Origin: Gemmatimonadota bacterium
GTDB taxonomy: Bacteria > Gemmatimonadota > Gemmatimonadetes > Longimicrobiales > Gaopeijiaceae
Length of the DNA: 64,000 bases
NCBI GenBank assembly: GCA_028873595.1
Contig: JAPPOV010000001.1
Location: 1 to 64,000 of the forward strand
Direction: 5' to 3'
This document shows positions 1-64,000 of the stretch, in pieces. Below the pieces are notes generated by a model. The model saw only the letters and a program-made list of their open reading frames with translations. It was not told the DNA's origin and did not search any database. Both the position numbers and the translations under genes were made by a program. The first letter of the stretch is position 1; each line of letters starts with the position of its first letter.

Positions 1-231
1 GAATTGCTCCCGGGCGAAATCCGACGGGAGCCTCCCTCGGCATAGATCGGTCGCGCGGGACGGGCGCTTACCAGCCGCCGCCTCCGGAATCTCCGCCCCC
101 GCCTTCACCTTCACGGTGATGTCGAACGACTCCATGACTTCCTCGTTTGTTGCCGTCTGTCCGGCCGAGAGGGGAACGGGAAAGACGGTCAGCAGCAGCG
201 CAGAGAGGAGGGCCGCTGGCGGGACTCTCAT
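1..231 (-). CDS. Partial secreted protein, N-terminal part only
   Basis: An open frame of 77 codons starts at ATG 231 and runs off the left edge of the window. It begins only 4 bases after the stop of the S9 peptidase, which suggests an operon. The first 25 or so residues look like a Sec signal peptide: MRVPP, then a leucine-rich core, then PLSAGQ. The rest (TNEEVMESFDITVKVKAGAEIPEA) resembles no family I recognise. A competing frame in the same stretch ends in a glycine-rich EGEGGGGDSGGGGW followed by TAA, so the true frame is not certain. GC-rich third positions favour the frame given here. Confidence 0.5.
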   Translation of the reverse strand, partial: MRVPPAALLSALLLTVFPVPLSAGQTATNEEVMESFDITVKVKAGAEIPEAAAGKRPSRATDLCRGRLPSDFAREQF

Positions 232-235
232 GGAC

Positions 236-2827
236 TCATCTTGTCTTCGGCTGTTCCACCTGTAGGGGGAGGATGTCTGCCATGTCGGCGGTCTCGCCGA
301 GGAGGTGCTCCACGAAGTACTCCGCGCGGAGCCAGAACCAGTAATCACCCATGTCCCCGTACCCGTGTCGCTGACCGGGGAAGACGAAGTAATCGAATCG
401 CTTGTTCGCCCGGATCAGTGCCTCGGCCATGCGATGCGTGCCCGCGTGGTGGACATTGTTGTCGATGTTTCCGGTGGTGAGGAGTAGATGGCCCTTAAGG
501 TTCGCCGCCAGGTCCGAGTTCTTCTCGATGTCGTACTCGAAGGTGGAGTTGCCCTCGTCGTCGACGACTTCCTTGACGCCGTGGTGAATCTCGGACCACC
601 ACCGATTGTAGACGTCGTTGTTGTGATTTCCGGACGATGAGACAGCGACCCTGAAGAAATCCGGATAAACGAGCATCGCGGCGGTCGACATGAAGCCGCC
701 ACCCGAGTGCCCGTAAATGCCGATCCGGTCCATGTCGATGAAGTCATGCCGGTCTCCGAGCTGCTCGATGACCGTCTTCTTGTCCGCCAGTCCGTAGTCG
801 CGCAGGTCCCCGTACCCGTAGTTGTGATACCACTTCGAGCGATCGGGATTCCCTCCACGATTCCCAAGCGTTACGACAATTACGCCGAACTGGGCGAGTG
901 CCTGCTCATACTGGTTCGTCGACCAGAATTTCGAGACAGACTCTGTCTGGGGGCCCGGATACACGTAGGCCACGATTGGATATCGCTTGTTCGGATCGAA
1001 GTCGTACGGTTTGTACATGACGCCGTAGATATCCGTGACGCCGTCGGCTGCCTCGGCTACGAAGGGTTCGGGGAAGCTGTATCCTGCTGCCTCCAGAGCC
1101 GAAAAGTCCGAGACCTCGAGGTCGAGGATCTTGGTTCCCTGAGCGTTGTAAAGCGCTGACGCTGGTGTCGTGTTCACCCGCGAGTAGCTGTCGACGAAGA
1201 AGCGACGGGACTCTCCCATGGCGAACCGATGGTCGTAGTCCCCGGGGTTCAGCAGGGTGATGCCGGAACCGTCCAGATTCACCCGGTACAGGTGCTGGTA
1301 GTAGGGATCTTCGCCGGCCTCCCGTCCCTGACCGGTGAGAAACACATATCCGCGTGGCTCATCGACGCCCACGATCCCGTCCACGTGCCATGGGCCTGAG
1401 GTGACACGGTTACGAAGCGAACCATCCGCCGAATACCGATAGATGTGAGCCCATCCGTCCTGCTCCGACCACCACAGCCAGCTTCCGTCCGAAAGTCGCC
1501 TCGGCTGACGAGTCTCCATGTACGTATTGAGACTGTCGACAAACAGGTCGCGGAACTCGCCGGTCGTGGTATTCGCAACACTCAGGGACGCTCTATGCCG
1601 GTCACGCGAGATGCGCAGGTAGTAGAGCTCTTCGGAGTTCTCCGAGACCCATTGCTGTGTCCTCGGCTCGTCCGAGTCCGGGTAGAAGAACTGCTCCGCG
1701 TTGACGATGCTCAGATCGGGGTCCGCTTCCGTCCCATCGGAGATCGTCACCTGACTCCGGTTCTCGAGGTTGTACAGCACGATTTCGTGCTGATCGACAT
1801 GCTCTTCTCCGGGCATCTCGTACGCATACGTCTCGAGTTCCGGACGGTCGTTCCCCGTGGTGTGGACGACCCAGAGCTTGCCGACTTCTCGGTAGTCCGT
1901 GCGTACGAGTGCGAAGCGATGGGAGTCCTGTGACCACGTCAGATTCGCCCGCTTGCGGTCGTCCCTGTTCTCCTCGCGGGAGACGTTCGTCTCGCCACGA
2001 CCGGTACCATTCGCCGCGTAGGAGTAGTACTCCTCGCCATCGGTCGTGAGTTGGATTTCGTCGACGTCGACCTCGTTCTCCGCGTCCTCCGCGTCGTCGC
2101 CATTCTTGCCGCGTCGCGCATCGAGGATCCGCGCGTAGTCTGCCCCGGACATCATCCAGAGATCGTAGTTTCGCACGAAGACGACCGTTTCACCGTCTGG
2201 GGAGACGCTCGCCCACGCCGGGTGGTCGTCGGGTTCTTCGTAGTCTTCCAACTCTCTCAGAGTCTGGCTGGAGACCGTGAACTCGAAGTGGTGAACACGC
2301 TTCCGTGTTCGTTCGCGTTCCTGACCTTCTTCTTGCTCCTCTTCCTCTTCTTCTCGATAGCCGTCCTCGTCTGCCTCCTCATCCTGAGACGACTCGACGT
2401 CGAATTGGAAGGTGTCGTCGTCGATGAAGCGGATGTTCGTGACGGGGAGGTGCTGACCGTCCCATGGATCGCGCGTGATCCGCGTAAGCTCGGCAGCCAT
2501 GACGTCATTGTCGAAGAGCTGATTTCGTACGCCGCGCTCCGGATCGACGATGTAGAAGAACTTGCCGTCGGCGTTCTCCCACTCGTACCAGAACTTCTCG
2601 CTACCCTCGATCCAACGGGGCGCGACCGTCGTGCTGTGCACCATTTCGCGGATCTTGTACGGTGCCCAGCGGGCGGCCAGGTCGAAGTTCGCGGTGGCGT
2701 CTGGACGTTCGTCACTCGATTGAGCGGCCCTGGGGGAAGGGCTTAACGATAAAGCCAGGCAGGCGATGGACAGTGCTGTGAAGCACGAGGCATAGCGCAC
2801 GGGGGCGGATGGACTGGCAACGGGCAT
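236..2827 (-). CDS. S9 family peptidase (dipeptidyl peptidase IV type)
   Basis: This is an 863-residue secreted serine peptidase that probably removes dipeptides from, or cleaves, proline-containing peptides outside the cytoplasm. The N-terminus has a signal peptide (about residues 1-35, ending near PRAAQ). A DPP IV-like beta-propeller follows, then a C-terminal alpha/beta-hydrolase domain. The catalytic triad is visible: Ser708 in GHSGGG, Asp789 in GNIDNN and His821 in GQRHGYG. Length and domain order match DPP IV/acylaminoacyl peptidase relatives. An odd point is a very acidic, glutamate-rich insert at about residues 145-175 inside the propeller. The gene diverges from the fdhD group, and a partial secreted gene follows 4 bases downstream. 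Substrate specificity cannot be read from sequence alone. Confidence 0.92.
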   Translation of the reverse strand: MPVASPSAPVRYASCFTALSIACLALSLSPSPRAAQSSDERPDATANFDLAARWAPYKIREMVHSTTVAPRWIEGSEKFWYEWENADGKFFYIVDPERGVRNQLFDNDVMAAELTRITRDPWDGQHLPVTNIRFIDDDTFQFDVESSQDEEADEDGYREEEEEEQEEGQERERTRKRVHHFEFTVSSQTLRELEDYEEPDDHPAWASVSPDGETVVFVRNYDLWMMSGADYARILDARRGKNGDDAEDAENEVDVDEIQLTTDGEEYYSYAANGTGRGETNVSREENRDDRKRANLTWSQDSHRFALVRTDYREVGKLWVVHTTGNDRPELETYAYEMPGEEHVDQHEIVLYNLENRSQVTISDGTEADPDLSIVNAEQFFYPDSDEPRTQQWVSENSEELYYLRISRDRHRASLSVANTTTGEFRDLFVDSLNTYMETRQPRRLSDGSWLWWSEQDGWAHIYRYSADGSLRNRVTSGPWHVDGIVGVDEPRGYVFLTGQGREAGEDPYYQHLYRVNLDGSGITLLNPGDYDHRFAMGESRRFFVDSYSRVNTTPASALYNAQGTKILDLEVSDFSALEAAGYSFPEPFVAEAADGVTDIYGVMYKPYDFDPNKRYPIVAYVYPGPQTESVSKFWSTNQYEQALAQFGVIVVTLGNRGGNPDRSKWYHNYGYGDLRDYGLADKKTVIEQLGDRHDFIDMDRIGIYGHSGGGFMSTAAMLVYPDFFRVAVSSSGNHNNDVYNRWWSEIHHGVKEVVDDEGNSTFEYDIEKNSDLAANLKGHLLLTTGNIDNNVHHAGTHRMAEALIRANKRFDYFVFPGQRHGYGDMGDYWFWLRAEYFVEHLLGETADMADILPLQVEQPKTR

Positions 2828-2965
2828 GGTCGTCGTGATCGGTTAGGGCGCGGACGGACTCGTCAAAGAAGCCAAGAGGCGGAATGTTCTCCGGTGCGGC
2901 AAGCTGGGATCCACCTGAAGACAAAATTGTGTGGTCGTCCGCGTGCGGTGTGCATAGCATTTCGT

Positions 2966-2981
2966 GATGCCGGCCGGCATC
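2966..2981. repeat. 16-bp perfect palindrome in a divergent intergenic region
   Basis: GATGCCGG/CCGGCATC is a perfect inverted repeat with no loop. It lies in the 260-base space between the divergently read S9 peptidase (start 2827) and the small ORF that leads into fdhD (start 3088). Its position suits an operator for a dimeric regulator, but no regulator gene is adjacent and no convincing -35/-10 pair was seen. A chance GC-rich palindrome is possible. Confidence 0.35.
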
Positions 2982-3087
2982 GTGTAACTGCCTCTGCGCG
3001 CCGTACTCTCAGATCTCGTCAGTGAATACGTATGACCTCGATGAAGCCCCGAGCTGATCAGGCCCTCTCACCATCCAACTTTCTGCT

Positions 3088-3249
3088 ATGAGCCTGAAGA
3101 AGCAGTACGACGACTATTCGTTATTTTCCGATCTTAAGCCTGGCGCGGACTACAGGGCCTTCGCCCTCGCGGATGAGCTCGGGCGTGAGCCCGTGTATGG
3201 CGCTGTCTACATCTCGCTCGGCGACCTCGCCGAGTTTCTCCCTTTCTGA
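3088..3249 (+). CDS. Small hypothetical protein upstream of fdhD (53 aa)
   Basis: ATG 3088 to TGA 3249 encodes 53 residues (MSLKKQYDDYSLFSD...GDLAEFLPF). The fdhD GTG start follows 10 bases after the stop, and the codon use is ordinary GC-ending coding style. It looks soluble, with acidic and aromatic residues, no signal peptide and no membrane segment. I do not recognise a family. Position suggests a role linked to FdhD or to molybdenum-cofactor enzymes, but that is inference from spacing only. The frame is shorter than common ORF cut-offs, so annotation pipelines may miss it. Confidence 0.55.
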   Translation: MSLKKQYDDYSLFSDLKPGADYRAFALADELGREPVYGAVYISLGDLAEFLPF

Positions 3250-3259
3250 TCGTCGTACG

Positions 3260-4102
3260 GTGATCGGGCAGCGAGGCGGCACCAAGACCACACGAGTCCA
3301 GCGCTACCGCGACGGCTCGTCTCGCTCTCACAAGGACGCGCTTGCGGTGGAGGAGCCGCTGGAGATACGCGTCTCGTGGTTGGAGCAAGGGGAGCGGCGG
3401 GTCGAAGCCGTGGCCGTGACCATGCGCACGCCGGGGCACGATTTCGATTTGGTGGCTGGTTTCCTCCATGGGGAGGGGGTCCTGACATCGCCGAAGGACG
3501 TCGCCGAGCTGACGTACTGCCGGAACGCCGAGGAACAGGAGTACAACGTCGTCGAAGCGAGGCTTGCGCCGGGTGCATCGTTCGATCTCGACCTCGTCCG
3601 ACGGAACGTTTACACCACATCGAGTTGTGGTGTGTGTGGCAAGGCCTCCCTAGAAGCGGTGGAGGCTGCAGGCTGCGAGATGTTGCCCGAGGGGCTCACG
3701 ATCGGTGCTGCGGTGATCCCGAGTCTGCCGGATCGACTCCTGGAGGGACAGGCGGTGTTCGAGCGGACCGGTGGTCTGCACGCAGCCGGACTCTTCGACG
3801 CTGAAGGTGACCGGTACGCCGTCATGGAGGACGTGGGGCGCCACAACGCCGTGGACAAGGTGATTGGGCACGAATTCCTGGCCCGCCGACTTCCTGCCCA
3901 CGACCGGATTCTCGTTGTAAGTGGACGGGCTTCGTTCGAGTTGGTTCAGAAGGCGGTCGTGGCGGGCATTCCGATGTTGGTCGCTGTCGGTGCGCCGTCC
4001 AGCCTTGCGGTTGACCTTGCGCGGCGCTTCCGCCAGACGCTCGTTGGTTTCACCCGTAACGGCGGCTTCAATGTCTACACGGAGCCCGAGAGGGTCGTTT
4101 GA
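3260..4102 (+). CDS. fdhD: FdhD, sulfurtransferase for molybdoenzyme (formate dehydrogenase) maturation
   Basis: FdhD carries sulfur from a cysteine desulfurase to the molybdenum cofactor so that formate dehydrogenases become active. The 280-residue protein from GTG 3260 has the family's central TSSCGVCGKAS segment with its CxxC pair, and the later MEDVGRHNAVDKVIG and VVSGRASFELVQKA blocks. GTG 3260 was chosen because it follows the small upstream ORF by 10 bases; an upstream ATG at 3173 would run through that ORF in another frame. mobA follows 10 bases later, which makes a molybdenum-cofactor pair. No formate dehydrogenase gene is in the window, so its client enzyme must lie elsewhere. Confidence 0.93.
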   Translation: MIGQRGGTKTTRVQRYRDGSSRSHKDALAVEEPLEIRVSWLEQGERRVEAVAVTMRTPGHDFDLVAGFLHGEGVLTSPKDVAELTYCRNAEEQEYNVVEARLAPGASFDLDLVRRNVYTTSSCGVCGKASLEAVEAAGCEMLPEGLTIGAAVIPSLPDRLLEGQAVFERTGGLHAAGLFDAEGDRYAVMEDVGRHNAVDKVIGHEFLARRLPAHDRILVVSGRASFELVQKAVVAGIPMLVAVGAPSSLAVDLARRFRQTLVGFTRNGGFNVYTEPERVV

Positions 4103-4112
4103 CCCGGGCACT

Positions 4113-4739
4113 GTGGTGACCGATCTGGCGGACTCGATTCCGGCGTCTTTACGGCCGCTCCTCGGTGCGGTCCTGGCCGGAGGGCAGAGTCGTCGTTTCG
4201 GGCGGGACAAGATCGCGGTCGAGGTGGAAGGTGTTCCGATGGTGCTCCGCGCTGTCCGCGCGCTCGAAGCGCTCTGCGACGACGTCGTCCTCGTGTCCTC
4301 GAGGGATGTGCCCGATTCCTGGGGGACGGTGATTCCGGATGACCGTCCCGGTCTCGGACCGCTCGCGGGAATCGAGGCGGCACTGCGGCACGGCGTGGAG
4401 CGGAATGCGGCAGCCGTCTTCATCCTGGCCGCCGATTTGCCGCACGTCGGGCCCGAGATCGTCGCGGCCGTGACGGCGGGTCTGACTCCTGCATCGGATT
4501 CGGCCCCACCGCTCGCGGCCGCAGCAAGCCGCCATGGCCAGCCCGATTTCGAGCCGCTCTGCGCCGCATACGACATCCAGTGCGCCGAGGTGGTGACTCG
4601 ACTCCTCGACGGCGGAGAGCGGGCGGCCCGCGCGCTGGTGGAAGCAGTCGACGGGCGGAAGATTGTCCTCACCCCGGAGGAAGCCCGTGCCGTCTCCGCG
4701 AACGTGAACGTGCCCGCCGATCTGGATCGGATACCGTGA
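4113..4739 (+). CDS. mobA: MobA, molybdenum cofactor guanylyltransferase
   Basis: MobA joins GMP from GTP to molybdopterin to make the guanine dinucleotide form of the cofactor used by DMSO-reductase-type enzymes. The 208-residue protein shows the nucleotidyltransferase signature LAGGQSRRFGRDK near its N-terminus, then DDRPGLGPLAGIEAAL and FILAADLPHV, where the metal-binding Asp sits. The start is one of two adjacent GTG codons (4113 or 4116). A longer frame reaches back into fdhD but is unlikely. The stop overlaps the next gene's GTG by four bases, so the two are probably translationally coupled. Confidence 0.9.
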   Translation: MVTDLADSIPASLRPLLGAVLAGGQSRRFGRDKIAVEVEGVPMVLRAVRALEALCDDVVLVSSRDVPDSWGTVIPDDRPGLGPLAGIEAALRHGVERNAAAVFILAADLPHVGPEIVAAVTAGLTPASDSAPPLAAAASRHGQPDFEPLCAAYDIQCAEVVTRLLDGGERAARALVEAVDGRKIVLTPEEARAVSANVNVPADLDRIP

Positions 4740-5854
4740 CCGAGACCGCCCCTCGATCTACTCGTCTCGTATCGCTCGATGCGTTTCGTGGCCTGACCAT
4801 CGCCGGGATGATCCTGGTGAACAACCCGGGCAGTTGGGCACACATCTACCCCCCGCTCCGACACGCGGAGTGGCATGGATGGACCCCGACCGACCTGATC
4901 TTCCCGTACTTCCTCTTCATTGTCGGCGTCGCGATTCCGTTCTCGTTTTGCCGCCGGCTGGAGGCGGGTGCGGACACGTCCGAACTGATGCGCCACGTGG
5001 TGCGACGGTCGCTGATTCTGATCGCCCTCGGTATCGCGATGCGTGCGATCCCTGCGTTCGACTGGGGGACGATGCGGCTATATGGCGTCCTGCAGCGTAT
5101 CGGTCTCGTCTACCTCGCGGCAGCCGGAGCCTATCTGTATTTCGAGCGCCGAGGTCGGGCGATCGCCGGCGCGACGCTGCTGCTCGGGTACTGGGCTGCC
5201 ATGACGCTGATCCCGGTGCCCGGTTTCGGAGCAGGTGACCTGAGTCCGGAGGCCAACCTGGCCGCCTGGATCGATCGAATCGTCATGCCGGGTCGGCTCT
5301 GGCAGGGCACGTGGGATCCTGAAGGACTCTTGTCGACGTTTCCCGCGATCGTCACCTCGCTTCTGGGAATCATGACCGGCGAGTGGCTGCAGGCTGAGCG
5401 CGACGGTAGCGCCACGTCACGAGGCATGGTGGCAGCGGGGGTCGCGCTCACGGTGGTGGGTGTACTCTGGGGGCTGATGTTCCCCATCAACAAGAATCTG
5501 TGGACGAGTTCGTACGTGGTGTTCACGGCCGGGACCGCGCTGCTCCTGCTCGGCTCGATGCACTGGCTGATCGACGTGAGAAGGTTCCGAGGCCCCTGGC
5601 ACACCTGGATGGTCGTGTACGGGATGAATGCCATCGCGGTCTTCGTGGCTTCCGGCATGTTGACCAAGACGCTGGTGCGCATCCGAATAGGCGGAGAGAG
5701 CGGCACCTCCCTGTACAACTGGATCTACGTGACGGTCTTCCGAAGCTGGGCAGGTGACGTCAACGGGTCGCTTGCGTTCGCGTTGTCGTATGTGGCGTTC
5801 TGGCTCGGGATGATGTGGCTCCTTCACGCCCGAAGGATCTACATCAAGATTTAG
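4736..5854 (+). CDS. Multipass membrane protein of the DUF5009 / HGSNAT-like acyltransferase family
   Basis: This is a 372-residue integral membrane protein. It opens with RLVSLDAFRGLTIAGMILVNNPG, the hallmark of bacterial relatives of heparan-alpha-glucosaminide N-acetyltransferase (DUF5009, NagX-like), followed by HGWTPTDLIFPYFLFIVG. About ten hydrophobic segments span the length, ending in ARRIYIKI. Family members are thought to move acetyl groups across the membrane to sugars, but the substrate here is unknown. The GTG start overlaps the mobA stop by 4 bases. This coupling to mobA looks positional rather than functional. Confidence 0.82.
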   Translation: MTETAPRSTRLVSLDAFRGLTIAGMILVNNPGSWAHIYPPLRHAEWHGWTPTDLIFPYFLFIVGVAIPFSFCRRLEAGADTSELMRHVVRRSLILIALGIAMRAIPAFDWGTMRLYGVLQRIGLVYLAAAGAYLYFERRGRAIAGATLLLGYWAAMTLIPVPGFGAGDLSPEANLAAWIDRIVMPGRLWQGTWDPEGLLSTFPAIVTSLLGIMTGEWLQAERDGSATSRGMVAAGVALTVVGVLWGLMFPINKNLWTSSYVVFTAGTALLLLGSMHWLIDVRRFRGPWHTWMVVYGMNAIAVFVASGMLTKTLVRIRIGGESGTSLYNWIYVTVFRSWAGDVNGSLAFALSYVAFWLGMMWLLHARRIYIKI

Positions 5855-5891
5855 GGGTCCGACGGTAACGAACATGCGCCCGATCGTTGCC

Positions 5892-5915
5892 GGGCTCTGA
5901 AGCCCTGACTCTTTT
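5892..5915 (+). terminator. Possible weak terminator hairpin
   Basis: GGGCT (5892-5896) can pair with AGCCC (5901-5905) around a CTGA loop, and CTCTTTT lies a few bases downstream. It sits 38 bases after the DUF5009 gene and just before the cytochrome gene. The stem is short, so termination would be weak at best. Confidence 0.3.
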
Positions 5916-5947
5916 CACCGGTGACCCCGACCCAAGCCCGATTCACG

Positions 5948-6412
5948 ATGAACCGCTCCAAGACAGCTCTCCCTGGTTTCTTGCTTCTCGCCCTGACCGC
6001 CTGTGCTTCGTCCGGGTCGTCGGCCCCTGCCGCGGCTCCGACGGTGTCCTCCGATCCGGCTCCGGCTGCTCCCACGGTTGCCGTCGGCTCTGCTGCCATG
6101 GCGTCGTTCACAGACGATCAGGCCGATCGTGGCCGCGAGGTTTTCCGCAGCCAGTGCACGGAGTGCCATGCGTCGAGCGAGTTTTCGGATGCTCAGTTCC
6201 AGTTCAAGTGGAGCCGCCGACACGCAGGATCTCTCTATCAGATGATCCAGACCCAGATGCCGGAGACCGCTCCGGGTAGCCTCACCGACGAAGAGGCCGT
6301 GGATCTCGTGACGTACATTCTCCGAATGAACGGCTTCGAGCCAGGTGATGCCGAACTCTCGGCCGATCGTGCGGTTCTCGATGGCATCAGCCTCTCCTCG
6401 ATCCGGAACTGA
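5948..6412 (+). CDS. Monohaem c-type cytochrome lipoprotein
   Basis: This 154-residue protein starts with a lipoprotein signal peptide whose lipobox LTAC puts the acylated cysteine at residue 19. An Ala/Pro/Ser-rich linker follows, then one class I cytochrome c domain. The haem site is CTECH (Cys70, Cys73, His74), and Met104 in QTQMPETAPG is the likely axial ligand. It should act as an electron carrier on the outer face of the inner membrane. The Tat-exported FAD oxidoreductase begins 58 bases downstream, so the cytochrome is a plausible electron acceptor for it. ATG 5948 gives a normal signal sequence; GTG 5921 would place ten extra residues before it. Confidence 0.85.
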   Translation: MNRSKTALPGFLLLALTACASSGSSAPAAAPTVSSDPAPAAPTVAVGSAAMASFTDDQADRGREVFRSQCTECHASSEFSDAQFQFKWSRRHAGSLYQMIQTQMPETAPGSLTDEEAVDLVTYILRMNGFEPGDAELSADRAVLDGISLSSIRN

Positions 6413-6470
6413 CGCTCCAGGACCCCATCTGCGGCCTCCCCCGCGCTCCCTCGACAGGAAAAGAAGCAGC

Positions 6471-7796
6471 ATGGGTATCGATCGACGTGATTTCCTGAAG
6501 GTCGCGACCGCCGGCGCGGGCCTCGCGATGTCCGGAGGCGCCACGGACGCGGAGGCCTCTGAGACACCCCAGGCCGAGCCGCGGCGAGCTCCGTTCGTTC
6601 GTAGTGGGCAGATCCCCGACGTCGTGGTCGTCGGTGCCGGCAACTTCGGCGCCTGGACCGCGTTGAATCTTCAACGCGGCGGTATGAAGGTGACGCTCCT
6701 GGACCAGTACGGACCGGGAAACTCGAAGTCCGCTTCCGGCGGGGAAACGCGCGGCGTTCGAAGCAGCTACGGCGGCGTGTCCGTCGGCCTCCAGTGGGCG
6801 GAGTGGGCAATCCGTTCGATGCAGAAATGGAAGGATTGGGACGAGCAGTACTCGGAAGCTCTTCTGCCCCGTCTCTTCTACGAGACCGGCGACATCATCA
6901 TGCGGGAGGAGATGACGCCGTCGATGGAGCAGTCGATGGCGAACTGGGACATCCTCGGGCACCCGTACGAGGTGCTGACTCCCGAAGAGGTGAGGTACCG
7001 TTGGCCGATGATTCAGACGCCGGAGATGGGGGCCGCCGTATTCGAACCCTCAGCTGGAGTTGTGAGGGCGCGCCGCGCGATGGAGTCCGTGGCACGAGTC
7101 TTTGAGCAGGAAGGCGGAGAACTCCGGATCGTGAAAGCGGCCCACGGAGACGAACGCGGACGCGTGCTCGAGAACGTCCATCTCTCCGACGGGGAAAAGC
7201 TCGAGGCAGGGATGTTCGTGTATGCTGCGGGCGCATGGTTCGCACACTTCCTGCCGGAACTCATGGGCAACCGGTTCCGTGCCACGGCGGTGGGTCACGT
7301 CTATTACTTCCAGACGCCCCCGGGGGATGAATCGTACCGTTGGCCGAACTGCCCCTCGTACGGCGTGCCCGGATGCACCGGCTGGCCAGCGCTGCCGCAC
7401 GACAACCGGGGATTCCGAATCCGCACAGGTGGAGCGCGTGGTGACCATCCGGACGAGAGCGTCCGCTGGGTTCCGGAAGACCGACACGCGCGCCCTCGCG
7501 AGATCCTCTCGAAATTCTTTCCCGCACTGGCCGACGGGATCATCAACGAGACGCGGGCGTGTCACTATTCGAGTACCGCCTCACGCAACTTCGTCATCGA
7601 CCGGCATCCGGACCTCGACAATGTCTGGCTGACCGGCGGCGGTCAGGCCGAATCGTTCAAGTCTGGCCCGGTACTTGGTGAGTACATCGCGGGACGCATC
7701 TTTGGGACCGAGACCGACGAAGAACTCAATGCGAGCTTCGCCCTCGGGGATGCGACCTACGGCGAGGGCGAAGAGGACTTCGACTTCGACGAGTAG
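6471..7796 (+). CDS. Tat-exported FAD-dependent oxidoreductase (DAO family)
   Basis: This 441-residue flavoprotein has a twin-arginine signal (RRDFLK, residues 5-10) and an FAD-binding Rossmann motif (GAGNFG, residues 55-60). It belongs to the D-amino acid oxidase/sarcosine oxidase superfamily: the N-terminal GxGxxG, the ASGGETRGVR segment and the C-terminal LTGGGQAESFKSGPVLGEYI fit that fold. It probably oxidises an amine, amino acid or related small molecule in the periplasm. The preceding cytochrome c lipoprotein suggests electrons go to a respiratory chain rather than straight to oxygen. ATG 6471 was chosen for its purine-rich leader (aggaaaagaag) and the Tat motif. The C-terminus is rich in Asp and Glu. 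The exact substrate is not evident. Confidence 0.85.
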   Translation: MGIDRRDFLKVATAGAGLAMSGGATDAEASETPQAEPRRAPFVRSGQIPDVVVVGAGNFGAWTALNLQRGGMKVTLLDQYGPGNSKSASGGETRGVRSSYGGVSVGLQWAEWAIRSMQKWKDWDEQYSEALLPRLFYETGDIIMREEMTPSMEQSMANWDILGHPYEVLTPEEVRYRWPMIQTPEMGAAVFEPSAGVVRARRAMESVARVFEQEGGELRIVKAAHGDERGRVLENVHLSDGEKLEAGMFVYAAGAWFAHFLPELMGNRFRATAVGHVYYFQTPPGDESYRWPNCPSYGVPGCTGWPALPHDNRGFRIRTGGARGDHPDESVRWVPEDRHARPREILSKFFPALADGIINETRACHYSSTASRNFVIDRHPDLDNVWLTGGGQAESFKSGPVLGEYIAGRIFGTETDEELNASFALGDATYGEGEEDFDFDE

Positions 7797-7817
7797 GTCT
7801 GACATGGTAGAGCGGTG

Positions 7818-9680
7818 ATGACGGACACAGGAAGACCGCCGCCGTCGCCGCGGCGCGCGGACGTGTCGGGGGCCAGTCCACCGTCTGCTCGCGGGCTTTG
7901 GGCGCTCGGCTTCGTGGCACTCTCACTGATCGCACTCGTTGCGATACCGACGTACTTCGGGCAGCGTGTGGCTGCGGTTCAGAGCCGGTTCACCGAGGTC
8001 GTCGAGCCGGCCGCGCGTTTGAGCGCGACGCTCGGGCTACTCAAGGCTCGACAGATGGCTCGCGTGGAGGGCTTCATCCTGTCGGGCGATCCTCTGTTCC
8101 GCGACTACTACAACGCTGCGATCGATGAGGAGGATGCCGCCCTCGACTCGCTCGGCATCTACGCACAGGAACTTGATCGCGACGTCTTCGATTCGTCGCC
8201 GTCCGCCGCAGTTTCGTCTGACGTGGACCGGACCGTGTTCGAGCGGGTGGCCGCACTGCGAAGTGAGTCCTTCGACTGGCGATTCAACAATCGGATCATC
8301 TTCGAGCGGGGACCAACCGAAGACTCCCGTGCAGTCGTGCGTCAGGGATACGACGACCTCCAGCGTGCGACGCGCGATCTGGACCTGAGCATTCTCGCCA
8401 AGGTCGATGCCAGTCGCCGCCGGATGGCGAACGAGCAGCGGCTGCAGTCACGGATTACCCTTGCACTCGCGCTGGTCGCCCTCTTCGCAACGCTGATCGT
8501 GGGCCGCGTCGCCTATCGTTACCGGGATCTGACCGTGGAGCGGGAGCGACGCCGCAGGGAAGCGGTACAGGCACGCCGAGAGATCGATGCCCTGCTCGAG
8601 GCGACGGACGATGGGGTTCTGGGGCTCGACCTGGAGGGACGATGCACGTCACTGAATCGTGCGGGTGCCCGGCTGCTGGGATACACCGAGTCCGAGATTC
8701 GGGGCAGGGACGTGCATAGGACCATCTTCCACTCCAACCCGGACGGAACGCCGGCGGAGCGGACGTCTTCGGCCGTGCTGGCCGCCGCGGCGCAAGGGCA
8801 GGCGCTGGAGTCCACAGAGGGAGCGGTACTGTGGCGTCGGAGACGAATCCCGTTTCCGGCTCGCTGGTCACTCCTCCCGATGATCGACGGTACGGAGCTG
8901 CGCGGTGCGGTGCTGACGTTCACGGACATGACTGAGGCACTGGAGCGCGAAGAGGCACTGCGCAGAGCCGTGCGCCAGCGCGAGGACGTGGTGTCGATCG
9001 TGTCTCACGATCTCCGGAACCCGCTGGGTGTAGCCCTGGCCGCCGCGGACCTTCTCCTCGATCTGCCGCTGAACGAAGAGAAGCGTCGCCGGCAGGCCGA
9101 AATCATCCGACGATCCGGCAAGCGGATGCAAAGTCTCATAGAGGATCTGCTGGACGTCTCCCGAATCGAAGCGGGGATCTTTGTGGTTCGCCCGTCGCAG
9201 GAAGACCTGAGTCCGATCATCGAAGAGGCAGTCTCTCTCTTCGCGCTCCAGGCGTCATCGCGCTCGATCGAGCTGCGCGTGGATACCGTCGGTCCGGTGC
9301 TCGCTCGCGTCGACCGTGACAGAATCATTCAGGCCCTCTCGAACCTGCTGGACAACGCGGTCCGGCTCACGCCCGAGGGTGGGCAGGTTGTGGTGACGGC
9401 CCGTGTGGGAGGGCCATGGGTGAGGATCTCCGTTCGGGATACGGGTCCTGGCGTGTCACCCGATATCGCAGGGCGGATCTTCGATCGCTTTTCTCAGGGG
9501 GCGGGGCGCGACAGTGGGTCGGCTGGTCTGGGGCTCGCGATCGTGAAGGGTGTGGCCGAGGCCCACGACGGGACTGCGGAGGTAACGTCGATACCGGGAC
9601 AGGGAAGTACCTTCACGCTTCGGGTTCCGGTGGCGGGACCCGAAGTAGGGGAGGAGTCCCCCGTCGAGGTGTCGGGCTAG
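7818..9680 (+). CDS. Membrane sensor histidine kinase with CHASE3-like and PAS domains
   Basis: This 620-residue kinase has two membrane segments (about residues 28-50 and 210-232). They enclose a roughly 160-residue extracytoplasmic domain of the CHASE3 type, including a KARQMARVEGFILSGD segment. A short coiled coil, a PAS domain (about 255-375), HisKA and HATPase_c follow. The phosphoacceptor is His397 in VSIVSHDLRNP. The N box (LSNLLDNAVRLTPEGG), G1 (RDTGPGVSPD), F (IFDRFSQG) and G2 (GSAGLGLAIVKG) motifs are all present, so it should be active. No response regulator gene is nearby, which makes it an orphan kinase. ATG 7818 follows a GTG three bases earlier. The stop lies in a CTAG shared with the convergent gene. 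Confidence 0.92.
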   Translation: MTDTGRPPPSPRRADVSGASPPSARGLWALGFVALSLIALVAIPTYFGQRVAAVQSRFTEVVEPAARLSATLGLLKARQMARVEGFILSGDPLFRDYYNAAIDEEDAALDSLGIYAQELDRDVFDSSPSAAVSSDVDRTVFERVAALRSESFDWRFNNRIIFERGPTEDSRAVVRQGYDDLQRATRDLDLSILAKVDASRRRMANEQRLQSRITLALALVALFATLIVGRVAYRYRDLTVERERRRREAVQARREIDALLEATDDGVLGLDLEGRCTSLNRAGARLLGYTESEIRGRDVHRTIFHSNPDGTPAERTSSAVLAAAAQGQALESTEGAVLWRRRRIPFPARWSLLPMIDGTELRGAVLTFTDMTEALEREEALRRAVRQREDVVSIVSHDLRNPLGVALAAADLLLDLPLNEEKRRRQAEIIRRSGKRMQSLIEDLLDVSRIEAGIFVVRPSQEDLSPIIEEAVSLFALQASSRSIELRVDTVGPVLARVDRDRIIQALSNLLDNAVRLTPEGGQVVVTARVGGPWVRISVRDTGPGVSPDIAGRIFDRFSQGAGRDSGSAGLGLAIVKGVAEAHDGTAEVTSIPGQGSTFTLRVPVAGPEVGEESPVEVSG

Positions 9681-10450
9681 TCGTTCACCAGACTCCTGGC
9701 CCACGAGAGAAGCCGGCCCACCTGGTTCGTAGTGATCCGGCGCACCCCTAGCTCGAGAAGGCGGGCCGCGTCGTGAATCTCATCGACGGTCCACACCGCG
9801 AGTGGAACGTCTTCGTCGTGTGCTCTGGCTGTCAGCCCGGGGTCGGCGAGCAGGATTCTGGCGTCGAAGTCCAGCAGGCTTCGTGGATCGTCGGCTACCC
9901 GATCGAACGCAGCGTCGACACGGTCCGGATACTCGACGATTGGGCCGAGCAGTGCTGTGGGTTCATGCCGACGTACTTCGTCGAGAAGCGCCCAATCCAT
10001 CGAGATGAACACGGTCCGGTCGATCAGGCCTGCGTTCCGCGTCTCGGAGACGATCGTCTGCACGTCCTCCAGATGCCGGACGCCTTTGAGCTCTGCGAAG
10101 ATGGTTCGGACCCGTGGCGCGATGGCTGCGAGGGCCGAAGTGAGGGTGGGCAGACGCTCGCCCGCGAAGCTTGGGTCGAACCACGAGCCAGCATCGAGTT
10201 CGGAGAGCTCCTCCATGCGATGGGCCGTGACGTGGCCCGTCCCCGACGTCGTGCGATCGAGGGTCTCATCGTGCAGGAGAATCGGAGTCCCGTCTCCGGC
10301 CGTGTGCAGATCGAATTCCACCGCTGTTGCGCCTTCGTCCAAAGCGCGCGTGAGGGCGGCGACGGTGTTCTCCGGTGCGACCGCGCTGTACCCACGGTGA
10401 GCCACGATTTCGACCGTATGGTCCAGTGCGAACAGAATGGGGCGTGCCAT
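9677..10450 (-). CDS. Glycerophosphodiester phosphodiesterase
   Basis: This 257-residue enzyme hydrolyses glycerophosphodiesters to glycerol-3-phosphate and an alcohol. The GDPD signature is complete: AHRGYSAVAPENT near the N-terminus, then EFDLHTAGDGTPILLHD with the metal-binding Glu and Asp and the second catalytic His. WTVDEI and ITTNQVGRL lie near the end. There is no signal peptide, so it is probably the cytoplasmic UgpQ type. ATG 10450 starts just before the domain. A TTG at 10498 would overlap the upstream stop by 4 bases and add 16 residues, so coupling to the DUF2911 gene remains possible. Confidence 0.88.
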   Translation of the reverse strand: MARPILFALDHTVEIVAHRGYSAVAPENTVAALTRALDEGATAVEFDLHTAGDGTPILLHDETLDRTTSGTGHVTAHRMEELSELDAGSWFDPSFAGERLPTLTSALAAIAPRVRTIFAELKGVRHLEDVQTIVSETRNAGLIDRTVFISMDWALLDEVRRHEPTALLGPIVEYPDRVDAAFDRVADDPRSLLDFDARILLADPGLTARAHDEDVPLAVWTVDEIHDAARLLELGVRRITTNQVGRLLSWARSLVND

Positions 10451-10494
10451 CTCAGCTCGTTCTGAGGCTCCGTGTCCCGGGTGCGAGGGTGGCC

Positions 10495-11079
10495 TCAACG
10501 TCGGGAGATTTCGAGGTCGAAGGTCGTACGCTCGAATGCATACGTCAGGATCCCGGACGTGCCCGAGCCCCTGAAGGTGAACGTGAGGGTCTCGACGTGA
10601 TTACCTGCCTGCGTCGGACGAACGAGTGTGCTTCCGACATCCGATGCGCGCACATCCGGGCTGATCGGGATGCCCCACCGATTCGTGTTGGAGTTGGCGA
10701 CGATGGTCCACTCCGTCTCGCCCGGAATCGCGTACAGCGAATAGGAGCCCGCTTCCAGCTCAATTGAACCGAGGTGGATGGGGAAGGGGACGTGCAGGGT
10801 CGTCGGCTCGTTGGCGCCCATGCGCCACGGCTGACCGTGGGGGTCCAGGCCTCCCACGATCGCTCGGCCTCTCGAGGAGGGGCGCCCATAGCACAGCTTC
10901 GCTGCGCCGTCACCGAGTTGGATTGCCACGGAGTCGAGCGGACTCGGCCGATCAGCGAGCGCTTCGGGGGCTCCGCGAAACTGGCACGTTGTGCTTTGAG
11001 CCTGTGCCCGCGCAGGGAAGGTGCCCGCGATCAGAACAGCGGCTGCAGTCAACAGCGAACGGTACGACATCATCGACAT
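10495..11079 (-). CDS. Secreted DUF2911 family protein
   Basis: This 194-residue protein has a signal peptide (MSMMSYRSLLTAAAVLIAGTFPARAQAQ). The body carries the DUF2911 landmarks: KLCYGRPSSRGRAIVGGL, PWRMGANEPTTL, LEAGSYSLYAIPGETEWTIVANSNTNRWG and a TLTFTF strand. The family is common in Bacteroidota and Gemmatimonadota, and its function is unknown. The gene is followed directly by the glycerophosphodiesterase. Starts at 11073 or 11070 are also possible and would shorten the signal by two or three residues. Confidence 0.85.
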   Translation of the reverse strand: MSMMSYRSLLTAAAVLIAGTFPARAQAQSTTCQFRGAPEALADRPSPLDSVAIQLGDGAAKLCYGRPSSRGRAIVGGLDPHGQPWRMGANEPTTLHVPFPIHLGSIELEAGSYSLYAIPGETEWTIVANSNTNRWGIPISPDVRASDVGSTLVRPTQAGNHVETLTFTFRGSGTSGILTYAFERTTFDLEISRR

Positions 11080-11599
11080 TCGTCAGCTCTCGGCGAGGGG
11101 TCCACCCAATCGTAAGCGTGCGGCGCGAGTGAGCGCGGCGTCGCCCTCCTGAACAACCGGACCGCGCGGCTGCCTGATGCACCTCGTATGCCCATGCCTC
11201 CCTGTGGGCGAGACCGCGGAAGACGCACGCCAAGGTCTACCCCGCTCCCGCCACCGGCGTTCGCGTCCATTCCACCGAGGAGGTCGGCCCGGTCGGGCCG
11301 ACGGGCTTCGAGACTCGCCAACTCATGGGTCGATGGGGCGCGTACCGTTGCCGCAATGGAATCCGACAGGCCCTCGGGCGACCGTGAGTCGGCACCCGGG
11401 AACCCTGCGGCGCTGTGGCGAGTCGCGGTTCGAGTTGAGCGCATGGTCGAAGAATACGATGGTCTGTCGAGTCGATACACCGTCGGAATGTGTCCCAGCG
11501 TAGTCCGGCGTATACCGTGTCCCGAAGACATGCACCCTTCCCTCGGCCTGCGGCGGAGCCTACCTATCGGAACGCCTCGTGTCGAAGAGTTGGAGATCG
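11080..11599. other. 520-base region with no supported gene
   Basis: This stretch separates the divergent DUF2911 and thioesterase genes. Open frames exist on both strands, but they are Arg/Ser/Pro-rich, cross into the neighbouring genes and match no family. The one notable structure is an inverted repeat, GTCGGCCC (11283-11290) and GGGCCGAC (11295-11302), around a GGTC loop; no T tract follows on either strand. Promoters for both flanking genes should lie here, but I could not pick clear -35/-10 pairs. Confidence 0.5.
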
Positions 11600-12067
11600 A
11601 TGAACACCGAACAGAACACCCCCGTCGCCAGGGCCGAATCGGCCTTTCGTTTCTGGCACGATGTACCCGTACGCTTTCGAGATGTCGATGTTGCTGGGCA
11701 CGCGCACCACGCCGACGCGCTCACCTACTTCGAGGAGGCGCGTTGGGCGTACTGGACCGAGGTGGTCGGCCATAAACGGATCGACGAGCTCAATTATGTC
11801 CTCGCGGAGTGCCGCGTCCGATGGCATGCGCGCGTCTTCTGGCCCCAGACGGTATCGGTGGGCGTCCGTGTCGCGCGAATCGGTCGGAAGCATTTCGAAA
11901 TGGAATACGAAGTGCGCTCGGAAGGGGGTGACAAGCTCCAGAGCGGCTCCACTGTCCAGGTGATGTATGATTATGCGGCGGGCTCATCGACGCCCATGCC
12001 GGACGATCTGCGACGCACTCTCGAGACATTCGACGGGCCGTTCGAGGAGACTGCACGTCGTGCGTGA
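11600..12067 (+). CDS. Hotdog-fold acyl-CoA thioesterase (4HBT family)
   Basis: This 155-residue protein is a single 4-hydroxybenzoyl-CoA-thioesterase-like hotdog domain. The segment RFRDVDVAGHAHHADALTYF followed by EEAR matches the family pattern DxDxxGHxNNxxY...E, with the first Asp as the likely catalytic or substrate-positioning residue (YbgC/FadM-like). It should hydrolyse acyl-CoA or acyl-ACP thioesters in the cytoplasm. ATG 11600 was preferred over GTG 11579 because GGAG (11592-11595) is well spaced for it. It is a lone gene between two intergenic regions. Confidence 0.85.
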   Translation: MNTEQNTPVARAESAFRFWHDVPVRFRDVDVAGHAHHADALTYFEEARWAYWTEVVGHKRIDELNYVLAECRVRWHARVFWPQTVSVGVRVARIGRKHFEMEYEVRSEGGDKLQSGSTVQVMYDYAAGSSTPMPDDLRRTLETFDGPFEETARRA

Positions 12068-12159
12068 GATCATCAGGATGGAATGGAGCGCCGCGTCGTG
12101 CCGCGCCGCACCTCATTGTGGCGTAATACAGGCCACGGCGTTCGTGGCGAAGAAAAGGT

Positions 12160-12188
12160 TTGCCCACTTCAAGCTTTGTGAATAAACT
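12160..12188 (+). promoter_or_regulatory. Candidate sigma70-type promoter for the TPR gene
   Basis: TTGCCC (12160-12165) and TAAACT (12183-12188) are separated by 17 bases in a locally AT-richer stretch, about 150 bases before the TPR gene start. Each hexamer matches 4 of 6 consensus positions. The rest of the 270-base space from 12068 to 12337 holds no gene. Confidence 0.4.
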
Positions 12189-12337
12189 CTCAAGCTACAC
12201 TCGCCGGGATCTCGGACCTTCGGGATCTCCGGCTTTTCGTTGGTTTAGGATTCAGGAGCCCCATTCGGAATCCGGTTCGCATGTGTCCGTCACGGGATGA
12301 CGGGTGCAGCAATGGGGAAACCCAAGGAGATGAAGCC

Positions 12338-14080
12338 ATGCTTGGACGGCTCAAGCTGACGTTCGCTGTGGCCATGGCCGCCATTGTGATCGCCCCCGCG
12401 GCTGAGCTCGCGGCGCAGGACGGTGGACGCTTCCGCGTCATCATTCCGTACTTCGAGCCCCTCGAGGACGCGGATCGCGGATTCGGAAAGGACGTCGCGA
12501 AGGAGCTGCGTAAGCTTCTCGAGGACTTCCCCACTCATGTGTCGATGGAGGAGCGCGATATCAAGGACGAGGCGAAGCGCTTCGACATGGATATTGACGA
12601 CCTCAACTGCCTGTATACGCGGCAGCTTGCTTCGCAGACGAATATTCCGGTCGCCATCTGCGCCAGTTACAACGAAGTGTCGAAGGACAACTTCGAGATG
12701 ACTGCCGAGGTCTGGGATATTCAGGGTTCCGAGTCGTTCCCCATCGAGGCATTCCCCGCCACGAAGGACGAGAAAGAAGAGGCTGCTCAGCACATTTTCC
12801 AGCAGTTCGAGCGCTACTCGACGACCGTTCGCTCGGCCGCCATCTGCAACGACTACTATGCGTCGCAGCAGTGGGACAACGCGCTCCGGAACTGCGACGA
12901 GTCTCTCGCCCTCAACCCGAACCAGATCGGTACGCGTTACCTCCGTGGCCGTATCCTCTATGAGATGGAGCGGATGGACGAGTCGCTCGGTGAGCTGGAG
13001 ACGGTGATCGAGCAGAACCCCTTCCATGAGGACGCGCTTCAGCTGGCTGGCTACATCGCCGCCGTCAGCGAACAGGACGACAAGGCCCGAGACTACTACT
13101 CCAGGTACCTCGACATCAATCCGGGTAACGCGGCCATCCGGATGCGGATCGCGTATGAGTTGGCTCAGGCTGGTGACCCGGTTGGGGCCATGGAATTCAT
13201 TCAAGTCGGTCTCGACGTTGATCCCGAGAACGTCGATCTGCACGAGCAGTACGGGGGCTTCGCGTTCAGCGCCGCGCTCGAGATTCAGCAGGAAGCCGCT
13301 GTAGGTATGCAGAACGGCGGTGATGCCGTGGCCCCGGAGGCTGTTGGGTATTACCGCGAAGCGATCGCGTCGTACGAAAAGGTCTTCGAGACAAAGGGTG
13401 CCGAGACACCGGTGGGGCATCTCTCGAACGTCGTGTCGGCGTACATCCAGCTCGAAGAACTCGAGGCTGCCGTCACGATGAGCGAGCGGGTCCTCGAGAC
13501 GCATGGTACGGAGGATCGTCTCTGGGTTCTCTATGCGGACGCGCTGCAGCGTTCCGATCGGCTGGATGACGCGATCGCTGCGCTCGACCGGGTCATGGAG
13601 ATCAATCCGGAGCACCCGAGCGCCGCGCTGCGTCAGGGTAACTGGCTCATCCAGGCGGGCCGCCTGCAAGACGCGGTCGACGTGCTCTCCCGTGCGGCGG
13701 AAGGGAACCCCGCGCAGGCCGAGCAGGCCGGTCGGATGATCTTTGCCGAGGCGTATCAGAACGGGTATCAGCAGGACAACTTCCAGTACACTATCGATGG
13801 TATGGTGGCCGGAAAGCAGCTGCCGAACCTGAGTGAGGAGATGCGCCACCAGATGAACTTCTGGCACGCGTTCAGCCTCTATCGAAAGGCTGTCGTCGAC
13901 CAGGAGCCGAACACGCTTCAGTCCGCCCAGGCGACACTCCCTGCGTTCCAGCAGGCGCTGGAACTCCTGGGTGACGTCGGTGGCTACCCGGCATCGGTTA
14001 ACCTGAATCTTCCGGAGCTCCAGGGTAACGTGGGCACCTACATCGAGATTCAGGAAGCGATCATCAAGCGCGGTCGATGA
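12338..14080 (+). CDS. Secreted TPR-repeat protein
   Basis: This 580-residue protein has a signal peptide ending at AELAAQD and an N-terminal domain of about 150 residues (PYFEPLEDADRGFGKDVAKEL...) that I do not recognise. Tandem tetratricopeptide repeats fill the rest, for example YYASQQWDNALRNCDESLALNP, SLGELETVIEQNP and AIAALDRVMEINPEHP. It is likely a periplasmic scaffold for protein-protein contacts. ATG 12338 has a strong AAGGAGATGAAGCC leader, which rules out the longer frame from 12281. It stands alone, with its own candidate promoter and a strong terminator. The specific partner is unknown. Confidence 0.85.
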   Translation: MLGRLKLTFAVAMAAIVIAPAAELAAQDGGRFRVIIPYFEPLEDADRGFGKDVAKELRKLLEDFPTHVSMEERDIKDEAKRFDMDIDDLNCLYTRQLASQTNIPVAICASYNEVSKDNFEMTAEVWDIQGSESFPIEAFPATKDEKEEAAQHIFQQFERYSTTVRSAAICNDYYASQQWDNALRNCDESLALNPNQIGTRYLRGRILYEMERMDESLGELETVIEQNPFHEDALQLAGYIAAVSEQDDKARDYYSRYLDINPGNAAIRMRIAYELAQAGDPVGAMEFIQVGLDVDPENVDLHEQYGGFAFSAALEIQQEAAVGMQNGGDAVAPEAVGYYREAIASYEKVFETKGAETPVGHLSNVVSAYIQLEELEAAVTMSERVLETHGTEDRLWVLYADALQRSDRLDDAIAALDRVMEINPEHPSAALRQGNWLIQAGRLQDAVDVLSRAAEGNPAQAEQAGRMIFAEAYQNGYQQDNFQYTIDGMVAGKQLPNLSEEMRHQMNFWHAFSLYRKAVVDQEPNTLQSAQATLPAFQQALELLGDVGGYPASVNLNLPELQGNVGTYIEIQEAIIKRGR

Positions 14081-14122
14081 CGTCGATGTGATCGACGCCG
14101 CGGTCTGAGGGCGCGATCCGAG

Positions 14123-14162
14123 AGCGCCGCGGGGGGACAAGGCTCCCCCGCGGCGCTTTCTC
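14123..14162 (+). terminator. Strong intrinsic terminator after the TPR gene
   Basis: A perfect 13-base stem, AGCGCCGCGGGGG (14123-14135) with CCCCCGCGGCGCT (14145-14157), encloses a 9-base loop and is followed by TTTCTC. It lies about 40 bases after the TPR stop and isolates that gene from the dcw cluster. The following stretch to 14436 holds no supported gene. Confidence 0.85.
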
Positions 14163-14436
14163 GTACCCTGAAGCCTTGTCGATCACCCCAGCAGCGCTTC
14201 CGGGTTGTGATCGGCTGACGACGCGGCCGACTCCACCGTTCAGGCACCCTTCGTCTGTCTGGCGATCCCCACTTTCCCCCACCGCTCGGTGAAGTCTCCG
14301 AGTCGACCTTCGGTTTTTGTTCGTATTTCCCGAGAATTGGTATTTGGGCGGAGCCCTGGACATCCCAGTGTCCATGCGGGTGAACGGCCCAGTGGCCGCT
14401 CCTTCCTCGATGGAAATAATCACCAAAAGTCCCCCC

Positions 14437-14466
14437 TTGACGTCTCGCTCCACTGCGCAGTATTAT
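14437..14466 (+). promoter_or_regulatory. Promoter of the dcw cluster (mraZ promoter)
   Basis: TTGACG (14437-14442) and TATTAT (14461-14466) are separated by 18 bases, matching 5 of 6 consensus positions in each box. This is the best sigma70-type promoter in the window, 51 bases before the mraZ GTG. A TGGG repeat array begins three bases after the -10 box, so transcription start lies inside a likely repressor site. Confidence 0.8.
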
Positions 14467-14468
14467 GG

Positions 14469-14502
14469 CCCATCTCTCCCCACTTCTACCCACTCCGTAC
14501 CA
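14469..14502 (-). promoter_or_regulatory. MraZ-box operator: TGGGN repeats every 10 bp
   Basis: Read on the minus strand, TGGG occurs at 14492-14489, 14482-14479 and 14472-14469, exactly 10 bases apart. A fourth, imperfect copy (TGGT) lies at 14502-14499. The spacing, TGGGN plus 5 bases, is the known target pattern of MraZ. The array covers the expected +1 of the dcw promoter and lies directly upstream of mraZ, which fits autorepression. The orientation relative to mraZ is inverted, which does not alter the helical phasing. Confidence 0.75.
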
Positions 14503-14516
14503 CCTGAAGGCGCCGC

Positions 14517-14948
14517 GTGAACGGTTTCGTCGGGCAATACGAGCATCAGATGGACCAGAAGGGACGCGTCAGTCTCCCCTCGGCGTTCCGCCGTGAGGCT
14601 GATGGTGACCGCTTCGTTCTGATGCAGTGGGAGCCGGGCTACCTGACGCTCTTCCCGGAGGCGAAGTGGCAGGACGTGCAGCAGAAGCTGCTCGAATTCC
14701 GGCGTACGGACCCTGCGGCCTGGAATCAGGTGCGGATGATCATCGGACAAGCCGTGGAGGTCGCTCCCGACAAGCAGGGACGAATTCTCGTGCCGGCCTC
14801 GCTCCAGGTCGCGGCAGACCTTTCGGGTGCGGTGCTGCTCATTGGGAACCTCGATCGCATCGAGCTCTGGGATCCTGCGACGTACGCCGAGGTGGTCAAG
14901 GAGAAGGCAGGAGAATTCCAGCAGTTCGCACACAAGCTCTTCGGGTAG
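14517..14948 (+). CDS. mraZ: MraZ, transcriptional regulator of the dcw cluster
   Basis: MraZ is a small DNA-binding protein that represses its own division and cell wall operon. The 143-residue protein has two AbrB-like halves, each with the family motif: DQKGRVSLPSAFRR near residue 14 and DKQGRILVPASL near residue 84. GTG 14517 follows a GAAGG purine stretch at a suitable distance. The first position in the dcw cluster is standard. A clear TGGG-repeat operator lies between its promoter and start, so negative autoregulation is likely. Confidence 0.96.
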   Translation: MNGFVGQYEHQMDQKGRVSLPSAFRREADGDRFVLMQWEPGYLTLFPEAKWQDVQQKLLEFRRTDPAAWNQVRMIIGQAVEVAPDKQGRILVPASLQVAADLSGAVLLIGNLDRIELWDPATYAEVVKEKAGEFQQFAHKLFG

Positions 14949-14953
14949 CCGAC

Positions 14954-15874
14954 GTGTCCGACTACCACGAGCCAGTTATGGGGCACGAGGTGCTAGACCT
15001 GCTCGCTCCGAGCGAAGACGGACTCTACCTCGATGGCACTGCCGGTGGGGGCGGTCATACGAGGATGATCCTGGACGCATGCGAGTCGTGCCGCGTCATC
15101 GCCGTGGACCGCGACCCGGAGGCACTCGAGGAAGCGCGTGGGGCGCTTGCCGATGTCCGTGCCCGCGTCCGCTTCGTGTCCGCGAGGTTCGACCGGGTAC
15201 TCACGGATCCTGAAATTCAGGACCGCGGTCTCGACGGCGCCTTGCTCGATCTGGGGGTCAGCTCGCGTCAGCTCGACGCCGACGAACGGGGGTTCACCTT
15301 CCGTCGTGGTGCCAAGCTGGATATGCGCATGGAAGCGCACGGGCGAGACGCGGCCTTCTTCCTGGCGGAGGCGAATGAAGATGAGCTCGCGCGAGTGTTT
15401 CGTGAATACGGCGAGGAACCGCGGGCACGCCGACTGGCGCGGGAAGTGATCAAGCGTCGAGCGACAGAGCCACTTTCGACCAGCGATCATCTCGTGGCTG
15501 CGATGACTGTCGCTATGGGTCGTTCGCCGAGTGTGAAGGAAAAGGCACGGATCTTCCAAGCTGTACGGATTGCAGTGAACGAAGAGTTGGAATCACTGGA
15601 AGCGGGGCTTCCTGCGATCCGCGATGTGATGAAGGCAGGTGGGGTGATGGTGGTGATCGCATATCACTCACTCGAGGACCGAGTGGTGAAGAGCGCGTTT
15701 CGGGAGTGGAGTCGGACGTGCATATGTCCGCCCGAGCTCCCGATCTGCACATGTCGGGGTGAGCCGCTCGGTGAGACGCTCACCCGCAAGGTGCTCCGCC
15801 CGACGGCGGAAGAGGTGGAGCGCAACCCTCGTGCCCGAAGTGCGCGCCTGCGTGCCTGGCGGAGAGCCGCCTGA
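14954..15874 (+). CDS. rsmH: RsmH, 16S rRNA (cytosine-1402-N4) methyltransferase
   Basis: RsmH (MraW) methylates N4 of C1402 in 16S rRNA to tune the ribosomal P site. The 306-residue protein starts YHEPVMGHEVLDLL and has the SAM-binding LDGTAGGGGHT, then LLDLGVSSRQLD, FRRGAKLDMRM and the C-terminal VIAYHSLEDRVVK, all typical. GTG 14954 comes 5 bases after the mraZ stop; a longer frame through mraZ is a shadow. The stop overlaps the ftsL start by one base. Confidence 0.96.
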   Translation: MSDYHEPVMGHEVLDLLAPSEDGLYLDGTAGGGGHTRMILDACESCRVIAVDRDPEALEEARGALADVRARVRFVSARFDRVLTDPEIQDRGLDGALLDLGVSSRQLDADERGFTFRRGAKLDMRMEAHGRDAAFFLAEANEDELARVFREYGEEPRARRLAREVIKRRATEPLSTSDHLVAAMTVAMGRSPSVKEKARIFQAVRIAVNEELESLEAGLPAIRDVMKAGGVMVVIAYHSLEDRVVKSAFREWSRTCICPPELPICTCRGEPLGETLTRKVLRPTAEEVERNPRARSARLRAWRRAA

Positions 15875-16155
15875 TGGACGCCCAGGTGCTCGGTCGCGCT
15901 GCGTTGACGTTTGCGTTTCTCCTGCTCTCGCTCGGCATTGTGACATGGCGGCAGAGTCGTGCGTTCGAGGCGAATCAAGCACTCGATGCGCTGCGGCGTC
16001 AGGTCTCGGTCGTTCAGGCGGAACGGATCGAACTGGAGCGTGACATTCAGGTTCGCCGGAGTCTCGGCAACATCGTCACGGCCGCGGAGGCCATCGGGAT
16101 GGTTACGCCGCATGCCGAGCAGATCGTGATCCTCGGCAAGGACGGTGCCTCTTGA
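15874..16155 (+). CDS. ftsL: FtsL-like cell division protein
   Basis: This is a 93-residue bitopic protein with one membrane span (about residues 9-25, LTFAFLLLSLGIVTW) followed by a coiled-coil stretch (about 32-62, NQALDALRRQVSVVQAERIELERDI). Sequence conservation in FtsL is low. The call rests on size, topology and position between rsmH and ftsI. FtsL works with FtsB and FtsQ to activate FtsWI at the septum. It overlaps rsmH by 1 base and ftsI by 4 bases. Confidence 0.85.
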   Translation: MDAQVLGRAALTFAFLLLSLGIVTWRQSRAFEANQALDALRRQVSVVQAERIELERDIQVRRSLGNIVTAAEAIGMVTPHAEQIVILGKDGAS

Positions 16156-18119
16156 GCCGTTTCCCAGCCGGTCACGTCCGTCCGCATCTATGGCGCCGCC
16201 GCGCGGTGCTGACGGCCTGGCTGCTGGGTGCTGTCGCTGTGACTGCACGTGCCGGACAGATTCAGATTGCCCAGGCGTCGACCTGGAAGCAGATCGCGGA
16301 CGGTCAGCATGAGGGTGCGGTCACGCTGCCCGCACCACGTGGCACGGTCCTCGCCGCAGGCGGGGTCCCGCTCTCGGTCACCCGAGAGCGAATCGAGGTC
16401 TACGTCGCGCCGCGCGAGGTGCAGGACGCCGAAGCGGTGAAGGAGCGGCTTGCCGGCGTGCTCGGTCTCAGCGGATCCAGGGCCGAACGACTTGTTTCGC
16501 GCGGCTCCGGCTGGAACCGCGTAGGGCTCTACTCCCTGGCCGTCCGGGACTCGCTGCTCAGGCTGCCCGGCGTTCACCTGACATCCCTGTATGAGCGCTA
16601 TTACCCGCATGGGGAGATTGCCCGCGGGGTGACCGGAGTGGTGATCGACGGGAAAGGTCTCGGGGGCATCGAACAACGGTACGAGGGCCATCTCAGCGGT
16701 GCACCCGGCTCTCAGGTCGTGGCCCGGGACAGTCGTGGCGCACCGATTCCCGGTCAGCGCATGACGGTCGACGAGCCGCGTGCCGGGGGAGAGGTCGTCC
16801 TGACGCTCGACATGGAGCTTCAGGAGATCGCTCAGTCAGCGCTGATGTCTGCGATCGACGAGCACCAGGCCATGGGCGGGGACATCCTCATCACCGATCC
16901 GCATTCGGGCGAGATCAGGGCACTGTTTTCGATCCGGGACGATAACATCGCTGCTCTGTCGGCGATTAACGCCCCGTTCGAACCGGGATCCACCCTGAAG
17001 GTGTTTACGGTCGCGGCCCTGCTCGACAATGGGCTCGCCGACCTGAACGACGTGATCGACATCGACAATGGCCGGTGGACCATCAACGGCCGCACGCTGA
17101 ACGACACACACGTCGAGGACGAGCACATCACGCTCCGCACGGCGCTCAGTGAATCCTCGAACGTCGGGATCGCCAAAGCCGCGCTGGCCCTGCCGGAAGG
17201 GCTTCAGTATCAGAACCTGAGAGACTTCGGCTTCGGTACGATGACGGGCATCGAGTTGCCGGGTGAGGTTGCGGGCTCACTCTATGCGCCGGATCGCTGG
17301 AGCCTTCAGTCCCCGCAGTCGCTCGCGATTGGATACGAGATGTCTGCGACCCCGCTCCAGATGGCGATGGCGTACGGCGCGATCGCGAATGGTGGCGTAC
17401 TCATGCGGCCCCGTCTGGTTCGAGAGATTCGGGATGCCAACGGAACGCTCGTCGAGCGCTTCGACCCTCAGGAGATCCGTCGAGTCGTCAAGCGTCGTAC
17501 CGCGGAGCAGCTCGGTCGGGCCCTGGTCGATGTCGTCGACAGCGGTACAGGTGGGGCCGCGGGTATCGGCGGCTATCAAGTGGCCGGGAAGAGCGGGACA
17601 GCTCGTTTCGCGACCAACGGTCGGTACGAGCGCGGTGCCTACTCGTCCTCGTTCGTTGGGTACTTCCCGGCCGACGATCCGCAGCTCGTGATCTTCGTGA
17701 AGCTCGATCGACCGAGCGGGAACTCCTACTACGGCGGAGCGGTCGCTGCCCCTGTGACGCGGGCCACCATGGAAGCGGCACTCGCCGCGAACGTGCTGAA
17801 TCTCGATAAGCTGGCAAACGCTCAGCAGCGCCCGGTCGTGGTCATTCCCTCGGATTCTTACACGGCGTACGCCACTGCCGACATCAGCATTCCTTTGCCG
17901 CCGGTCTCTCCCGCCGGCGAGGACGAGAGCACTGGTGTGGCTGTTCCGGACGTGTCGGGGCTTCCTGCTCGATCTGCTGTTCGAGAACTGCACAAGCACG
18001 GACTCCGCGTCGCAGATGTCGGAGCGGGCTCCGTTCTACGTACGTATCCGGCAGCGGGCTCCGTTGTCCAGCGAGGCGGCGTGGTACGGCTGCGGTATCG
18101 AGGGCAAGACGATGAGTGA
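16152..18119 (+). CDS. ftsI: FtsI/PBP3, septal peptidoglycan transpeptidase with a C-terminal PASTA domain
   Basis: This class B penicillin-binding protein of 655 residues cross-links septal peptidoglycan with FtsW. An N-terminal membrane anchor (about 18-35) is followed by the dimerisation domain and the transpeptidase domain. The active-site SxxK is Ser280-Thr-Leu-Lys283, SSN appears in SESSNVG, and the KTG-type motif is KSGT. After about residue 590 comes a PASTA domain (VPDVSGLPARSAVRELHKHG...). PASTA on FtsI is common in Gram-positives and some deep-branching phyla but not in Proteobacteria. The start is TTG, overlapping the ftsL stop as TTGA. The 3' end overlaps murE by 8 bases. Confidence 0.95.
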   Translation: MSRFPAGHVRPHLWRRRAVLTAWLLGAVAVTARAGQIQIAQASTWKQIADGQHEGAVTLPAPRGTVLAAGGVPLSVTRERIEVYVAPREVQDAEAVKERLAGVLGLSGSRAERLVSRGSGWNRVGLYSLAVRDSLLRLPGVHLTSLYERYYPHGEIARGVTGVVIDGKGLGGIEQRYEGHLSGAPGSQVVARDSRGAPIPGQRMTVDEPRAGGEVVLTLDMELQEIAQSALMSAIDEHQAMGGDILITDPHSGEIRALFSIRDDNIAALSAINAPFEPGSTLKVFTVAALLDNGLADLNDVIDIDNGRWTINGRTLNDTHVEDEHITLRTALSESSNVGIAKAALALPEGLQYQNLRDFGFGTMTGIELPGEVAGSLYAPDRWSLQSPQSLAIGYEMSATPLQMAMAYGAIANGGVLMRPRLVREIRDANGTLVERFDPQEIRRVVKRRTAEQLGRALVDVVDSGTGGAAGIGGYQVAGKSGTARFATNGRYERGAYSSSFVGYFPADDPQLVIFVKLDRPSGNSYYGGAVAAPVTRATMEAALAANVLNLDKLANAQQRPVVVIPSDSYTAYATADISIPLPPVSPAGEDESTGVAVPDVSGLPARSAVRELHKHGLRVADVGAGSVLRTYPAAGSVVQRGGVVRLRYRGQDDE

Positions 18120-19587
18120 CGTGAGCACAGCGCTGCGCGCGGTGGAAGACGTCCTCCGGACTGCCAACCTCCTGACCGAGGTACGCGGGTCGGAGGACAT
18201 CTTCGTCCGGGGGGTTTCGCAGGACTCTCGCACCGTTGCTGCTGACGATCTCTTTCTCGCCTGGACGGGCGTGGACTCGGATGCCCACGACTACGTCTCG
18301 AACGCCGTAGCAGATGGTGCGATCGCAGCGGTCGTCGAGCGACCGGTGGACGTCGACGTGCCGCAGCTGGTGGTACGGGATGGCCGGCGTGCGGCCGCGA
18401 TCGCAGCGGATGTCGTCCTGGGCTCTCCCAGTGCAGAGATGACGTTGGTCGGCATCACTGGCACGAACGGAAAGACGACGACATCTCAGCTCGTGCAGCA
18501 TCTCGTGGCGTCGGAGCGGAAGGCGGCGGTCATCGGTACACTCGGGCTGCTGCAGGTGGATGGTGTCCGCCCTGGCACCGAAGGCCTGACGACGCCAGGT
18601 CCCGTGCTGTTGACGCAGTGGCTCCGCGAGCTGGCCGACGCGCAGTACGAGGTGGTCATCGTCGAGGCTTCGTCTCATGCGCTCGCGCAGCACCGCCTGG
18701 ATGGAGTCGCGTTCGACGTGGCCGTCTTTACCAACCTTTCTCAGGACCACCTCGACTACCACGGTGGAATGGCTGCGTACCGGGCGGCCAAGCTGGGCCT
18801 CATCGACCTGGTGTCCGGTGAGGGGACACTCGTCGTGAACGCGGACGACGAAGCGTGGGAGGGGCTCGAGACGGGCGGGCGCCGTGTCGTGACGTACTCG
18901 ACCAACGGTCCCGCGGACGTGTGGGCCCGAGAGATCGTCCTCGATCCGTCGGGCAGTCGCTTCATCCTGGCCGTGTCCGCCGACGAGTTTGAGGTCCATC
19001 TGCCGCTGGTCGGCGGATACAACGTCGAGAACGCTCTCGCTGCCGCTGCGGCCGCCATCGCTGTTGGCGTGAGTCCCGCTCTGGCCGCGGAGCGTCTGGC
19101 GAGGGCTCCGCAGGTGGCGGGGCGCCTGGAGACGGTCGTACGTGAGCCGTTCCATGTCCTGATCGACTTCGCCCATACGCCGGCGGCACTATCGGGTGCA
19201 CTCGGTGCCTTACGGCCTCTGACCGATGGGCGGCTCATCGTGCTCTTCGGAGCGGGGGGCGACCGCGATCGGACGAAACGCAAACCCATGGCCGAGGCCG
19301 TCGCTCGCGTCGCCGACGTCGCTGTCCTGACGTCCGACAACCCGCGTACCGAGGATCCCGACGCGATCATCGACGATCTCGCGGAAGGGGTGGGCGAAAT
19401 GGAGTTCGTGCGGATGACGGACCGGCGAGCCGCCATCCGCGCGGCTCTCGAGGTCGCCCGTCCCGGAGACACCGTGGTCCTGGCCGGAAAGGGGCACGAA
19501 CGCTATCAGGTCATCGGAACCGAGAAGCAGCCGTTCGACGAGGCAGCGATCGCCCGTGATGCGCTCCGCGAGCTGGGGGTTCTTTGA
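18112..19587 (+). CDS. murE: MurE, UDP-MurNAc-L-Ala-D-Glu:meso-diaminopimelate ligase
   Basis: MurE adds the third amino acid to the peptidoglycan stem peptide. The 491-residue ligase has the N-terminal GVSQDSRTVAADDLFLA domain, the ATP loop GITGTNGKTTTSQL, and VEASSHALAQHRLDGV. The C-terminal DNPRTEDP motif indicates meso-diaminopimelate rather than lysine. That marks the wall as the A1-gamma type usual for didermic bacteria. ATG 18112 overlaps ftsI by 8 bases; GTG 18121 is a possible alternative. It joins murF by a 1-base overlap. Confidence 0.96.
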   Translation: MSDVSTALRAVEDVLRTANLLTEVRGSEDIFVRGVSQDSRTVAADDLFLAWTGVDSDAHDYVSNAVADGAIAAVVERPVDVDVPQLVVRDGRRAAAIAADVVLGSPSAEMTLVGITGTNGKTTTSQLVQHLVASERKAAVIGTLGLLQVDGVRPGTEGLTTPGPVLLTQWLRELADAQYEVVIVEASSHALAQHRLDGVAFDVAVFTNLSQDHLDYHGGMAAYRAAKLGLIDLVSGEGTLVVNADDEAWEGLETGGRRVVTYSTNGPADVWAREIVLDPSGSRFILAVSADEFEVHLPLVGGYNVENALAAAAAAIAVGVSPALAAERLARAPQVAGRLETVVREPFHVLIDFAHTPAALSGALGALRPLTDGRLIVLFGAGGDRDRTKRKPMAEAVARVADVAVLTSDNPRTEDPDAIIDDLAEGVGEMEFVRMTDRRAAIRAALEVARPGDTVVLAGKGHERYQVIGTEKQPFDEAAIARDALRELGVL

Positions 19588-20978
19588 TGACCTTCGCGTG
19601 GAGTGACGTTTCGGTGCGGCAGGCTCTGGGGATGCGGACCGACCTGGCACAGGCCGAGGTCGAGTACGTGGGTGTCTCGACCGATTCGCGGAGCGTGTCC
19701 GAGGGTGACCTCTATGTGGCACTCGTCGGCGAGCATTTCGACGGGCACGACTTTGTGGCGGATGCCTTTTCGAAGGGCGCGGTCGGTGCGGTCGTGTCAC
19801 GGCCGGCAGCTGGAGACCCCGCCGGACGCCTCTACCCGGTCGACGACACGCTCGTCGCCCTGGGGCGACTGGCGGCGTGGCGGCGCAAGAAACTCGATGC
19901 TCCCGTCGTGGCGATCACGGGCTCGTCCGGGAAAACGACAACCAAGGAAATGACGGCGGCTGCGCTGGGCCAGACGTACCGAGTGCATGCCACATCCGGC
20001 AATCTGAACAACCGGATCGGTATGCCGCTCACTCTCCTGGCGACACCGCAGGACGTCGAGGCTGTCGTGCTCGAACTCGGTACGAATGAGCCGGGTGAGA
20101 TCAAGGCACTCGTGCACGTGGCCCGGCCTGACGTCGCGGTCATCACGACCGTTGGAGAGAGCCATCTCGAAAAGCTCGGCTCTCTCGACGGCGTCCTCTC
20201 CGAGAAGCTCGACATACTGCGCGGTATGGTTCAGGGCGGTCAGTGCATCGTCGGTGACGAGCCGCCAGTCCTCCAGGAGCGCGCCAACGCGATCTGCTCT
20301 TCGGTCAAGGTGGTTGGCTGGAGCGAGCGCGCGGATGCAGATGCCCGGCCTGGCAATGCGGACGTCGACGTCTTCGGTCGCTACAGCTTTGACTGGCACG
20401 GGCAGCGCGTCACGGCTCCAATGGCCGGGCGCCATGCGGTTTCGAATGCCCTGCTCGCGCTTACGATCGCGGATCATCTGGGTGTGCCCGCGCGGGATGC
20501 CGTCCGCGGTCTCGGCTCTGCCCGGATGGGCTCGATGCGTGGCGAGTTTCAGCGCATCGGCGACCTCACTCTGATCGTGGACTGTTATAACGCGAATCCG
20601 CAGAGTGTGCGGGCTTCGCTCGATGTCCTGGAGGACCAGGCCGTCACGGGACGAAAGGTTGCCGTTCTGGGATCAATGCTCGAACTCGGTGACGCGACGT
20701 CGGCTCTTCACGCCGAGATTCTGGTCGACGCTGTCTCCCGTGATATCGACCTGATCGTGGCCACGGGCGCTTTCGCAGATGCCGCGAGGTGCGCCGGTCT
20801 CCGAGATGAGCGTGTCATCACCGGCGACGACTGGCAGTCGGCGTACCCGACGCTGCTCGAGCGACTCGAGGGCGGGGAGGTCATCCTGCTCAAGGCGTCT
20901 CGGGGGATCGCGCTGGAAAAGATGCTCCCATGTCTGGAGGCGGACTTCGGCTCGCCCGTCGAACCGGTCGAGGCCTGA
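19587..20978 (+). CDS. murF: MurF, UDP-MurNAc-tripeptide:D-Ala-D-Ala ligase
   Basis: MurF completes the UDP-MurNAc-pentapeptide by adding D-Ala-D-Ala. The 463-residue protein has the N-terminal VSTDSRSVSEGDLYVAL domain, the ATP loop AITGSSGKTTTKEM, NLNNRIGMPLTLL, ELGTNEPGEI, and VDCYNANPQSVRASLD near the C-terminus, all typical of MurF. The start is ATG 19587, overlapping the murE TGA by one base. Its dipeptide substrate needs Ddl, which is not in this cluster. Confidence 0.95.
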   Translation: MTFAWSDVSVRQALGMRTDLAQAEVEYVGVSTDSRSVSEGDLYVALVGEHFDGHDFVADAFSKGAVGAVVSRPAAGDPAGRLYPVDDTLVALGRLAAWRRKKLDAPVVAITGSSGKTTTKEMTAAALGQTYRVHATSGNLNNRIGMPLTLLATPQDVEAVVLELGTNEPGEIKALVHVARPDVAVITTVGESHLEKLGSLDGVLSEKLDILRGMVQGGQCIVGDEPPVLQERANAICSSVKVVGWSERADADARPGNADVDVFGRYSFDWHGQRVTAPMAGRHAVSNALLALTIADHLGVPARDAVRGLGSARMGSMRGEFQRIGDLTLIVDCYNANPQSVRASLDVLEDQAVTGRKVAVLGSMLELGDATSALHAEILVDAVSRDIDLIVATGAFADAARCAGLRDERVITGDDWQSAYPTLLERLEGGEVILLKASRGIALEKMLPCLEADFGSPVEPVEA

Positions 20979-22084
20979 TGCTCGCTCATCTGCTTCCCCG
21001 TCTCTCGGACGTCTTCGGCCCGTTCAACGTCTTTGTCTATATCTCATTTCGTACGGCCGGCGCAGTCGTGACATCGCTGGTCATCGCGTTTGCGCTCGGT
21101 CCGGCGGTGATCCGCCGCCTGCGCCTCGCGAAGGTCGGGCAGGTCGTACGCGACGTAGGTCCGGAGTCACACCTCGTGAAGTCCGGTACGCCGACCATGG
21201 GCGGGATCATCATCATCCTGGCCACCACCGTATCGACGCTCCTGTGGGCGCGCCTCGACAACCCGTACACGCTCGTGGCTCTCGTATCCCTCCTGTGGAT
21301 GGGCGCGATCGGCTTTCTGGACGACTACTTGAAGGTCGTTCAGGGGAAGACCCGGGGTCTCGTAGCCCGGTACAAGATGATCGGGCAGTGGACATTCGGG
21401 CTCGCTCTCGGTGCATTCCTGATCTGGAATCCGATCTCGGATCACCCGACCACGTGGACGAGTGTGCCGTTCTTCGCGAACGTCGCTGCTGTCTTTCCCG
21501 TGCCGGTCTTCGTGATCTTCACCGGGATCGTCGTCTCGGGTTCGTCGAATGCGGTGAACCTGACCGATGGTCTCGATGGACTGGCCGCCGGCCTGACCGC
21601 CATCGCTGCGGCGACGCTGGGCATCTTTGCGTACATCGCAGGCCGCGTCGACACGTCTCACTACCTCGGCTTCTTCTACCTGCCTGGTGCAGGAGAGCTG
21701 ACGATCTTTGCCCTCGCGCTCGCAGGCGGCGCACTGGGTTTTCTCTGGTTCAATGCGCACCCGGCGGACGTCTTCATGGGCGACACCGGGTCGTTGGCTC
21801 TCGGGGGCGCGCTCGGCGTCATGGCGATCCTCCTGAAGGCCGAATTCCTCCTCGTGATCGTCGGTGGCGTGTTCGTGCTCGAGACGCTGTCGGTGATCGT
21901 GCAAAAGGGGTGGTTCAAGTACACGAAGCGGCGGTTCGGGCAGGGGCGACGCGTCTTCAGGATGGCCCCCGTACACCACCATTTCGAGAAGCTCGGCTGG
22001 TCCGAAGCCACGGTCGTCATCCGCTTCTGGATTGTCGGCGTTCTGTTCGCGATGGTCGCGTTCAGCACGTTGAAAATTCGGTGA
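20978..22084 (+). CDS. mraY: MraY, phospho-MurNAc-pentapeptide transferase
   Basis: MraY transfers phospho-MurNAc-pentapeptide from UDP to undecaprenyl phosphate to form lipid I in the inner membrane. The 368-residue multipass protein contains GTPTMGGIIII, IGFLDDYLKV with the catalytic Asp pair, NAVNLTDGLDGLA, FMGDTGSLALGG and PVHHHFEKLGWSE, all diagnostic. ATG 20978 overlaps the murF stop by one base. The next gene, murD, starts after a 40-base gap with its own strong ribosome-binding site. Confidence 0.97.
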   Translation: MLAHLLPRLSDVFGPFNVFVYISFRTAGAVVTSLVIAFALGPAVIRRLRLAKVGQVVRDVGPESHLVKSGTPTMGGIIIILATTVSTLLWARLDNPYTLVALVSLLWMGAIGFLDDYLKVVQGKTRGLVARYKMIGQWTFGLALGAFLIWNPISDHPTTWTSVPFFANVAAVFPVPVFVIFTGIVVSGSSNAVNLTDGLDGLAAGLTAIAAATLGIFAYIAGRVDTSHYLGFFYLPGAGELTIFALALAGGALGFLWFNAHPADVFMGDTGSLALGGALGVMAILLKAEFLLVIVGGVFVLETLSVIVQKGWFKYTKRRFGQGRRVFRMAPVHHHFEKLGWSEATVVIRFWIVGVLFAMVAFSTLKIR

Positions 22085-22124
22085 GCGTGTATGCTGCGGT
22101 CGTGCGGTTCGGAGGTGCGTTTTG

Positions 22125-23534
22125 ATGGACCTGTCTGGACTGAATGTGGCTGTCATCGGCCTCGGTGCGAGCGGAATCGCCGCCGCACGACTGGCCGCTG
22201 AAAAGGGAGGAGACGTCTATGTCTCGGATTCGCGCACGGATGATGCAGTTGCAGCTCGTGGAGCCGACCTCGGAGATGGAATCGAGGTCGAGTTGGGACG
22301 ACACGACCTCGAACGAATGGTCGATGCCGACCTCGTCGTCGCCAGCCCCGGTATCCCGCCGGACGCTCCTGTGCTCCGAAGGCTTGGGGACCGGGGAGTT
22401 CGATGGATCTCCGAACCCGAACTCGCCTCACGGTTCTTCGATGGTGCACTGATCGCCATCACCGGAACCAATGGTAAGACCACGACGACGTTACTGGTGA
22501 ACCATCTGCTTCACGCATCGGGGATTCGTTCCGCCGCGGGTGGGAACGTCGGGGGAGGGCTCGCCCCTGCCGCGTCCGATCTCGCGCGTCTGGACGATGC
22601 TCCGGACTGGATCGTGCTCGAGATGAGTTCGTTCCAGCTCGCGGGCGTGGACACGTTTCGGCCGGACATCGGTGTCGTGACGAACCTCTCGCCGGACCAC
22701 CTCGACCGATACGACACGGTCGACGCGTATTATGGCGACAAGGCCAGGCTCTTCGACAACGCTGATACGGAAAGCCTCTGGGTGCTGCCGTCATCTGACA
22801 ACGAAGTCCAGCGCCTCTGCGGTGACGCGCCGGGTCGCCGGTACTACTTCGGCGATGGCCCGGACAGCAGCGCGTTCCTGGCGGAAGACGAGCTTACGCT
22901 GCGTGTCGAGGGTGAGATCGAGCCGCTACTCCCGCGCGCCGATCTCCCTCTTCTCGGTGCACACAACGTGGAGAACGCGTTGGCCGCCGCTCTGGTGGCT
23001 CGCCTGGCGGGCGCCGGCACCGGTGGCCTGAGTGCCGGTCTCGGGTCTGCGCGTGCGCTTCCGCACCGATTGGAGCCGGTCGCCGATCATGAGGGAGTCG
23101 TCTGGATCAACGACTCCAAGGCTACCAACGTCGCTGCGACCAGAAGCGCGTTGACCAGTCTGAACCGTCCCGTCGTCCTCCTCCTCGGCGGGAAAGACAA
23201 AGGTGAAGACTTCGGTCAGCTTGCTGAGGCGGTGCGCGAATCTGCGCGTATGGTGATCGGGTATGGGGATGCCGGGCCACGTGCGATCGAGGAGTTGAGT
23301 GCGGCCCTGGGGGATGACGCCGGTACCCAGTCGGATGAAGCAGGCCCCGGTGGGCGCACTCCGGTGCTTCATCGGGTCGATGGCTCTATGGAGACCGTGG
23401 TCGCCCGCGCCCACGTCGGGGCTCGGGCAGGTGACGCGGTTCTCCTGTCACCCGCCTGCTCGAGCTTCGACATGTACGAGAGCTACGAGCACCGGGGCCG
23501 GCACTTCACGCGACTTGCGAGGGCTGTCGCATGA
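22125..23534 (+). CDS. murD: MurD, UDP-MurNAc-L-Ala:D-glutamate ligase
   Basis: MurD adds D-glutamate to UDP-MurNAc-L-alanine. The 469-residue protein has an N-terminal dinucleotide-like fold (VAVIGLGASGIAAARL), the ATP loop AITGTNGKTTTTLLVNH, SSFQLAGVDTF, LSPDHLDRY, NDSKATNVAAT and LLLGGKDKGEDF. ATG 22125 follows GGAGGT (22111-22116) at good spacing; the TTG three bases upstream is unlikely. The last four bases overlap ftsW (ATGA). Confidence 0.96.
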   Translation: MDLSGLNVAVIGLGASGIAAARLAAEKGGDVYVSDSRTDDAVAARGADLGDGIEVELGRHDLERMVDADLVVASPGIPPDAPVLRRLGDRGVRWISEPELASRFFDGALIAITGTNGKTTTTLLVNHLLHASGIRSAAGGNVGGGLAPAASDLARLDDAPDWIVLEMSSFQLAGVDTFRPDIGVVTNLSPDHLDRYDTVDAYYGDKARLFDNADTESLWVLPSSDNEVQRLCGDAPGRRYYFGDGPDSSAFLAEDELTLRVEGEIEPLLPRADLPLLGAHNVENALAAALVARLAGAGTGGLSAGLGSARALPHRLEPVADHEGVVWINDSKATNVAATRSALTSLNRPVVLLLGGKDKGEDFGQLAEAVRESARMVIGYGDAGPRAIEELSAALGDDAGTQSDEAGPGGRTPVLHRVDGSMETVVARAHVGARAGDAVLLSPACSSFDMYESYEHRGRHFTRLARAVA

Positions 23535-24709
23535 GGATGGCACGGCCCATGGATATCGCGCCGGCTGGCCCGGCTCGTCTGCCGGAGTCGGGGCTGGGGC
23601 GAGGATGGGAAGGCGCCGCCGTCATGGGCCTCACGCTCCTCGTTCTCTCCTTCGGCCTCGTGACGCTCTACAGTGCGTCGTCGGTCTTCGCGCTCAGCCA
23701 GGGCATGCCCGACACGTTCTACGTGGTGCGCCAGGGGGCGGGGGCAGTGGTGGGCCTGGCTCTACTCGGCTTCTGCGCCTGGATGCCGTACCGCTACTGG
23801 GCGCTGCTCGCCTGGCCGCTTGTCGCGGCCAGCGTGGTCATGTTGACCCTGTGCGTTCTTCCGTGGACGTACGGTATTGCTCCGGAAATCAACGGAGCTC
23901 GAAGGTGGCTGCGCGTCGGCGTCACGATCCAGCCATCCGAGATCGCCAAGGTGGCGATCATCGTATGGTCGTCTGCGATGGCCGTACGGAAGGCTCCTCA
24001 GTTCAAGTCGCTTCGGCGGGGATTGGGGCCGTTTCTCGCTGTGTGGGGTCTGGTGATCGGCCTCGTCACGATGGGCCCCGACCTGTCGACCGCTCTGGTG
24101 GTGGCCACACTCGGGTTCGTCATCGTCTTCTCGGCCGGGGCACGGATCGCCCACTTCGTCTTCCTGGGTGCCCTCGTCACGCCGGCACTGTTCATGCTGC
24201 TTCGGGCCCCGTATCGGTGGGAGCGCATCAAGGTGTTCGGTGGACAGCTGACTGACCCAGCGGGTGCCGGATATCAGGTAAAGCAGTCGCTGATCGGCAT
24301 CGGCTCCGGGGGGCTCTACGGAGTCGGTTTCGGAGAGGGGCAGCAGAAGCATGGTTTCCTACCCGAGGCACACAACGACTTCATCTTCGCGATGATCGGT
24401 GAAGAGTGGGGATTCTTCGGAATTCTTCTGGTCGTGGGAGTGTACTCGGCACTTGTTCTGATCGGTTTAAGTATTGCGAGACGGTCTAATTGCCTGTTAG
24501 GCGGGCTGGTCGAGCTCGGGTGAACGCGCCTCTTGGAAGGACAGGCGAGGCTCCACATGGCGGTGGGACTTGCGCTTGCCCCCGCGACCGGACTCGCGCT
24601 GCCGCTCATCTCCTACGGTCGTTCGAACCTGATCGTGACGCTGATCACGCTCGGGATCCTGATTTCGGTTGCGCGCGCGGCACCAGGTGGGAAGGCAGCC
24701 CGTGTCTGA
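23531..24709 (+). pseudogene. ftsW: FtsW lipid II polymerase interrupted by an in-frame TGA
   Basis: FtsW is the SEDS glycosyltransferase that polymerises septal glycan strands with FtsI. Codons 1-330 encode a normal N-terminal part (TLYSASS, GARRWLRVG, QPSEIAK, GPDLST, LPEAHNDFIFAMIGEEWG), including the conserved Asp of the PEAHxDF loop. Codon 331 (24521-24523) is TGA. The same frame then continues without a shift through MAVGLALAPATGLALPLISYGRSN to a second TGA at 24709, which overlaps murG by 8 bases as expected. Alignment by eye to known FtsW places TGA where Ile or Val is usual. Codons 24464-24502 just before it are unusually AT-rich. Either the sequence holds an error or the last helices are truly cut off. 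An internal ATG at 24557 could restart translation. Confidence 0.85.
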
Positions 24710-25859
24710 GTTGAGTCGGGCTCCGGGGCCGATGGTGGTCCTGTCGGGTGGAGGAACGGGCGGCCATCTCTACCCGGCGCTCGCGATTGCCGATGCACTT
24801 CGGGAAGTTCGTCCCGACATCCATGTCGTTTTCGTGGGCGCGAGGAGGGGCATCGAAGCGCGCGTGTTGCCCGAACGCTCGGAAGACCACGTCCTCCTGC
24901 CCGTCCATGGAATCGATCGCAGCAGCCCGATCAGCCTGATTCGCGCGCTCGGGGGTCTCTTCCTGGGGCTTGCGCGGATCGTTGCGCTGTTTCGGCGGAC
25001 CCGACCCTCGGTCGTGATCGTGACAGGTGGGTATGCGGGTGCTGCCGCAGGGATCGCGGCAGGCCTGATGGGAATCCCGCTGGTCTTGCAGGAGCAGAAC
25101 TCGGTGCCGGGCGCCGTGACAAAGTTGCTCACGCGCTTCGCGACCCGTGTGCACGTCGCGTATCCCGAGGCGATCAGCCGCCTGCCGGTCGGTGCCGAGA
25201 GCTGCGTCGTGAGTGGTAACCCCGTGCGTTCCCGGTCCGGCATGGGTCGATCCGAGGCCCGTGCTGCGTTCGGCGTGCCGGAGGATGTTACGCTCACGTT
25301 CGTTACAGGGGGAAGTCAGGGCTCTCTCGCGCTCAACGAAGGACTGACGGCCTATGTGACCCAGGTGGTGCGGGGCGAGATCGAACGGCCCGTGATGCTG
25401 CACGTGCTCTGGTCTACCGGGCGCAAGCACTTTCCCGGTGTACGCGACGCGCTCGACGCGGTCGGTTCACCCGAGTGGGTCCACGCACTCCCGTACATCG
25501 AAGACATGCCCGGTGCGCTCGCTGCGTCCGATCTGGCGGTTTGTCGCGCCGGGGCGATGACTACGGCCGAGATGATGAACCAGGGACTCCCGGCGGTGCT
25601 CGTGCCCCTGCCGACCGCGGCGGAAGACCATCAGACGCAGAACGCGCGCGCACTCGAACAAGCGGGCGCTGTACGCGTTGTTCCTCAGGACGACTTCTCT
25701 CCCGCCAGGCTTGCTGCGGAGATCGCGTTGATGACCCGTGACGCCGAGGTGCTTCACGGCATGAGCGCACGGGCTGCCGAGCGGGCGCATCCGCGTGCAA
25801 CGGAAGAGATTGCGGCCGACCTCGCCGCCATGTTGCCTCCGATGGGGAGGGCTGCATGA
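24702..25859 (+). CDS. murG: MurG, UDP-GlcNAc:lipid I N-acetylglucosaminyltransferase
   Basis: MurG adds GlcNAc to lipid I to make lipid II on the cytoplasmic face of the membrane. The 385-residue protein has the glycine-rich LSGGGTGGHLYPALAIA loop, LQEQNSVPGAVTKLL, VTGGSQGSLALNE, and the donor-site CRAGAMTTAEMMNQGLPAVLVPLP. GTG 24702 overlaps the ftsW end by 8 bases; ATG 24732 would cut ten residues and is an alternative. It overlaps murC by 4 bases. Confidence 0.96.
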   Translation: MSELSRAPGPMVVLSGGGTGGHLYPALAIADALREVRPDIHVVFVGARRGIEARVLPERSEDHVLLPVHGIDRSSPISLIRALGGLFLGLARIVALFRRTRPSVVIVTGGYAGAAAGIAAGLMGIPLVLQEQNSVPGAVTKLLTRFATRVHVAYPEAISRLPVGAESCVVSGNPVRSRSGMGRSEARAAFGVPEDVTLTFVTGGSQGSLALNEGLTAYVTQVVRGEIERPVMLHVLWSTGRKHFPGVRDALDAVGSPEWVHALPYIEDMPGALAASDLAVCRAGAMTTAEMMNQGLPAVLVPLPTAAEDHQTQNARALEQAGAVRVVPQDDFSPARLAAEIALMTRDAEVLHGMSARAAERAHPRATEEIAADLAAMLPPMGRAA

Positions 25860-27265
25860 AGGCCCGCCTCGACCTGCGTGCTCTGGCGGCCGACCGGCCT
25901 GTGCACTTCATGGGGGTGGGCGGCGCTGGCATGTACCCCCTTGCTGAATTGCTTCTCCGGAGTGGTGGGCGGGTCAGCGGCTGTGACACGAAAGACAGTG
26001 GGTCGCTCCGGGCTCTGGAAGCGCTCGGCGCTGAGGTCTCGGTCGGCCATGACGAAGCGCACGTCGCCGACGCGGCGGCACTCGTGGTTACAGCGGCGAT
26101 TCCGTCTGATCATCCGGAGGTGCTCGCCGCAAGGCAGGCGGGCCTCATCGTGATGAAGCGGGCCGAAGCGCTCGGCACGTGGGTGGCACACGGCCAGGTC
26201 GTCGGAATCGCCGGGACACATGGCAAGACGACGACGACGGCGATGACTACCGCGGTACTGGCCGAGGCGGGGATGAACCCAACCGGTCTTGTCGGTGGGT
26301 ATGTCACTGAGTGGGGGGGCAATCTGCGCTACGGCGGCGGGGATACGTTCGTCGTCGAAGCCGACGAGTTTGACCGCTCCTTCCTCACGCTGTCCCCGGA
26401 TGTCGCCGTTGTCACGAATCTGGAAGCCGATCACCTGGACATCTACGGGGATCTGGAGGGCGTCCGGCGGGGGTTCCTTGATTTCCTGGCCGGTGTTCGG
26501 GGTGGAGGCCGCGTTGTCGTGTGTGCGGACGACCATGGCGCCTCGACGCTGCTGCCGACGATCGGGCCATCTGGCTATACCTATGGGACATCGGCTGGAT
26601 CGATGCTCCGTGCCACGGACATTCGTGTCCACGGCGAGGTGACCTGCGCGACTGTCTGGGAAGAAGGCAGGAACGTGGGTGAACTCAGTCTCGCCATGGG
26701 TGGGCGGCACAACCTGCTGAATGCACTCGCGGCATCGGCGGCGTCTCGAGCTCTGGGTGCGGACTGGGCCGATATCCTCCGTGGCCTTGCGGCCTTCCGC
26801 GGTGTCGGTCGCCGTTTTCAGAAGGTCGGCGACGTAGCCGGTGTGGTCGTCATCGACGATTACGCACATCACCCGACCGAAATCGCAGCGGCGCTGAAGG
26901 CAGCTCGCAGCATGTACGAGGGGCGTCGAGTGGTCGCCGTTTTCCAGCCACACCTCTACTCCCGGACCCGCGACTTCGCCCGAGGGTTCGGTGAAGCGCT
27001 GGCTGTCGCTGACAAGGTGTGGCTGACGGACATCTTTCCTGCACGTGAGGCACCGATTCCGGGGATAGACGGGCAGACGCTTGTCACAGCCGCGACCGAG
27101 GCCGGTGCGAGGGACGTTTCGTACGTCGATGCTCTCGACGGACTTCCGGCGGCAGTGGCCTCGGGTGCACGCGAAGGCGACGTCATCGTGACGCTCGGTG
27201 CCGGATCCATCGAGCGCACCGGAAGCATGCTTCTCGACGTGCTTGGGGAGCCTGCCCATGCCTAG
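25856..27265 (+). CDS. murC: MurC, UDP-MurNAc:L-alanine ligase
   Basis: MurC adds the first amino acid, L-alanine, to UDP-MurNAc. The 469-residue ligase shows HFMGVGGAGMYPLAELL, the ATP loop GIAGTHGKTTTTAM, EADEFDRSFLTL, NLEADHLDIYGD, DDYAHHPTEIAAAL and FQPHLYSRTRDF, all family landmarks. ATG 25856 overlaps the murG TGA (ATGA). In many cluster versions murB follows murC; here ftsQ follows directly, overlapping by 8 bases. Confidence 0.97.
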   Translation: MKARLDLRALAADRPVHFMGVGGAGMYPLAELLLRSGGRVSGCDTKDSGSLRALEALGAEVSVGHDEAHVADAAALVVTAAIPSDHPEVLAARQAGLIVMKRAEALGTWVAHGQVVGIAGTHGKTTTTAMTTAVLAEAGMNPTGLVGGYVTEWGGNLRYGGGDTFVVEADEFDRSFLTLSPDVAVVTNLEADHLDIYGDLEGVRRGFLDFLAGVRGGGRVVVCADDHGASTLLPTIGPSGYTYGTSAGSMLRATDIRVHGEVTCATVWEEGRNVGELSLAMGGRHNLLNALAASAASRALGADWADILRGLAAFRGVGRRFQKVGDVAGVVVIDDYAHHPTEIAAALKAARSMYEGRRVVAVFQPHLYSRTRDFARGFGEALAVADKVWLTDIFPAREAPIPGIDGQTLVTAATEAGARDVSYVDALDGLPAAVASGAREGDVIVTLGAGSIERTGSMLLDVLGEPAHA

Positions 27266-28043
27266 TCCGATGATGACGCGTCAGCTCAAGGTGCTCGCCG
27301 CCATGGTTGCGGTCGGGCCGCTCGCATACTGGGGCCCTGGCTGGGTCGAGATGACCCGTGATCTGGAGGTCTTCGCGGTTCGGGATGTCGAGGTGACCGG
27401 AATCAAGCTCCTGAGTGAGGACGCTGTGGTAGCGCGCCTTGCCCTGGGTTCTTTCGCCTCGGTATGGGGCGATGCCGACGTCTGGCGGCAGCGCATCGCA
27501 GCGGACCCCATGGTGCGCGCGGTCGAGATTCGCCGACGCATCCCGAGCAAGCTGCTGGTCGACGTGGACGAGCGCGTCCCGATTGCCCTCGCTGGTACGC
27601 CGATGCTCGAGCCGATCGATGCGGAAGGGTATCGTCTCCCGATCGACCCGACCCTGTACCCTCTGGATTTGCCCATCATCAGTTCGAGAGGCCCGGTGTC
27701 GGAAGACGCGGCGCTCTTTCCCGAAGAGGTCCGATCCCTGGCCGCTGAGGTCGAGCACTTGATGGCGACCCACCAGGACTTTGCGCGCCGGATCTCCACG
27801 ATCCGCTGGCACGCAGAGGACGTGGTCGCCGTTCGCCTGCAAAGGCTGGACGTCGATTTCATCATGCCGGTACTCACGACGGGGGAGCGGATTCGTGAAG
27901 GCGAATCGGCGCTCGGTCATGCCATGCAGCAGGGGGCGGGTCGCTCACCTGTTGAGGTCGACCTTCGATTCGCCGAGCAGGTAATCATTCGCAGCCGCTC
28001 GGCCAATTTCGTCGCTTCAACTTTCACGGCCGGAGGCCGATAA
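27258..28043 (+). CDS. ftsQ: FtsQ-like cell division protein with a POTRA domain
   Basis: This 261-residue bitopic protein has a short cytoplasmic tail and one membrane span (LKVLAAMVAVGPLAYW). A POTRA segment follows (FAVRDVEVTGIKLLSEDAVVARL...RRRIPSKLLVDVDERVPIAL), then a beta domain. FtsQ links early and late divisome proteins and recruits FtsL/FtsB. Overall sequence is divergent, but position between murC and ftsA and the POTRA pattern support the call. ATG 27258 overlaps murC by 8 bases. One base separates it from ftsA. Confidence 0.88.
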   Translation: MPSPMMTRQLKVLAAMVAVGPLAYWGPGWVEMTRDLEVFAVRDVEVTGIKLLSEDAVVARLALGSFASVWGDADVWRQRIAADPMVRAVEIRRRIPSKLLVDVDERVPIALAGTPMLEPIDAEGYRLPIDPTLYPLDLPIISSRGPVSEDAALFPEEVRSLAAEVEHLMATHQDFARRISTIRWHAEDVVAVRLQRLDVDFIMPVLTTGERIREGESALGHAMQQGAGRSPVEVDLRFAEQVIIRSRSANFVASTFTAGGR

Positions 28044-28044
28044 C

Positions 28045-29274
28045 ATGCGTTCGAACCTGATCGCCGGGCTCGACATCGGGAGCACGCATACCTGCGCCGT
28101 GATCGGCGAGGTCGTCGGGGACCCACGTCGCCCGGGGCTTACGATCCTCGGTGTGGGACAAGCTCCAACGTCGGGGCTGCGAGGTGACTTCGTCATCAAC
28201 ATCGATGAGATGACGGAGTCGGTCCGTAGTGCCGTGAACGAGGCCGAGCTTATGGCCGGTGCTACCGTGGACCGGGTCTATGCAGGAATCGGCGGAGACC
28301 ACGTCCGGGCCACAAACTCGATGGGTGTCGTGGCGATTTCCGAAGAGGAGGTTACGGAAGACGACGTCGAGCGCGTGCACATCGTCGCTCGGGCGGTCGC
28401 CCTGCCCCCCGACCGTGAGATGGTTCATGCCATCCCGCAGGAATACCGGATCGACCACCAGGCCGGCATCAAGGACCCACTCGGTATGTCCGGCGTCCGA
28501 CTCGAGAGCGAGGTCTTTCTGGTGACCTGCCAGGTCACGGCCTCGGCGAACATCACGAAGGCCGGCATTCGGGCTGGGTATCGCGTGCAGGAGCGTGTAC
28601 TCGAGCCGCTCGCAGGGGCGCGGGCGCTCCTGACTGAGGACGAAAAGGAAGTCGGCGTCGCGATGGTGGAGATCGGGGCGCAGACCACAAACGTCGCGGC
28701 GTACTACGAGGGAAAGATCCATCACGTTGCCATTCTTCCCTTCGGTGGTGCCACGCTTACGCAGGATCTGATGCGAGGGCTGGCCGTTCCGTACAAGGAG
28801 GCCCAGCGAGCCAAGGAGCACCACGCCCACGCTTTTGCACAGATGGTGGACCCGCGGGAGACCGTGGATCTGCCGGGCCCTTCACCGAATCAGATGCGCT
28901 CGGTGGCGTGCGAATTGATCGCACACATCGTGGAGCAGCGCCTCGACGAAATGTTCGGAATCATCCAGCGCGAGCTTCAGGACCATGGAGCGCTCGACAA
29001 GCTCGGGGCCGGGGTCGTGCTCAGCGGTGGCAGCGCGGCGATCCCGGGAATCGTCGAACTCGCTCAGCAGATCTTCGCAGCACCGGTGCGCCTCGGAGTA
29101 CCGTCCGAGGGGCTTGGAGGAATTGCGGATGTCGTTGCTCGGCCTCGCTTTGCGGTGGGTGCCGGACTCGCGCTCTGGGGCGCGGATCGCTTTGCAGAAA
29201 CCGGTCGAGGTGCATCGACCCGGGCCTCCGGGATCGTCACCAAGCTCGGCGTTTGGTTGAAGGAATTCTTTTAG
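28045..29274 (+). CDS. ftsA: FtsA, actin-like tether of the Z ring
   Basis: FtsA anchors FtsZ filaments to the membrane and signals to the divisome. The 409-residue protein has the actin-fold phosphate loops AGLDIGSTHTCAVIGEV and VEIGAQTTNVAAY, the 1C domain, VVLSGGSAAIPGIVEL, and a C-terminal amphipathic tail (KLGVWLKEFF) for membrane binding. ATG 28045 comes one base after ftsQ. ftsZ starts 36 bases downstream with its own ribosome-binding site. Confidence 0.96.
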   Translation: MRSNLIAGLDIGSTHTCAVIGEVVGDPRRPGLTILGVGQAPTSGLRGDFVINIDEMTESVRSAVNEAELMAGATVDRVYAGIGGDHVRATNSMGVVAISEEEVTEDDVERVHIVARAVALPPDREMVHAIPQEYRIDHQAGIKDPLGMSGVRLESEVFLVTCQVTASANITKAGIRAGYRVQERVLEPLAGARALLTEDEKEVGVAMVEIGAQTTNVAAYYEGKIHHVAILPFGGATLTQDLMRGLAVPYKEAQRAKEHHAHAFAQMVDPRETVDLPGPSPNQMRSVACELIAHIVEQRLDEMFGIIQRELQDHGALDKLGAGVVLSGGSAAIPGIVELAQQIFAAPVRLGVPSEGLGGIADVVARPRFAVGAGLALWGADRFAETGRGASTRASGIVTKLGVWLKEFF

Positions 29275-29310
29275 TCGCAGTTGGTCCACATCTCCGCTAG
29301 GGAGGAGAGC

Positions 29311-30570
29311 ATGATGATCTTCGAGTTCGAAGAAACCCCGATCGCGAACGCGCGAATGAAGGTCGTAGGCGTGGGGGGAGCCGGCGGGAACGCCGTCAAT
29401 CGCATGATCGACGAGGAGCTTGAGGGCGTCGAGTTCATCTCGATGAACACCGATGGGCAGGCGCTCAAGCACTCCAAGGCCCAGGTTACGCTTCAGATTG
29501 GCAAGAAGCTCACTCGCGGCCTGGGCGCGGGAGCGCGTCCGGAGGTCGGTCGACAAGCCCTCGCAGAGAGCGAGGAAGAGGTGCGCCGTGCACTCGATGG
29601 GGCGGATCTCGTCTTCGTCACGGCTGGCATGGGTGGTGGGACCGGTACGGGTGCTGCTCCCCTCGTGGCCGAGATCGCCCGTGACATGGGCGCTCTGACG
29701 ATCGGCGTTGTGACCAAGCCGTTTTCGTTCGAAGGCAAGAAGCGGGATCGTCAGGCCATGCAAGGCCTCGCGGAACTCCGTCGTGCGGTCGATACGATGA
29801 TTCTCGTGCCGAACGATCGACTCCTCTCCGTGGTGCCGAAGGGCACGTCGTTCAAGAACGCCCTGAAGAAGGCCGACGAGATTTTGCTCAACGCGACGCA
29901 AGGGATCTCCGACCTGATTCGTGTCACCGGTGAAGTGAACGTCGACTTCGCGGACGTGCGCACCGTGATGGCTGCCCGTGGACCGGCCCTGATGGGGTCC
30001 GGCTTCGGTGAAGGAGACAACCGGGCGCAGGAAGCGGCTCAGGAAGCGATCTCCTCGCCGCTCCTCGACGATGTTTCGATTGCAGGCGCGAAGGGTGTCC
30101 TGATCAACATCACGGGCGGAATGGACCTCGCCATTGACGAGGTTACGACGATTTCATCGATTATCCAGGAAGAGGCAGGAGACGAAGCCGAGATCATCTT
30201 CGGTGCCGTTCACAACCCGGAACTCGAAAACCAGATTCGCGTGACCGTGATCGCGACGGGCTTCGATTCGGAGAACGACGACAAAGTGGTTTCGGGCAAT
30301 TTCCGACGCCCTCGCCAACAGACAGCGACCCCGCAGCAGGTGCAGGTCGAGCCCGTGCATCCGGCAGAGCCGGCCGCCGAGGTCGTCCCGCCGGTGCTCG
30401 ACCCGCCGGCACCCACTGAGCCAGTCGAGCTCCCCGAGAAGCGGGTCGCAGTCGGCGGCGGGGCATCGGAGCCGGTGTTGCCGCTCACGAGGTTTCCGGA
30501 GCGCATCGTATCCCGAGAGCAGATCAAAGGGTTGGATATTCCGACGTTCATTCGTCGCCAGATGGACTGA
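29311..30570 (+). CDS. ftsZ: FtsZ, tubulin-like division GTPase
   Basis: FtsZ polymerises into the ring that directs septation. The 419-residue protein has [16 protein letters not shown], the tubulin signature [16 protein letters not shown], the T7 segment [11 protein letters not shown], a proline-rich linker of about 75 residues, and the conserved C-terminal peptide [12 protein letters not shown] that binds FtsA. ATG 29311 is set by GGGAGGAG (about 29300-29307); a GTG-type extension from 29281 would bypass it. It is the last gene of the dcw cluster and is followed by a hairpin. Confidence 0.97.
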
Positions 30571-30606
30571 GCTGGATCCCTAGCTCCGGCTCGCCATCGG
30601 GCGACC

Positions 30607-30638
30607 GACTGTCCGGCGGGAACGTCCGCCGGGCAGTC
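30607..30638 (+). terminator. Hairpin after ftsZ, probable end of the dcw transcript
   Basis: GACTGTCCGGCGG (30607-30619) pairs with CCGCCGGGCAGTC (30626-30638) over a GAACGT loop, a 13-base stem with one G-T wobble. No T tract follows. It may stabilise the ftsZ mRNA end or act in a Rho-assisted way rather than as a classic intrinsic terminator. Confidence 0.55.
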
Positions 30639-30702
30639 GACCGTTCGAAGCCCTTGTCGCTCAGAGCTTTTCGGGACATTAGTGAGGGTTCAGGAGTCGG
30701 AC

Positions 30703-32013
30703 GTGAAGCAATCCATCAAACAAGGCATTCGGGCAGGGGGCATCGCTGTAGCGGTGGCCCTCGTATCTGCGTGTTCGATGGAGACGCCCGCGGTTGGTGA
30801 GCTGGAGCCCATCTGGGTCCCGGCCGCTGAGCGCGCCGAGGTCCGTGCACTGGGTCGAGGTCAGACCTTTGGCGGCCTCCTGTACGAAGCGATCGACGCC
30901 AACGAACAAGCCTCGCTTCTGCTGGCGTTCCAGGAACATGCCGACCCCCGTAGGCTGCGCGAGCGTACCGAAGTCACGCTCCGATATCTTCCCGACACCC
31001 AGGAACTCAGAGGTGTCGATGTCGCGGTGAGCAAGGACCAGACGGTGCGACTCGACCGGGACATGCTGGGCTGGCGTTCGCAACTCATCGAGACCCCGAT
31101 CTTTATCGATACGATCTACGCGAACGGCGAGATCAGTGCGACGTTCTGGGGCTCGGTCGTGAACAACGACAAGCTCACGTCGCTGAACTTCGAGGACCGT
31201 AATCTCCTCATCGACCACTTGGATAAAGTCTTCCAGTGGCAGATGGACTTCTCGCGGCAGATCCGTCCGGGAGACAATTACCGGTTCGCGTTCGAGCGGG
31301 AGGTGCGGCCCGATGGCTCGATGCGGGCGGGCAGGCTGCTCGCCGCCGAGTTCGTGAATAGTGGGACACCGTACCACGCGATCTTTTTCGACCCGAATGG
31401 TGATGGCCGAGGCTCGTACTTCGATCTCGATGGTGAGTCGGTTCGGCGAGCCTTCCTCCTCAAGCCTTTGTCCTACCGTCGGATCTCCGGTCGCTTCTCC
31501 AGTGGTCGTCGTCATCCGGTGCTCAACACGATTCGCTCCCATCGGGGAATCGACTACGCAGCCGACACCGGCACACCGATCATGGCGACGTCCGATGGGG
31601 TTGTCATTCACCGTGGGCCGAAGGGGAGCTTTGGGAATACCGTCGAGATTCGGCACCCGAATGGATGGGTGACCCGGTACGCACATATGTCGCAGTTCCG
31701 CAGTGGCGTGACGGTCGGAACGCGCGTGCATCAGAGCGATGTCATCGGATACGTAGGAATGAGCGGACTCGCTACAGGGCCGCACCTGCACTACGAGATG
31801 CTGCAGAATGGACGTCAATTCGATCCACTCTCCGTTGACTTGCCAGCCGGTGATCCGGTGCCGGCCGACGACATGGTCCGTTGGCGGTCCGAGATGACCG
31901 GTCGTTACGGCTTGCTCGAGACGATTCCGAGGCTGGGGCCGGTCCGCACCTTCGTTGCAGACGCTGAAGACTCACCGGAGCCGGACGCGCTGCAGCCGAG
32001 CGGGGGAGCGTAG
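30703..32013 (+). CDS. M23 family peptidase lipoprotein (peptidoglycan endopeptidase)
   Basis: This 436-residue protein probably cuts peptide cross-links in peptidoglycan. GTG 30703 gives a lipoprotein signal with lipobox VSAC, and GGAG at 30693-30696 supports that start. A middle domain (about 60-260) resembles the non-catalytic part of MepM/NlpD-type proteins. The C-terminal M23 domain has the zinc ligands in HRGIDYAADTGTP and GPHLHYEM, so it should be active. It lies just after ftsZ, which fits a role in daughter-cell separation or wall growth. A nine-residue gap leads to the next gene. Confidence 0.9.
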   Translation: MKQSIKQGIRAGGIAVAVALVSACSMETPAVGELEPIWVPAAERAEVRALGRGQTFGGLLYEAIDANEQASLLLAFQEHADPRRLRERTEVTLRYLPDTQELRGVDVAVSKDQTVRLDRDMLGWRSQLIETPIFIDTIYANGEISATFWGSVVNNDKLTSLNFEDRNLLIDHLDKVFQWQMDFSRQIRPGDNYRFAFEREVRPDGSMRAGRLLAAEFVNSGTPYHAIFFDPNGDGRGSYFDLDGESVRRAFLLKPLSYRRISGRFSSGRRHPVLNTIRSHRGIDYAADTGTPIMATSDGVVIHRGPKGSFGNTVEIRHPNGWVTRYAHMSQFRSGVTVGTRVHQSDVIGYVGMSGLATGPHLHYEMLQNGRQFDPLSVDLPAGDPVPADDMVRWRSEMTGRYGLLETIPRLGPVRTFVADAEDSPEPDALQPSGGA

Positions 32014-32021
32014 GCGCAGCC

Positions 32022-33968
32022 TTGGGGTCCCCCATCAGTCGCGCGCTCCTTTTTCTGATCCTGGCCGGGGCGCTCACGACCTATTCATTCTGGATCTATC
32101 GTCGCATTGAGCTCGCCGTTCCGGCTGCACGGCGCCTCGCCATCGTCCGGTCAGTAACGCTGGTGCTCGTGTTGCTCCTGCTCTTCGATCCGCGTCTTCC
32201 GATGAGCACGACGGGCGGTGATTCGGGCCGCTGGATTCTGCTTGATGGATCACTGAGCATGACCGCGACCGGAGCGGACGACACGACTCCCTCAGCGGTG
32301 GCCCGAGCGCGTGCGCAGGAGCTCGAGGACCAGGGATGGACGGTCGTACAATTCGGGAACGGTAGGGTCACCACCCATGCTGACGGGGCTGGGTCGACGC
32401 ACGACGGCCTCGTAAGTGAGCTTGCTCCGGTATTGCGGACAGCTGCCGAGTCCGGGGCACGGGAGGTCCGCGTTCTCTCGGATATGCGCTTCACCGACAG
32501 AGTGGCGATTCAGGCGACACTCGAAGAACTCCCGGTCTCAGTCGAGTTCGAGGATCTGTCCCGCACGACGTGGAACGCCGGAATCGGGCGCCTTACGGTG
32601 ACGGACGTGCGTCAGCCATCCGACCGTCCCAACGCCGAAATCGAGGTGTTTGGTGGAGTTCCGGGCGACTCTCTTGCCGTCGAGATCTACGAAGAAGACC
32701 AGCTCGTGGCTCGCGTCGCTGCAGTCGCACCGGCGGCGGGGCTCCGGGCGACGGCATCCATCGAACTGCCTGCGGCCTCCGAGAGTGGCCGTCGTCGGTA
32801 TGTGGCACGGGTCGCAGGGGAGTCGGACGATGGCTTCGCGAGTGACGACGAGGCGGTCACGTACGCGAACATCGGATATGAGGCCGGTGCTCTCGTCCTC
32901 GTCTCTGCCGTTCCCGACTGGGAACCACGGTACCTCCTACCCGTGTTGGCGGACGTTACAGGGCTCCCTTCCGCCGGATACCTGCGGGTCGGGCCGGATC
33001 GATTCGTCACGCTCGGCGCCGCGTCCGACCGGGGCGTGCCGGTCGACTCGGCGACGGTCCGCAGGGCCGCCGCTGATGCTGCTCTGCTGGTCATGCACGG
33101 TCTGAGCAGTGACACCGAACCCTGGATGACCACGATCACGGGTCGGGCCGGTCGTCGCCTCGTGCTTCCGTCGGACGCGGCAGGGGCTGCTGCTGTGGGG
33201 CTTGTCACCGGGGGACCTGAGGGGGGTGAGTGGTATGCGTCGCCCGACGTGCCCACGTCACCGATCGCGGGAGCGCTTGCCGGCGTCGATCTGCAGGGTT
33301 TTCCCCCTCTGTCCGGCGTCATGATCCCCGAGGTGCGATCCTCGCTGCCGCCACTTCAGGTGCAGCTTCGTGGCGCGGGCACGCCGGAGAGTGCGTTCGG
33401 CCTGGTGGATCGTGATGATGGTCGAGTTGCGGTCGCCCTCGCGTCCGGGTTCTGGCGATGGGCGATGCGACAGCAGGGGCACGAGGCCTATCGCCGGATC
33501 TGGTCGGGAGTTGCCGGATGGCTGCTGGCCGACGAGCAGGTTGTGGCTGCCGAGCCCCGACCGAGTGAATGGGTGTTCGCCCGAGGCGAGGAGGTGGCCT
33601 GGAGCGTGGGAGGTGACTCCATGTCGCTGAGGATCATCGTCGAAGGAGTCAGTGGCGTCGTCACGGACACGACGCTCCAGGGTGGTGCGTCGACCACCAC
33701 ACCTGGGTTGGCGCCGGGCGCCTACGGGTATGTGGTGGAGGCTGAGCGTGGGGATACGATCTCAAGTGGGCGCTTCGACGTCGCCGAGGGCTCTCTGGAG
33801 ATGCTCCCGGCTGCAGAAGTCCCCGAACTCCCGCTCGAGTTGAACACAGTCGCAGACATGGGTGACCGCCTCGGTCGCCCGATTCGGACCTCGCCGTGGC
33901 CATACCTGTTGCTCATCATGTTGCTTTGCGGGGAGTGGGTGGTCCGTCGCCGCAGTGGGCTACGGTAA
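32022..33968 (+). CDS. Large membrane protein with a VWA-like domain
   Basis: This 648-residue protein has two N-terminal membrane spans (about 7-26 and 39-57) and a von Willebrand A-like domain with a DGSLS (DxSxS) metal-site motif near residue 75. An amidotransferase-like segment (GALVLVSAVPDWEPRYLLPVLADVTG) and one C-terminal span (PYLLLIMLLCGEW) follow. This layout resembles BatA-like or large predicted membrane proteins of unknown function. The start is TTG 32022, 8 bases after the M23 stop. A leading GGA ribosome-binding site is not clear, so the start is tentative. The position between an M23 peptidase and ftsY hints at envelope work, but no function can be assigned. Confidence 0.75.
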   Translation: MGSPISRALLFLILAGALTTYSFWIYRRIELAVPAARRLAIVRSVTLVLVLLLLFDPRLPMSTTGGDSGRWILLDGSLSMTATGADDTTPSAVARARAQELEDQGWTVVQFGNGRVTTHADGAGSTHDGLVSELAPVLRTAAESGAREVRVLSDMRFTDRVAIQATLEELPVSVEFEDLSRTTWNAGIGRLTVTDVRQPSDRPNAEIEVFGGVPGDSLAVEIYEEDQLVARVAAVAPAAGLRATASIELPAASESGRRRYVARVAGESDDGFASDDEAVTYANIGYEAGALVLVSAVPDWEPRYLLPVLADVTGLPSAGYLRVGPDRFVTLGAASDRGVPVDSATVRRAAADAALLVMHGLSSDTEPWMTTITGRAGRRLVLPSDAAGAAAVGLVTGGPEGGEWYASPDVPTSPIAGALAGVDLQGFPPLSGVMIPEVRSSLPPLQVQLRGAGTPESAFGLVDRDDGRVAVALASGFWRWAMRQQGHEAYRRIWSGVAGWLLADEQVVAAEPRPSEWVFARGEEVAWSVGGDSMSLRIIVEGVSGVVTDTTLQGGASTTTPGLAPGAYGYVVEAERGDTISSGRFDVAEGSLEMLPAAEVPELPLELNTVADMGDRLGRPIRTSPWPYLLLIMLLCGEWVVRRRSGLR

Positions 33969-33978
33969 GGGACGTCGT

Positions 33979-34899
33979 ATGGCGAGGCTCTTCAGGAAGA
34001 AGCCGGAACGGACAAGAGGGCTCTGGAAGCGAGTCGTAGATCTGGCTCTCACAGATCTTCGGGTCGTGGCGAGTGGCATCGACTCCGAATCTCTGGAAAC
34101 GCTCGAGGAGCGTTTGCTTGCCGCGGACTTTGGGGTTCCGGCGACGCTCCGGCTGACTGACCGGGCCGAAGAAGTTCTCCGCCGCGGAAAGGCGCGGGGC
34201 CTCGAGGGCCTGTCCGACGTTCTGCGGTCGGAGGTCGCCGAGATCCTGCGTGCGGGGGACGACGCTGAACTGGGTGCGGCGGACATCGGGCCCACGGTCT
34301 ACCTCATGGTCGGCGTGAACGGCGTGGGAAAGACAACGTCGGTCGCGAAGCTTGCACACCATCTGATCGCGGAAGGGCAGACCGTGATGGTCGCTGCCGC
34401 GGATACGTTTCGCGCGGGAGCCGTCGCTCAGCTCGAGATGTGGGCAGATCGGATTGGTGCCGAATTCATTCGTGGTCAGCAGGGAGGCGACCCAGCGGCG
34501 GTCGCATTCGACGCGCTCGATGCAGCGGAATCGCGAGGGGTCGACGTGGTGCTCGTCGACACGGCTGGACGTCTCCACACCAACCGCGGTCTTATGGAGG
34601 AACTCACCAAGATCGACCGCGTCGTCCGCCGTCGAATCGAAGGGGCGCCTCATGAAACGCTCATGGTGCTCGACGCTACTGTCGGTCAGAACGCGGTCCG
34701 TCAGGTCGAGGCGTTCTCCCAGGCCGTCGACCTGACCGGGATCATCCTGTCCAAGATGGACTCCACCGCACGTGGTGGGATCGTCGTCGCATTGCGAGAG
34801 GAGTACGGCATCCCTGTGAAGCTGATCGGAACAGGGGAAGGGCTTCAGGACCTCGAGTCGTTCGACATCGATGGCTTTGTCGACGCTGTTTTCGGGTGA
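33979..34899 (+). CDS. ftsY: FtsY, signal recognition particle receptor GTPase
   Basis: FtsY docks SRP-ribosome complexes at the inner membrane. The 306-residue protein has the N domain (WKRVVDLALTDL...LEERLLAADFG), the G1 loop GVNGVGKTT, DTFRAGAVAQL, DTAGRLHTN and the closing GTGEGLQDLESFD. The acidic A domain seen in E. coli is missing, which is normal for many phyla. ATG 33979 was chosen for its AAGGGAC leader. It overlaps recG by 4 bases (GTGA). Confidence 0.95.
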   Translation: MARLFRKKPERTRGLWKRVVDLALTDLRVVASGIDSESLETLEERLLAADFGVPATLRLTDRAEEVLRRGKARGLEGLSDVLRSEVAEILRAGDDAELGAADIGPTVYLMVGVNGVGKTTSVAKLAHHLIAEGQTVMVAAADTFRAGAVAQLEMWADRIGAEFIRGQQGGDPAAVAFDALDAAESRGVDVVLVDTAGRLHTNRGLMEELTKIDRVVRRRIEGAPHETLMVLDATVGQNAVRQVEAFSQAVDLTGIILSKMDSTARGGIVVALREEYGIPVKLIGTGEGLQDLESFDIDGFVDAVFG

Positions 34900-37004
34900 G
34901 CTACTCCCACCTCGATCGGCCGATCCAGTTCCTGAAGGGTGTAGGCCCCAAGCGCGCCGACTCCTTCGCACGACTCGGGGTCACGACCGCACGCGATCTC
35001 CTCTACCACGTCCCGCGTCGCTACGACGACGCATCCACGGTGGAGCCGATTGGACGTCTCGAGGTCGGTATGGACGTGAGCGCCATAGGAAGGATTCGTA
35101 GCAAAGGAGTCATCCCGACACGCCGTGGCTTGCGGATCTTCCAGGCTGTGCTCGAGGACGAAACTGGGATGATCACCGTTGCGTGGCCGGGGCAGCCGTG
35201 GCTCGACCGCAAGCTGCGGGAGGGAGATACCCTGCTTGTCTCCGGAAAGGTGAAGTTCTTCCACGGCCGTCAGCTGCAGCCGCGAGAGTACACCGTTCTG
35301 GAACGGGACTCGGCGTCCGATGGGTCGCCCGGAGCGGCCCTCGAGAAGGGTGCGGGCGTCATCTTCGTGTCCTACCCAGCGTCGGAAGACATTCCCCAGT
35401 GGGTGTTGCGTGGAGTCTTCGAGAAGAACCTCACGGAGATGCTGACGTGGGCCAATGACGACGAATACCTCCCTCCGCGCATGAAGGCCGAGCATGGACT
35501 ACCCTCGCTCGAGGAGGCGCTGACGTGGCTGCATCGACCCCAAACGATCTACCACTCCGAACGTGGCCGGCGTCGCCTTGCGTTCGACGAGCTCTTCTTC
35601 CTCCAGCTTGTTCAGGCGCAGGCTCGAAGAAGAGCGACGGAAGAACGGCCCGGGATCAGGCACCGTCGAACCAATGACCTCATTCGCCCTCTGCACGAAA
35701 CGCTGCCCTTCGAACTGACAGGGGCTCAGGCCCGATCGCTTCGGGAGATCCATGCTGACATGGTATCGCCGCAGCGGATGAATCGTATGCTCCAGGGTGA
35801 TGTCGGGGCGGGGAAGACCGCGGTCGCGGTCTTCGCAATGCTGATTGCCGTAGAGGGTGGCTATCAGGCGTGCCTCATGGCCCCGACGGAAATTCTCGCG
35901 GAACAACACGCCCGTGGGATCGCGGGCATGCTTGAACCTCTCGGGGTTGAGGTCACCCTGCTCACCGGATCACTCGGCTCGGCGCAGCGTCTTGGAGCCA
36001 CTCAGGCGATCGCATCCGGCTCGGCTCGGGTGATCGTGGGTACGCATGCCCTGATTCAGGAGTCGGTCACGTTCTCTTCTCTGGGCCTGGTCGTAATCGA
36101 TGAACAGCACCGCTTCGGTGTGAAGCAGCGCATGGCCCTGCTCGAGCGGGAGAGCCCCGCCCCCGACGTGCTGGTGATGTCGGCGACCCCGATCCCGCGT
36201 TCGCTCGCCATGGCACTGCATGGGGATCTCGACCTGAGCCTGCTCGACGAGATGCCGCCGGGTCGCACGCCCGTAAAGACGTCGCTCCGCTCGCCGGATA
36301 GGCGCCCCGGCGTGTACGACTTCGTACGTTCGGAGATCGCGACGGGTCGACAGGCGTACATCGTCTACCCCTTGGTCGACGATTCTGAAAAGGTCGATTT
36401 GCTCTCCGCGACGCGGGAATACGAGCGTCTGGCCAGCGAGGTGTTCACCGAGGAGCGGGTTGGGTTGATCCACGGTCAGCTTTCGGGGCAGGAGAAGGAT
36501 CGGGTGATGCGGGACTTCCTCGCCGGTGACCTCGACGTATTGGTCGCCACGACGGTCATCGAGGTCGGAATCGACGTGCCGAATGCGAGCGTCATGATCA
36601 TCGAGCACGCAGAGCGCTTCGGCCTGTCCCAGCTGCACCAGCTCCGGGGCCGCGTCGGTCGCGGTGCCGCGGAGAGCCATTGCATTCTGATCTCGGAGCC
36701 CGGAGAAGACGCTCTCGAGCGGCTGCGGGCCTTTCGCGAGACCAGTGACGGATTCGAGGTCGCTCGTGAAGATCTTCGGATCAGGGGTCAGGGAGACCTC
36801 TTCGGAAGCCAGCAGCACGGTCGCGATCCAGCGCTTCGGTTCGCCAACCTTCTCGCAGACGAGGATATCCTGGTGGAAGCGCAGCAGGAGGCTCGCGCGA
36901 TCATCGCCGCGGATCCTGACCTGGAGCATCCCGAGCATTTCCGGATCCGTCAGCACCTCCACACCCGATATCAGCACCGACTCGACATGTACGGGGTGGG
37001 CTGA
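34896..37004 (+). CDS. recG: RecG, ATP-dependent branch migration helicase
   Basis: RecG reverses stalled replication forks and processes Holliday junctions. The 702-residue protein has the N-terminal wedge/OB domain (LDRPIQFLKGVGPKRADSF), the helicase Walker A GDVGAGKTAV, the DEQHRFG box, MSATPIPRSLA, and the C-terminal helicase segment with VIEVGIDVPNA and QLRGRVGRG. Length is typical. GTG 34896 overlaps the ftsY stop by 4 bases. A gap of about 90 bases precedes asnS. Confidence 0.96.
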   Translation: MSYSHLDRPIQFLKGVGPKRADSFARLGVTTARDLLYHVPRRYDDASTVEPIGRLEVGMDVSAIGRIRSKGVIPTRRGLRIFQAVLEDETGMITVAWPGQPWLDRKLREGDTLLVSGKVKFFHGRQLQPREYTVLERDSASDGSPGAALEKGAGVIFVSYPASEDIPQWVLRGVFEKNLTEMLTWANDDEYLPPRMKAEHGLPSLEEALTWLHRPQTIYHSERGRRRLAFDELFFLQLVQAQARRRATEERPGIRHRRTNDLIRPLHETLPFELTGAQARSLREIHADMVSPQRMNRMLQGDVGAGKTAVAVFAMLIAVEGGYQACLMAPTEILAEQHARGIAGMLEPLGVEVTLLTGSLGSAQRLGATQAIASGSARVIVGTHALIQESVTFSSLGLVVIDEQHRFGVKQRMALLERESPAPDVLVMSATPIPRSLAMALHGDLDLSLLDEMPPGRTPVKTSLRSPDRRPGVYDFVRSEIATGRQAYIVYPLVDDSEKVDLLSATREYERLASEVFTEERVGLIHGQLSGQEKDRVMRDFLAGDLDVLVATTVIEVGIDVPNASVMIIEHAERFGLSQLHQLRGRVGRGAAESHCILISEPGEDALERLRAFRETSDGFEVAREDLRIRGQGDLFGSQQHGRDPALRFANLLADEDILVEAQQEARAIIAADPDLEHPEHFRIRQHLHTRYQHRLDMYGVG

Positions 37005-37095
37005 CCGGCTTCCCCTTACCGCGCATTCTGTGCATTCTCCTGCCGCGTGCCGGGGGAACGACCCGGCAGAGTCCTTCAGATCGCGATGCAGCACG

Positions 37096-38385
37096 ATGAT
37101 GGTGGAGATCAAAGAACTCGGAGAGCACGTCGGGGAAGAAGTCACGGTCCGTGGATGGGTCGAGGCAACCCGCGGACATGGCAAAGTGGCGTTCACCGTC
37201 GTCCGCGACGGGACGGGCATCCTTCAGGGCGTACTCCTGAAGGCCAGTGTCGATGACTCGACATGGGAGCTCCAGCAGTCACTGACTCAGGAGTCTCTTG
37301 TTGCCCTCACGGGAGAGGTGAAGGAGGACGCGCGGGCGCCTGGTGGGTATGAGCTGGGTGTGTCTTCGGTCGCACTCCTCTCCGACGCCGCCGAATACCC
37401 GATTCAGCCGAAGGAACACGGGGTCGACTTCCTTTTGGACCACCGACACCTGTGGCTTCGCTCGTCACAGCAGCGCGCGGGTCTCCGGGTGCGTGCCGAG
37501 GTCGAGCAGGCGATCCACGACTTCATGTACAACAACGACTTTGTTCGGGTCGATACCCCGATCCTGACCGGGGCGATCGGCGAGCATGCTGGTACGCTCT
37601 TTGAGACGGACTACTTCGGCGACTCCGCATACATGGCTCAGACCGGACAGTTGTACGTCGAAGCCGCCTGTCCAGCGTTTCGCCGTGTCTACTGCTTCGG
37701 CCCGACCTTTCGCGCCGAGAAGTCGAAGACCCGTCGCCACCTGACGGAGTTCTGGATGGTGGAGCCGGAAGTCGCTTTTGCCGACTCCGACGCCAACATG
37801 GAGCTGCAGGAGCAGTTCGTGTCGTACATCGTCGAGCGGGCACTCGAGCGGTGTCAGGAGGAGCTGAAAGTGCTCGAGCGGGACACATCGCTTCTCGAGT
37901 TGGTGAAGCCGCCATTCCCGCGTATGAGCTACACAAAGGCTGTCGAGCGCCTGCAGGAGTTGGGGTCGGATGTCGAATGGGGTCGTGATCTCGGGGCTGG
38001 AGACGAGGCGAAGCTCATGGAAGAGCACGATCTGCCCCTCTTCGTGCACGACTACCCGAAGGAGGCGAAGGCCTTCTACATGAAGGAAAACCCGGATGAC
38101 CCCCGCACGGTGCTGTGCGACGACCTGCTCGCACCCGAAGGCTACGGCGAGATCATCGGGGGTAGCCAGCGTGAGGACGATCTCGAACGGCTGCAGAGTC
38201 GGATCAAGGAAGAGGGTTTGCCCGAAGAGGCGTACGCCTGGTACCTCGACCTTCGACGCTACGGGACGTTCCCTCACTCGGGCTTCGGACTCGGCATCGA
38301 GCGGACGGTGGCGTGGATCACAGGCCGGCATCACATCCGTGAACTGATCCCATTCCCACGTCTGATGAACCGCCTCTACCCCTAG
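37096..38385 (+). CDS. asnS: AsnS, asparaginyl-tRNA synthetase
   Basis: AsnS charges tRNA-Asn with asparagine. The 429-residue class IIb synthetase has an N-terminal OB-fold anticodon domain (VTVRGWVEATRGHGKVAF). Motif 2 is FRAEKSKTRRHLTEFWMVEPE, motif 3 is GFGLGIERTVAWI, and GEIIGGSQRE lies between them. SGQLYVEAA-type spacing (QTGQLYVEAACPAF) and the WMVEPE segment favour asparaginyl over aspartyl specificity. ATG 37096 and 37099 are both possible; the long upstream extension overlaps recG and is a shadow. It is encoded apart from other tRNA synthetases. Confidence 0.93.
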   Translation: MMVEIKELGEHVGEEVTVRGWVEATRGHGKVAFTVVRDGTGILQGVLLKASVDDSTWELQQSLTQESLVALTGEVKEDARAPGGYELGVSSVALLSDAAEYPIQPKEHGVDFLLDHRHLWLRSSQQRAGLRVRAEVEQAIHDFMYNNDFVRVDTPILTGAIGEHAGTLFETDYFGDSAYMAQTGQLYVEAACPAFRRVYCFGPTFRAEKSKTRRHLTEFWMVEPEVAFADSDANMELQEQFVSYIVERALERCQEELKVLERDTSLLELVKPPFPRMSYTKAVERLQELGSDVEWGRDLGAGDEAKLMEEHDLPLFVHDYPKEAKAFYMKENPDDPRTVLCDDLLAPEGYGEIIGGSQREDDLERLQSRIKEEGLPEEAYAWYLDLRRYGTFPHSGFGLGIERTVAWITGRHHIRELIPFPRLMNRLYP

Positions 38386-38391
38386 TCGACG

Positions 38392-39468
38392 ATGCCCCGC
38401 GCCGTACTCGACATGACCGATCGGCGACCCATCTGGGCCATGCCCGACTGGGTTCCGGATCAGATTCGCGACGCACTACCCGCCTCGTGGACCCTCGAGG
38501 TGGTCGAGGAAGAGACGGACGGGTCAGGGGACGGCGCGGCCCGGGTGTCTGAGCATGTACTCGGCCTGGTGGCAGACGCGGAGGTCTACTTCGGTTACGG
38601 GATCCCGGCGGAGCTGCTGGACGCGGGGAAAGGGTTACGCTGGGTACACTCGGGCGCGGCCGGTGTCGGGTCGTCTCTGACACCGACAATGGTCGAGAGT
38701 TCGGTCGTCTTCACGAACTCGGCCGGGGTGCACGCTCCGCCGATGGCCGAGACGGTGCTCGCAATGCTCCTTCACTTCACCCGTGGGCTTGACCTGGCTG
38801 GTGAATCACAGCGTCGTCGAGAGTGGTCGACCGATCCGTTCTACGTCGCGGGCGCACCGCTGCGTGAGTTGTCCTCCATGACCGTTGGGATCGTCGGGTT
38901 CGGGGGGATTGGCCGAGAGGTCGCACGGCGAGTGGCGTCGCTCGGTGCGCGCGTCATCGCCGTGAAGCGGAATCCGGCTCGCCCCGGAGAGGCCAATCTG
39001 GAGCCGGTCGCAGGAGGCGGTGTGCTGGGCTCACGGATCGAGATGGTGTGGGGTGAATCCGGACTCGACGCGGTCTACAGGGAATGTGACGCCATTGTCG
39101 TCGCAGCCCCTGATACGCCGGAGACGCGCGGGATGATCGACGAGCGGGCCTTCGGTCGAATGAAGCCGGGCGCGATCGTATTGAACGTCGCACGCGGTCG
39201 CCTCGTCGATGAAGATGCGCTCATCGTCGCTTTGACCGAGGGAAGAATCCGCGGCGCGGGCCTGGATGTGTTTACCCGGGAGCCGCTGCCGTCGGAGAGT
39301 CCACTGTGGGGATTTCCAAGCGTCGTCATTACGCCCCACGTCTCTGCTGTGACTCGGGGCTTCTGGCGACGGGAGACGGATCTCATCACGCGAAATCTCG
39401 ATCGATACCTGCGCGAGCGTCCGCTCGACGAATGGGAGAATGTCGTCGACAAGAAGGCGGGTTACTGA
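38392..39468 (+). CDS. D-isomer-specific 2-hydroxyacid dehydrogenase
   Basis: This 358-residue NAD(P)-dependent enzyme reduces 2-keto acids or oxidises D-2-hydroxy acids. It has the Rossmann motif GIVGFGGIGREVARR and the three catalytic blocks: Arg in LNVARGRLVDEDAL, Glu in DVFTREPLPSESPLW and His in ITPHVSAVTRG. The substrate-binding N-terminal part is unlike SerA, LdhA or GhrA closely enough to name the substrate. It starts 6 bases after asnS and overlaps the convergent mazG by 7 bases. Confidence 0.88.
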   Translation: MPRAVLDMTDRRPIWAMPDWVPDQIRDALPASWTLEVVEEETDGSGDGAARVSEHVLGLVADAEVYFGYGIPAELLDAGKGLRWVHSGAAGVGSSLTPTMVESSVVFTNSAGVHAPPMAETVLAMLLHFTRGLDLAGESQRRREWSTDPFYVAGAPLRELSSMTVGIVGFGGIGREVARRVASLGARVIAVKRNPARPGEANLEPVAGGGVLGSRIEMVWGESGLDAVYRECDAIVVAAPDTPETRGMIDERAFGRMKPGAIVLNVARGRLVDEDALIVALTEGRIRGAGLDVFTREPLPSESPLWGFPSVVITPHVSAVTRGFWRRETDLITRNLDRYLRERPLDEWENVVDKKAGY

Positions 39469-40235
39469 CGCTCCTGGGTTTTCACCTCGTTCCAGAGCTG
39501 ATCGAGCGTGGGTAAACGCGCGCTCGCGACATCGATTCCTCGGGCGCGTGCGAGGACTTCGAGCGCTTCGAAACGGCGCATGAACTTGGTGTTGGCCCGC
39601 GCGAGTGCCGTCGTAGGATGGGCGCCTCCGAGTCGAGCGACGTTGACGCAGGCGAAGAGGAGATCGCCGATCTCTTCGACGAAGTCGTCCGAACCAAGGG
39701 CATCAGTCGCCTCTTCGAGCTCCTCGCCCGCTTTTTCGAGTGCCCCGCTCGGGTCCTCCCAGTCGAATCCGACGCTGGCCGCCCGCTCCTGGATTCGGTA
39801 CGAGCGGGTAAGCGGATCGAGACCCTTGGCGAGACCCGTCAGGACGCTCTGATCGTCAGCACGCTCCCGGGCCTTCATCGTCTCCCAGTTCTCCCGTTCG
39901 CCGTCTCCGAATACGTGCGGATGCCGAGCGATCATCTTGGCCTCGAGACGAGCGTAGACTGAATCAGCATCCATCTGTCCGCCCTCCTCCGCGACCACGA
40001 TCTGAAAAGCCAGGTTCAGCAGGAGGTCACCGAGTTCCCCCTCCAGGTCGTCGGGACTGCCCTCGCGAATCGCGTCCACGACCTCGTGGGTCTCCTCCAG
40101 CAGATGAGGGTTCAGGGACTCGGCCGTCTGCTTGGCATCCCACGGACATTCGTGCCGCAGAAACCGGACGAGATTCAAAGCGCGGTCCAGCGTTCCAGGG
40201 CCTGGGAAGTGGTGGGAGGGGGCGGGGCCTTTCAT
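39462..40235 (-). CDS. mazG: MazG, nucleoside triphosphate pyrophosphohydrolase
   Basis: MazG hydrolyses NTPs to NMP and pyrophosphate, cleansing the pool of unwanted nucleotides. The 257-residue protein has two MazG domains. The first holds RHECPWDAKQTAESLNPHLLEETHE and ELGDLLLNLAFQ, with the Mg-binding EExxE...ExxD pattern, followed by KMIARHPHVFGD and ENWETMKARE. The second holds EIGDLLFACVNVARL. ATG 40235 was chosen; the upstream extension to 40322 crosses toward alr. It diverges from alr. Confidence 0.93.
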   Translation of the reverse strand: MKGPAPSHHFPGPGTLDRALNLVRFLRHECPWDAKQTAESLNPHLLEETHEVVDAIREGSPDDLEGELGDLLLNLAFQIVVAEEGGQMDADSVYARLEAKMIARHPHVFGDGERENWETMKARERADDQSVLTGLAKGLDPLTRSYRIQERAASVGFDWEDPSGALEKAGEELEEATDALGSDDFVEEIGDLLFACVNVARLGGAHPTTALARANTKFMRRFEALEVLARARGIDVASARLPTLDQLWNEVKTQERQ

Positions 40236-40334
40236 ATCGGTCGATCCGGCGCTTCGAGTGCGGGTTGATCCTGACTCGGCGAAGCATTGCGGGGGGTCGT
40301 CGGAGCGCCCTGTTTCTGGCATCTTTCGAGTCTC

Positions 40335-41471
40335 ATGTCAACGAATCCGAAGGCGCGCGCCTGGGTGCAAGTGCGGGCCGATGCTCTACGCGACAACTAC
40401 GCTCGCGTTCGCGACCACGTCGGTCTGGGCACCGGTGTGCTCCCGATGGTCAAGGCGGACGCGTACGGTCTGGGTGCCGAAGACGTCGTGCGCGCGCTGA
40501 CGCCACTCGACCCCTGGGGCTTCGGCGTCGCCGCTGTCTCCGAAGGAGTTCGTTTGCGAGCCCTGGGCTTCGAGGGCCGTATTGTGGTCTGCAGCCCTGT
40601 GCCACCCGAGGATGTGGGTGAGGCGGTGCGGTCTTCCCTGCAGCTTTCGATCTCGAGCGTCGACGCGCTTCGGCATCTCGGACAGACTGCCCGCTCGGCG
40701 GGCAGGATCGCCGAGTACCACGTCGACGTCGATACCGGTATGGGGCGTAGCGGATTCGACGGAAGGAACGCTGCCGGATGGGTAGCCGCTGCCGCCGGCG
40801 GTGTGGACGGCGCACGGTGTGTCGGATGTTGCACCCATCTGCACTCGGCCGATGAGAATGGCGAAACCGTACATGAGCAGTGGTCGCTCTTTTCTGCGGT
40901 GGTCGATCAGGTGGTTGCGGAGCGTGGCCCGGAGGCCTCCGAGATCGTTGTCCACGTACTCAACAGCGCCGGCGTATTCCGTGCTTCCGAGGTCGCTCGG
41001 TCGGTGGTTCGTCCCGGGATCTTCCTGTACGGAGGGGGGATCGGACCAGGGCAGCCACAGCCACAGCCCGTCGTCTCCGTCTTCTCCACGGTCGGGCTCG
41101 TGCGTTCGGTACCGGCGGGTACTACGCTCGGATATGGCTCGACGTACAGGTCCGAACGGCCTGAGCGCTGGGCAACTCTTTGCATCGGGTACGGCGACGG
41201 ACTTCCGAGGGCCCTGTCGAACCGAGGTTGTGCGATATTACACGGTACGATGGTCCCCATCATCGGGCGGATCTCGATGGATGTGACCGTGGTAGACATC
41301 AGCGACGTCGAAGCGGTACGCGAAGGAGACGTCGCGACACTGATTGGTTCGGACGGTTCCGCCGCGAGGACCATCGACGAAGTGGCGGCCGAGGCAGGTA
41401 CGATCAGCTACGAGGTGCTCACCGGGCTGACGAGTCGGCTGCCACGAGTCTGGACGGATCAGGACCCGTGA
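40335..41471 (+). CDS. alr: Alr, alanine racemase
   Basis: Alanine racemase makes the D-alanine needed for D-Ala-D-Ala in the wall. The 378-residue PLP enzyme has Lys40 in PMVKADAYGLG, where PLP binds, then VDTGMGRSGF, HLHSADE, and IGYGDGLPRALSNRG near the C-terminus, where the second catalytic base, Tyr, lies. ATG 40335 was chosen. The gene overlaps the following lipoprotein gene by 4 bases (GTGA). It is apart from ddl and murF, though it serves the same pathway. Confidence 0.95.
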   Translation: MSTNPKARAWVQVRADALRDNYARVRDHVGLGTGVLPMVKADAYGLGAEDVVRALTPLDPWGFGVAAVSEGVRLRALGFEGRIVVCSPVPPEDVGEAVRSSLQLSISSVDALRHLGQTARSAGRIAEYHVDVDTGMGRSGFDGRNAAGWVAAAAGGVDGARCVGCCTHLHSADENGETVHEQWSLFSAVVDQVVAERGPEASEIVVHVLNSAGVFRASEVARSVVRPGIFLYGGGIGPGQPQPQPVVSVFSTVGLVRSVPAGTTLGYGSTYRSERPERWATLCIGYGDGLPRALSNRGCAILHGTMVPIIGRISMDVTVVDISDVEAVREGDVATLIGSDGSAARTIDEVAAEAGTISYEVLTGLTSRLPRVWTDQDP

Positions 41472-42832
41472 GCATCGCTTCAATTGGAAGGAAGAGCAGG
41501 TCTTTGAGCGTTTTGGCTGAACATCGCCGCAGTGCGGCTATCGCCACACTCGGCTTCTTGGCTGTCATGGCCACGGGATGCGAGGAGCAGACGCCGGTCG
41601 CCCCGGATGACGGAGCGCTACCAGGCGCACCGATCACGGTGACAGTGAACATCCCGTGGAACGACTTCGCGTCGAACCTCGAGGTCTTCGGCGGTTACGG
41701 CTCTGCGGAGGACATCGGTCAAGGTGTGCTCGCGGAGGATTTTGCGGGAACGCTGGATGCGCGAACCCTCCTGCGATTCGGCGCGTATCCGCGCATCGCT
41801 ACGGTGCAGGACACGACGGGCGCGTCTCGGCCGGATTCCACACTTACGATCCTCGGTGGCCGGTTCGTGGCGTTTTTCGACACAATCGAAAGCACGAACA
41901 CGGCGCCTGTCACACTGGCGCTCGGGGCCACCACGGAAGCGTGGGATCAGACGACGGTGTCGTGGGACTTCGCGGTCGATACGATCAATGACCAGCGCCC
42001 CTGGACCGAAGTGGGCGGAGGCCTCGTGAACCCGGTTGCTCAGGCCACCTGGGATCCCTCAGCGGGCGATACTGCGGTCTTTGTCCTGGATTCGGCTCAA
42101 GTCGCAGCGTGGGCAGACACCACCGACCTGAGCGTGGGTGCCAGACTCGACATCCTGGATCCGGGTGAGCGTCTCGCGCTGAGCACGGCAGTGCTCCGTC
42201 TCGATGCCAGACCGAGCAGCAACCCGGACACCATTATTGAGCTCACCGCCGCAACGCGGGGCTCGACGTTCATCTACAGCCCCTTTCCGCAGCCACCGCC
42301 GGATGGTGTGCGGATCGGTGGTGCGCCTTCGTGGCGAACGATCCTCGACATCGGAGTGCCGTCGGTCATCGACGGAATCCCGGACTTCTGCGCCGTGGTG
42401 AGTTGTCCGCATACGCTGATACCCGGGGAGATCTCGTATGCTGCACTGGTGTTGACCAGCCGGGCGACGGAGGCGGCGTTCCAGCCCACGGACTCGATTC
42501 GTCTCGACGTGCGGCCGGTGCTCAACCGCTCTGCCATGCCCAAGTCTCCGCTCGGTGTCTCGCTGATCGTCAGTCCGTTCGGTCGGACCGTTCAGCCGGA
42601 AGCATTCGGTGCTGCCCCGGGGGTGGAGATCGAAATCCCGTTCACGGGTTATGCGCGAGATCGCCTCCGGGGGACCGATACGAGTGGGAACCCGACACCT
42701 GAAACGCTGGCACTGCTTTCGGTCATTGAGCCGTTCTCGATTGCCTTTGCCTCATTCGAGGGTCCCCTGTCCGCGGCTGAGCCATACCTTCGACTCGTGC
42801 TGACGATCGGTCCGCCTGTGGAGCTACCATGA
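41468..42832 (+). CDS. Predicted lipoprotein of unknown function
   Basis: This 454-residue protein starts at GTG 41468, overlapping the alr stop. The signal peptide is followed by a lipobox-like VMATGCEE, so it is probably a lipoprotein. The body is rich in beta strands and Thr/Asp, with segments such as TLDARTLLRFGAYP and SIRLDVRPVLNRS that recall DNRLRE-type surface proteins, but I cannot name the family. It overlaps the outer membrane protein gene by 4 bases (ATGA). The pair probably works together at the cell surface, but that is inference from coupling. Confidence 0.7.
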   Translation: MSIASIGRKSRSLSVLAEHRRSAAIATLGFLAVMATGCEEQTPVAPDDGALPGAPITVTVNIPWNDFASNLEVFGGYGSAEDIGQGVLAEDFAGTLDARTLLRFGAYPRIATVQDTTGASRPDSTLTILGGRFVAFFDTIESTNTAPVTLALGATTEAWDQTTVSWDFAVDTINDQRPWTEVGGGLVNPVAQATWDPSAGDTAVFVLDSAQVAAWADTTDLSVGARLDILDPGERLALSTAVLRLDARPSSNPDTIIELTAATRGSTFIYSPFPQPPPDGVRIGGAPSWRTILDIGVPSVIDGIPDFCAVVSCPHTLIPGEISYAALVLTSRATEAAFQPTDSIRLDVRPVLNRSAMPKSPLGVSLIVSPFGRTVQPEAFGAAPGVEIEIPFTGYARDRLRGTDTSGNPTPETLALLSVIEPFSIAFASFEGPLSAAEPYLRLVLTIGPPVELP

Positions 42833-44013
42833 CGAGGGACGGAATAAGGCTCGTGAAAACGGTTCCGGCAGTGCTTTTGGCGTCACTTCTGGGGGCTGCG
42901 CCGATGCACGCCCAGTCTCTCTTCAATGCAGCGGGGCTCGGTACGCCGGTCGAGGCCCTCGATGGCCGAGCCCGCGCCCTCGGGAGCGTTGGGATCGGGC
43001 TGCCCGGGCGCTCGATCATGCCGACGGATCCGGGTGGACTCGCGAGGCTGGGCATTTCGACCGGGATCATGGCCGCGTCACCCAGTTGGGTTGATTACAC
43101 TGCCCCCGGCGATCGTTCGGGGAGCTTCCAGGGGAATCGTTTCCCGTTGATGGCGATCGGGTACCCCGTCGTCGGCGGGATGGCCTCGATTCAGATCGGA
43201 TCGTTCCTTGACCAGACGTACGAAGTGACAAGCGTCGGCGAAGCCGACCTGGGAGACGGCCCTGTTCGCACGACAGACCTGTTCACGCAGGACGGGTCGG
43301 TCTCCAATGTGAACCTCGGATTCTCGCGTCCGTTGGGGCAACGCTTCTCTGCCGGTCTGACCGTCGGTCGGTATGCGGGGAGTCTCGATCGGACCCTCGA
43401 ACGGACGTACGGTGAGGAAGACGAAGCAGGGAACATCGACACATACGTCGAGTCGGGCGTGTGGGCGTGGACCGGATGGTCCTTGACCGCGGGTGGATCG
43501 GCGGACTTCGAGAACCTCCGCGTTGCGGCCAGTGTCCAGCTTCCGTCTGCCCTCGACGGGAACGCATCCGACGAGACGCGGGGCAGTGATCGCAGCTTCT
43601 CGCTTCCAGTTCAGTATCGCATGGGCGCGACGGTCACGGTCGGACCGAGCATCCTCGTGCATGGGAGTGCGGTCCTCGCTGACTGGTCGGATGCGCAGGA
43701 CGATCTGACGGACTCGTTCGCCAGCACCGGCAATGGCTTCGGTCTGGGCGTTGAGCTCTCCCGAGCTCGATTACTGGGCCGGGACGCTCCGCTCCGCTTC
43801 GGTTTTCGGCGGGTCGGCCTTCCGTTCGCGCTCCAGGACGAGTCGGTGACGGAGCGGACATTCTCGGGGGGATTCGGGCTGGTCCTGAACGAGTCGGCCG
43901 GAGTGGTCCTCGCCGGTCTGGACATGTCGATCGAACGGGGACTCCGCAGCAGCGCGAACCTCACGGAGAACTTCTGGAGAGCGACGCTTTCGCTCATGAC
44001 CTCCGGGTTCTGA
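42829..44013 (+). CDS. Probable outer membrane beta-barrel protein
   Basis: This 394-residue protein has a signal peptide ending MHAQS, then alternating strands of hydrophobic and polar residues with many glycines. It ends in a C-terminal aromatic residue (SLMTSGF), typical of barrels recognised by BamA. The N-terminal ARALGSVGIGLPGRS and the general layout recall PorV/FadL-like proteins. It is encoded right after a lipoprotein with a 4-base overlap, and mtaB follows 12 bases later. The ligand or cargo is unknown. Confidence 0.72.
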   Translation: MTRDGIRLVKTVPAVLLASLLGAAPMHAQSLFNAAGLGTPVEALDGRARALGSVGIGLPGRSIMPTDPGGLARLGISTGIMAASPSWVDYTAPGDRSGSFQGNRFPLMAIGYPVVGGMASIQIGSFLDQTYEVTSVGEADLGDGPVRTTDLFTQDGSVSNVNLGFSRPLGQRFSAGLTVGRYAGSLDRTLERTYGEEDEAGNIDTYVESGVWAWTGWSLTAGGSADFENLRVAASVQLPSALDGNASDETRGSDRSFSLPVQYRMGATVTVGPSILVHGSAVLADWSDAQDDLTDSFASTGNGFGLGVELSRARLLGRDAPLRFGFRRVGLPFALQDESVTERTFSGGFGLVLNESAGVVLAGLDMSIERGLRSSANLTENFWRATLSLMTSGF

Positions 44014-44025
44014 TCGGCGCCTCTC

Positions 44026-45387
44026 GTGCGCGTTCGCTATCACACGTTCGGCTGTAAAGCGAACCAGTACGACACCGAAAGGATGCGTCAGGAGGCGGAG
44101 GCCCGAGGAGCCGTCACCTCCGGTGATACGTCCGAGACCGACGTGCTGGTGATCAACACGTGTACCGTCACGAACCAGGCCGATGCCGAGGCTCGCCGGT
44201 TCATTCGTCGAGTCCACCGGGAGCATCCGGATCTCCGTATGGTGGTTGCGGGATGTTCAGCCGCTCTGCGCGAGGAAGAATACAGGGCCATGGATGGCGT
44301 GGCCGACGTCGTGCGGGGGCACGACGCTGTCCTCGTAGCGGAGGCCCTCGATCGGCAGCAGAACGGGAGCCTGACTCAGATCGAGTTGAGGTCATCTCTG
44401 GATCGGATTGATCACGAGCCCGTGGGCGGGGAGCTCCTGAGGACACGTCGAGGTGCGGCTCGTGGCTGGCTCAAGGTGCAGGATGGATGTGATCGGAAGT
44501 GCTCGTTCTGCGCGACACGCCTGGCGCGCGGCGTGTCCCGGTCGCGCCCCCTCTCCGAGGTCGTTGCGGAGGCGCGCCTGCTGTCCGAGCGGCATGCGGA
44601 GCTGGTGATCACGGGTATCCATATCGGGCACTACGGGATCGACCGCGAGCCCGAGCTGACGCTATCCCGCCTCTGTGTTGAACTCCTCGACAAGATTCCA
44701 GATGTCCGTTTCAGGATTGGTAGCGTGGAGGCAACGGAGGTCGACGATCTCCTCATCGAGTTGATGGCGACGTCGGGAGGACGGCTCGCCCCACACCTGC
44801 ATATGCCGCTACAGAGTGGTGCCGACCCCGTACTTCGCTTGATGCGGCGCTGGCACACTCGTGAGCAGTACAGGGCGAGAGCGTTGGAGATTGCAGAGCG
44901 AATCTCGCCGTTGGGTCTAGGGGCCGACGTGATCACCGGATTTCCGGGTGAGACGGAGGACGATCACCAGATCACTCGAGCACTTATCGAAGAGCTTCCG
45001 TTCACCTATCTGCATGTTTTCCCGTTTTCACCGCGGAAGGATACCGTCGCGGAGTCTCTTCCGTCTCCGGTGCCGCAGCGGATTGCGGGCGATCGGGCGC
45101 GGGAACTGCGTATGCTCGCGCAGCATCAGGGCGCCGCGTACAGAAGAAGACGGTCTGGGTCCTCCGCGACTGTAGTGGTCGAAGGGGACGGGGGGACCGG
45201 CCTCACCGGGGATTACCTGCGTGTCCGGATCGGAGCGAGCATCGGGAAGGACGGGACGGTCGGCGAAGAGCGGTCCACTCCGCGGTCGTCATTCGCGCAC
45301 GGCACGCTCCTGACCGGCACCCTGCGTGGCGATCCGGACGATCTGTATATTGAATCGCCCGACGATTCTGCCCTTCCTTTCGCATGA
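44026..45387 (+). CDS. mtaB: MtaB-like tRNA t6A37 methylthiotransferase
   Basis: MtaB is a radical SAM enzyme that converts t6A37 to ms2t6A37 in tRNAs decoding ANN codons. The 453-residue protein has an N-terminal UPF0004 domain (YHTFGCKANQYDTERM, NTCTVTNQAD, VVAGCSA) with three cluster cysteines. The radical SAM motif CDRKCSFC supplies three more, and a TRAM-type tail ends it. TFGCKANQYD separates it from MiaB and RimO. GTG 44026 starts the frame. It overlaps miaB by 4 bases. Confidence 0.92.
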   Translation: MRVRYHTFGCKANQYDTERMRQEAEARGAVTSGDTSETDVLVINTCTVTNQADAEARRFIRRVHREHPDLRMVVAGCSAALREEEYRAMDGVADVVRGHDAVLVAEALDRQQNGSLTQIELRSSLDRIDHEPVGGELLRTRRGAARGWLKVQDGCDRKCSFCATRLARGVSRSRPLSEVVAEARLLSERHAELVITGIHIGHYGIDREPELTLSRLCVELLDKIPDVRFRIGSVEATEVDDLLIELMATSGGRLAPHLHMPLQSGADPVLRLMRRWHTREQYRARALEIAERISPLGLGADVITGFPGETEDDHQITRALIEELPFTYLHVFPFSPRKDTVAESLPSPVPQRIAGDRARELRMLAQHQGAAYRRRRSGSSATVVVEGDGGTGLTGDYLRVRIGASIGKDGTVGEERSTPRSSFAHGTLLTGTLRGDPDDLYIESPDDSALPFA

Positions 45388-46835
45388 GCACGAAGCCCTC
45401 ACGCCGCGCGTACGTCGAAACGTACGGGTGCCAGATGAACATCAGCGACGGTGAGCTGATGGAAGGCATCCTCGAGCGCTCCGGTTACGACATCGTGGGC
45501 CGTCCAGAAGACGCCGACGTCGTGCTCGTGAATACGTGCGCCATTCGGGAGCATGCCGAAAAGCGTGTCCTTGGACGGGTGTCGCAGCTCAACGGGCTCA
45601 AGCGGGACCGCCCCGAGATGGTCATTGGTGTGACCGGATGTATGGCCCAGCGTATGGGCGGGACCCTGCTCGAAGAGGCTCCCTACGTGGACATCGTGAT
45701 GGGTCCCGACGGTTACCGGGGCCTTCCCGAGACCCTGGATCGTCTGGAATCCGGGAGGCGCGAAGGGTCAGCGCCACCCCCGCCAGAATCGGTGGGATTG
45801 GCCCGCGAAGGTGCAGGCGCGGGGGGAATCGAGGTCCTGAGGGGTGGCCGAAAACGCGGACCACAGCTCGCGGTGCTCCAACTCGACATGGACGAGAACT
45901 ATCAGGGACTCGAACAACGGCGCGCAGATGGTCCCAGCGCCTGGATCCCGATCCAGCGCGGGTGCGACCACAGGTGCACGTATTGTATCGTGCCCTATGT
46001 GCGCGGTGGAGAGAAGAACCGTTCCGCCGTCGAGGTGGTGAGTGAGGTTCGTGGGTTGGCCGAGCAGGGGGTCACGGAGATCACGTTGCTCGGGCAAACG
46101 GTGAATTCGTACGTGTGGGAGGACGTCCCCTTTCCGGAGCTTCTCAAACGGGTCGCCCGTGTCGACGGAATCCGCCGAGTCCGGTTCACGTCTCCCCACC
46201 CGCGGGACGTAAACGAAGCACTGGCCGAGGTCATGGCGACGGAAGCCGCTGTCTGCGAGCAGTTACATCTGCCTGCTCAGGCGGGCAACAACCGCACGTT
46301 GAAGCGGATGCTTCGTCGCTACACGGTCGAGACGCTGCTCGAGAAGGTGGATATGGTGCGGTCTGCTGTGCCTGACATCGCACTGTCAACCGATATCATC
46401 GTCGCGTTCCCGGGAGAGACAGACTCCGAGTTCCGGGATACGCTCGACCTCATGCGAACCGTTCGGTTCGACGACGCGTTCACCTACAAATACTCGCTCC
46501 GCGACGGAACACCGGCGACGAGGCTGCCTGAGGGTGACTTCATCGATCCGGATGAGGCGCAGGCACGTCTGGCTGAGCTGATCGAGGTTTCCAGGGCGAT
46601 CCAGAACGAAATCAACCGGGATGAGGTCGGCCGCATCGAGGAAGTCCTGATCGAGGGTGAAGGTCGTGATCCCGGGCAGGTCCGTGGTCGGACACGTCGC
46701 AACAAGGTCGTCGTCTTCGACGGCGAGGCAGCGCGGATGGGTGCGTACACACATGCGCGACTCGAGCGTACCACCGGTGCCACATTCGTGGGTTCGGAGG
46801 TCGAGGCGCCCGAGCGAGTGACGGCGTCGGCATGA
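45384..46835 (+). CDS. miaB: MiaB, tRNA i6A37 methylthiotransferase
   Basis: MiaB adds methylthio groups to i6A37 in tRNAs that read UNN codons. The 483-residue radical SAM protein begins AYVETYGCQMNISDGELM, has NTCAIREHAEKRV and VTGCMAQR, then CDHRCTYCIVPYVRGGEKNR, LPAQAGNNRTLKRM and a C-terminal TRAM domain. Placing mtaB and miaB side by side with an ATGA overlap makes a tRNA anticodon-loop module. It overlaps the LapA-like gene by 4 bases. Confidence 0.96.
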   Translation: MSTKPSRRAYVETYGCQMNISDGELMEGILERSGYDIVGRPEDADVVLVNTCAIREHAEKRVLGRVSQLNGLKRDRPEMVIGVTGCMAQRMGGTLLEEAPYVDIVMGPDGYRGLPETLDRLESGRREGSAPPPPESVGLAREGAGAGGIEVLRGGRKRGPQLAVLQLDMDENYQGLEQRRADGPSAWIPIQRGCDHRCTYCIVPYVRGGEKNRSAVEVVSEVRGLAEQGVTEITLLGQTVNSYVWEDVPFPELLKRVARVDGIRRVRFTSPHPRDVNEALAEVMATEAAVCEQLHLPAQAGNNRTLKRMLRRYTVETLLEKVDMVRSAVPDIALSTDIIVAFPGETDSEFRDTLDLMRTVRFDDAFTYKYSLRDGTPATRLPEGDFIDPDEAQARLAELIEVSRAIQNEINRDEVGRIEEVLIEGEGRDPGQVRGRTRRNKVVVFDGEAARMGAYTHARLERTTGATFVGSEVEAPERVTASA

Positions 46836-47164
46836 GCCGGTTTCTCGGGTGGGTTGGTGTTGCGGCCCTGCTCGGGGTGTCGCTTCTCTTCGCATCGCTG
46901 AACTCTGCCCACCGGGTCACACTCCGGCTCGGCTTTGCGACACTTCAGGGAGTGCCCCTGACCGTTGTGGCGTTCGGTAGCGTGATCGTGGGTATGGTCG
47001 TGATGCTCATCGCTGGCGTGCAGTCCGATCTCAGAGTCCGTCGGATCCTCCACCGAAGGCTCGTCGAGGAGGATCGTGAGGAGCGTGAGCGCTTCATCGA
47101 TGACTCGCAGCAGGATCTCTTTCCCCAAGTGGGCGATCGATCGGAGGACACTGAACCGACGTGA
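46832..47164 (+). CDS. LapA/DUF1049-family membrane protein
   Basis: This is a 110-residue protein with two membrane spans (about residues 5-23 and 43-62) and a charged C-terminal helix (RRILHRRLVEEDREERERF). The pattern FASLNSAHRVTLRLGFATLQGVPLTVVAFGS is that of LipopolysaccharideAssemblyA/DUF1049 proteins. In E. coli LapA helps control LPS synthesis with LapB, but no lapB is next door, so the role here is open. It overlaps miaB by 4 bases. Confidence 0.78.
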   Translation: MSRFLGWVGVAALLGVSLLFASLNSAHRVTLRLGFATLQGVPLTVVAFGSVIVGMVVMLIAGVQSDLRVRRILHRRLVEEDREERERFIDDSQQDLFPQVGDRSEDTEPT

Positions 47165-47188
47165 TCAACGGGGAGGGCTCCGTCTGAG

Positions 47189-49477
47189 GTGACGGTGGCC
47201 CCGATCGTACGGTTCGCTCTCGCCTATGCTGCGGGAGTGGCCGCCGGGCTCCTGAGCGTGCCGGTATGGATCTCGCTCCTCGTCGTCTCGATCGGTGTGA
47301 TCCTGCCCGCCCCGGCATTGCGTCGTCCCCTCCCGCTACGAGGTGGCATCGTCATGGCGGCGGCGGCGGGGGCATTGGCCGGATACGCAACGTCCACCGA
47401 CCGAGGGCTCGTTGGTGATCCAGTATGCGGTGATACGACGACGCTGACGGGGAGGTTCATCGCTCCGCCGCTCTCCAACTCAGCACCCTTCGCCCGCTTC
47501 GACGGCTGCGGCACGATCACGGTCGTTGTTTCGGGGCGGCGGAGTATCCTGGAGAGCGCAGAGGAGGTTCGGGCGGGAGATGCCGTTCAGGTACAAGGGC
47601 GTATGCGTGCAGGACGGCGCCGGCCGTGGTTTCAGGCGACGAGGATCGAGCCTATGGGGCGTTGGGAGGATCCGAGACTGACAGAACGCGTCCGCTGGAG
47701 TGTCATTCGGTTCCGAGGAGAGGTCGTGCGTCGGACACACGACCTGTACGGAGATCGTGCCCCGCTCGTGACCGCACTGATGCTGGCCCGCACCGAGGGA
47801 CTCGATCCGGAGGTCCGACAGGCGTTTGCGGGGGCCGGGATCGCTCATCTGCTCGCGATTTCCGGGTTTCACGTCGGCGTCGTGGCGGGCCTCATTTCTA
47901 CCGCATTGGCGGGCCTCCCGTGGGGGCGACGTCGCAGGAGGTGTGCGGCGGCCCTCATCACGTCAGCGTATGTGGCGCTCATCGGGTTTCCCGTCTCGGC
48001 GTGTCGAGCTGCGCTGATCTTCGTGCTGACATCACTGTCCGTCCTGGTGGGACGGGTTCCCAGTCGGTGGGGTGCTCTGGGTGCGTCAGCGTTCATCGTT
48101 CTCTGGCTGGATCCGCGGGAGCTCGGTAATCCTGGATTTCAGCTCTCGTTTGCGGGTGCAGCCGGCCTTGTTTCCTGGGCTCGGCCGGTCGAGTCGTGGC
48201 TACTCACATGCCTGCGCGGTTCCTCCGTGCGGCTGCCTCGTACGCTCGTCTCGGCCACTGGAGCCGGGATCGCGGCAACCGTAGCCACACTTCCGTTCGT
48301 GGATTGGCACTTCGAGCGCGTTGCTCTGCTTGGCATCCCCGCGACACTCCTCGCGACACCTCTGGTCAGTCTCGCACTCACGGGTTCCACGCTCTCGGTC
48401 GGTCTTTCGGTCCTGTGGCCGGGCGGCAGCGCCTTCCTCGCAGGGGGAGTGATCGTCGTTCTCGATGTACTGTCTCATATCGCGCAGCGTACCGCAGGTC
48501 TGGCGTTCGGCAGTGTGTGGATCTCGCCAGCGACCGTGATCGCTGGTGGCACCGGGGTACTCTTTGCGACCTGGCTCGCTCGGCGGCCGGGAGTCGGCGG
48601 GATCGGACGCCGCCGGCTGACGGGTATCTACCTTTTCGCCGGGGTGCTCGTCTGGCCGATGCTCGTGACTGCCGAGGGAAGGGGCAGCCTGGATCTCTGG
48701 ATGATCGACGTGGGCCAGGGTGACGCGATGGTCATACGAACACCGAAGGGCTCATGGATTCTCGTGGACGCAGGCCCACCGTCCGACGTCCAGGTGTCGG
48801 CTCAACCCGTGGTGCGCACCCTGCGGTCGCTTGGCGTCCGCTCGATCGACCTCCTGGTTCTTACCCATCCGGACGCCGATCACATCGGTGGCGTGCCCGG
48901 TGTTCTGAAAAGCTTCCGAGTCGAGCGGATTCTCGATCCCGCTCTTCCTGTCGGAAAATCGTTGTACGAGAAGGTGATCATGGCGGCTGAGTCTCGGAGT
49001 ATCGCCTGGAGTGCGGCGAGAGCGGGACAACAACTCGAATTCGACGGGGTCCGCATCGACGTACTCCATCCGTCGGACTCCGCCGTGGTGTTGGAGTCGC
49101 GTGCCGGGACCCAGGCCGAGGCGAATCGTGTTTCGGTGGTCCTCGGGATTGCCTGGCACGACGTGGATATTCTGCTGGCGGGTGACGCATACACCGATGT
49201 GGAAGAGGCTCTGGCTGGACGATTGGGTGACATCGAGGTCCTCAAGGTCGGGCACCACGGAAGCCTGACCTCCACCAGTCGAGCCTTTGTCGACGCGACG
49301 TCCCCGGAGCACGCCCTTGTTTCGGTGGGTCGGTCGAACCGATACGGGCATCCCGCGCCAGCTGTTCTGGCGAGACTGTCCGATGCAGGAGCCGTAATCC
49401 ATCGCACGGACGAGCAAGGAACCGTGAAGTTGCGGGTGGCGCGAGACGGACGCATTCGGGTCACGCACGGGCGTTGA
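47189..49477 (+). CDS. comEC: ComEC/Rec2-family DNA uptake channel
   Basis: ComEC forms the inner membrane channel for single-stranded DNA in natural transformation. The 762-residue protein has an N-terminal DUF4131 region, the multipass Competence domain (HLLAISGFHVGVVAGL, FPVSACRAALIF) and a C-terminal metallo-beta-lactamase-like nuclease domain (WMIDVGQGDAMVI, LVLTHPDADHIGG, LKVGHHGSLTST). All parts are present, so the gene looks functional. No other competence gene is in this window. GTG 47189 starts 24 bases after the LapA-like gene. Confidence 0.93.
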   Translation: MTVAPIVRFALAYAAGVAAGLLSVPVWISLLVVSIGVILPAPALRRPLPLRGGIVMAAAAGALAGYATSTDRGLVGDPVCGDTTTLTGRFIAPPLSNSAPFARFDGCGTITVVVSGRRSILESAEEVRAGDAVQVQGRMRAGRRRPWFQATRIEPMGRWEDPRLTERVRWSVIRFRGEVVRRTHDLYGDRAPLVTALMLARTEGLDPEVRQAFAGAGIAHLLAISGFHVGVVAGLISTALAGLPWGRRRRRCAAALITSAYVALIGFPVSACRAALIFVLTSLSVLVGRVPSRWGALGASAFIVLWLDPRELGNPGFQLSFAGAAGLVSWARPVESWLLTCLRGSSVRLPRTLVSATGAGIAATVATLPFVDWHFERVALLGIPATLLATPLVSLALTGSTLSVGLSVLWPGGSAFLAGGVIVVLDVLSHIAQRTAGLAFGSVWISPATVIAGGTGVLFATWLARRPGVGGIGRRRLTGIYLFAGVLVWPMLVTAEGRGSLDLWMIDVGQGDAMVIRTPKGSWILVDAGPPSDVQVSAQPVVRTLRSLGVRSIDLLVLTHPDADHIGGVPGVLKSFRVERILDPALPVGKSLYEKVIMAAESRSIAWSAARAGQQLEFDGVRIDVLHPSDSAVVLESRAGTQAEANRVSVVLGIAWHDVDILLAGDAYTDVEEALAGRLGDIEVLKVGHHGSLTSTSRAFVDATSPEHALVSVGRSNRYGHPAPAVLARLSDAGAVIHRTDEQGTVKLRVARDGRIRVTHGR

Positions 49478-49543
49478 ACGCTGGCGGAGCCATTTGAAAG
49501 CACCCAGGTTCGGGCACTGCATACGCCTTGCCAGGATACACCC

Positions 49544-49987
49544 ATGAAGCTTCTGACCCGAATCGGTGGCGTGACCGCCGCCTTCCTTGCCGGAATCGCC
49601 GTAGGGACGACCGTTCCGAGCGCTCAAGCTCCGCCCCCGGAGGCTCAACCGACCACCCAGGTGTACGAACTCCGAACGTATGTTGCCGCGGAAGGAAAGT
49701 ATGACGCTCTGCTGAGTCGCTTCAGGGATCACACCATGCGGATCTTCGAAAAGCATGGCATGGCGAACATCGGCTACTGGACGCCGCAGGAGACTCCTGA
49801 CTCGGAAAGCCTGTTGATCTACCTGCTCGCGCACCCCTCGCGTGCCGCGGCCGATGCGAGTTGGGAGGCGTTCATCTCGGATCCGGAATGGCAGGCGGTG
49901 GCTGAAGAAAGCCAGCGCGACGGTCGGCTCGTGGCTGGGCTCGAGCAGGTGTACCTGGAGCCGACGGACTTCTCGCCCATGCGTTGA
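49544..49987 (+). CDS. Secreted NIPSNAP-family protein
   Basis: This 147-residue protein has a signal peptide (about residues 1-28, ending VPSAQA) and a NIPSNAP dimeric alpha/beta-barrel fold. YELRTYVAAEGKYDALLSRF, EKHGMANIGYWTP, LLIYLLAHPSRAAADASWEAF and the C-terminal LEQVYLEPTDFSP fit the family. Function is unknown; secreted versions are common in Gemmatimonadota and Acidobacteriota. It stands between comEC and fbp with a 109-base space after it. Confidence 0.85.
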   Translation: MKLLTRIGGVTAAFLAGIAVGTTVPSAQAPPPEAQPTTQVYELRTYVAAEGKYDALLSRFRDHTMRIFEKHGMANIGYWTPQETPDSESLLIYLLAHPSRAAADASWEAFISDPEWQAVAEESQRDGRLVAGLEQVYLEPTDFSPMR

Positions 49988-50096
49988 TCCTGGGTGACAC
50001 GGGAGGTGGGCGGGGCTCGATGAATTCATTCCCGTCCTTCACCGGATCCGATGTACTTTTCAGGGGGTCGTATCCATCCAGAGCACGAAAGGCTTC

Positions 50097-51095
50097 ATGA
50101 AGCAGGAAAGTCACGTCGTCACCATTTCCCGATTCCTCATCGAGGAAGAGCGGAAATTCCCGGACGCCACGGGTGCCTTCACAAATCTGCTGTCGGACAT
50201 CGCGCTCGCGGCGAAGGTCATCGGCAGAGAGGTCAACAAAGCTGGGCTGGTCGATATTTTCGGCGCGGTGGGTGAGGAGAACGTTCACGGCGAGGACCAG
50301 CAGAAACTGGACGTGTTCGCCAACCAGGTCATGTACCGAGCCCTGGACCACACCGGGCTCGTAGCATGCCTGGCCTCGGAAGAAAGCGAGGAATTCATCC
50401 GGATTCCGGACAAGTTCCCGGCGGGAGATTACGTCGTCATCTACGATCCGCTCGACGGTTCATCGAACATCGACGTCAACGTGTCGATCGGGACGATCTT
50501 CAGCATTCATCGGAAGCGCACGACCGGCGAGCGGGGTACGCTCGAGGATTGCCTGCAGCCCGGCAGTGAGCAGGTCGCAGCCGGTTACGTGCTCTACGGT
50601 TCGTCGACCATGCTCGTGTACACGGCCGGAACCGGCGTTCATGGCTTTACCCTGGACCCGTCGATCGGTGAGTTCATCCTCAGCCATCCGAACATGCGGA
50701 TGCCGGAACCGCCCAAGAAGGTCTACTCGGTCAACGAGGCGTACTTTACACGCTGGTCACGGGGCCAGCAGCGGCTCGTCAGCCATCTCAAGAACGAAGG
50801 CGGGTTCGGGTCGCGTTACATCGGTTCCATGGTCGCGGATATCCACCGGACTCTGCTCCAGGGAGGACTCTTCATGTACCCGTCCGAGGTCGCCAAGCCC
50901 GAGGGCAAGCTCAGACTTCTGTATGAGGCCGCACCCATGGCGTTCATTCTCGAGCAAGCTGGCGGTCGGGCGAGTACAGGGACGCAGGAGGTGAGGGATA
51001 TCGTGCCGACCTCGCTGCACCAGCGTGTACCGATTTACGCGGGCTCCAGGGAGTTCGTGGATATGGCCGAAGAGATGCTTGCCCAGGACGCATAG
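50097..51095 (+). CDS. fbp: Class I fructose-1,6-bisphosphatase
   Basis: Fbp removes the 1-phosphate of fructose-1,6-bisphosphate in gluconeogenesis. The 332-residue protein shows the metal and substrate motif YDPLDGSSNIDVNVSIGTIF, the adjacent RYIGSMVADIHRTLLQGG and LLYEAAPMAFILEQAGGRAS, diagnostic of class I enzymes. ATG 50097 is well placed. It converges on the adenosine deaminase gene with a 7-base gap. Confidence 0.95.
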   Translation: MKQESHVVTISRFLIEEERKFPDATGAFTNLLSDIALAAKVIGREVNKAGLVDIFGAVGEENVHGEDQQKLDVFANQVMYRALDHTGLVACLASEESEEFIRIPDKFPAGDYVVIYDPLDGSSNIDVNVSIGTIFSIHRKRTTGERGTLEDCLQPGSEQVAAGYVLYGSSTMLVYTAGTGVHGFTLDPSIGEFILSHPNMRMPEPPKKVYSVNEAYFTRWSRGQQRLVSHLKNEGGFGSRYIGSMVADIHRTLLQGGLFMYPSEVAKPEGKLRLLYEAAPMAFILEQAGGRASTGTQEVRDIVPTSLHQRVPIYAGSREFVDMAEEMLAQDA

Positions 51096-51102
51096 GGCAG
51101 AG

Positions 51103-52167
51103 CTACCGCGATTCTCCTCCCTGTGGAACGAGCCTCTCTGCGGCGTCATCGAGCTCCGCCAGAAAGCGCGATCGGGAACCCTCATCCATGAATGCGTGCT
51201 CGAATCCAGTTCGGGCGATGGCGAGAAGCTCTGTTGGTGTGAGGCCGAGGGCGTCTCGGGCATGCATGTATTCTTCGGTCAGTGTGACCCCCGACATGAG
51301 GCGATTATCCGTCCCGAGAGAAATGGGGACACCGCTTCCGAGGTAGTCTCGGGCCGGGTGCTGAGTGACCGAGCCAACAACGCCGGTTTGGACGTTCGAG
51401 GTCAGGCAGACCTCCAGGGGGATCTGTTCCTCGGCGACACGGGCCAGTAGCTCTGGATCCTCACCCAGTCTCGTACCATGCCCGATGCGACGGGCATACC
51501 CGAGGTCGAGCGCCTGGCGAATGGAGGCCGGTCCGAAGCCCTCGCCGGCGTGGAGCGTGATCGCGAGTCCACCTGTGTGTGCCCGGTCCACGGCGTCCTG
51601 GTGATCGGACACGGGGTGTCCGGCTTCAGCCCCAGCCAGGTCGAATCCGCATACGCCATTGTTCGCGTATGCGACTGCGAGTTCGGCAGTCTCCGATGTC
51701 GTTCGCGGTTCATGAGACCGCAAGCCACAGACGATGATGGACGCTTCGATGAGGCCCCCTGAGTCGGCCACATCGGCTTCCGCCCGTCGCATGCCACGTA
51801 GTGCCGCATCGAGCACGTTGTCGAGGGTCAGACCCTGTCGACGGTTCAGCTGTGGGCAGAACCGGATTTCGACCCATCGAACCTTTTCCGCCGCGTGGTC
51901 GAGCACGAGTTCGTAGCTGATCCGTTCGAGGGCCTCCGCGTCTTGCATGACCGACAGGGTGAGGTCGAACCGCTCGAGGTACTCCTCGAGACTCGACGCA
52001 TCGCGGACCACCATGTGCGATTCGAGAGCCCTTGCGGTCGAGCCAGGGAGCGGGACCGCTCGCTCCCTGGCGAGCTCGAACATCGTGGACGGTCGCAGCG
52101 ATCCGTCGAGGTGGACGTGCAGTTCCGCCTTGGGTAGCGCCTCGATGAAGCGATCGTCAGCGGTCAC
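51103..52167 (-). CDS. add: Adenosine deaminase
   Basis: Adenosine deaminase converts adenosine to inosine in purine salvage. The 354-residue protein has the zinc ligands His17 and His19 in ELHVHLDGS, the HAGEGFGP segment with the catalytic Glu, RIGHGTRL, and SLGTDN near the C-terminus. A related N6-adenine or aminodeoxyfutalosine deaminase cannot be ruled out from sequence alone. It follows the serine hydrolase gene on the same strand with a 30-base gap. Confidence 0.9.
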   Translation of the reverse strand: MTADDRFIEALPKAELHVHLDGSLRPSTMFELARERAVPLPGSTARALESHMVVRDASSLEEYLERFDLTLSVMQDAEALERISYELVLDHAAEKVRWVEIRFCPQLNRRQGLTLDNVLDAALRGMRRAEADVADSGGLIEASIIVCGLRSHEPRTTSETAELAVAYANNGVCGFDLAGAEAGHPVSDHQDAVDRAHTGGLAITLHAGEGFGPASIRQALDLGYARRIGHGTRLGEDPELLARVAEEQIPLEVCLTSNVQTGVVGSVTQHPARDYLGSGVPISLGTDNRLMSGVTLTEEYMHARDALGLTPTELLAIARTGFEHAFMDEGSRSRFLAELDDAAERLVPQGGESR

Positions 52168-52197
52168 TGTGTCTCCGTGGTACGCGGCAGGGCGCGC

Positions 52198-53682
52198 TCA
52201 CCGGACTCGGACCGAGTACGAGTCGCCCGTCACCATCCGCACTACCTGTCCGTTCTCTTCTACGAAGCGCACGATCTCTCCCACGACACCGCCACCTGTA
52301 GGAGCGATCATCCGGAAGGTCCCATCTCCGATGGGTTCCAGGTAGGTCGGATCACCGATGCTTGTTGCCCAGGGGTTCATGGAGACGAGGCGCTCGTTCA
52401 GGACCAGGACACGGGTCTCGCCGCCCCGGCTTCTATACACACCGGCGAATCGCTCCCATGCGGGATTCCACGCCACCTGCTCTGGCTCGGCTGCCGTAGC
52501 TTCACCCACCGCATGCCCCACGGTTGCCATGAGCTGCTGGGCGATCTGAGATGGGTTCGAGTCGTTCGTGTTCGTGAGGACGATGACGCCGACCTCGGAG
52601 TCCAGTTGAATCGTCGTGTTGGTGGTATAACCGGGATATCCACCGCCGTGACCCACGTACAAGGTTCCGTCCCGACGCTGGACGCTGAACCCGATACCCT
52701 GGCCCCGAGTCCACGTTGTTTCGAGCATCCGCACTCGGTGCATCTCCCGGAGTGAGGCGGTGCTGAGCAGGTGGTCCCCACCCCGAGGTCCATCCCGGAA
52801 CTGCGCCGAAACGAAGCGGGCCATGTCCTCGACGGTCGACGTAAGTCCGGTGGCTGCACCCATTCCTCGAGCATCCACGAAGGGGAAGATCTGTCGGGAT
52901 CCATCTGGCATTCTGCGCCCGTAGCCCGTGGCCATCATGGGATCGGGGAGGTCGACACTCGAGGCGGTCATCCCGAGCGGGTCGAAGATGTGCTGCTGCA
53001 AGTACTCGGCCCAGCTCAACCCGCTCACCTCTTCAATAACCAGGCCTGCAATCGTATAGGCGAGGTTCGAGTACTTCCATCGAACCTCAGGGGAGAAGGG
53101 CGCGACCCGGTCCGGCATCAAGGCACGAACCTCCTCGGCACTGGGAAAGTCGAAATCGGTCCAGTGTGAGCTAGCTTCTCGCGGCAGTCCCGAGCTGTGC
53201 GTGAGGAGGTGTTCGATGGTGATGGGCGGATCGTCATCCGAGGCCGACTGGTAGGTGAACCACGGTAGATACTCCACGACCGGATCGTCGAGTCGCAGTC
53301 TGCCCTCTTCCCGGAGTTGCATGATGGCGGTCGCCGTGAAGAGCTTGCTGTGCGATGCCATCCGGAAGCGAGTGTTCGTCGCCATCACGCGATTGGCTTC
53401 TACGTCCGCATGTCCGAAGCCTCGCGCCCACACGAGGTCGTCCCCCGATACAACCCCGACGACAATACCGGGGAGACCGCGAATCTCGATTTGTCCCTCG
53501 AGCCAGTTCGAGAACAGTTCGATCTGGGCCTCGACTTCTGGAGCGGTTGCGACGGTCTGCGAGGACGCGGGCGGGGCGACTGCCGCCGAGCAGAGCAGGA
53601 TGACGAGCAGATACGAGAGGTTGAGGTGAGGTAATGGGCGCACGGAGTACCTCGTGGTCTGTAGACGTAGGGAATCCACCAA
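52198..53682 (-). CDS. Secreted serine hydrolase of the beta-lactamase class C family
   Basis: This 494-residue protein has a signal peptide (SYLLVILLCSAAVAPPASSQ) and a class C beta-lactamase/D-alanyl-D-alanine carboxypeptidase fold. The active site is Ser110-His-Ser-Lys113 (SxxK), with the YSN motif in YSNLAYTIAG. A C-terminal extension of about 120 residues follows. Family members are often esterases or peptidases rather than antibiotic-resistance enzymes. It lies between adenosine deaminase and the purine operon without a clear link. Confidence 0.88.
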   Translation of the reverse strand: MVDSLRLQTTRYSVRPLPHLNLSYLLVILLCSAAVAPPASSQTVATAPEVEAQIELFSNWLEGQIEIRGLPGIVVGVVSGDDLVWARGFGHADVEANRVMATNTRFRMASHSKLFTATAIMQLREEGRLRLDDPVVEYLPWFTYQSASDDDPPITIEHLLTHSSGLPREASSHWTDFDFPSAEEVRALMPDRVAPFSPEVRWKYSNLAYTIAGLVIEEVSGLSWAEYLQQHIFDPLGMTASSVDLPDPMMATGYGRRMPDGSRQIFPFVDARGMGAATGLTSTVEDMARFVSAQFRDGPRGGDHLLSTASLREMHRVRMLETTWTRGQGIGFSVQRRDGTLYVGHGGGYPGYTTNTTIQLDSEVGVIVLTNTNDSNPSQIAQQLMATVGHAVGEATAAEPEQVAWNPAWERFAGVYRSRGGETRVLVLNERLVSMNPWATSIGDPTYLEPIGDGTFRMIAPTGGGVVGEIVRFVEENGQVVRMVTGDSYSVRVR

Positions 53683-53823
53683 GTGGGTCGCGGCCGATTC
53701 TAGGGCGCGAGGTGCCTACCGCGCGAGCACATGGTGGGTAAGGGATGCTCGGCCCCTGGTGGGGGAGCTTTGCGTCGAACGATACCCTCGGCGTGCCGAG
53801 GGTGGTCCTCGACAACCCGCCGT

Positions 53824-55215
53824 TTAGCCGCGTTCTGCTGCTGGTCCTTCCTTGGATGCGAATCCCTTTTGCACGTCCACCAGAGGAGCAGGGTACTCGC
53901 CGGAGAAGCATGCGGTGCAGTAGGGGCCCGCGTCGGCGACCGCCTCGGTCATTCCTTCGAGCGATAGGTATCCAAGCGAATCCACACCGAGCTTCTCGGC
54001 GATTTCGGGAATCTCGAGCTCCGAACCGATGAGCTCACCCCGAGTCGGCATGTCGATGCCGTAGAAGCAGGGGAAACGCACGGGTGGGCTACCGATCCGG
54101 AAGTGCACTTCGGTCGCGCCTGCAGCCTTGAGCATTCGCACGAGACTACGACTCGTTGTTCCGCGGACGAGTGAGTCGTCCACCACGACCACGCGCTTCC
54201 CGACGAGAACGTCGCGCACTGGGTTGTACTTCATCCTCGCGCCGAAGTCGCGGTCTTTCTGGTCCGGCTTGATGAACGTACGTCCGACGTAATGGTTCCG
54301 GAGGAGTCCCAACTCGAAGGGGATGCCGCTCTCCTCGGCATACCCGAGTGCTGCAGAGTTGGCGCTGTCCGGCACCGCGATCACCGCATCCGCATCTACC
54401 GGGTTCTCCCGGGCCAGTTGGCGGCCGAAGGCGCGGCGTGCCCGATCGACCGATTCACCCCACAGCCCCGAATCGGGACGAGCGAAGTAGACAAGCTCGA
54501 AGATGCACGGTGCATGCTGGGGTACCGGACCCAGACGCCCCACTGCTTCCACCCGATCACCCTCGATCCGGATCACTTCCCCCGGCTCGAGGTCACGAAC
54601 GTACTCGGCACTGAGGATGTCGAGCGCACAGGTCTCGGACACTACGACGTGTCCATCCCCCTTTCGACCCAGGATCAGCGGCCGGAACCCTCGAGGGTCC
54701 CGAGCTGCGTACAGCGTACCTCTGACGACCAGCGCCATCGAGAACGCCCCCACCAGGTGGGAGAGTGCGTCCATAACCTGTTCGTCCACCGTTTCCGCTC
54801 GTGACTTCGCGATCAGGTGCACGAGTGTCTCGGAATCCGACGAGGAGCGGAAGATGGCTCCTTCTTCAACCAGCGAAGCTCGGAGATCCAGCTGATTCGT
54901 AAGATTCCCGTTGTGTGCCAGAGCGAGGTCACCATGTCGATAGCGCGCGGTAATCGGCTGGATGTTGGCAGGGTCGCTGCCACCGGCGGTCGAGTATCGG
55001 ACATGGCCGACGGCGGTATCACCGTCGAGCCCGTTCAGTGACTCCGGTCCGAAGAGTTCGGAGACCAGCCCAGCGCCCTTGTGGAGCTTTCCTTCCTCAC
55101 CGTCGAACGCGACGATGCCTCCCGCTTCCTGGCCGCGGTGCTGGAGTGCGTACATCGCGAGGAATGCCTGCTGAGCAGCATTCTCAACGCCGCTGATGCC
55201 GACCACGCCGCACAT
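53824..55215 (-). CDS. purF: PurF, amidophosphoribosyltransferase
   Basis: PurF makes 5-phosphoribosylamine, the first step of de novo purine synthesis. The 463-residue enzyme begins MCGVVGISG, so the catalytic N-terminal Cys is exposed once Met is removed. The glutaminase domain and the phosphoribosyltransferase domain (VVVDDSLVRGTTSR) follow. No long propeptide is present. ATG 55215 lies one base after the purL stop; an extension to 55311 is a shadow. It is the last gene of the purine operon. Confidence 0.96.
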   Translation of the reverse strand: MCGVVGISGVENAAQQAFLAMYALQHRGQEAGGIVAFDGEEGKLHKGAGLVSELFGPESLNGLDGDTAVGHVRYSTAGGSDPANIQPITARYRHGDLALAHNGNLTNQLDLRASLVEEGAIFRSSSDSETLVHLIAKSRAETVDEQVMDALSHLVGAFSMALVVRGTLYAARDPRGFRPLILGRKGDGHVVVSETCALDILSAEYVRDLEPGEVIRIEGDRVEAVGRLGPVPQHAPCIFELVYFARPDSGLWGESVDRARRAFGRQLARENPVDADAVIAVPDSANSAALGYAEESGIPFELGLLRNHYVGRTFIKPDQKDRDFGARMKYNPVRDVLVGKRVVVVDDSLVRGTTSRSLVRMLKAAGATEVHFRIGSPPVRFPCFYGIDMPTRGELIGSELEIPEIAEKLGVDSLGYLSLEGMTEAVADAGPYCTACFSGEYPAPLVDVQKGFASKEGPAAERG

Positions 55216-55216
55216 C

Positions 55217-57505
55217 TCAGGCCTCCGAGCCTGCGGGTGCGTCCATGATCTTCGGGATCGCTGTGAAGTAGGCTTCGGAGATGTCGGCCGTGCTCGCCGC
55301 GACCGAGCCACCGCGAACCTTTACGGAGAAGCCGGCGTCCGCGTCTGTCACCGTGCCGATCTTCATCGCGGGCACCTCATACCGTGCTGCGAGCGAAAGG
55401 ACCTGCTCGGTCTTGTCGGGGCTGGCCGAGACCAGAATACGGCCCTGCGACTCACCAAAGAGGGAGATGACAGGGCGAAGGTCTTCGTCGAGCTCAACAT
55501 CGACACCGAACGGTGCGTCACCATCGCCCAGGGCGCACTCTGCGAGTGCGGACGCCAGACCACCCTCGGAGCAGTCGTGCGCCGAGTTCAGCACCTCCTC
55601 GTGATTCATCTTGAGAACGGCCTGCTGCAGCGCTCGCTCCCCATCCAGATCGACGGAGGGGGGCTGTCCGGCCACGAGGCCGGCGGTCACGTAGAGATAC
55701 TCGGAACCGCCGAACTCCCCCGTGTTGCTCCCGAGGAGCACGATGTCATCCCCCGCATTCTGGAAGGCGTGACGTGTGATCTTCGATACGTCGTCGATCA
55801 CACCAACCATGCCGATGACGGGCGTGGGGTAGATCGCCTTGCCATCGGTCTCGTTGAAGAGTGAGACGTTTCCGCCGGTGACCGGCGTTTCGAATGCTCC
55901 GCAGGCGTCACGCATACCCAGTACCGCTTCGCGAAGCTGGTAGTAGATGTGCGCTTTGAGTGGGTTGCCGAAGTTCAGGTTGTTCGTGATCGCCGTGGGC
56001 AATGCACCGACGCACACGAGGTTGCGTGCTGCTTCGGCGACCGCGGCCATCGCGCCGGTTCTCGGTTCGAGGTACACGAAACGCCCGTTGCAATCCGTGG
56101 TCGCGGCGACTGCACGTCTGGTGCCCCGGATCCGGATGACGCCCGAGTCTCCACCGGGTCGGACGGCGGTGGCTGTTCGTACGGTCGTGTCGTATTGGTG
56201 GTAGATCCACTGCTTGGATGCGACGTTCGGCGAGCCGAGCAGGAGAAGGAAACTCTTTGTCAGATCTCCCTCGGGAATCAGGTGTTCGGTGAGATCCATC
56301 GTACGGAGCGCGACGATCTCTTCGGACTCGATTCCCTCGCGTTCGTACGTGGGGCAGCCTTCCGTGAGCGGAAGGGCTGGAATGTCCGCAACGACCTGGC
56401 CCTCCTCGAGCACTCGGAACATGCCGTCGTTCGTGACGCGGCCGATCACCGCCGCCTCGAGTTCCCACTTCTCCAGGATCTGCCGGACCTCGTCCTCGCG
56501 ACCCGGCTTGGCGACGACGAGCATTCGCTCCTGGGATTCCGATAGGAGGATCTCGTAGGGCGTCATTCCCTCCTCACGGATGGGAACGTCCGTCATCTCC
56601 ATCTCAATGCCGCTTCCACCCCGTCCAGCCATCTCTGAACCGCTGGAGGTGATCCCGGCAGCACCCATGTCCTGGATCCCACTGATCGCACCCGATGCGA
56701 TGAGTTCGAGGCTGGCCTCGAGGAGGAGCTTCTCCGTGAACGGGTCTCCGACCTGCACCTGCGGGCGGCTCGATTCATCGGAATCTTCGCTCAGTTCCTC
56801 ACTTGCGAAGGTGGCGCCATGAATACCGTCACGGCCGGTACGCGCGCCCACGGCCATGAGAGGACTGCCGTCACCCGATGCAGATGCGGTGATCAGGTCC
56901 TCGTGCTTCATGAGTCCGAGGCACATCGCGTTTACGATGGGGTTCCCCTCGTACCCACGGTCGAACTGGACCTCTCCACCGATGTTCGGAATCCCGACAC
57001 AGTTGCCGTAGTCACCGACCCCGCTGACGACACCACCGAACAGGTACCGGACGCGGCCTGTGTCGAGGTCCCCGAAGCGAAGTGAGTCGAGAACTGCGAC
57101 GGGTCGGGCACCCATCGTGAAGATGTCACGGAGGATACCACCCACACCGGTCGCAGCACCCTGGTAGGGCTCGACCGCCGATGGGTGATTGTGCGACTCG
57201 ATCTTGAAGGCGAGGGCGAAGCCCTCGCCGACGTCGATGACGCCCGCGTTCTCTCCCGGGCCCTGAATCACCCAGGGGGCCTTTGTCGGCAGAAGCCGAA
57301 GCAGACGCTTTGAGTTCTTGTATCCGCAGTGCTCTGACCACATCGCACTGAAGACACCGAGTTCGGTGTAGGTCGGGGTGCGGCCCATGATCTGCTGCAC
57401 CCGCTCGTACTCGTCTGGCGAAAGGCCGTGGTCGGCGACGACTTCGGCGGTGATCTCGGGGTCGCCCTTGCGCGGAGGGACCGGAGCGGCCGTGGGCTTG
57501 ATCAT
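55217..57505 (-). CDS. purL: PurL, formylglycinamide ribonucleotide amidotransferase, small type
   Basis: PurL converts FGAR to FGAM with help from PurQ and PurS. The 762-residue protein is the shorter, separate-subunit form: [40 protein letters not shown] and the C-terminal [13 protein letters not shown] are visible. ATG 57505 overlaps the purQ stop by 4 bases; a longer frame to 57649 runs through purQ in another frame. Small PurL fits the presence of separate purS and purQ. Confidence 0.96.
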
Positions 57506-58194
57506 GACGTTTGCAGGCTCGCGACCATGGATGTGAACAGGGCTACGCCATCGGTCGAGCCAAGCAGCTCTTCCATGGCGCGCTCGGGGTGCGGCATCAT
57601 TCCGAGCACATTCCCGGCTCGGTTCGTAATGCCGGCAATGTTGTGCCACGAACCGTTGGGGTTCGCGTTCGCACTCGTTTCCCCAGCGGCGTTCACGTAT
57701 CGGAAGACAACGCGCCCTTCGGCCTCGAGGGCCTCGAGTGTCTCCTTGTCCGCCTCGTAGTTGCCTTCGCCGTGTGCGATCGGAATTCGAAGGATCTGCC
57801 CTGCTTTGTAATCTGCCGTGAACATCGTGTCTGCTCGCTCCACACGGAGCAGGACGTCTTTGCTCTCGAACTTGAGCGAGTTGTTGTGCATCAGAGCACC
57901 CGGAAGGAGCCCGGATTCGCAGAGGATCTGGAAGCCGTTGCAGATTCCGAGGACCGGCCCACCCGCGTTCGCGAAGGAGATGACGTCCTCCATGATCGGG
58001 CTCATCCGCGCGATCGCGCCGGCGCGGAGGTAGTCTCCGTACGAAAAGCCACCGGGGAGCAGGACGGCATCATACCCTTCGATGCCGCGCTCACGGTGCC
58101 AGATGAAGGAGGCATCCCCGCCGACCTGCTGCGCTGCCTTGTAGAGGTCGTAGTCGCAGTTCGACCCGGGAAAGGTGATCACTGCGACTTTCAT
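57502..58194 (-). CDS. purQ: PurQ, glutaminase subunit of FGAM synthase
   Basis: PurQ supplies ammonia from glutamine to PurL. The 230-residue class I glutaminase has the nucleophile in GICNGFQIL and the His/Glu pair in [19 protein letters not shown] near the start is typical. It overlaps purS and purL by 4 bases each, so the three subunits should be made together. Confidence 0.96.
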
Positions 58195-58463
58195 GAGCCG
58201 GCACCCTCCAGTTCACCGACCATCGAGACCTCGAAATCCTCGGTCACGGGGTTGGCCAGCAACTTCCGGCACATCGCTTCTGCGGCTTCAAGAGCCGCGT
58301 CGGGGGAATCCGCTTCCATATCGACATAGATGGCCTTGCCCACTCGGATGTCGCTCACACCCTCCCAGCCGAGAGAGTTGAGTGAGTGGTGGATGGCTTT
58401 GCCCTGGGGGTCGAGAAGTCCTGGGCGGGGCTTTACACGAACTTCGAGACGGTACTGACTCAC
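58191..58463 (-). CDS. purS: PurS, bridging subunit of FGAM synthase
   Basis: PurS is a small protein that helps dock PurQ onto PurL. The 90-residue protein [25 protein letters not shown]...VGKAIYVDM fits the family. It overlaps pssA upstream by 4 bases and purQ downstream by 4 bases. Confidence 0.95.
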
Positions 58464-59356
58464 GCTTGTTCCTCCAGACCGCGATCGGGGTCGGGGGTGG
58501 GTTGGGAATCGACTTCGAGATGTATCGGCCCCTGCGGGACCAGGTTGCCGTAGTCCATGTCACGGACTTCGGTTCGGGCACCAGCTTCACCTTCGTCTTC
58601 ATCGAGAAGCGGATCTCCACCGGGGAGCCGGTCGAGGAAGCCGAGCGCTACGGACTTCAGGAGACCCCACACGATGTAGAGTACCAGCACGCTGAAGAAG
58701 TAGTACTCGGGGACCGATACGGCGACGAAGATGGCTGTCACCGCCGTAATGGTGTTGACGATGCCTCGTGTGCTGCGGAGTCCGATCTTTCCGACCTTCC
58801 CGTACGGCACATGGCTGACCATGAGCACAGCCAGAAGGACCATTCCGACTCCCATGATCTGCTGCCACGGGAGATCCGACAGAGACGTCGCGAAGAAGGT
58901 GGTCTGACTGAACGGGTAGTACGACGCCAGCGCCATGCCGGCCGAGGGAGACGGGAGACCGTGAAAGTAGCGCTTGGCCTCTCCGCCCTGTTCGATGTTG
59001 AAGCGAGCGAGCCGGACTACGACTGCGGTGATGTAGACGAAGGAGAGTACCCAACTCCACTCCGCGTCTTCAAAGAAGAGCGCGAACATGATGTAGCCGG
59101 GTGCGACACCGAAGGAGATCGCGTCCACCAGCGAATCGAGCTCTGCTCCGAACGCTGAACCCGTTCGAGTCAGTCGAGCCACGCTTCCGTCGAGCATGTC
59201 GAGGATGCCCGCGATGATGATACACCAGCCGGCCCACATGAAATCACCGCGGGAGACGGAAACCATCGAGTAGACGCCGAAGAAGAGGTTCCCCAGCGTG
59301 AAGGCCGACGGCAGAATGATGACTCCACGCTGCAGCGTCTGTCGTCGCCCCGGCAT
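58460..59356 (-). CDS. pssA: PssA, CDP-diacylglycerol-serine O-phosphatidyltransferase
   Basis: PssA makes phosphatidylserine from CDP-diacylglycerol and serine. The 298-residue multipass protein has the CDP-alcohol phosphotransferase signature DGSVARLT...GAELDSLVD, with all its Asp residues, near residue 55. A charged C-terminal tail (about 260-298) is longer than usual. It follows psd with a 1-base overlap, so the product passes directly to the decarboxylase. Both genes sit inside the purine operon. Confidence 0.93.
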   Translation of the reverse strand: MPGRRQTLQRGVIILPSAFTLGNLFFGVYSMVSVSRGDFMWAGWCIIIAGILDMLDGSVARLTRTGSAFGAELDSLVDAISFGVAPGYIMFALFFEDAEWSWVLSFVYITAVVVRLARFNIEQGGEAKRYFHGLPSPSAGMALASYYPFSQTTFFATSLSDLPWQQIMGVGMVLLAVLMVSHVPYGKVGKIGLRSTRGIVNTITAVTAIFVAVSVPEYYFFSVLVLYIVWGLLKSVALGFLDRLPGGDPLLDEDEGEAGARTEVRDMDYGNLVPQGPIHLEVDSQPTPDPDRGLEEQA

Positions 59357-60072
59357 CAGCCTTCCTCAGCGCGCATTCGCGCCATCGGGGATGATCCTAC
59401 CGTTACTCGGTCTCCAACCGCGCACAGGATGTCCCAATGCGACGGCAAGAATAGGTCGACCCGGGAGCCGAAGCGGATGAGGCCAAAGCGAGCTCCGCGG
59501 TCGACCATGTCACCCTGGTTGGGGTCGGTGATGATCCGGCGCGCTACCAGCCCGGCGATCTGCTTCACGAGTACGTTGCCGTGATCGGTGGAGATCCCGA
59601 GCGACGACTGTTCATTGTCCTCGGACGCCTTGTCAGCCCAGGCGACAGCGTATGCGCCGGGCCGGTAGACCTTGTACCCGACCGTCCCGGAGACCGGAGC
59701 GCGCTGGACGTGCACGTCGAAGACGCTGAGGAAGATCGAAATCTTGGTGGCTGCTCCGACAATGAAGTCGGGCTCCTCTACATCTTCGATCAGGATCACC
59801 TTGCCCTGGCCTGGAGCGACGACCAGGGACTCGTCGGACGGTACCGCCGGCTCCGGGTTCCGGAAAAACCAGAGCACGAAAATGGCGAGGACGCTGAAGG
59901 CCCATGCCGAAATCTGGAGCGCGATCTCTCCCGCACTCGCCGCATCCGATGGGCCGGCGCCGGCGATTGGATCCACGGGGGCACGCCCCAGGACCCAGAT
60001 TCCGGTCCAGCAGACACCCGCGAGGAATACGCCCGCCGCAGCGAACGGAAGTCCCTCGCGGGCAATCTTCAC
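59356..60072 (-). CDS. psd: Psd, phosphatidylserine decarboxylase (short form)
   Basis: Psd decarboxylates phosphatidylserine to phosphatidylethanolamine. The 238-residue proenzyme is the short type. The self-cleavage Gly-Ser that yields the pyruvoyl group is Ser203 in IRFGSRVDLFLP. SIFLSVFDVHVQRAPVSG and the N-terminal two membrane spans also fit. GTG 60072 overlaps the purC stop by 4 bases (GTGA); an upstream extension to 60210 lies within purC and is rejected. Confidence 0.93.
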   Translation of the reverse strand: MKIAREGLPFAAAGVFLAGVCWTGIWVLGRAPVDPIAGAGPSDAASAGEIALQISAWAFSVLAIFVLWFFRNPEPAVPSDESLVVAPGQGKVILIEDVEEPDFIVGAATKISIFLSVFDVHVQRAPVSGTVGYKVYRPGAYAVAWADKASEDNEQSSLGISTDHGNVLVKQIAGLVARRIITDPNQGDMVDRGARFGLIRFGSRVDLFLPSHWDILCAVGDRVTVGSSPMARMRAEEG

Positions 60073-61010
60073 CGGTCGTCCCCGAAGAGCGGAGGCTGGT
60101 AGTCGGCCAGCGCTGTACCGGTCAGGCGTTGGAACACGTCCTTGTACCGCTCTGAGGACTCCTCGACGACCTCGGTAGGCAGATCCGGAGGGGGTGGGCT
60201 CTTGTCCCAATCGAGCGTTTCCAGCCAGTCGCGGACCGGTTGCTTGTCGAGGGACGGCTGACCTCGGCCGGTGCCGTAACTCTCCTTGGGCCAGAAGCGC
60301 GAGGAGTCGGGGGTCAAGACTTCGTCGATGAGCATCAACTCACCATTCTTGTGCCCGAACTCGAACTTCGTGTCGGCGAGAATGATGTCACTCTTCTCCG
60401 CCACGTCCCGCCCGAACCCGTAGATCTCCAGTGAGAGGTCCTTGAGTCGGTTCGCGAGCTCGTCGCCGAGGATTTCTCTGGTTTGACCGAAGGTGATGTT
60501 TTCGTCGTGCTCACCCTGCTGTGCCTTCGTCGCCGGCGAAAAGATGGCCGGATCCAGCCGTTGGCTCTCCTCGAGGCCTTCCGCCAGTGGCTCCCCCGCG
60601 AGCGTACCGCTCTGTTTGTACTCTTTCCACGCCGAGCCGGAGATATACCCGCGGACCACGCACTCCACGAGCACTGGATCGGTCCTGTGCACCAGCATTG
60701 CTCGGCGGGCCCACTGGTCACGTGTTTCAGCGAGTTCGGGGTGCCGGGCGATGATACGATCCGGGTCGACCGCGATGAGATGGTGTGCCAGGCGATCGTT
60801 GAGCTGGTCCAGCCACCATGCGGTGATCTGGGTCAGGACTTCGCCCTTGTGCGGGATCGGTTGCGGAAGGACCACGTCGAACGCGCTGACGCGATCGCTC
60901 GCGATCATGAGGAGGGTGTCGGAGTTTACCTCGTAGACGTCCCTGACCTTTCCTCGGTGGAGGAGCGGCAGGGGCAGCTGCGACTCGTGGACCAGGTTCT
61001 GATCAGACAT
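60069..61010 (-). CDS. purC: PurC, SAICAR synthase
   Basis: PurC joins aspartate to CAIR in purine synthesis. The 313-residue protein is the longer, eukaryote-like form, with HRGKVRDVYEV, SDRVSAFDVVLPQPIPHKG, VECVVRGYISGSAWKEY and DTKFEFG...LIDEVLTPDSSRFWP. It overlaps purB by 8 bases and psd by 4. All catalytic motifs look intact. Confidence 0.96.
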   Translation of the reverse strand: MSDQNLVHESQLPLPLLHRGKVRDVYEVNSDTLLMIASDRVSAFDVVLPQPIPHKGEVLTQITAWWLDQLNDRLAHHLIAVDPDRIIARHPELAETRDQWARRAMLVHRTDPVLVECVVRGYISGSAWKEYKQSGTLAGEPLAEGLEESQRLDPAIFSPATKAQQGEHDENITFGQTREILGDELANRLKDLSLEIYGFGRDVAEKSDIILADTKFEFGHKNGELMLIDEVLTPDSSRFWPKESYGTGRGQPSLDKQPVRDWLETLDWDKSPPPPDLPTEVVEESSERYKDVFQRLTGTALADYQPPLFGDDR

Positions 61011-62442
61011 GGAGTTTGGGGTCGTCCAGGTTCAGGGTGTTGGAACGGTGTTTCTCAAGAACAGGGTTGACGATGCACTCGATGAAGCGCTCGACTTGAG
61101 ACGGAGCCCGACCGACAAAGCGCATCGGGTCGACCATCTCCTGAAGCTCGTCCGCGCGGAGACCGAACGAGTCGTCTCCAGCGATACGGTCGAGCAGGTC
61201 TGCATCGGCACCCTCTTCCTTCATGCGTCTCGCGGCGGCCATCGAGTGCTGCCGAATCGACTCGTGCAGCACCTGCCTGTCACCGCCTCGTGACACGGCG
61301 TGCATCAAGATCGTCTCTGTAGCCATGAAGGGAAGGTGCTCCGCAAGATTCCTGCGCACGACCTCCGGATTCACGATCAGTCGGCGGGCGACGTTCTCCA
61401 GGAGGACCAGGCAACCGTCGAGTGCCAGAAACGCATCGGGCACGGAAACACGTCGGTTCGCCGAATCGTCCAGCGTTCGCTCGAGCCACTGTGTGGCCGC
61501 CGTGAACGCCGGGTCGATGGACAGCGTAATGACATGCCGGGCCAGAGCGCAGATCCGTTCGGCGCGCATCGGATTGCGTTTGTAGGGCATCGCCGATGAG
61601 CCGATCTGCTCCGCTTCGAATGGCTCTTCGACCTCACGCAGGTTGGCGAGTATGCGCAGGTCGTGGCCGATCTTGGACACCGAAGCGGCTGCGCCGGCCA
61701 GGGATGCCTGCACGGCGTAATCGACTTTCCGCGTATACGTCTGGCCGCTGACCGGGTACGTAGACTCGAAGCCCATGCGCTGTCCGACCGCCAGATCGAG
61801 TGCGTCGACTTTGTCGTGATCTCCCTCGAAGAGTTCGAGGAAGGACGCTTGTGTGCCGGTGGTCCCACGCACGCCGCGGAACCGGAGCACTTCGATCCGA
61901 TGGTCCAACTCCTCGATGTCGAGCAAGAGGTCCTGGATCCAGAGCGTCGCCCGTTTTCCCACCGTGGTCGGCTGGGCTGGCTGGAAGTGCGTGTAGCCGA
62001 GTGTCGCCAGGGAAGCATGCTCGCGGGCGAACTCCGTCAATGCCTCGACGCACCGGATGAGACGGGCCCGAATCAGCTCCAGCGCATCGCGATGAAGAAT
62101 CAGGTCCGTATTGTCACCGATGAACGCGCTGGTTGCTCCCAGGTGGATGATCCCTTTTGCCGCAGGAGCATCGTCACCAAACAGGTGCACGTGCGCCATG
62201 ACGTCGTGGCGGAAGCGCTTCTCGTACTCGGCCGCCTTGTCGAGATCCAGCTTGTCCACGGCGGCGCGCATTTGTTCGAGCGCCTCATCGGAGATGTCGA
62301 GGCCGAGTTCGGCCTCGCTTTCCGCCAGCGCGATCCAAAGGCGTCGCCACGTACCGAAGCGGCGGGCGGGCGAGAAAATCTTCTGCATCTCTCGTGACGC
62401 GTATCGGTCAGAGAGCGGGTGCATGTATCGATCGAGGTCCAA
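61003..62442 (-). CDS. purB: PurB, adenylosuccinate lyase
   Basis: PurB cleaves SAICAR and adenylosuccinate, two steps of purine synthesis. The 479-residue lyase has the superfamily signature GSSAMPYKRNP and TLGYTHFQPAQPTTVGKR with the catalytic His. The start is TTG 62442, set by GGAGGGG a few bases before; ATG 62424 lies too far from that site. The htrA stop comes directly before it. Confidence 0.95.
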   Translation of the reverse strand: MDLDRYMHPLSDRYASREMQKIFSPARRFGTWRRLWIALAESEAELGLDISDEALEQMRAAVDKLDLDKAAEYEKRFRHDVMAHVHLFGDDAPAAKGIIHLGATSAFIGDNTDLILHRDALELIRARLIRCVEALTEFAREHASLATLGYTHFQPAQPTTVGKRATLWIQDLLLDIEELDHRIEVLRFRGVRGTTGTQASFLELFEGDHDKVDALDLAVGQRMGFESTYPVSGQTYTRKVDYAVQASLAGAAASVSKIGHDLRILANLREVEEPFEAEQIGSSAMPYKRNPMRAERICALARHVITLSIDPAFTAATQWLERTLDDSANRRVSVPDAFLALDGCLVLLENVARRLIVNPEVVRRNLAEHLPFMATETILMHAVSRGGDRQVLHESIRQHSMAAARRMKEEGADADLLDRIAGDDSFGLRADELQEMVDPMRFVGRAPSQVERFIECIVNPVLEKHRSNTLNLDDPKLHV

Positions 62443-63825
62443 CTAGCCCCTCCAGTACAGACTGGTCGTGTAGTAGTCGTTATTGCGCTCAAGGTAGACG
62501 ACGATCCGGCCCTGCTGGCCCGTAAGCGCATCAAAGAACGCTGCAGCGTCGTCGGCGCTGCGAATGCGGGTTCGATTCATCTGGATGATCACGTCGCCTG
62601 ACCGAAGCCGGGTTCGGTTCGTAAGTTCCCCCGAGATGTTGGCGATGAGCGCACCGGACTCGCTCGACAATCCCAACTCTCCCTGAATCTGCGAGGAGAC
62701 GGAGATGAGCTCGATGTCCTGAAACAGCGTCACCCGTGCTGCTGTCGTGGACGGGAAAGGCTCGGCCTGCAAGGCGATTACCCGGGGCTGACCCTGGAGG
62801 GTCAAATCCACGCCATCGCCGGCGCGTAGATCGAGGAGCACGCCCTCCCAGTCGAGGGGACCGGATAGAGGGCGGCCATTCGCGCGCAGGAGCATGTCGC
62901 CGGCTTCGAGTGCCGCGTCGTCCGCAGGAGAGCCTTCGGCGACACGACTGATCCGGACGCCACGAGTACGACCCCAGGCGTCGGCCTGGATGGGTTCGAC
63001 CTCGATGCCGACCCAGGCGCGTCGGATCTCTCCGTGCTCGAGGAAGTCGTCGGCGATCTGGAGCGCGCGGTCGATCGGGATGGCGAAGCCGAGGCCTTCA
63101 CTTCCTCCACTTCGTGACATGATCGACGCGTTGATCCCGATCACCTCACCGTCGGCGTTCACCAATGCCCCACCCGAGTTGCCGGGATTGATCGCAGCGT
63201 CCGTCTGGATCATGCCGAAGTAGAATCCCTCGTCCTCGGATGAGGGGGCGATGTTGCGGTCAACCGCGGAGATTACCCCGGCGGTCACGGTCGGCTCGCT
63301 ATCCGCGACGTAGTTGCCGAGCGGATTTCCGATCGCGATCGCCCACTCGCCGATCATGAGGCCTGCGGCGCTTCCGACCGGAGCAACGGGGAGGTCGTTA
63401 CCCTGAATGCGAAGCACGGCGATGTCCGCGACCGGGTCGGTTCCGATGATCTCCGCGTCGAGATCCCGTCCCCCAGCCAGGGTGACCTTGATTTGCGACG
63501 CACCGGTGATGACGTGGTCGTTCGTGATGACGATCCCGTCCTCACTGACAATGACTCCTGAGCCGAAGCCTGCGCTCCGTTGCTGTGCACCCGGTGGCAG
63601 GATCATGCTCTCCCACATCGTGCGAGGTCGGGCTCGTTGGGTGCGCAGGACATTCACGCTGACCACCGCCGGCGCGACCCGCGCCGATGCGCGGACGATG
63701 GCGGTAGCGCGGCTCTCGTCGATGGACTGGTGCGCCGCCTGCGACGAGGCCGTGCCCGGGTCACACGCTCCGGCGACGAGAGCCGTCAGCGCCGTGAAGA
63801 GGAACCGGCGAACTCCGTCCGCCAT
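62443..63825 (-). CDS. HtrA/DegP-family serine protease, probable lipoprotein
   Basis: This 460-residue envelope protease degrades or remodels misfolded proteins. The trypsin-like domain has the triad His104 (ITNDHVITG), Asp134 (VADIAVLRI) and Ser217 (NPGNSGGALV). Two PDZ domains follow (about 285-360 and 370-455). The N-terminus has a signal with VAGAC, so Cys21 may carry a lipid anchor; such HtrA lipoproteins are less common. ATG 63825 was chosen; the upstream frame runs into the aldolase gene. It sits between fsa/tal and purB. Confidence 0.93.
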   Translation of the reverse strand: MADGVRRFLFTALTALVAGACDPGTASSQAAHQSIDESRATAIVRASARVAPAVVSVNVLRTQRARPRTMWESMILPPGAQQRSAGFGSGVIVSEDGIVITNDHVITGASQIKVTLAGGRDLDAEIIGTDPVADIAVLRIQGNDLPVAPVGSAAGLMIGEWAIAIGNPLGNYVADSEPTVTAGVISAVDRNIAPSSEDEGFYFGMIQTDAAINPGNSGGALVNADGEVIGINASIMSRSGGSEGLGFAIPIDRALQIADDFLEHGEIRRAWVGIEVEPIQADAWGRTRGVRISRVAEGSPADDAALEAGDMLLRANGRPLSGPLDWEGVLLDLRAGDGVDLTLQGQPRVIALQAEPFPSTTAARVTLFQDIELISVSSQIQGELGLSSESGALIANISGELTNRTRLRSGDVIIQMNRTRIRSADDAAAFFDALTGQQGRIVVYLERNNDYYTTSLYWRG

Positions 63826-63826
63826 G

Positions 63827-64000
63827 CTAGATCGCAGTACCTGCGGCATCCCAGTCCTTGAGGAAAGCGGCGAGCCCTTTATCGGTGAGCGGATGGCTGC
63901 TGAGTTGCCAGAGAACCTTCGGAGGCAAGGTGCAGCAGTCAGCTCCGATGAGCATGCATTCGACGACGTGCATTGGGTGGCGAAGCGATGCGGCAAGGAT
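63827..64000 (-). CDS. Partial fructose-6-phosphate aldolase / transaldolase-like protein (C-terminus)
   Basis: The C-terminal 57 residues are present: [49 protein letters not shown]. This matches the end of the small transaldolase/fructose-6-phosphate aldolase (TalC/FSA) family. The rest lies beyond the right edge. One base separates its TAG from the htrA start, which suggests it heads the minus-strand operon. Transaldolase would link the pentose phosphate pathway, source of PRPP, to purine synthesis; that link is inference. Confidence 0.85.

Follow-up and report, generated by a model that had tools for sequence, protein, structure and literature searches.

The in-frame TGA that interrupts ftsW in this Gemmatimonadota bacterium, together with the odd codons that surround it, is very probably, judging from the sequence and its relatives, a local consensus error in the draft assembly. 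The living bacterium almost certainly carries an unbroken copy of the gene, which makes the interruption an artefact of the assembled genome and not new biology. The reads behind approximately 80 bases of ftsW (positions 24467 to 24550) were probably of poor quality, with calls that mixed up A with C, and G with T, at unchanged length, and one such miscall would have created the TGA. Draft genomes may thus hold short, frame-preserving miscalled patches that mimic a broken essential gene, and the spectrum of A↔C and G↔T exchanges against relatives offers a quick, read-free way to spot them.

The ftsW gene and its internal stop

The window, that is, the whole 64,000-nucleotide stretch of DNA that was analyzed, lies in contig 16 of a draft Gemmatimonadota genome of 52 contigs (3.2 Mb, 94.6% complete). 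The nearest relatives of this genome were metagenome-assembled Gemmatimonadota, and the draft genome itself is probably metagenome-assembled. The single-copy ftsW gene (23531 to 24709, forward strand), which encodes a SEDS peptidoglycan glycosyltransferase, was translated in a single frame from end to end, with the TGA at codon 331 (24521 to 24523) as its sole internal stop. The match to the Pfam family FTSW_RODA_SPOVE (PF01098; 281.7 bits) spanned the stop and was reported with “1 TGA” inside, so that translation and profile match together bore out the first-pass annotation, which had described a continuous FtsW frame broken at this codon.

Relative to the FtsW proteins of Gemmatimonadota (SEDS; TIGR02614/PF01098), the window's ftsW was alike in gene, frame, length, and placement in a cell wall/division cluster, with identities of up to 87%, whereas none of these relatives had its stop or its approximately 80 aberrant bases. 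Outside the patch, the rest of ftsW and its operon were intact. The distal frame was likewise confirmed to be unbroken. Its 8-base overlap with murG, described earlier, holds if murG starts at the GTG at 24702.

The aberrant bases, which were substitutions only, were confined to approximately 80 bp (24467 to 24550, forward strand, codons 313 to 340) and clustered in an otherwise conserved gene, with length and frame unchanged. Local GC dropped to 0.525, and the A/T-rich odd codons were confirmed. The first-pass annotation had placed these codons at 24464 to 24502, next to the stop; the codons are indeed present and A/T rich, but the extent had been drawn too narrowly. They do not form a feature of their own but are part of a single patch that extends beyond the stop.

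Residues and base exchanges in the patch

The closest FtsW (L033) was 87% identical over all 392 residues and aligned across the patch and the stop without a gap. The column of codon 331 contained Ile, Leu, Val, Cys, or Phe, and hence a sense codon, in all 77 aligned relatives, and no stop codon was found in the aligned part of FtsW in any of the 77. Nine residues had no counterpart in any relative, and eight of them fell within the 28 codons from 313 to 340, as did 13 of the 26 residues present in <5% of the relatives, and these aberrant residues flanked the TGA on both sides. In a permutation test of the clustering of never-seen residues, 0 of 20,000 permutations were as extreme as the ftsW patch, and no comparable cluster of odd residues was found in any relative given identical treatment. 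The earlier remark that Glu and Arg lie beside the stop where a membrane helix is expected was upheld, since Glu328, Arg333, Glu336, and Arg340 occurred at those columns in none of the 77 relatives and the surrounding stretch is largely hydrophobic and conserved. At the nucleotide level, the 60-base block from 24491 contained 23 differences from L033, 11 of them at codon positions 1 and 2, whereas differences in the remainder of ftsW were mostly at third positions.

Private substitutions were defined as positions at which the window departs from a base shared by four or more genus relatives, and approximately 18 kb was covered in this way. The patch contained 15 private substitutions per 90 bp (mean, 2.7), the densest cluster in these approximately 18 kb. 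A↔C or G↔T exchanges accounted for 11 of the 15 private bases in the patch versus 113 of 543 outside it (Fisher p = 2.7e-5), where transitions dominated; the next best 85-bp intervals contained 5 sites of this class when at least four relatives were required to agree and 7 when at least two were required. Exchanges of the A↔C/G↔T class alone restored 12 of the 15 odd patch codons to residues common in relatives and left 3 unexplained; transitions restored 2, and A↔T/C↔G exchanges 6. Outside the patch, the three classes restored relative-like residues about equally. The 80 bp contained 14 or more abnormal bases, with both senses of each exchange represented (C→A, G→T, A→C, and T→G).

Origin of the patch

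In HiSeq sequencing, miscalls most often exchange A with C or G with T, a bias ascribed to shared lasers, and low-quality calls accumulate in particular regions (PMC3334598); miscalls of the A/C and G/T type in low-quality stretches of Illumina reads are also described in a further source (PMC4381044). The ftsW patch resembles these miscalls in exchange class and local clustering, whereas its cause is read from the consensus alone. We infer that base calling on an Illumina-type machine would be the source of the error and that the organism's own ftsW is intact. Counting against a consensus error, most assemblers drop k-mers that occur once, so that the miscalls could have entered the assembly only through several reads or a systematic error; the 3 odd codons that the A↔C/G↔T class alone leaves unexplained also count against it. 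Three explanations had been offered in the first-pass annotation, namely, an assembly or read error, a very recent mutation, and a two-piece FtsW. For the first, strong support comes from the clustering of aberrant residues, from the A↔C/G↔T signature, and from the lack of a comparable interruption in the compared coding sequence; the second is retained as a rival, and the third found no support.

A genuine inactivating change, arising from a clustered mutation event such as error-prone repair or present in a subpopulation with a broken ftsW, is unlikely. The sequence by itself would be compatible with such a mutation, and oxidative damage likewise yields G→T and C→A changes; it would, however, have to account for changes in both directions within a single-copy gene whose remainder and operon are intact. 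Because at least 14 abnormal bases are clustered in a conserved, normally essential gene, a local consensus error is a far better explanation than a recent mutation.

It is very improbable that a foreign segment replaced the original one through recombination, chimeric assembly, or gap filling. The local drop in GC and the sharp right edge of the patch would fit such a replacement, but length and frame are exactly conserved across the patch, and no second copy of the segment was found in the whole of the organism's own genome. Exact matches to the patch did not exceed 16 bases in 1.1 Mb of that genome, and no match was found in phages, plasmids, or viral contigs (the last searched with an 18-base probe). 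Only chance-length repeats were found when repeats were considered as a template for the patch. A structured RNA was also rejected (fold z, +1.10; no Rfam match of note), and no promoter or terminator was found at the patch.

A real split gene, in which FtsW would be made in two pieces with a stop at 24521 and a restart at the ATG at 24557, is likewise very improbable. An ATG and an intact 50-residue frame (24557 to 24709, forward strand) do follow the TGA, with GAGG 6 bases upstream of the ATG, but this GAGG falls within the aberrant patch, and the ATG is an ordinary family Met found in the same column in 44 of the 77 relatives. The 50-residue product is the ordinary C-terminal end of FtsW and matches the ends of the FtsW profiles. 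Charged residues disrupt the hydrophobic segment both before and after the stop, and ftsW was split in none of the 77 relatives. A second FtsW was not found in the organism's own genome, in which the only other SEDS gene was a RodA-like gene on contig C23. It is very improbable that both the TGA and the altered segment are genuine and that FtsW is produced in this lineage as two chains or through read-through of the stop.

Inverted repeats have been reported to promote miscalls (PMC3622629). Three relatives carry a strong hairpin inside ftsW at the site homologous to the patch's right half: L033 (1673-1727) and L037 (3979-4033), each with a fold z of about −3, and L039 at the corresponding stretch. 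This hairpin is probably a by-product of codon choice. As a source of local sequencing trouble it is only a suggestion, because most relatives lack it.

Selenocysteine and the rest of the genome

The TGA could also be read as selenocysteine replacing the Cys of near relatives, which would make FtsW a selenoprotein; this reading is scarcely credible. As in bacterial selenoprotein genes, ftsW has an in-frame TGA, its genome encodes the selenocysteine machinery (selA, selB, and tRNA-Sec), and its closest relatives carry Cys in the column of codon 331. Unlike such genes, ftsW has no SECIS after the TGA, and codon 331 is not a redox site, since most relatives carry Ile, Leu, Val, or Phe there. Published bacterial SECIS constraints (PMC13188914) were applied as a stem-loop 16 to 37 nt past the UGA with a G early in the loop, and no stem-loop after the ftsW TGA satisfied them. 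The scan was permissive, its loosest form being passed by chance at most ftsW codons, so that a pass would mean little, whereas failure counts. The fold downstream of the TGA equaled that of shuffled sequence (z, −0.01), and the aberrant residues lie upstream of the TGA as well.

As a positive control, the same test succeeded after the TGA of a formate dehydrogenase of the same genome. At this locus (L246; G000:C49:41952-43952, minus strand), the gene for the formate dehydrogenase alpha subunit contains an in-frame TGA and, 18 nt past it, the GGUCU loop of a textbook SECIS. Its product is probably a genuine selenoprotein of this Gemmatimonadota genome, as far as its sequence features indicate, and would account for the selenocysteine machinery.

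An alignment of 162 kb of coding sequence with the relative G012 showed no interruption comparable to that in ftsW, which led us to reject a reassignment of TGA as a sense codon. Each in-frame stop examined closely belonged to an extension of a stop-to-stop frame, either upstream or non-coding; the other stops were judged solely by their nearness to an alignment edge. Those divergent stretches that were inspected proved to be ordinary variable regions. The ftsW patch therefore looks like an isolated event, neither a genome-wide property nor a changed genetic code. Elsewhere in the window, a variable segment with length changes (45750 to 45834) was observed inside a well-conserved protein, 85% identical to its counterpart in G012 and probably, from its sequence, a MiaB-type radical-SAM enzyme; with its length changes, this segment looks like a natural variable loop rather than another error patch.
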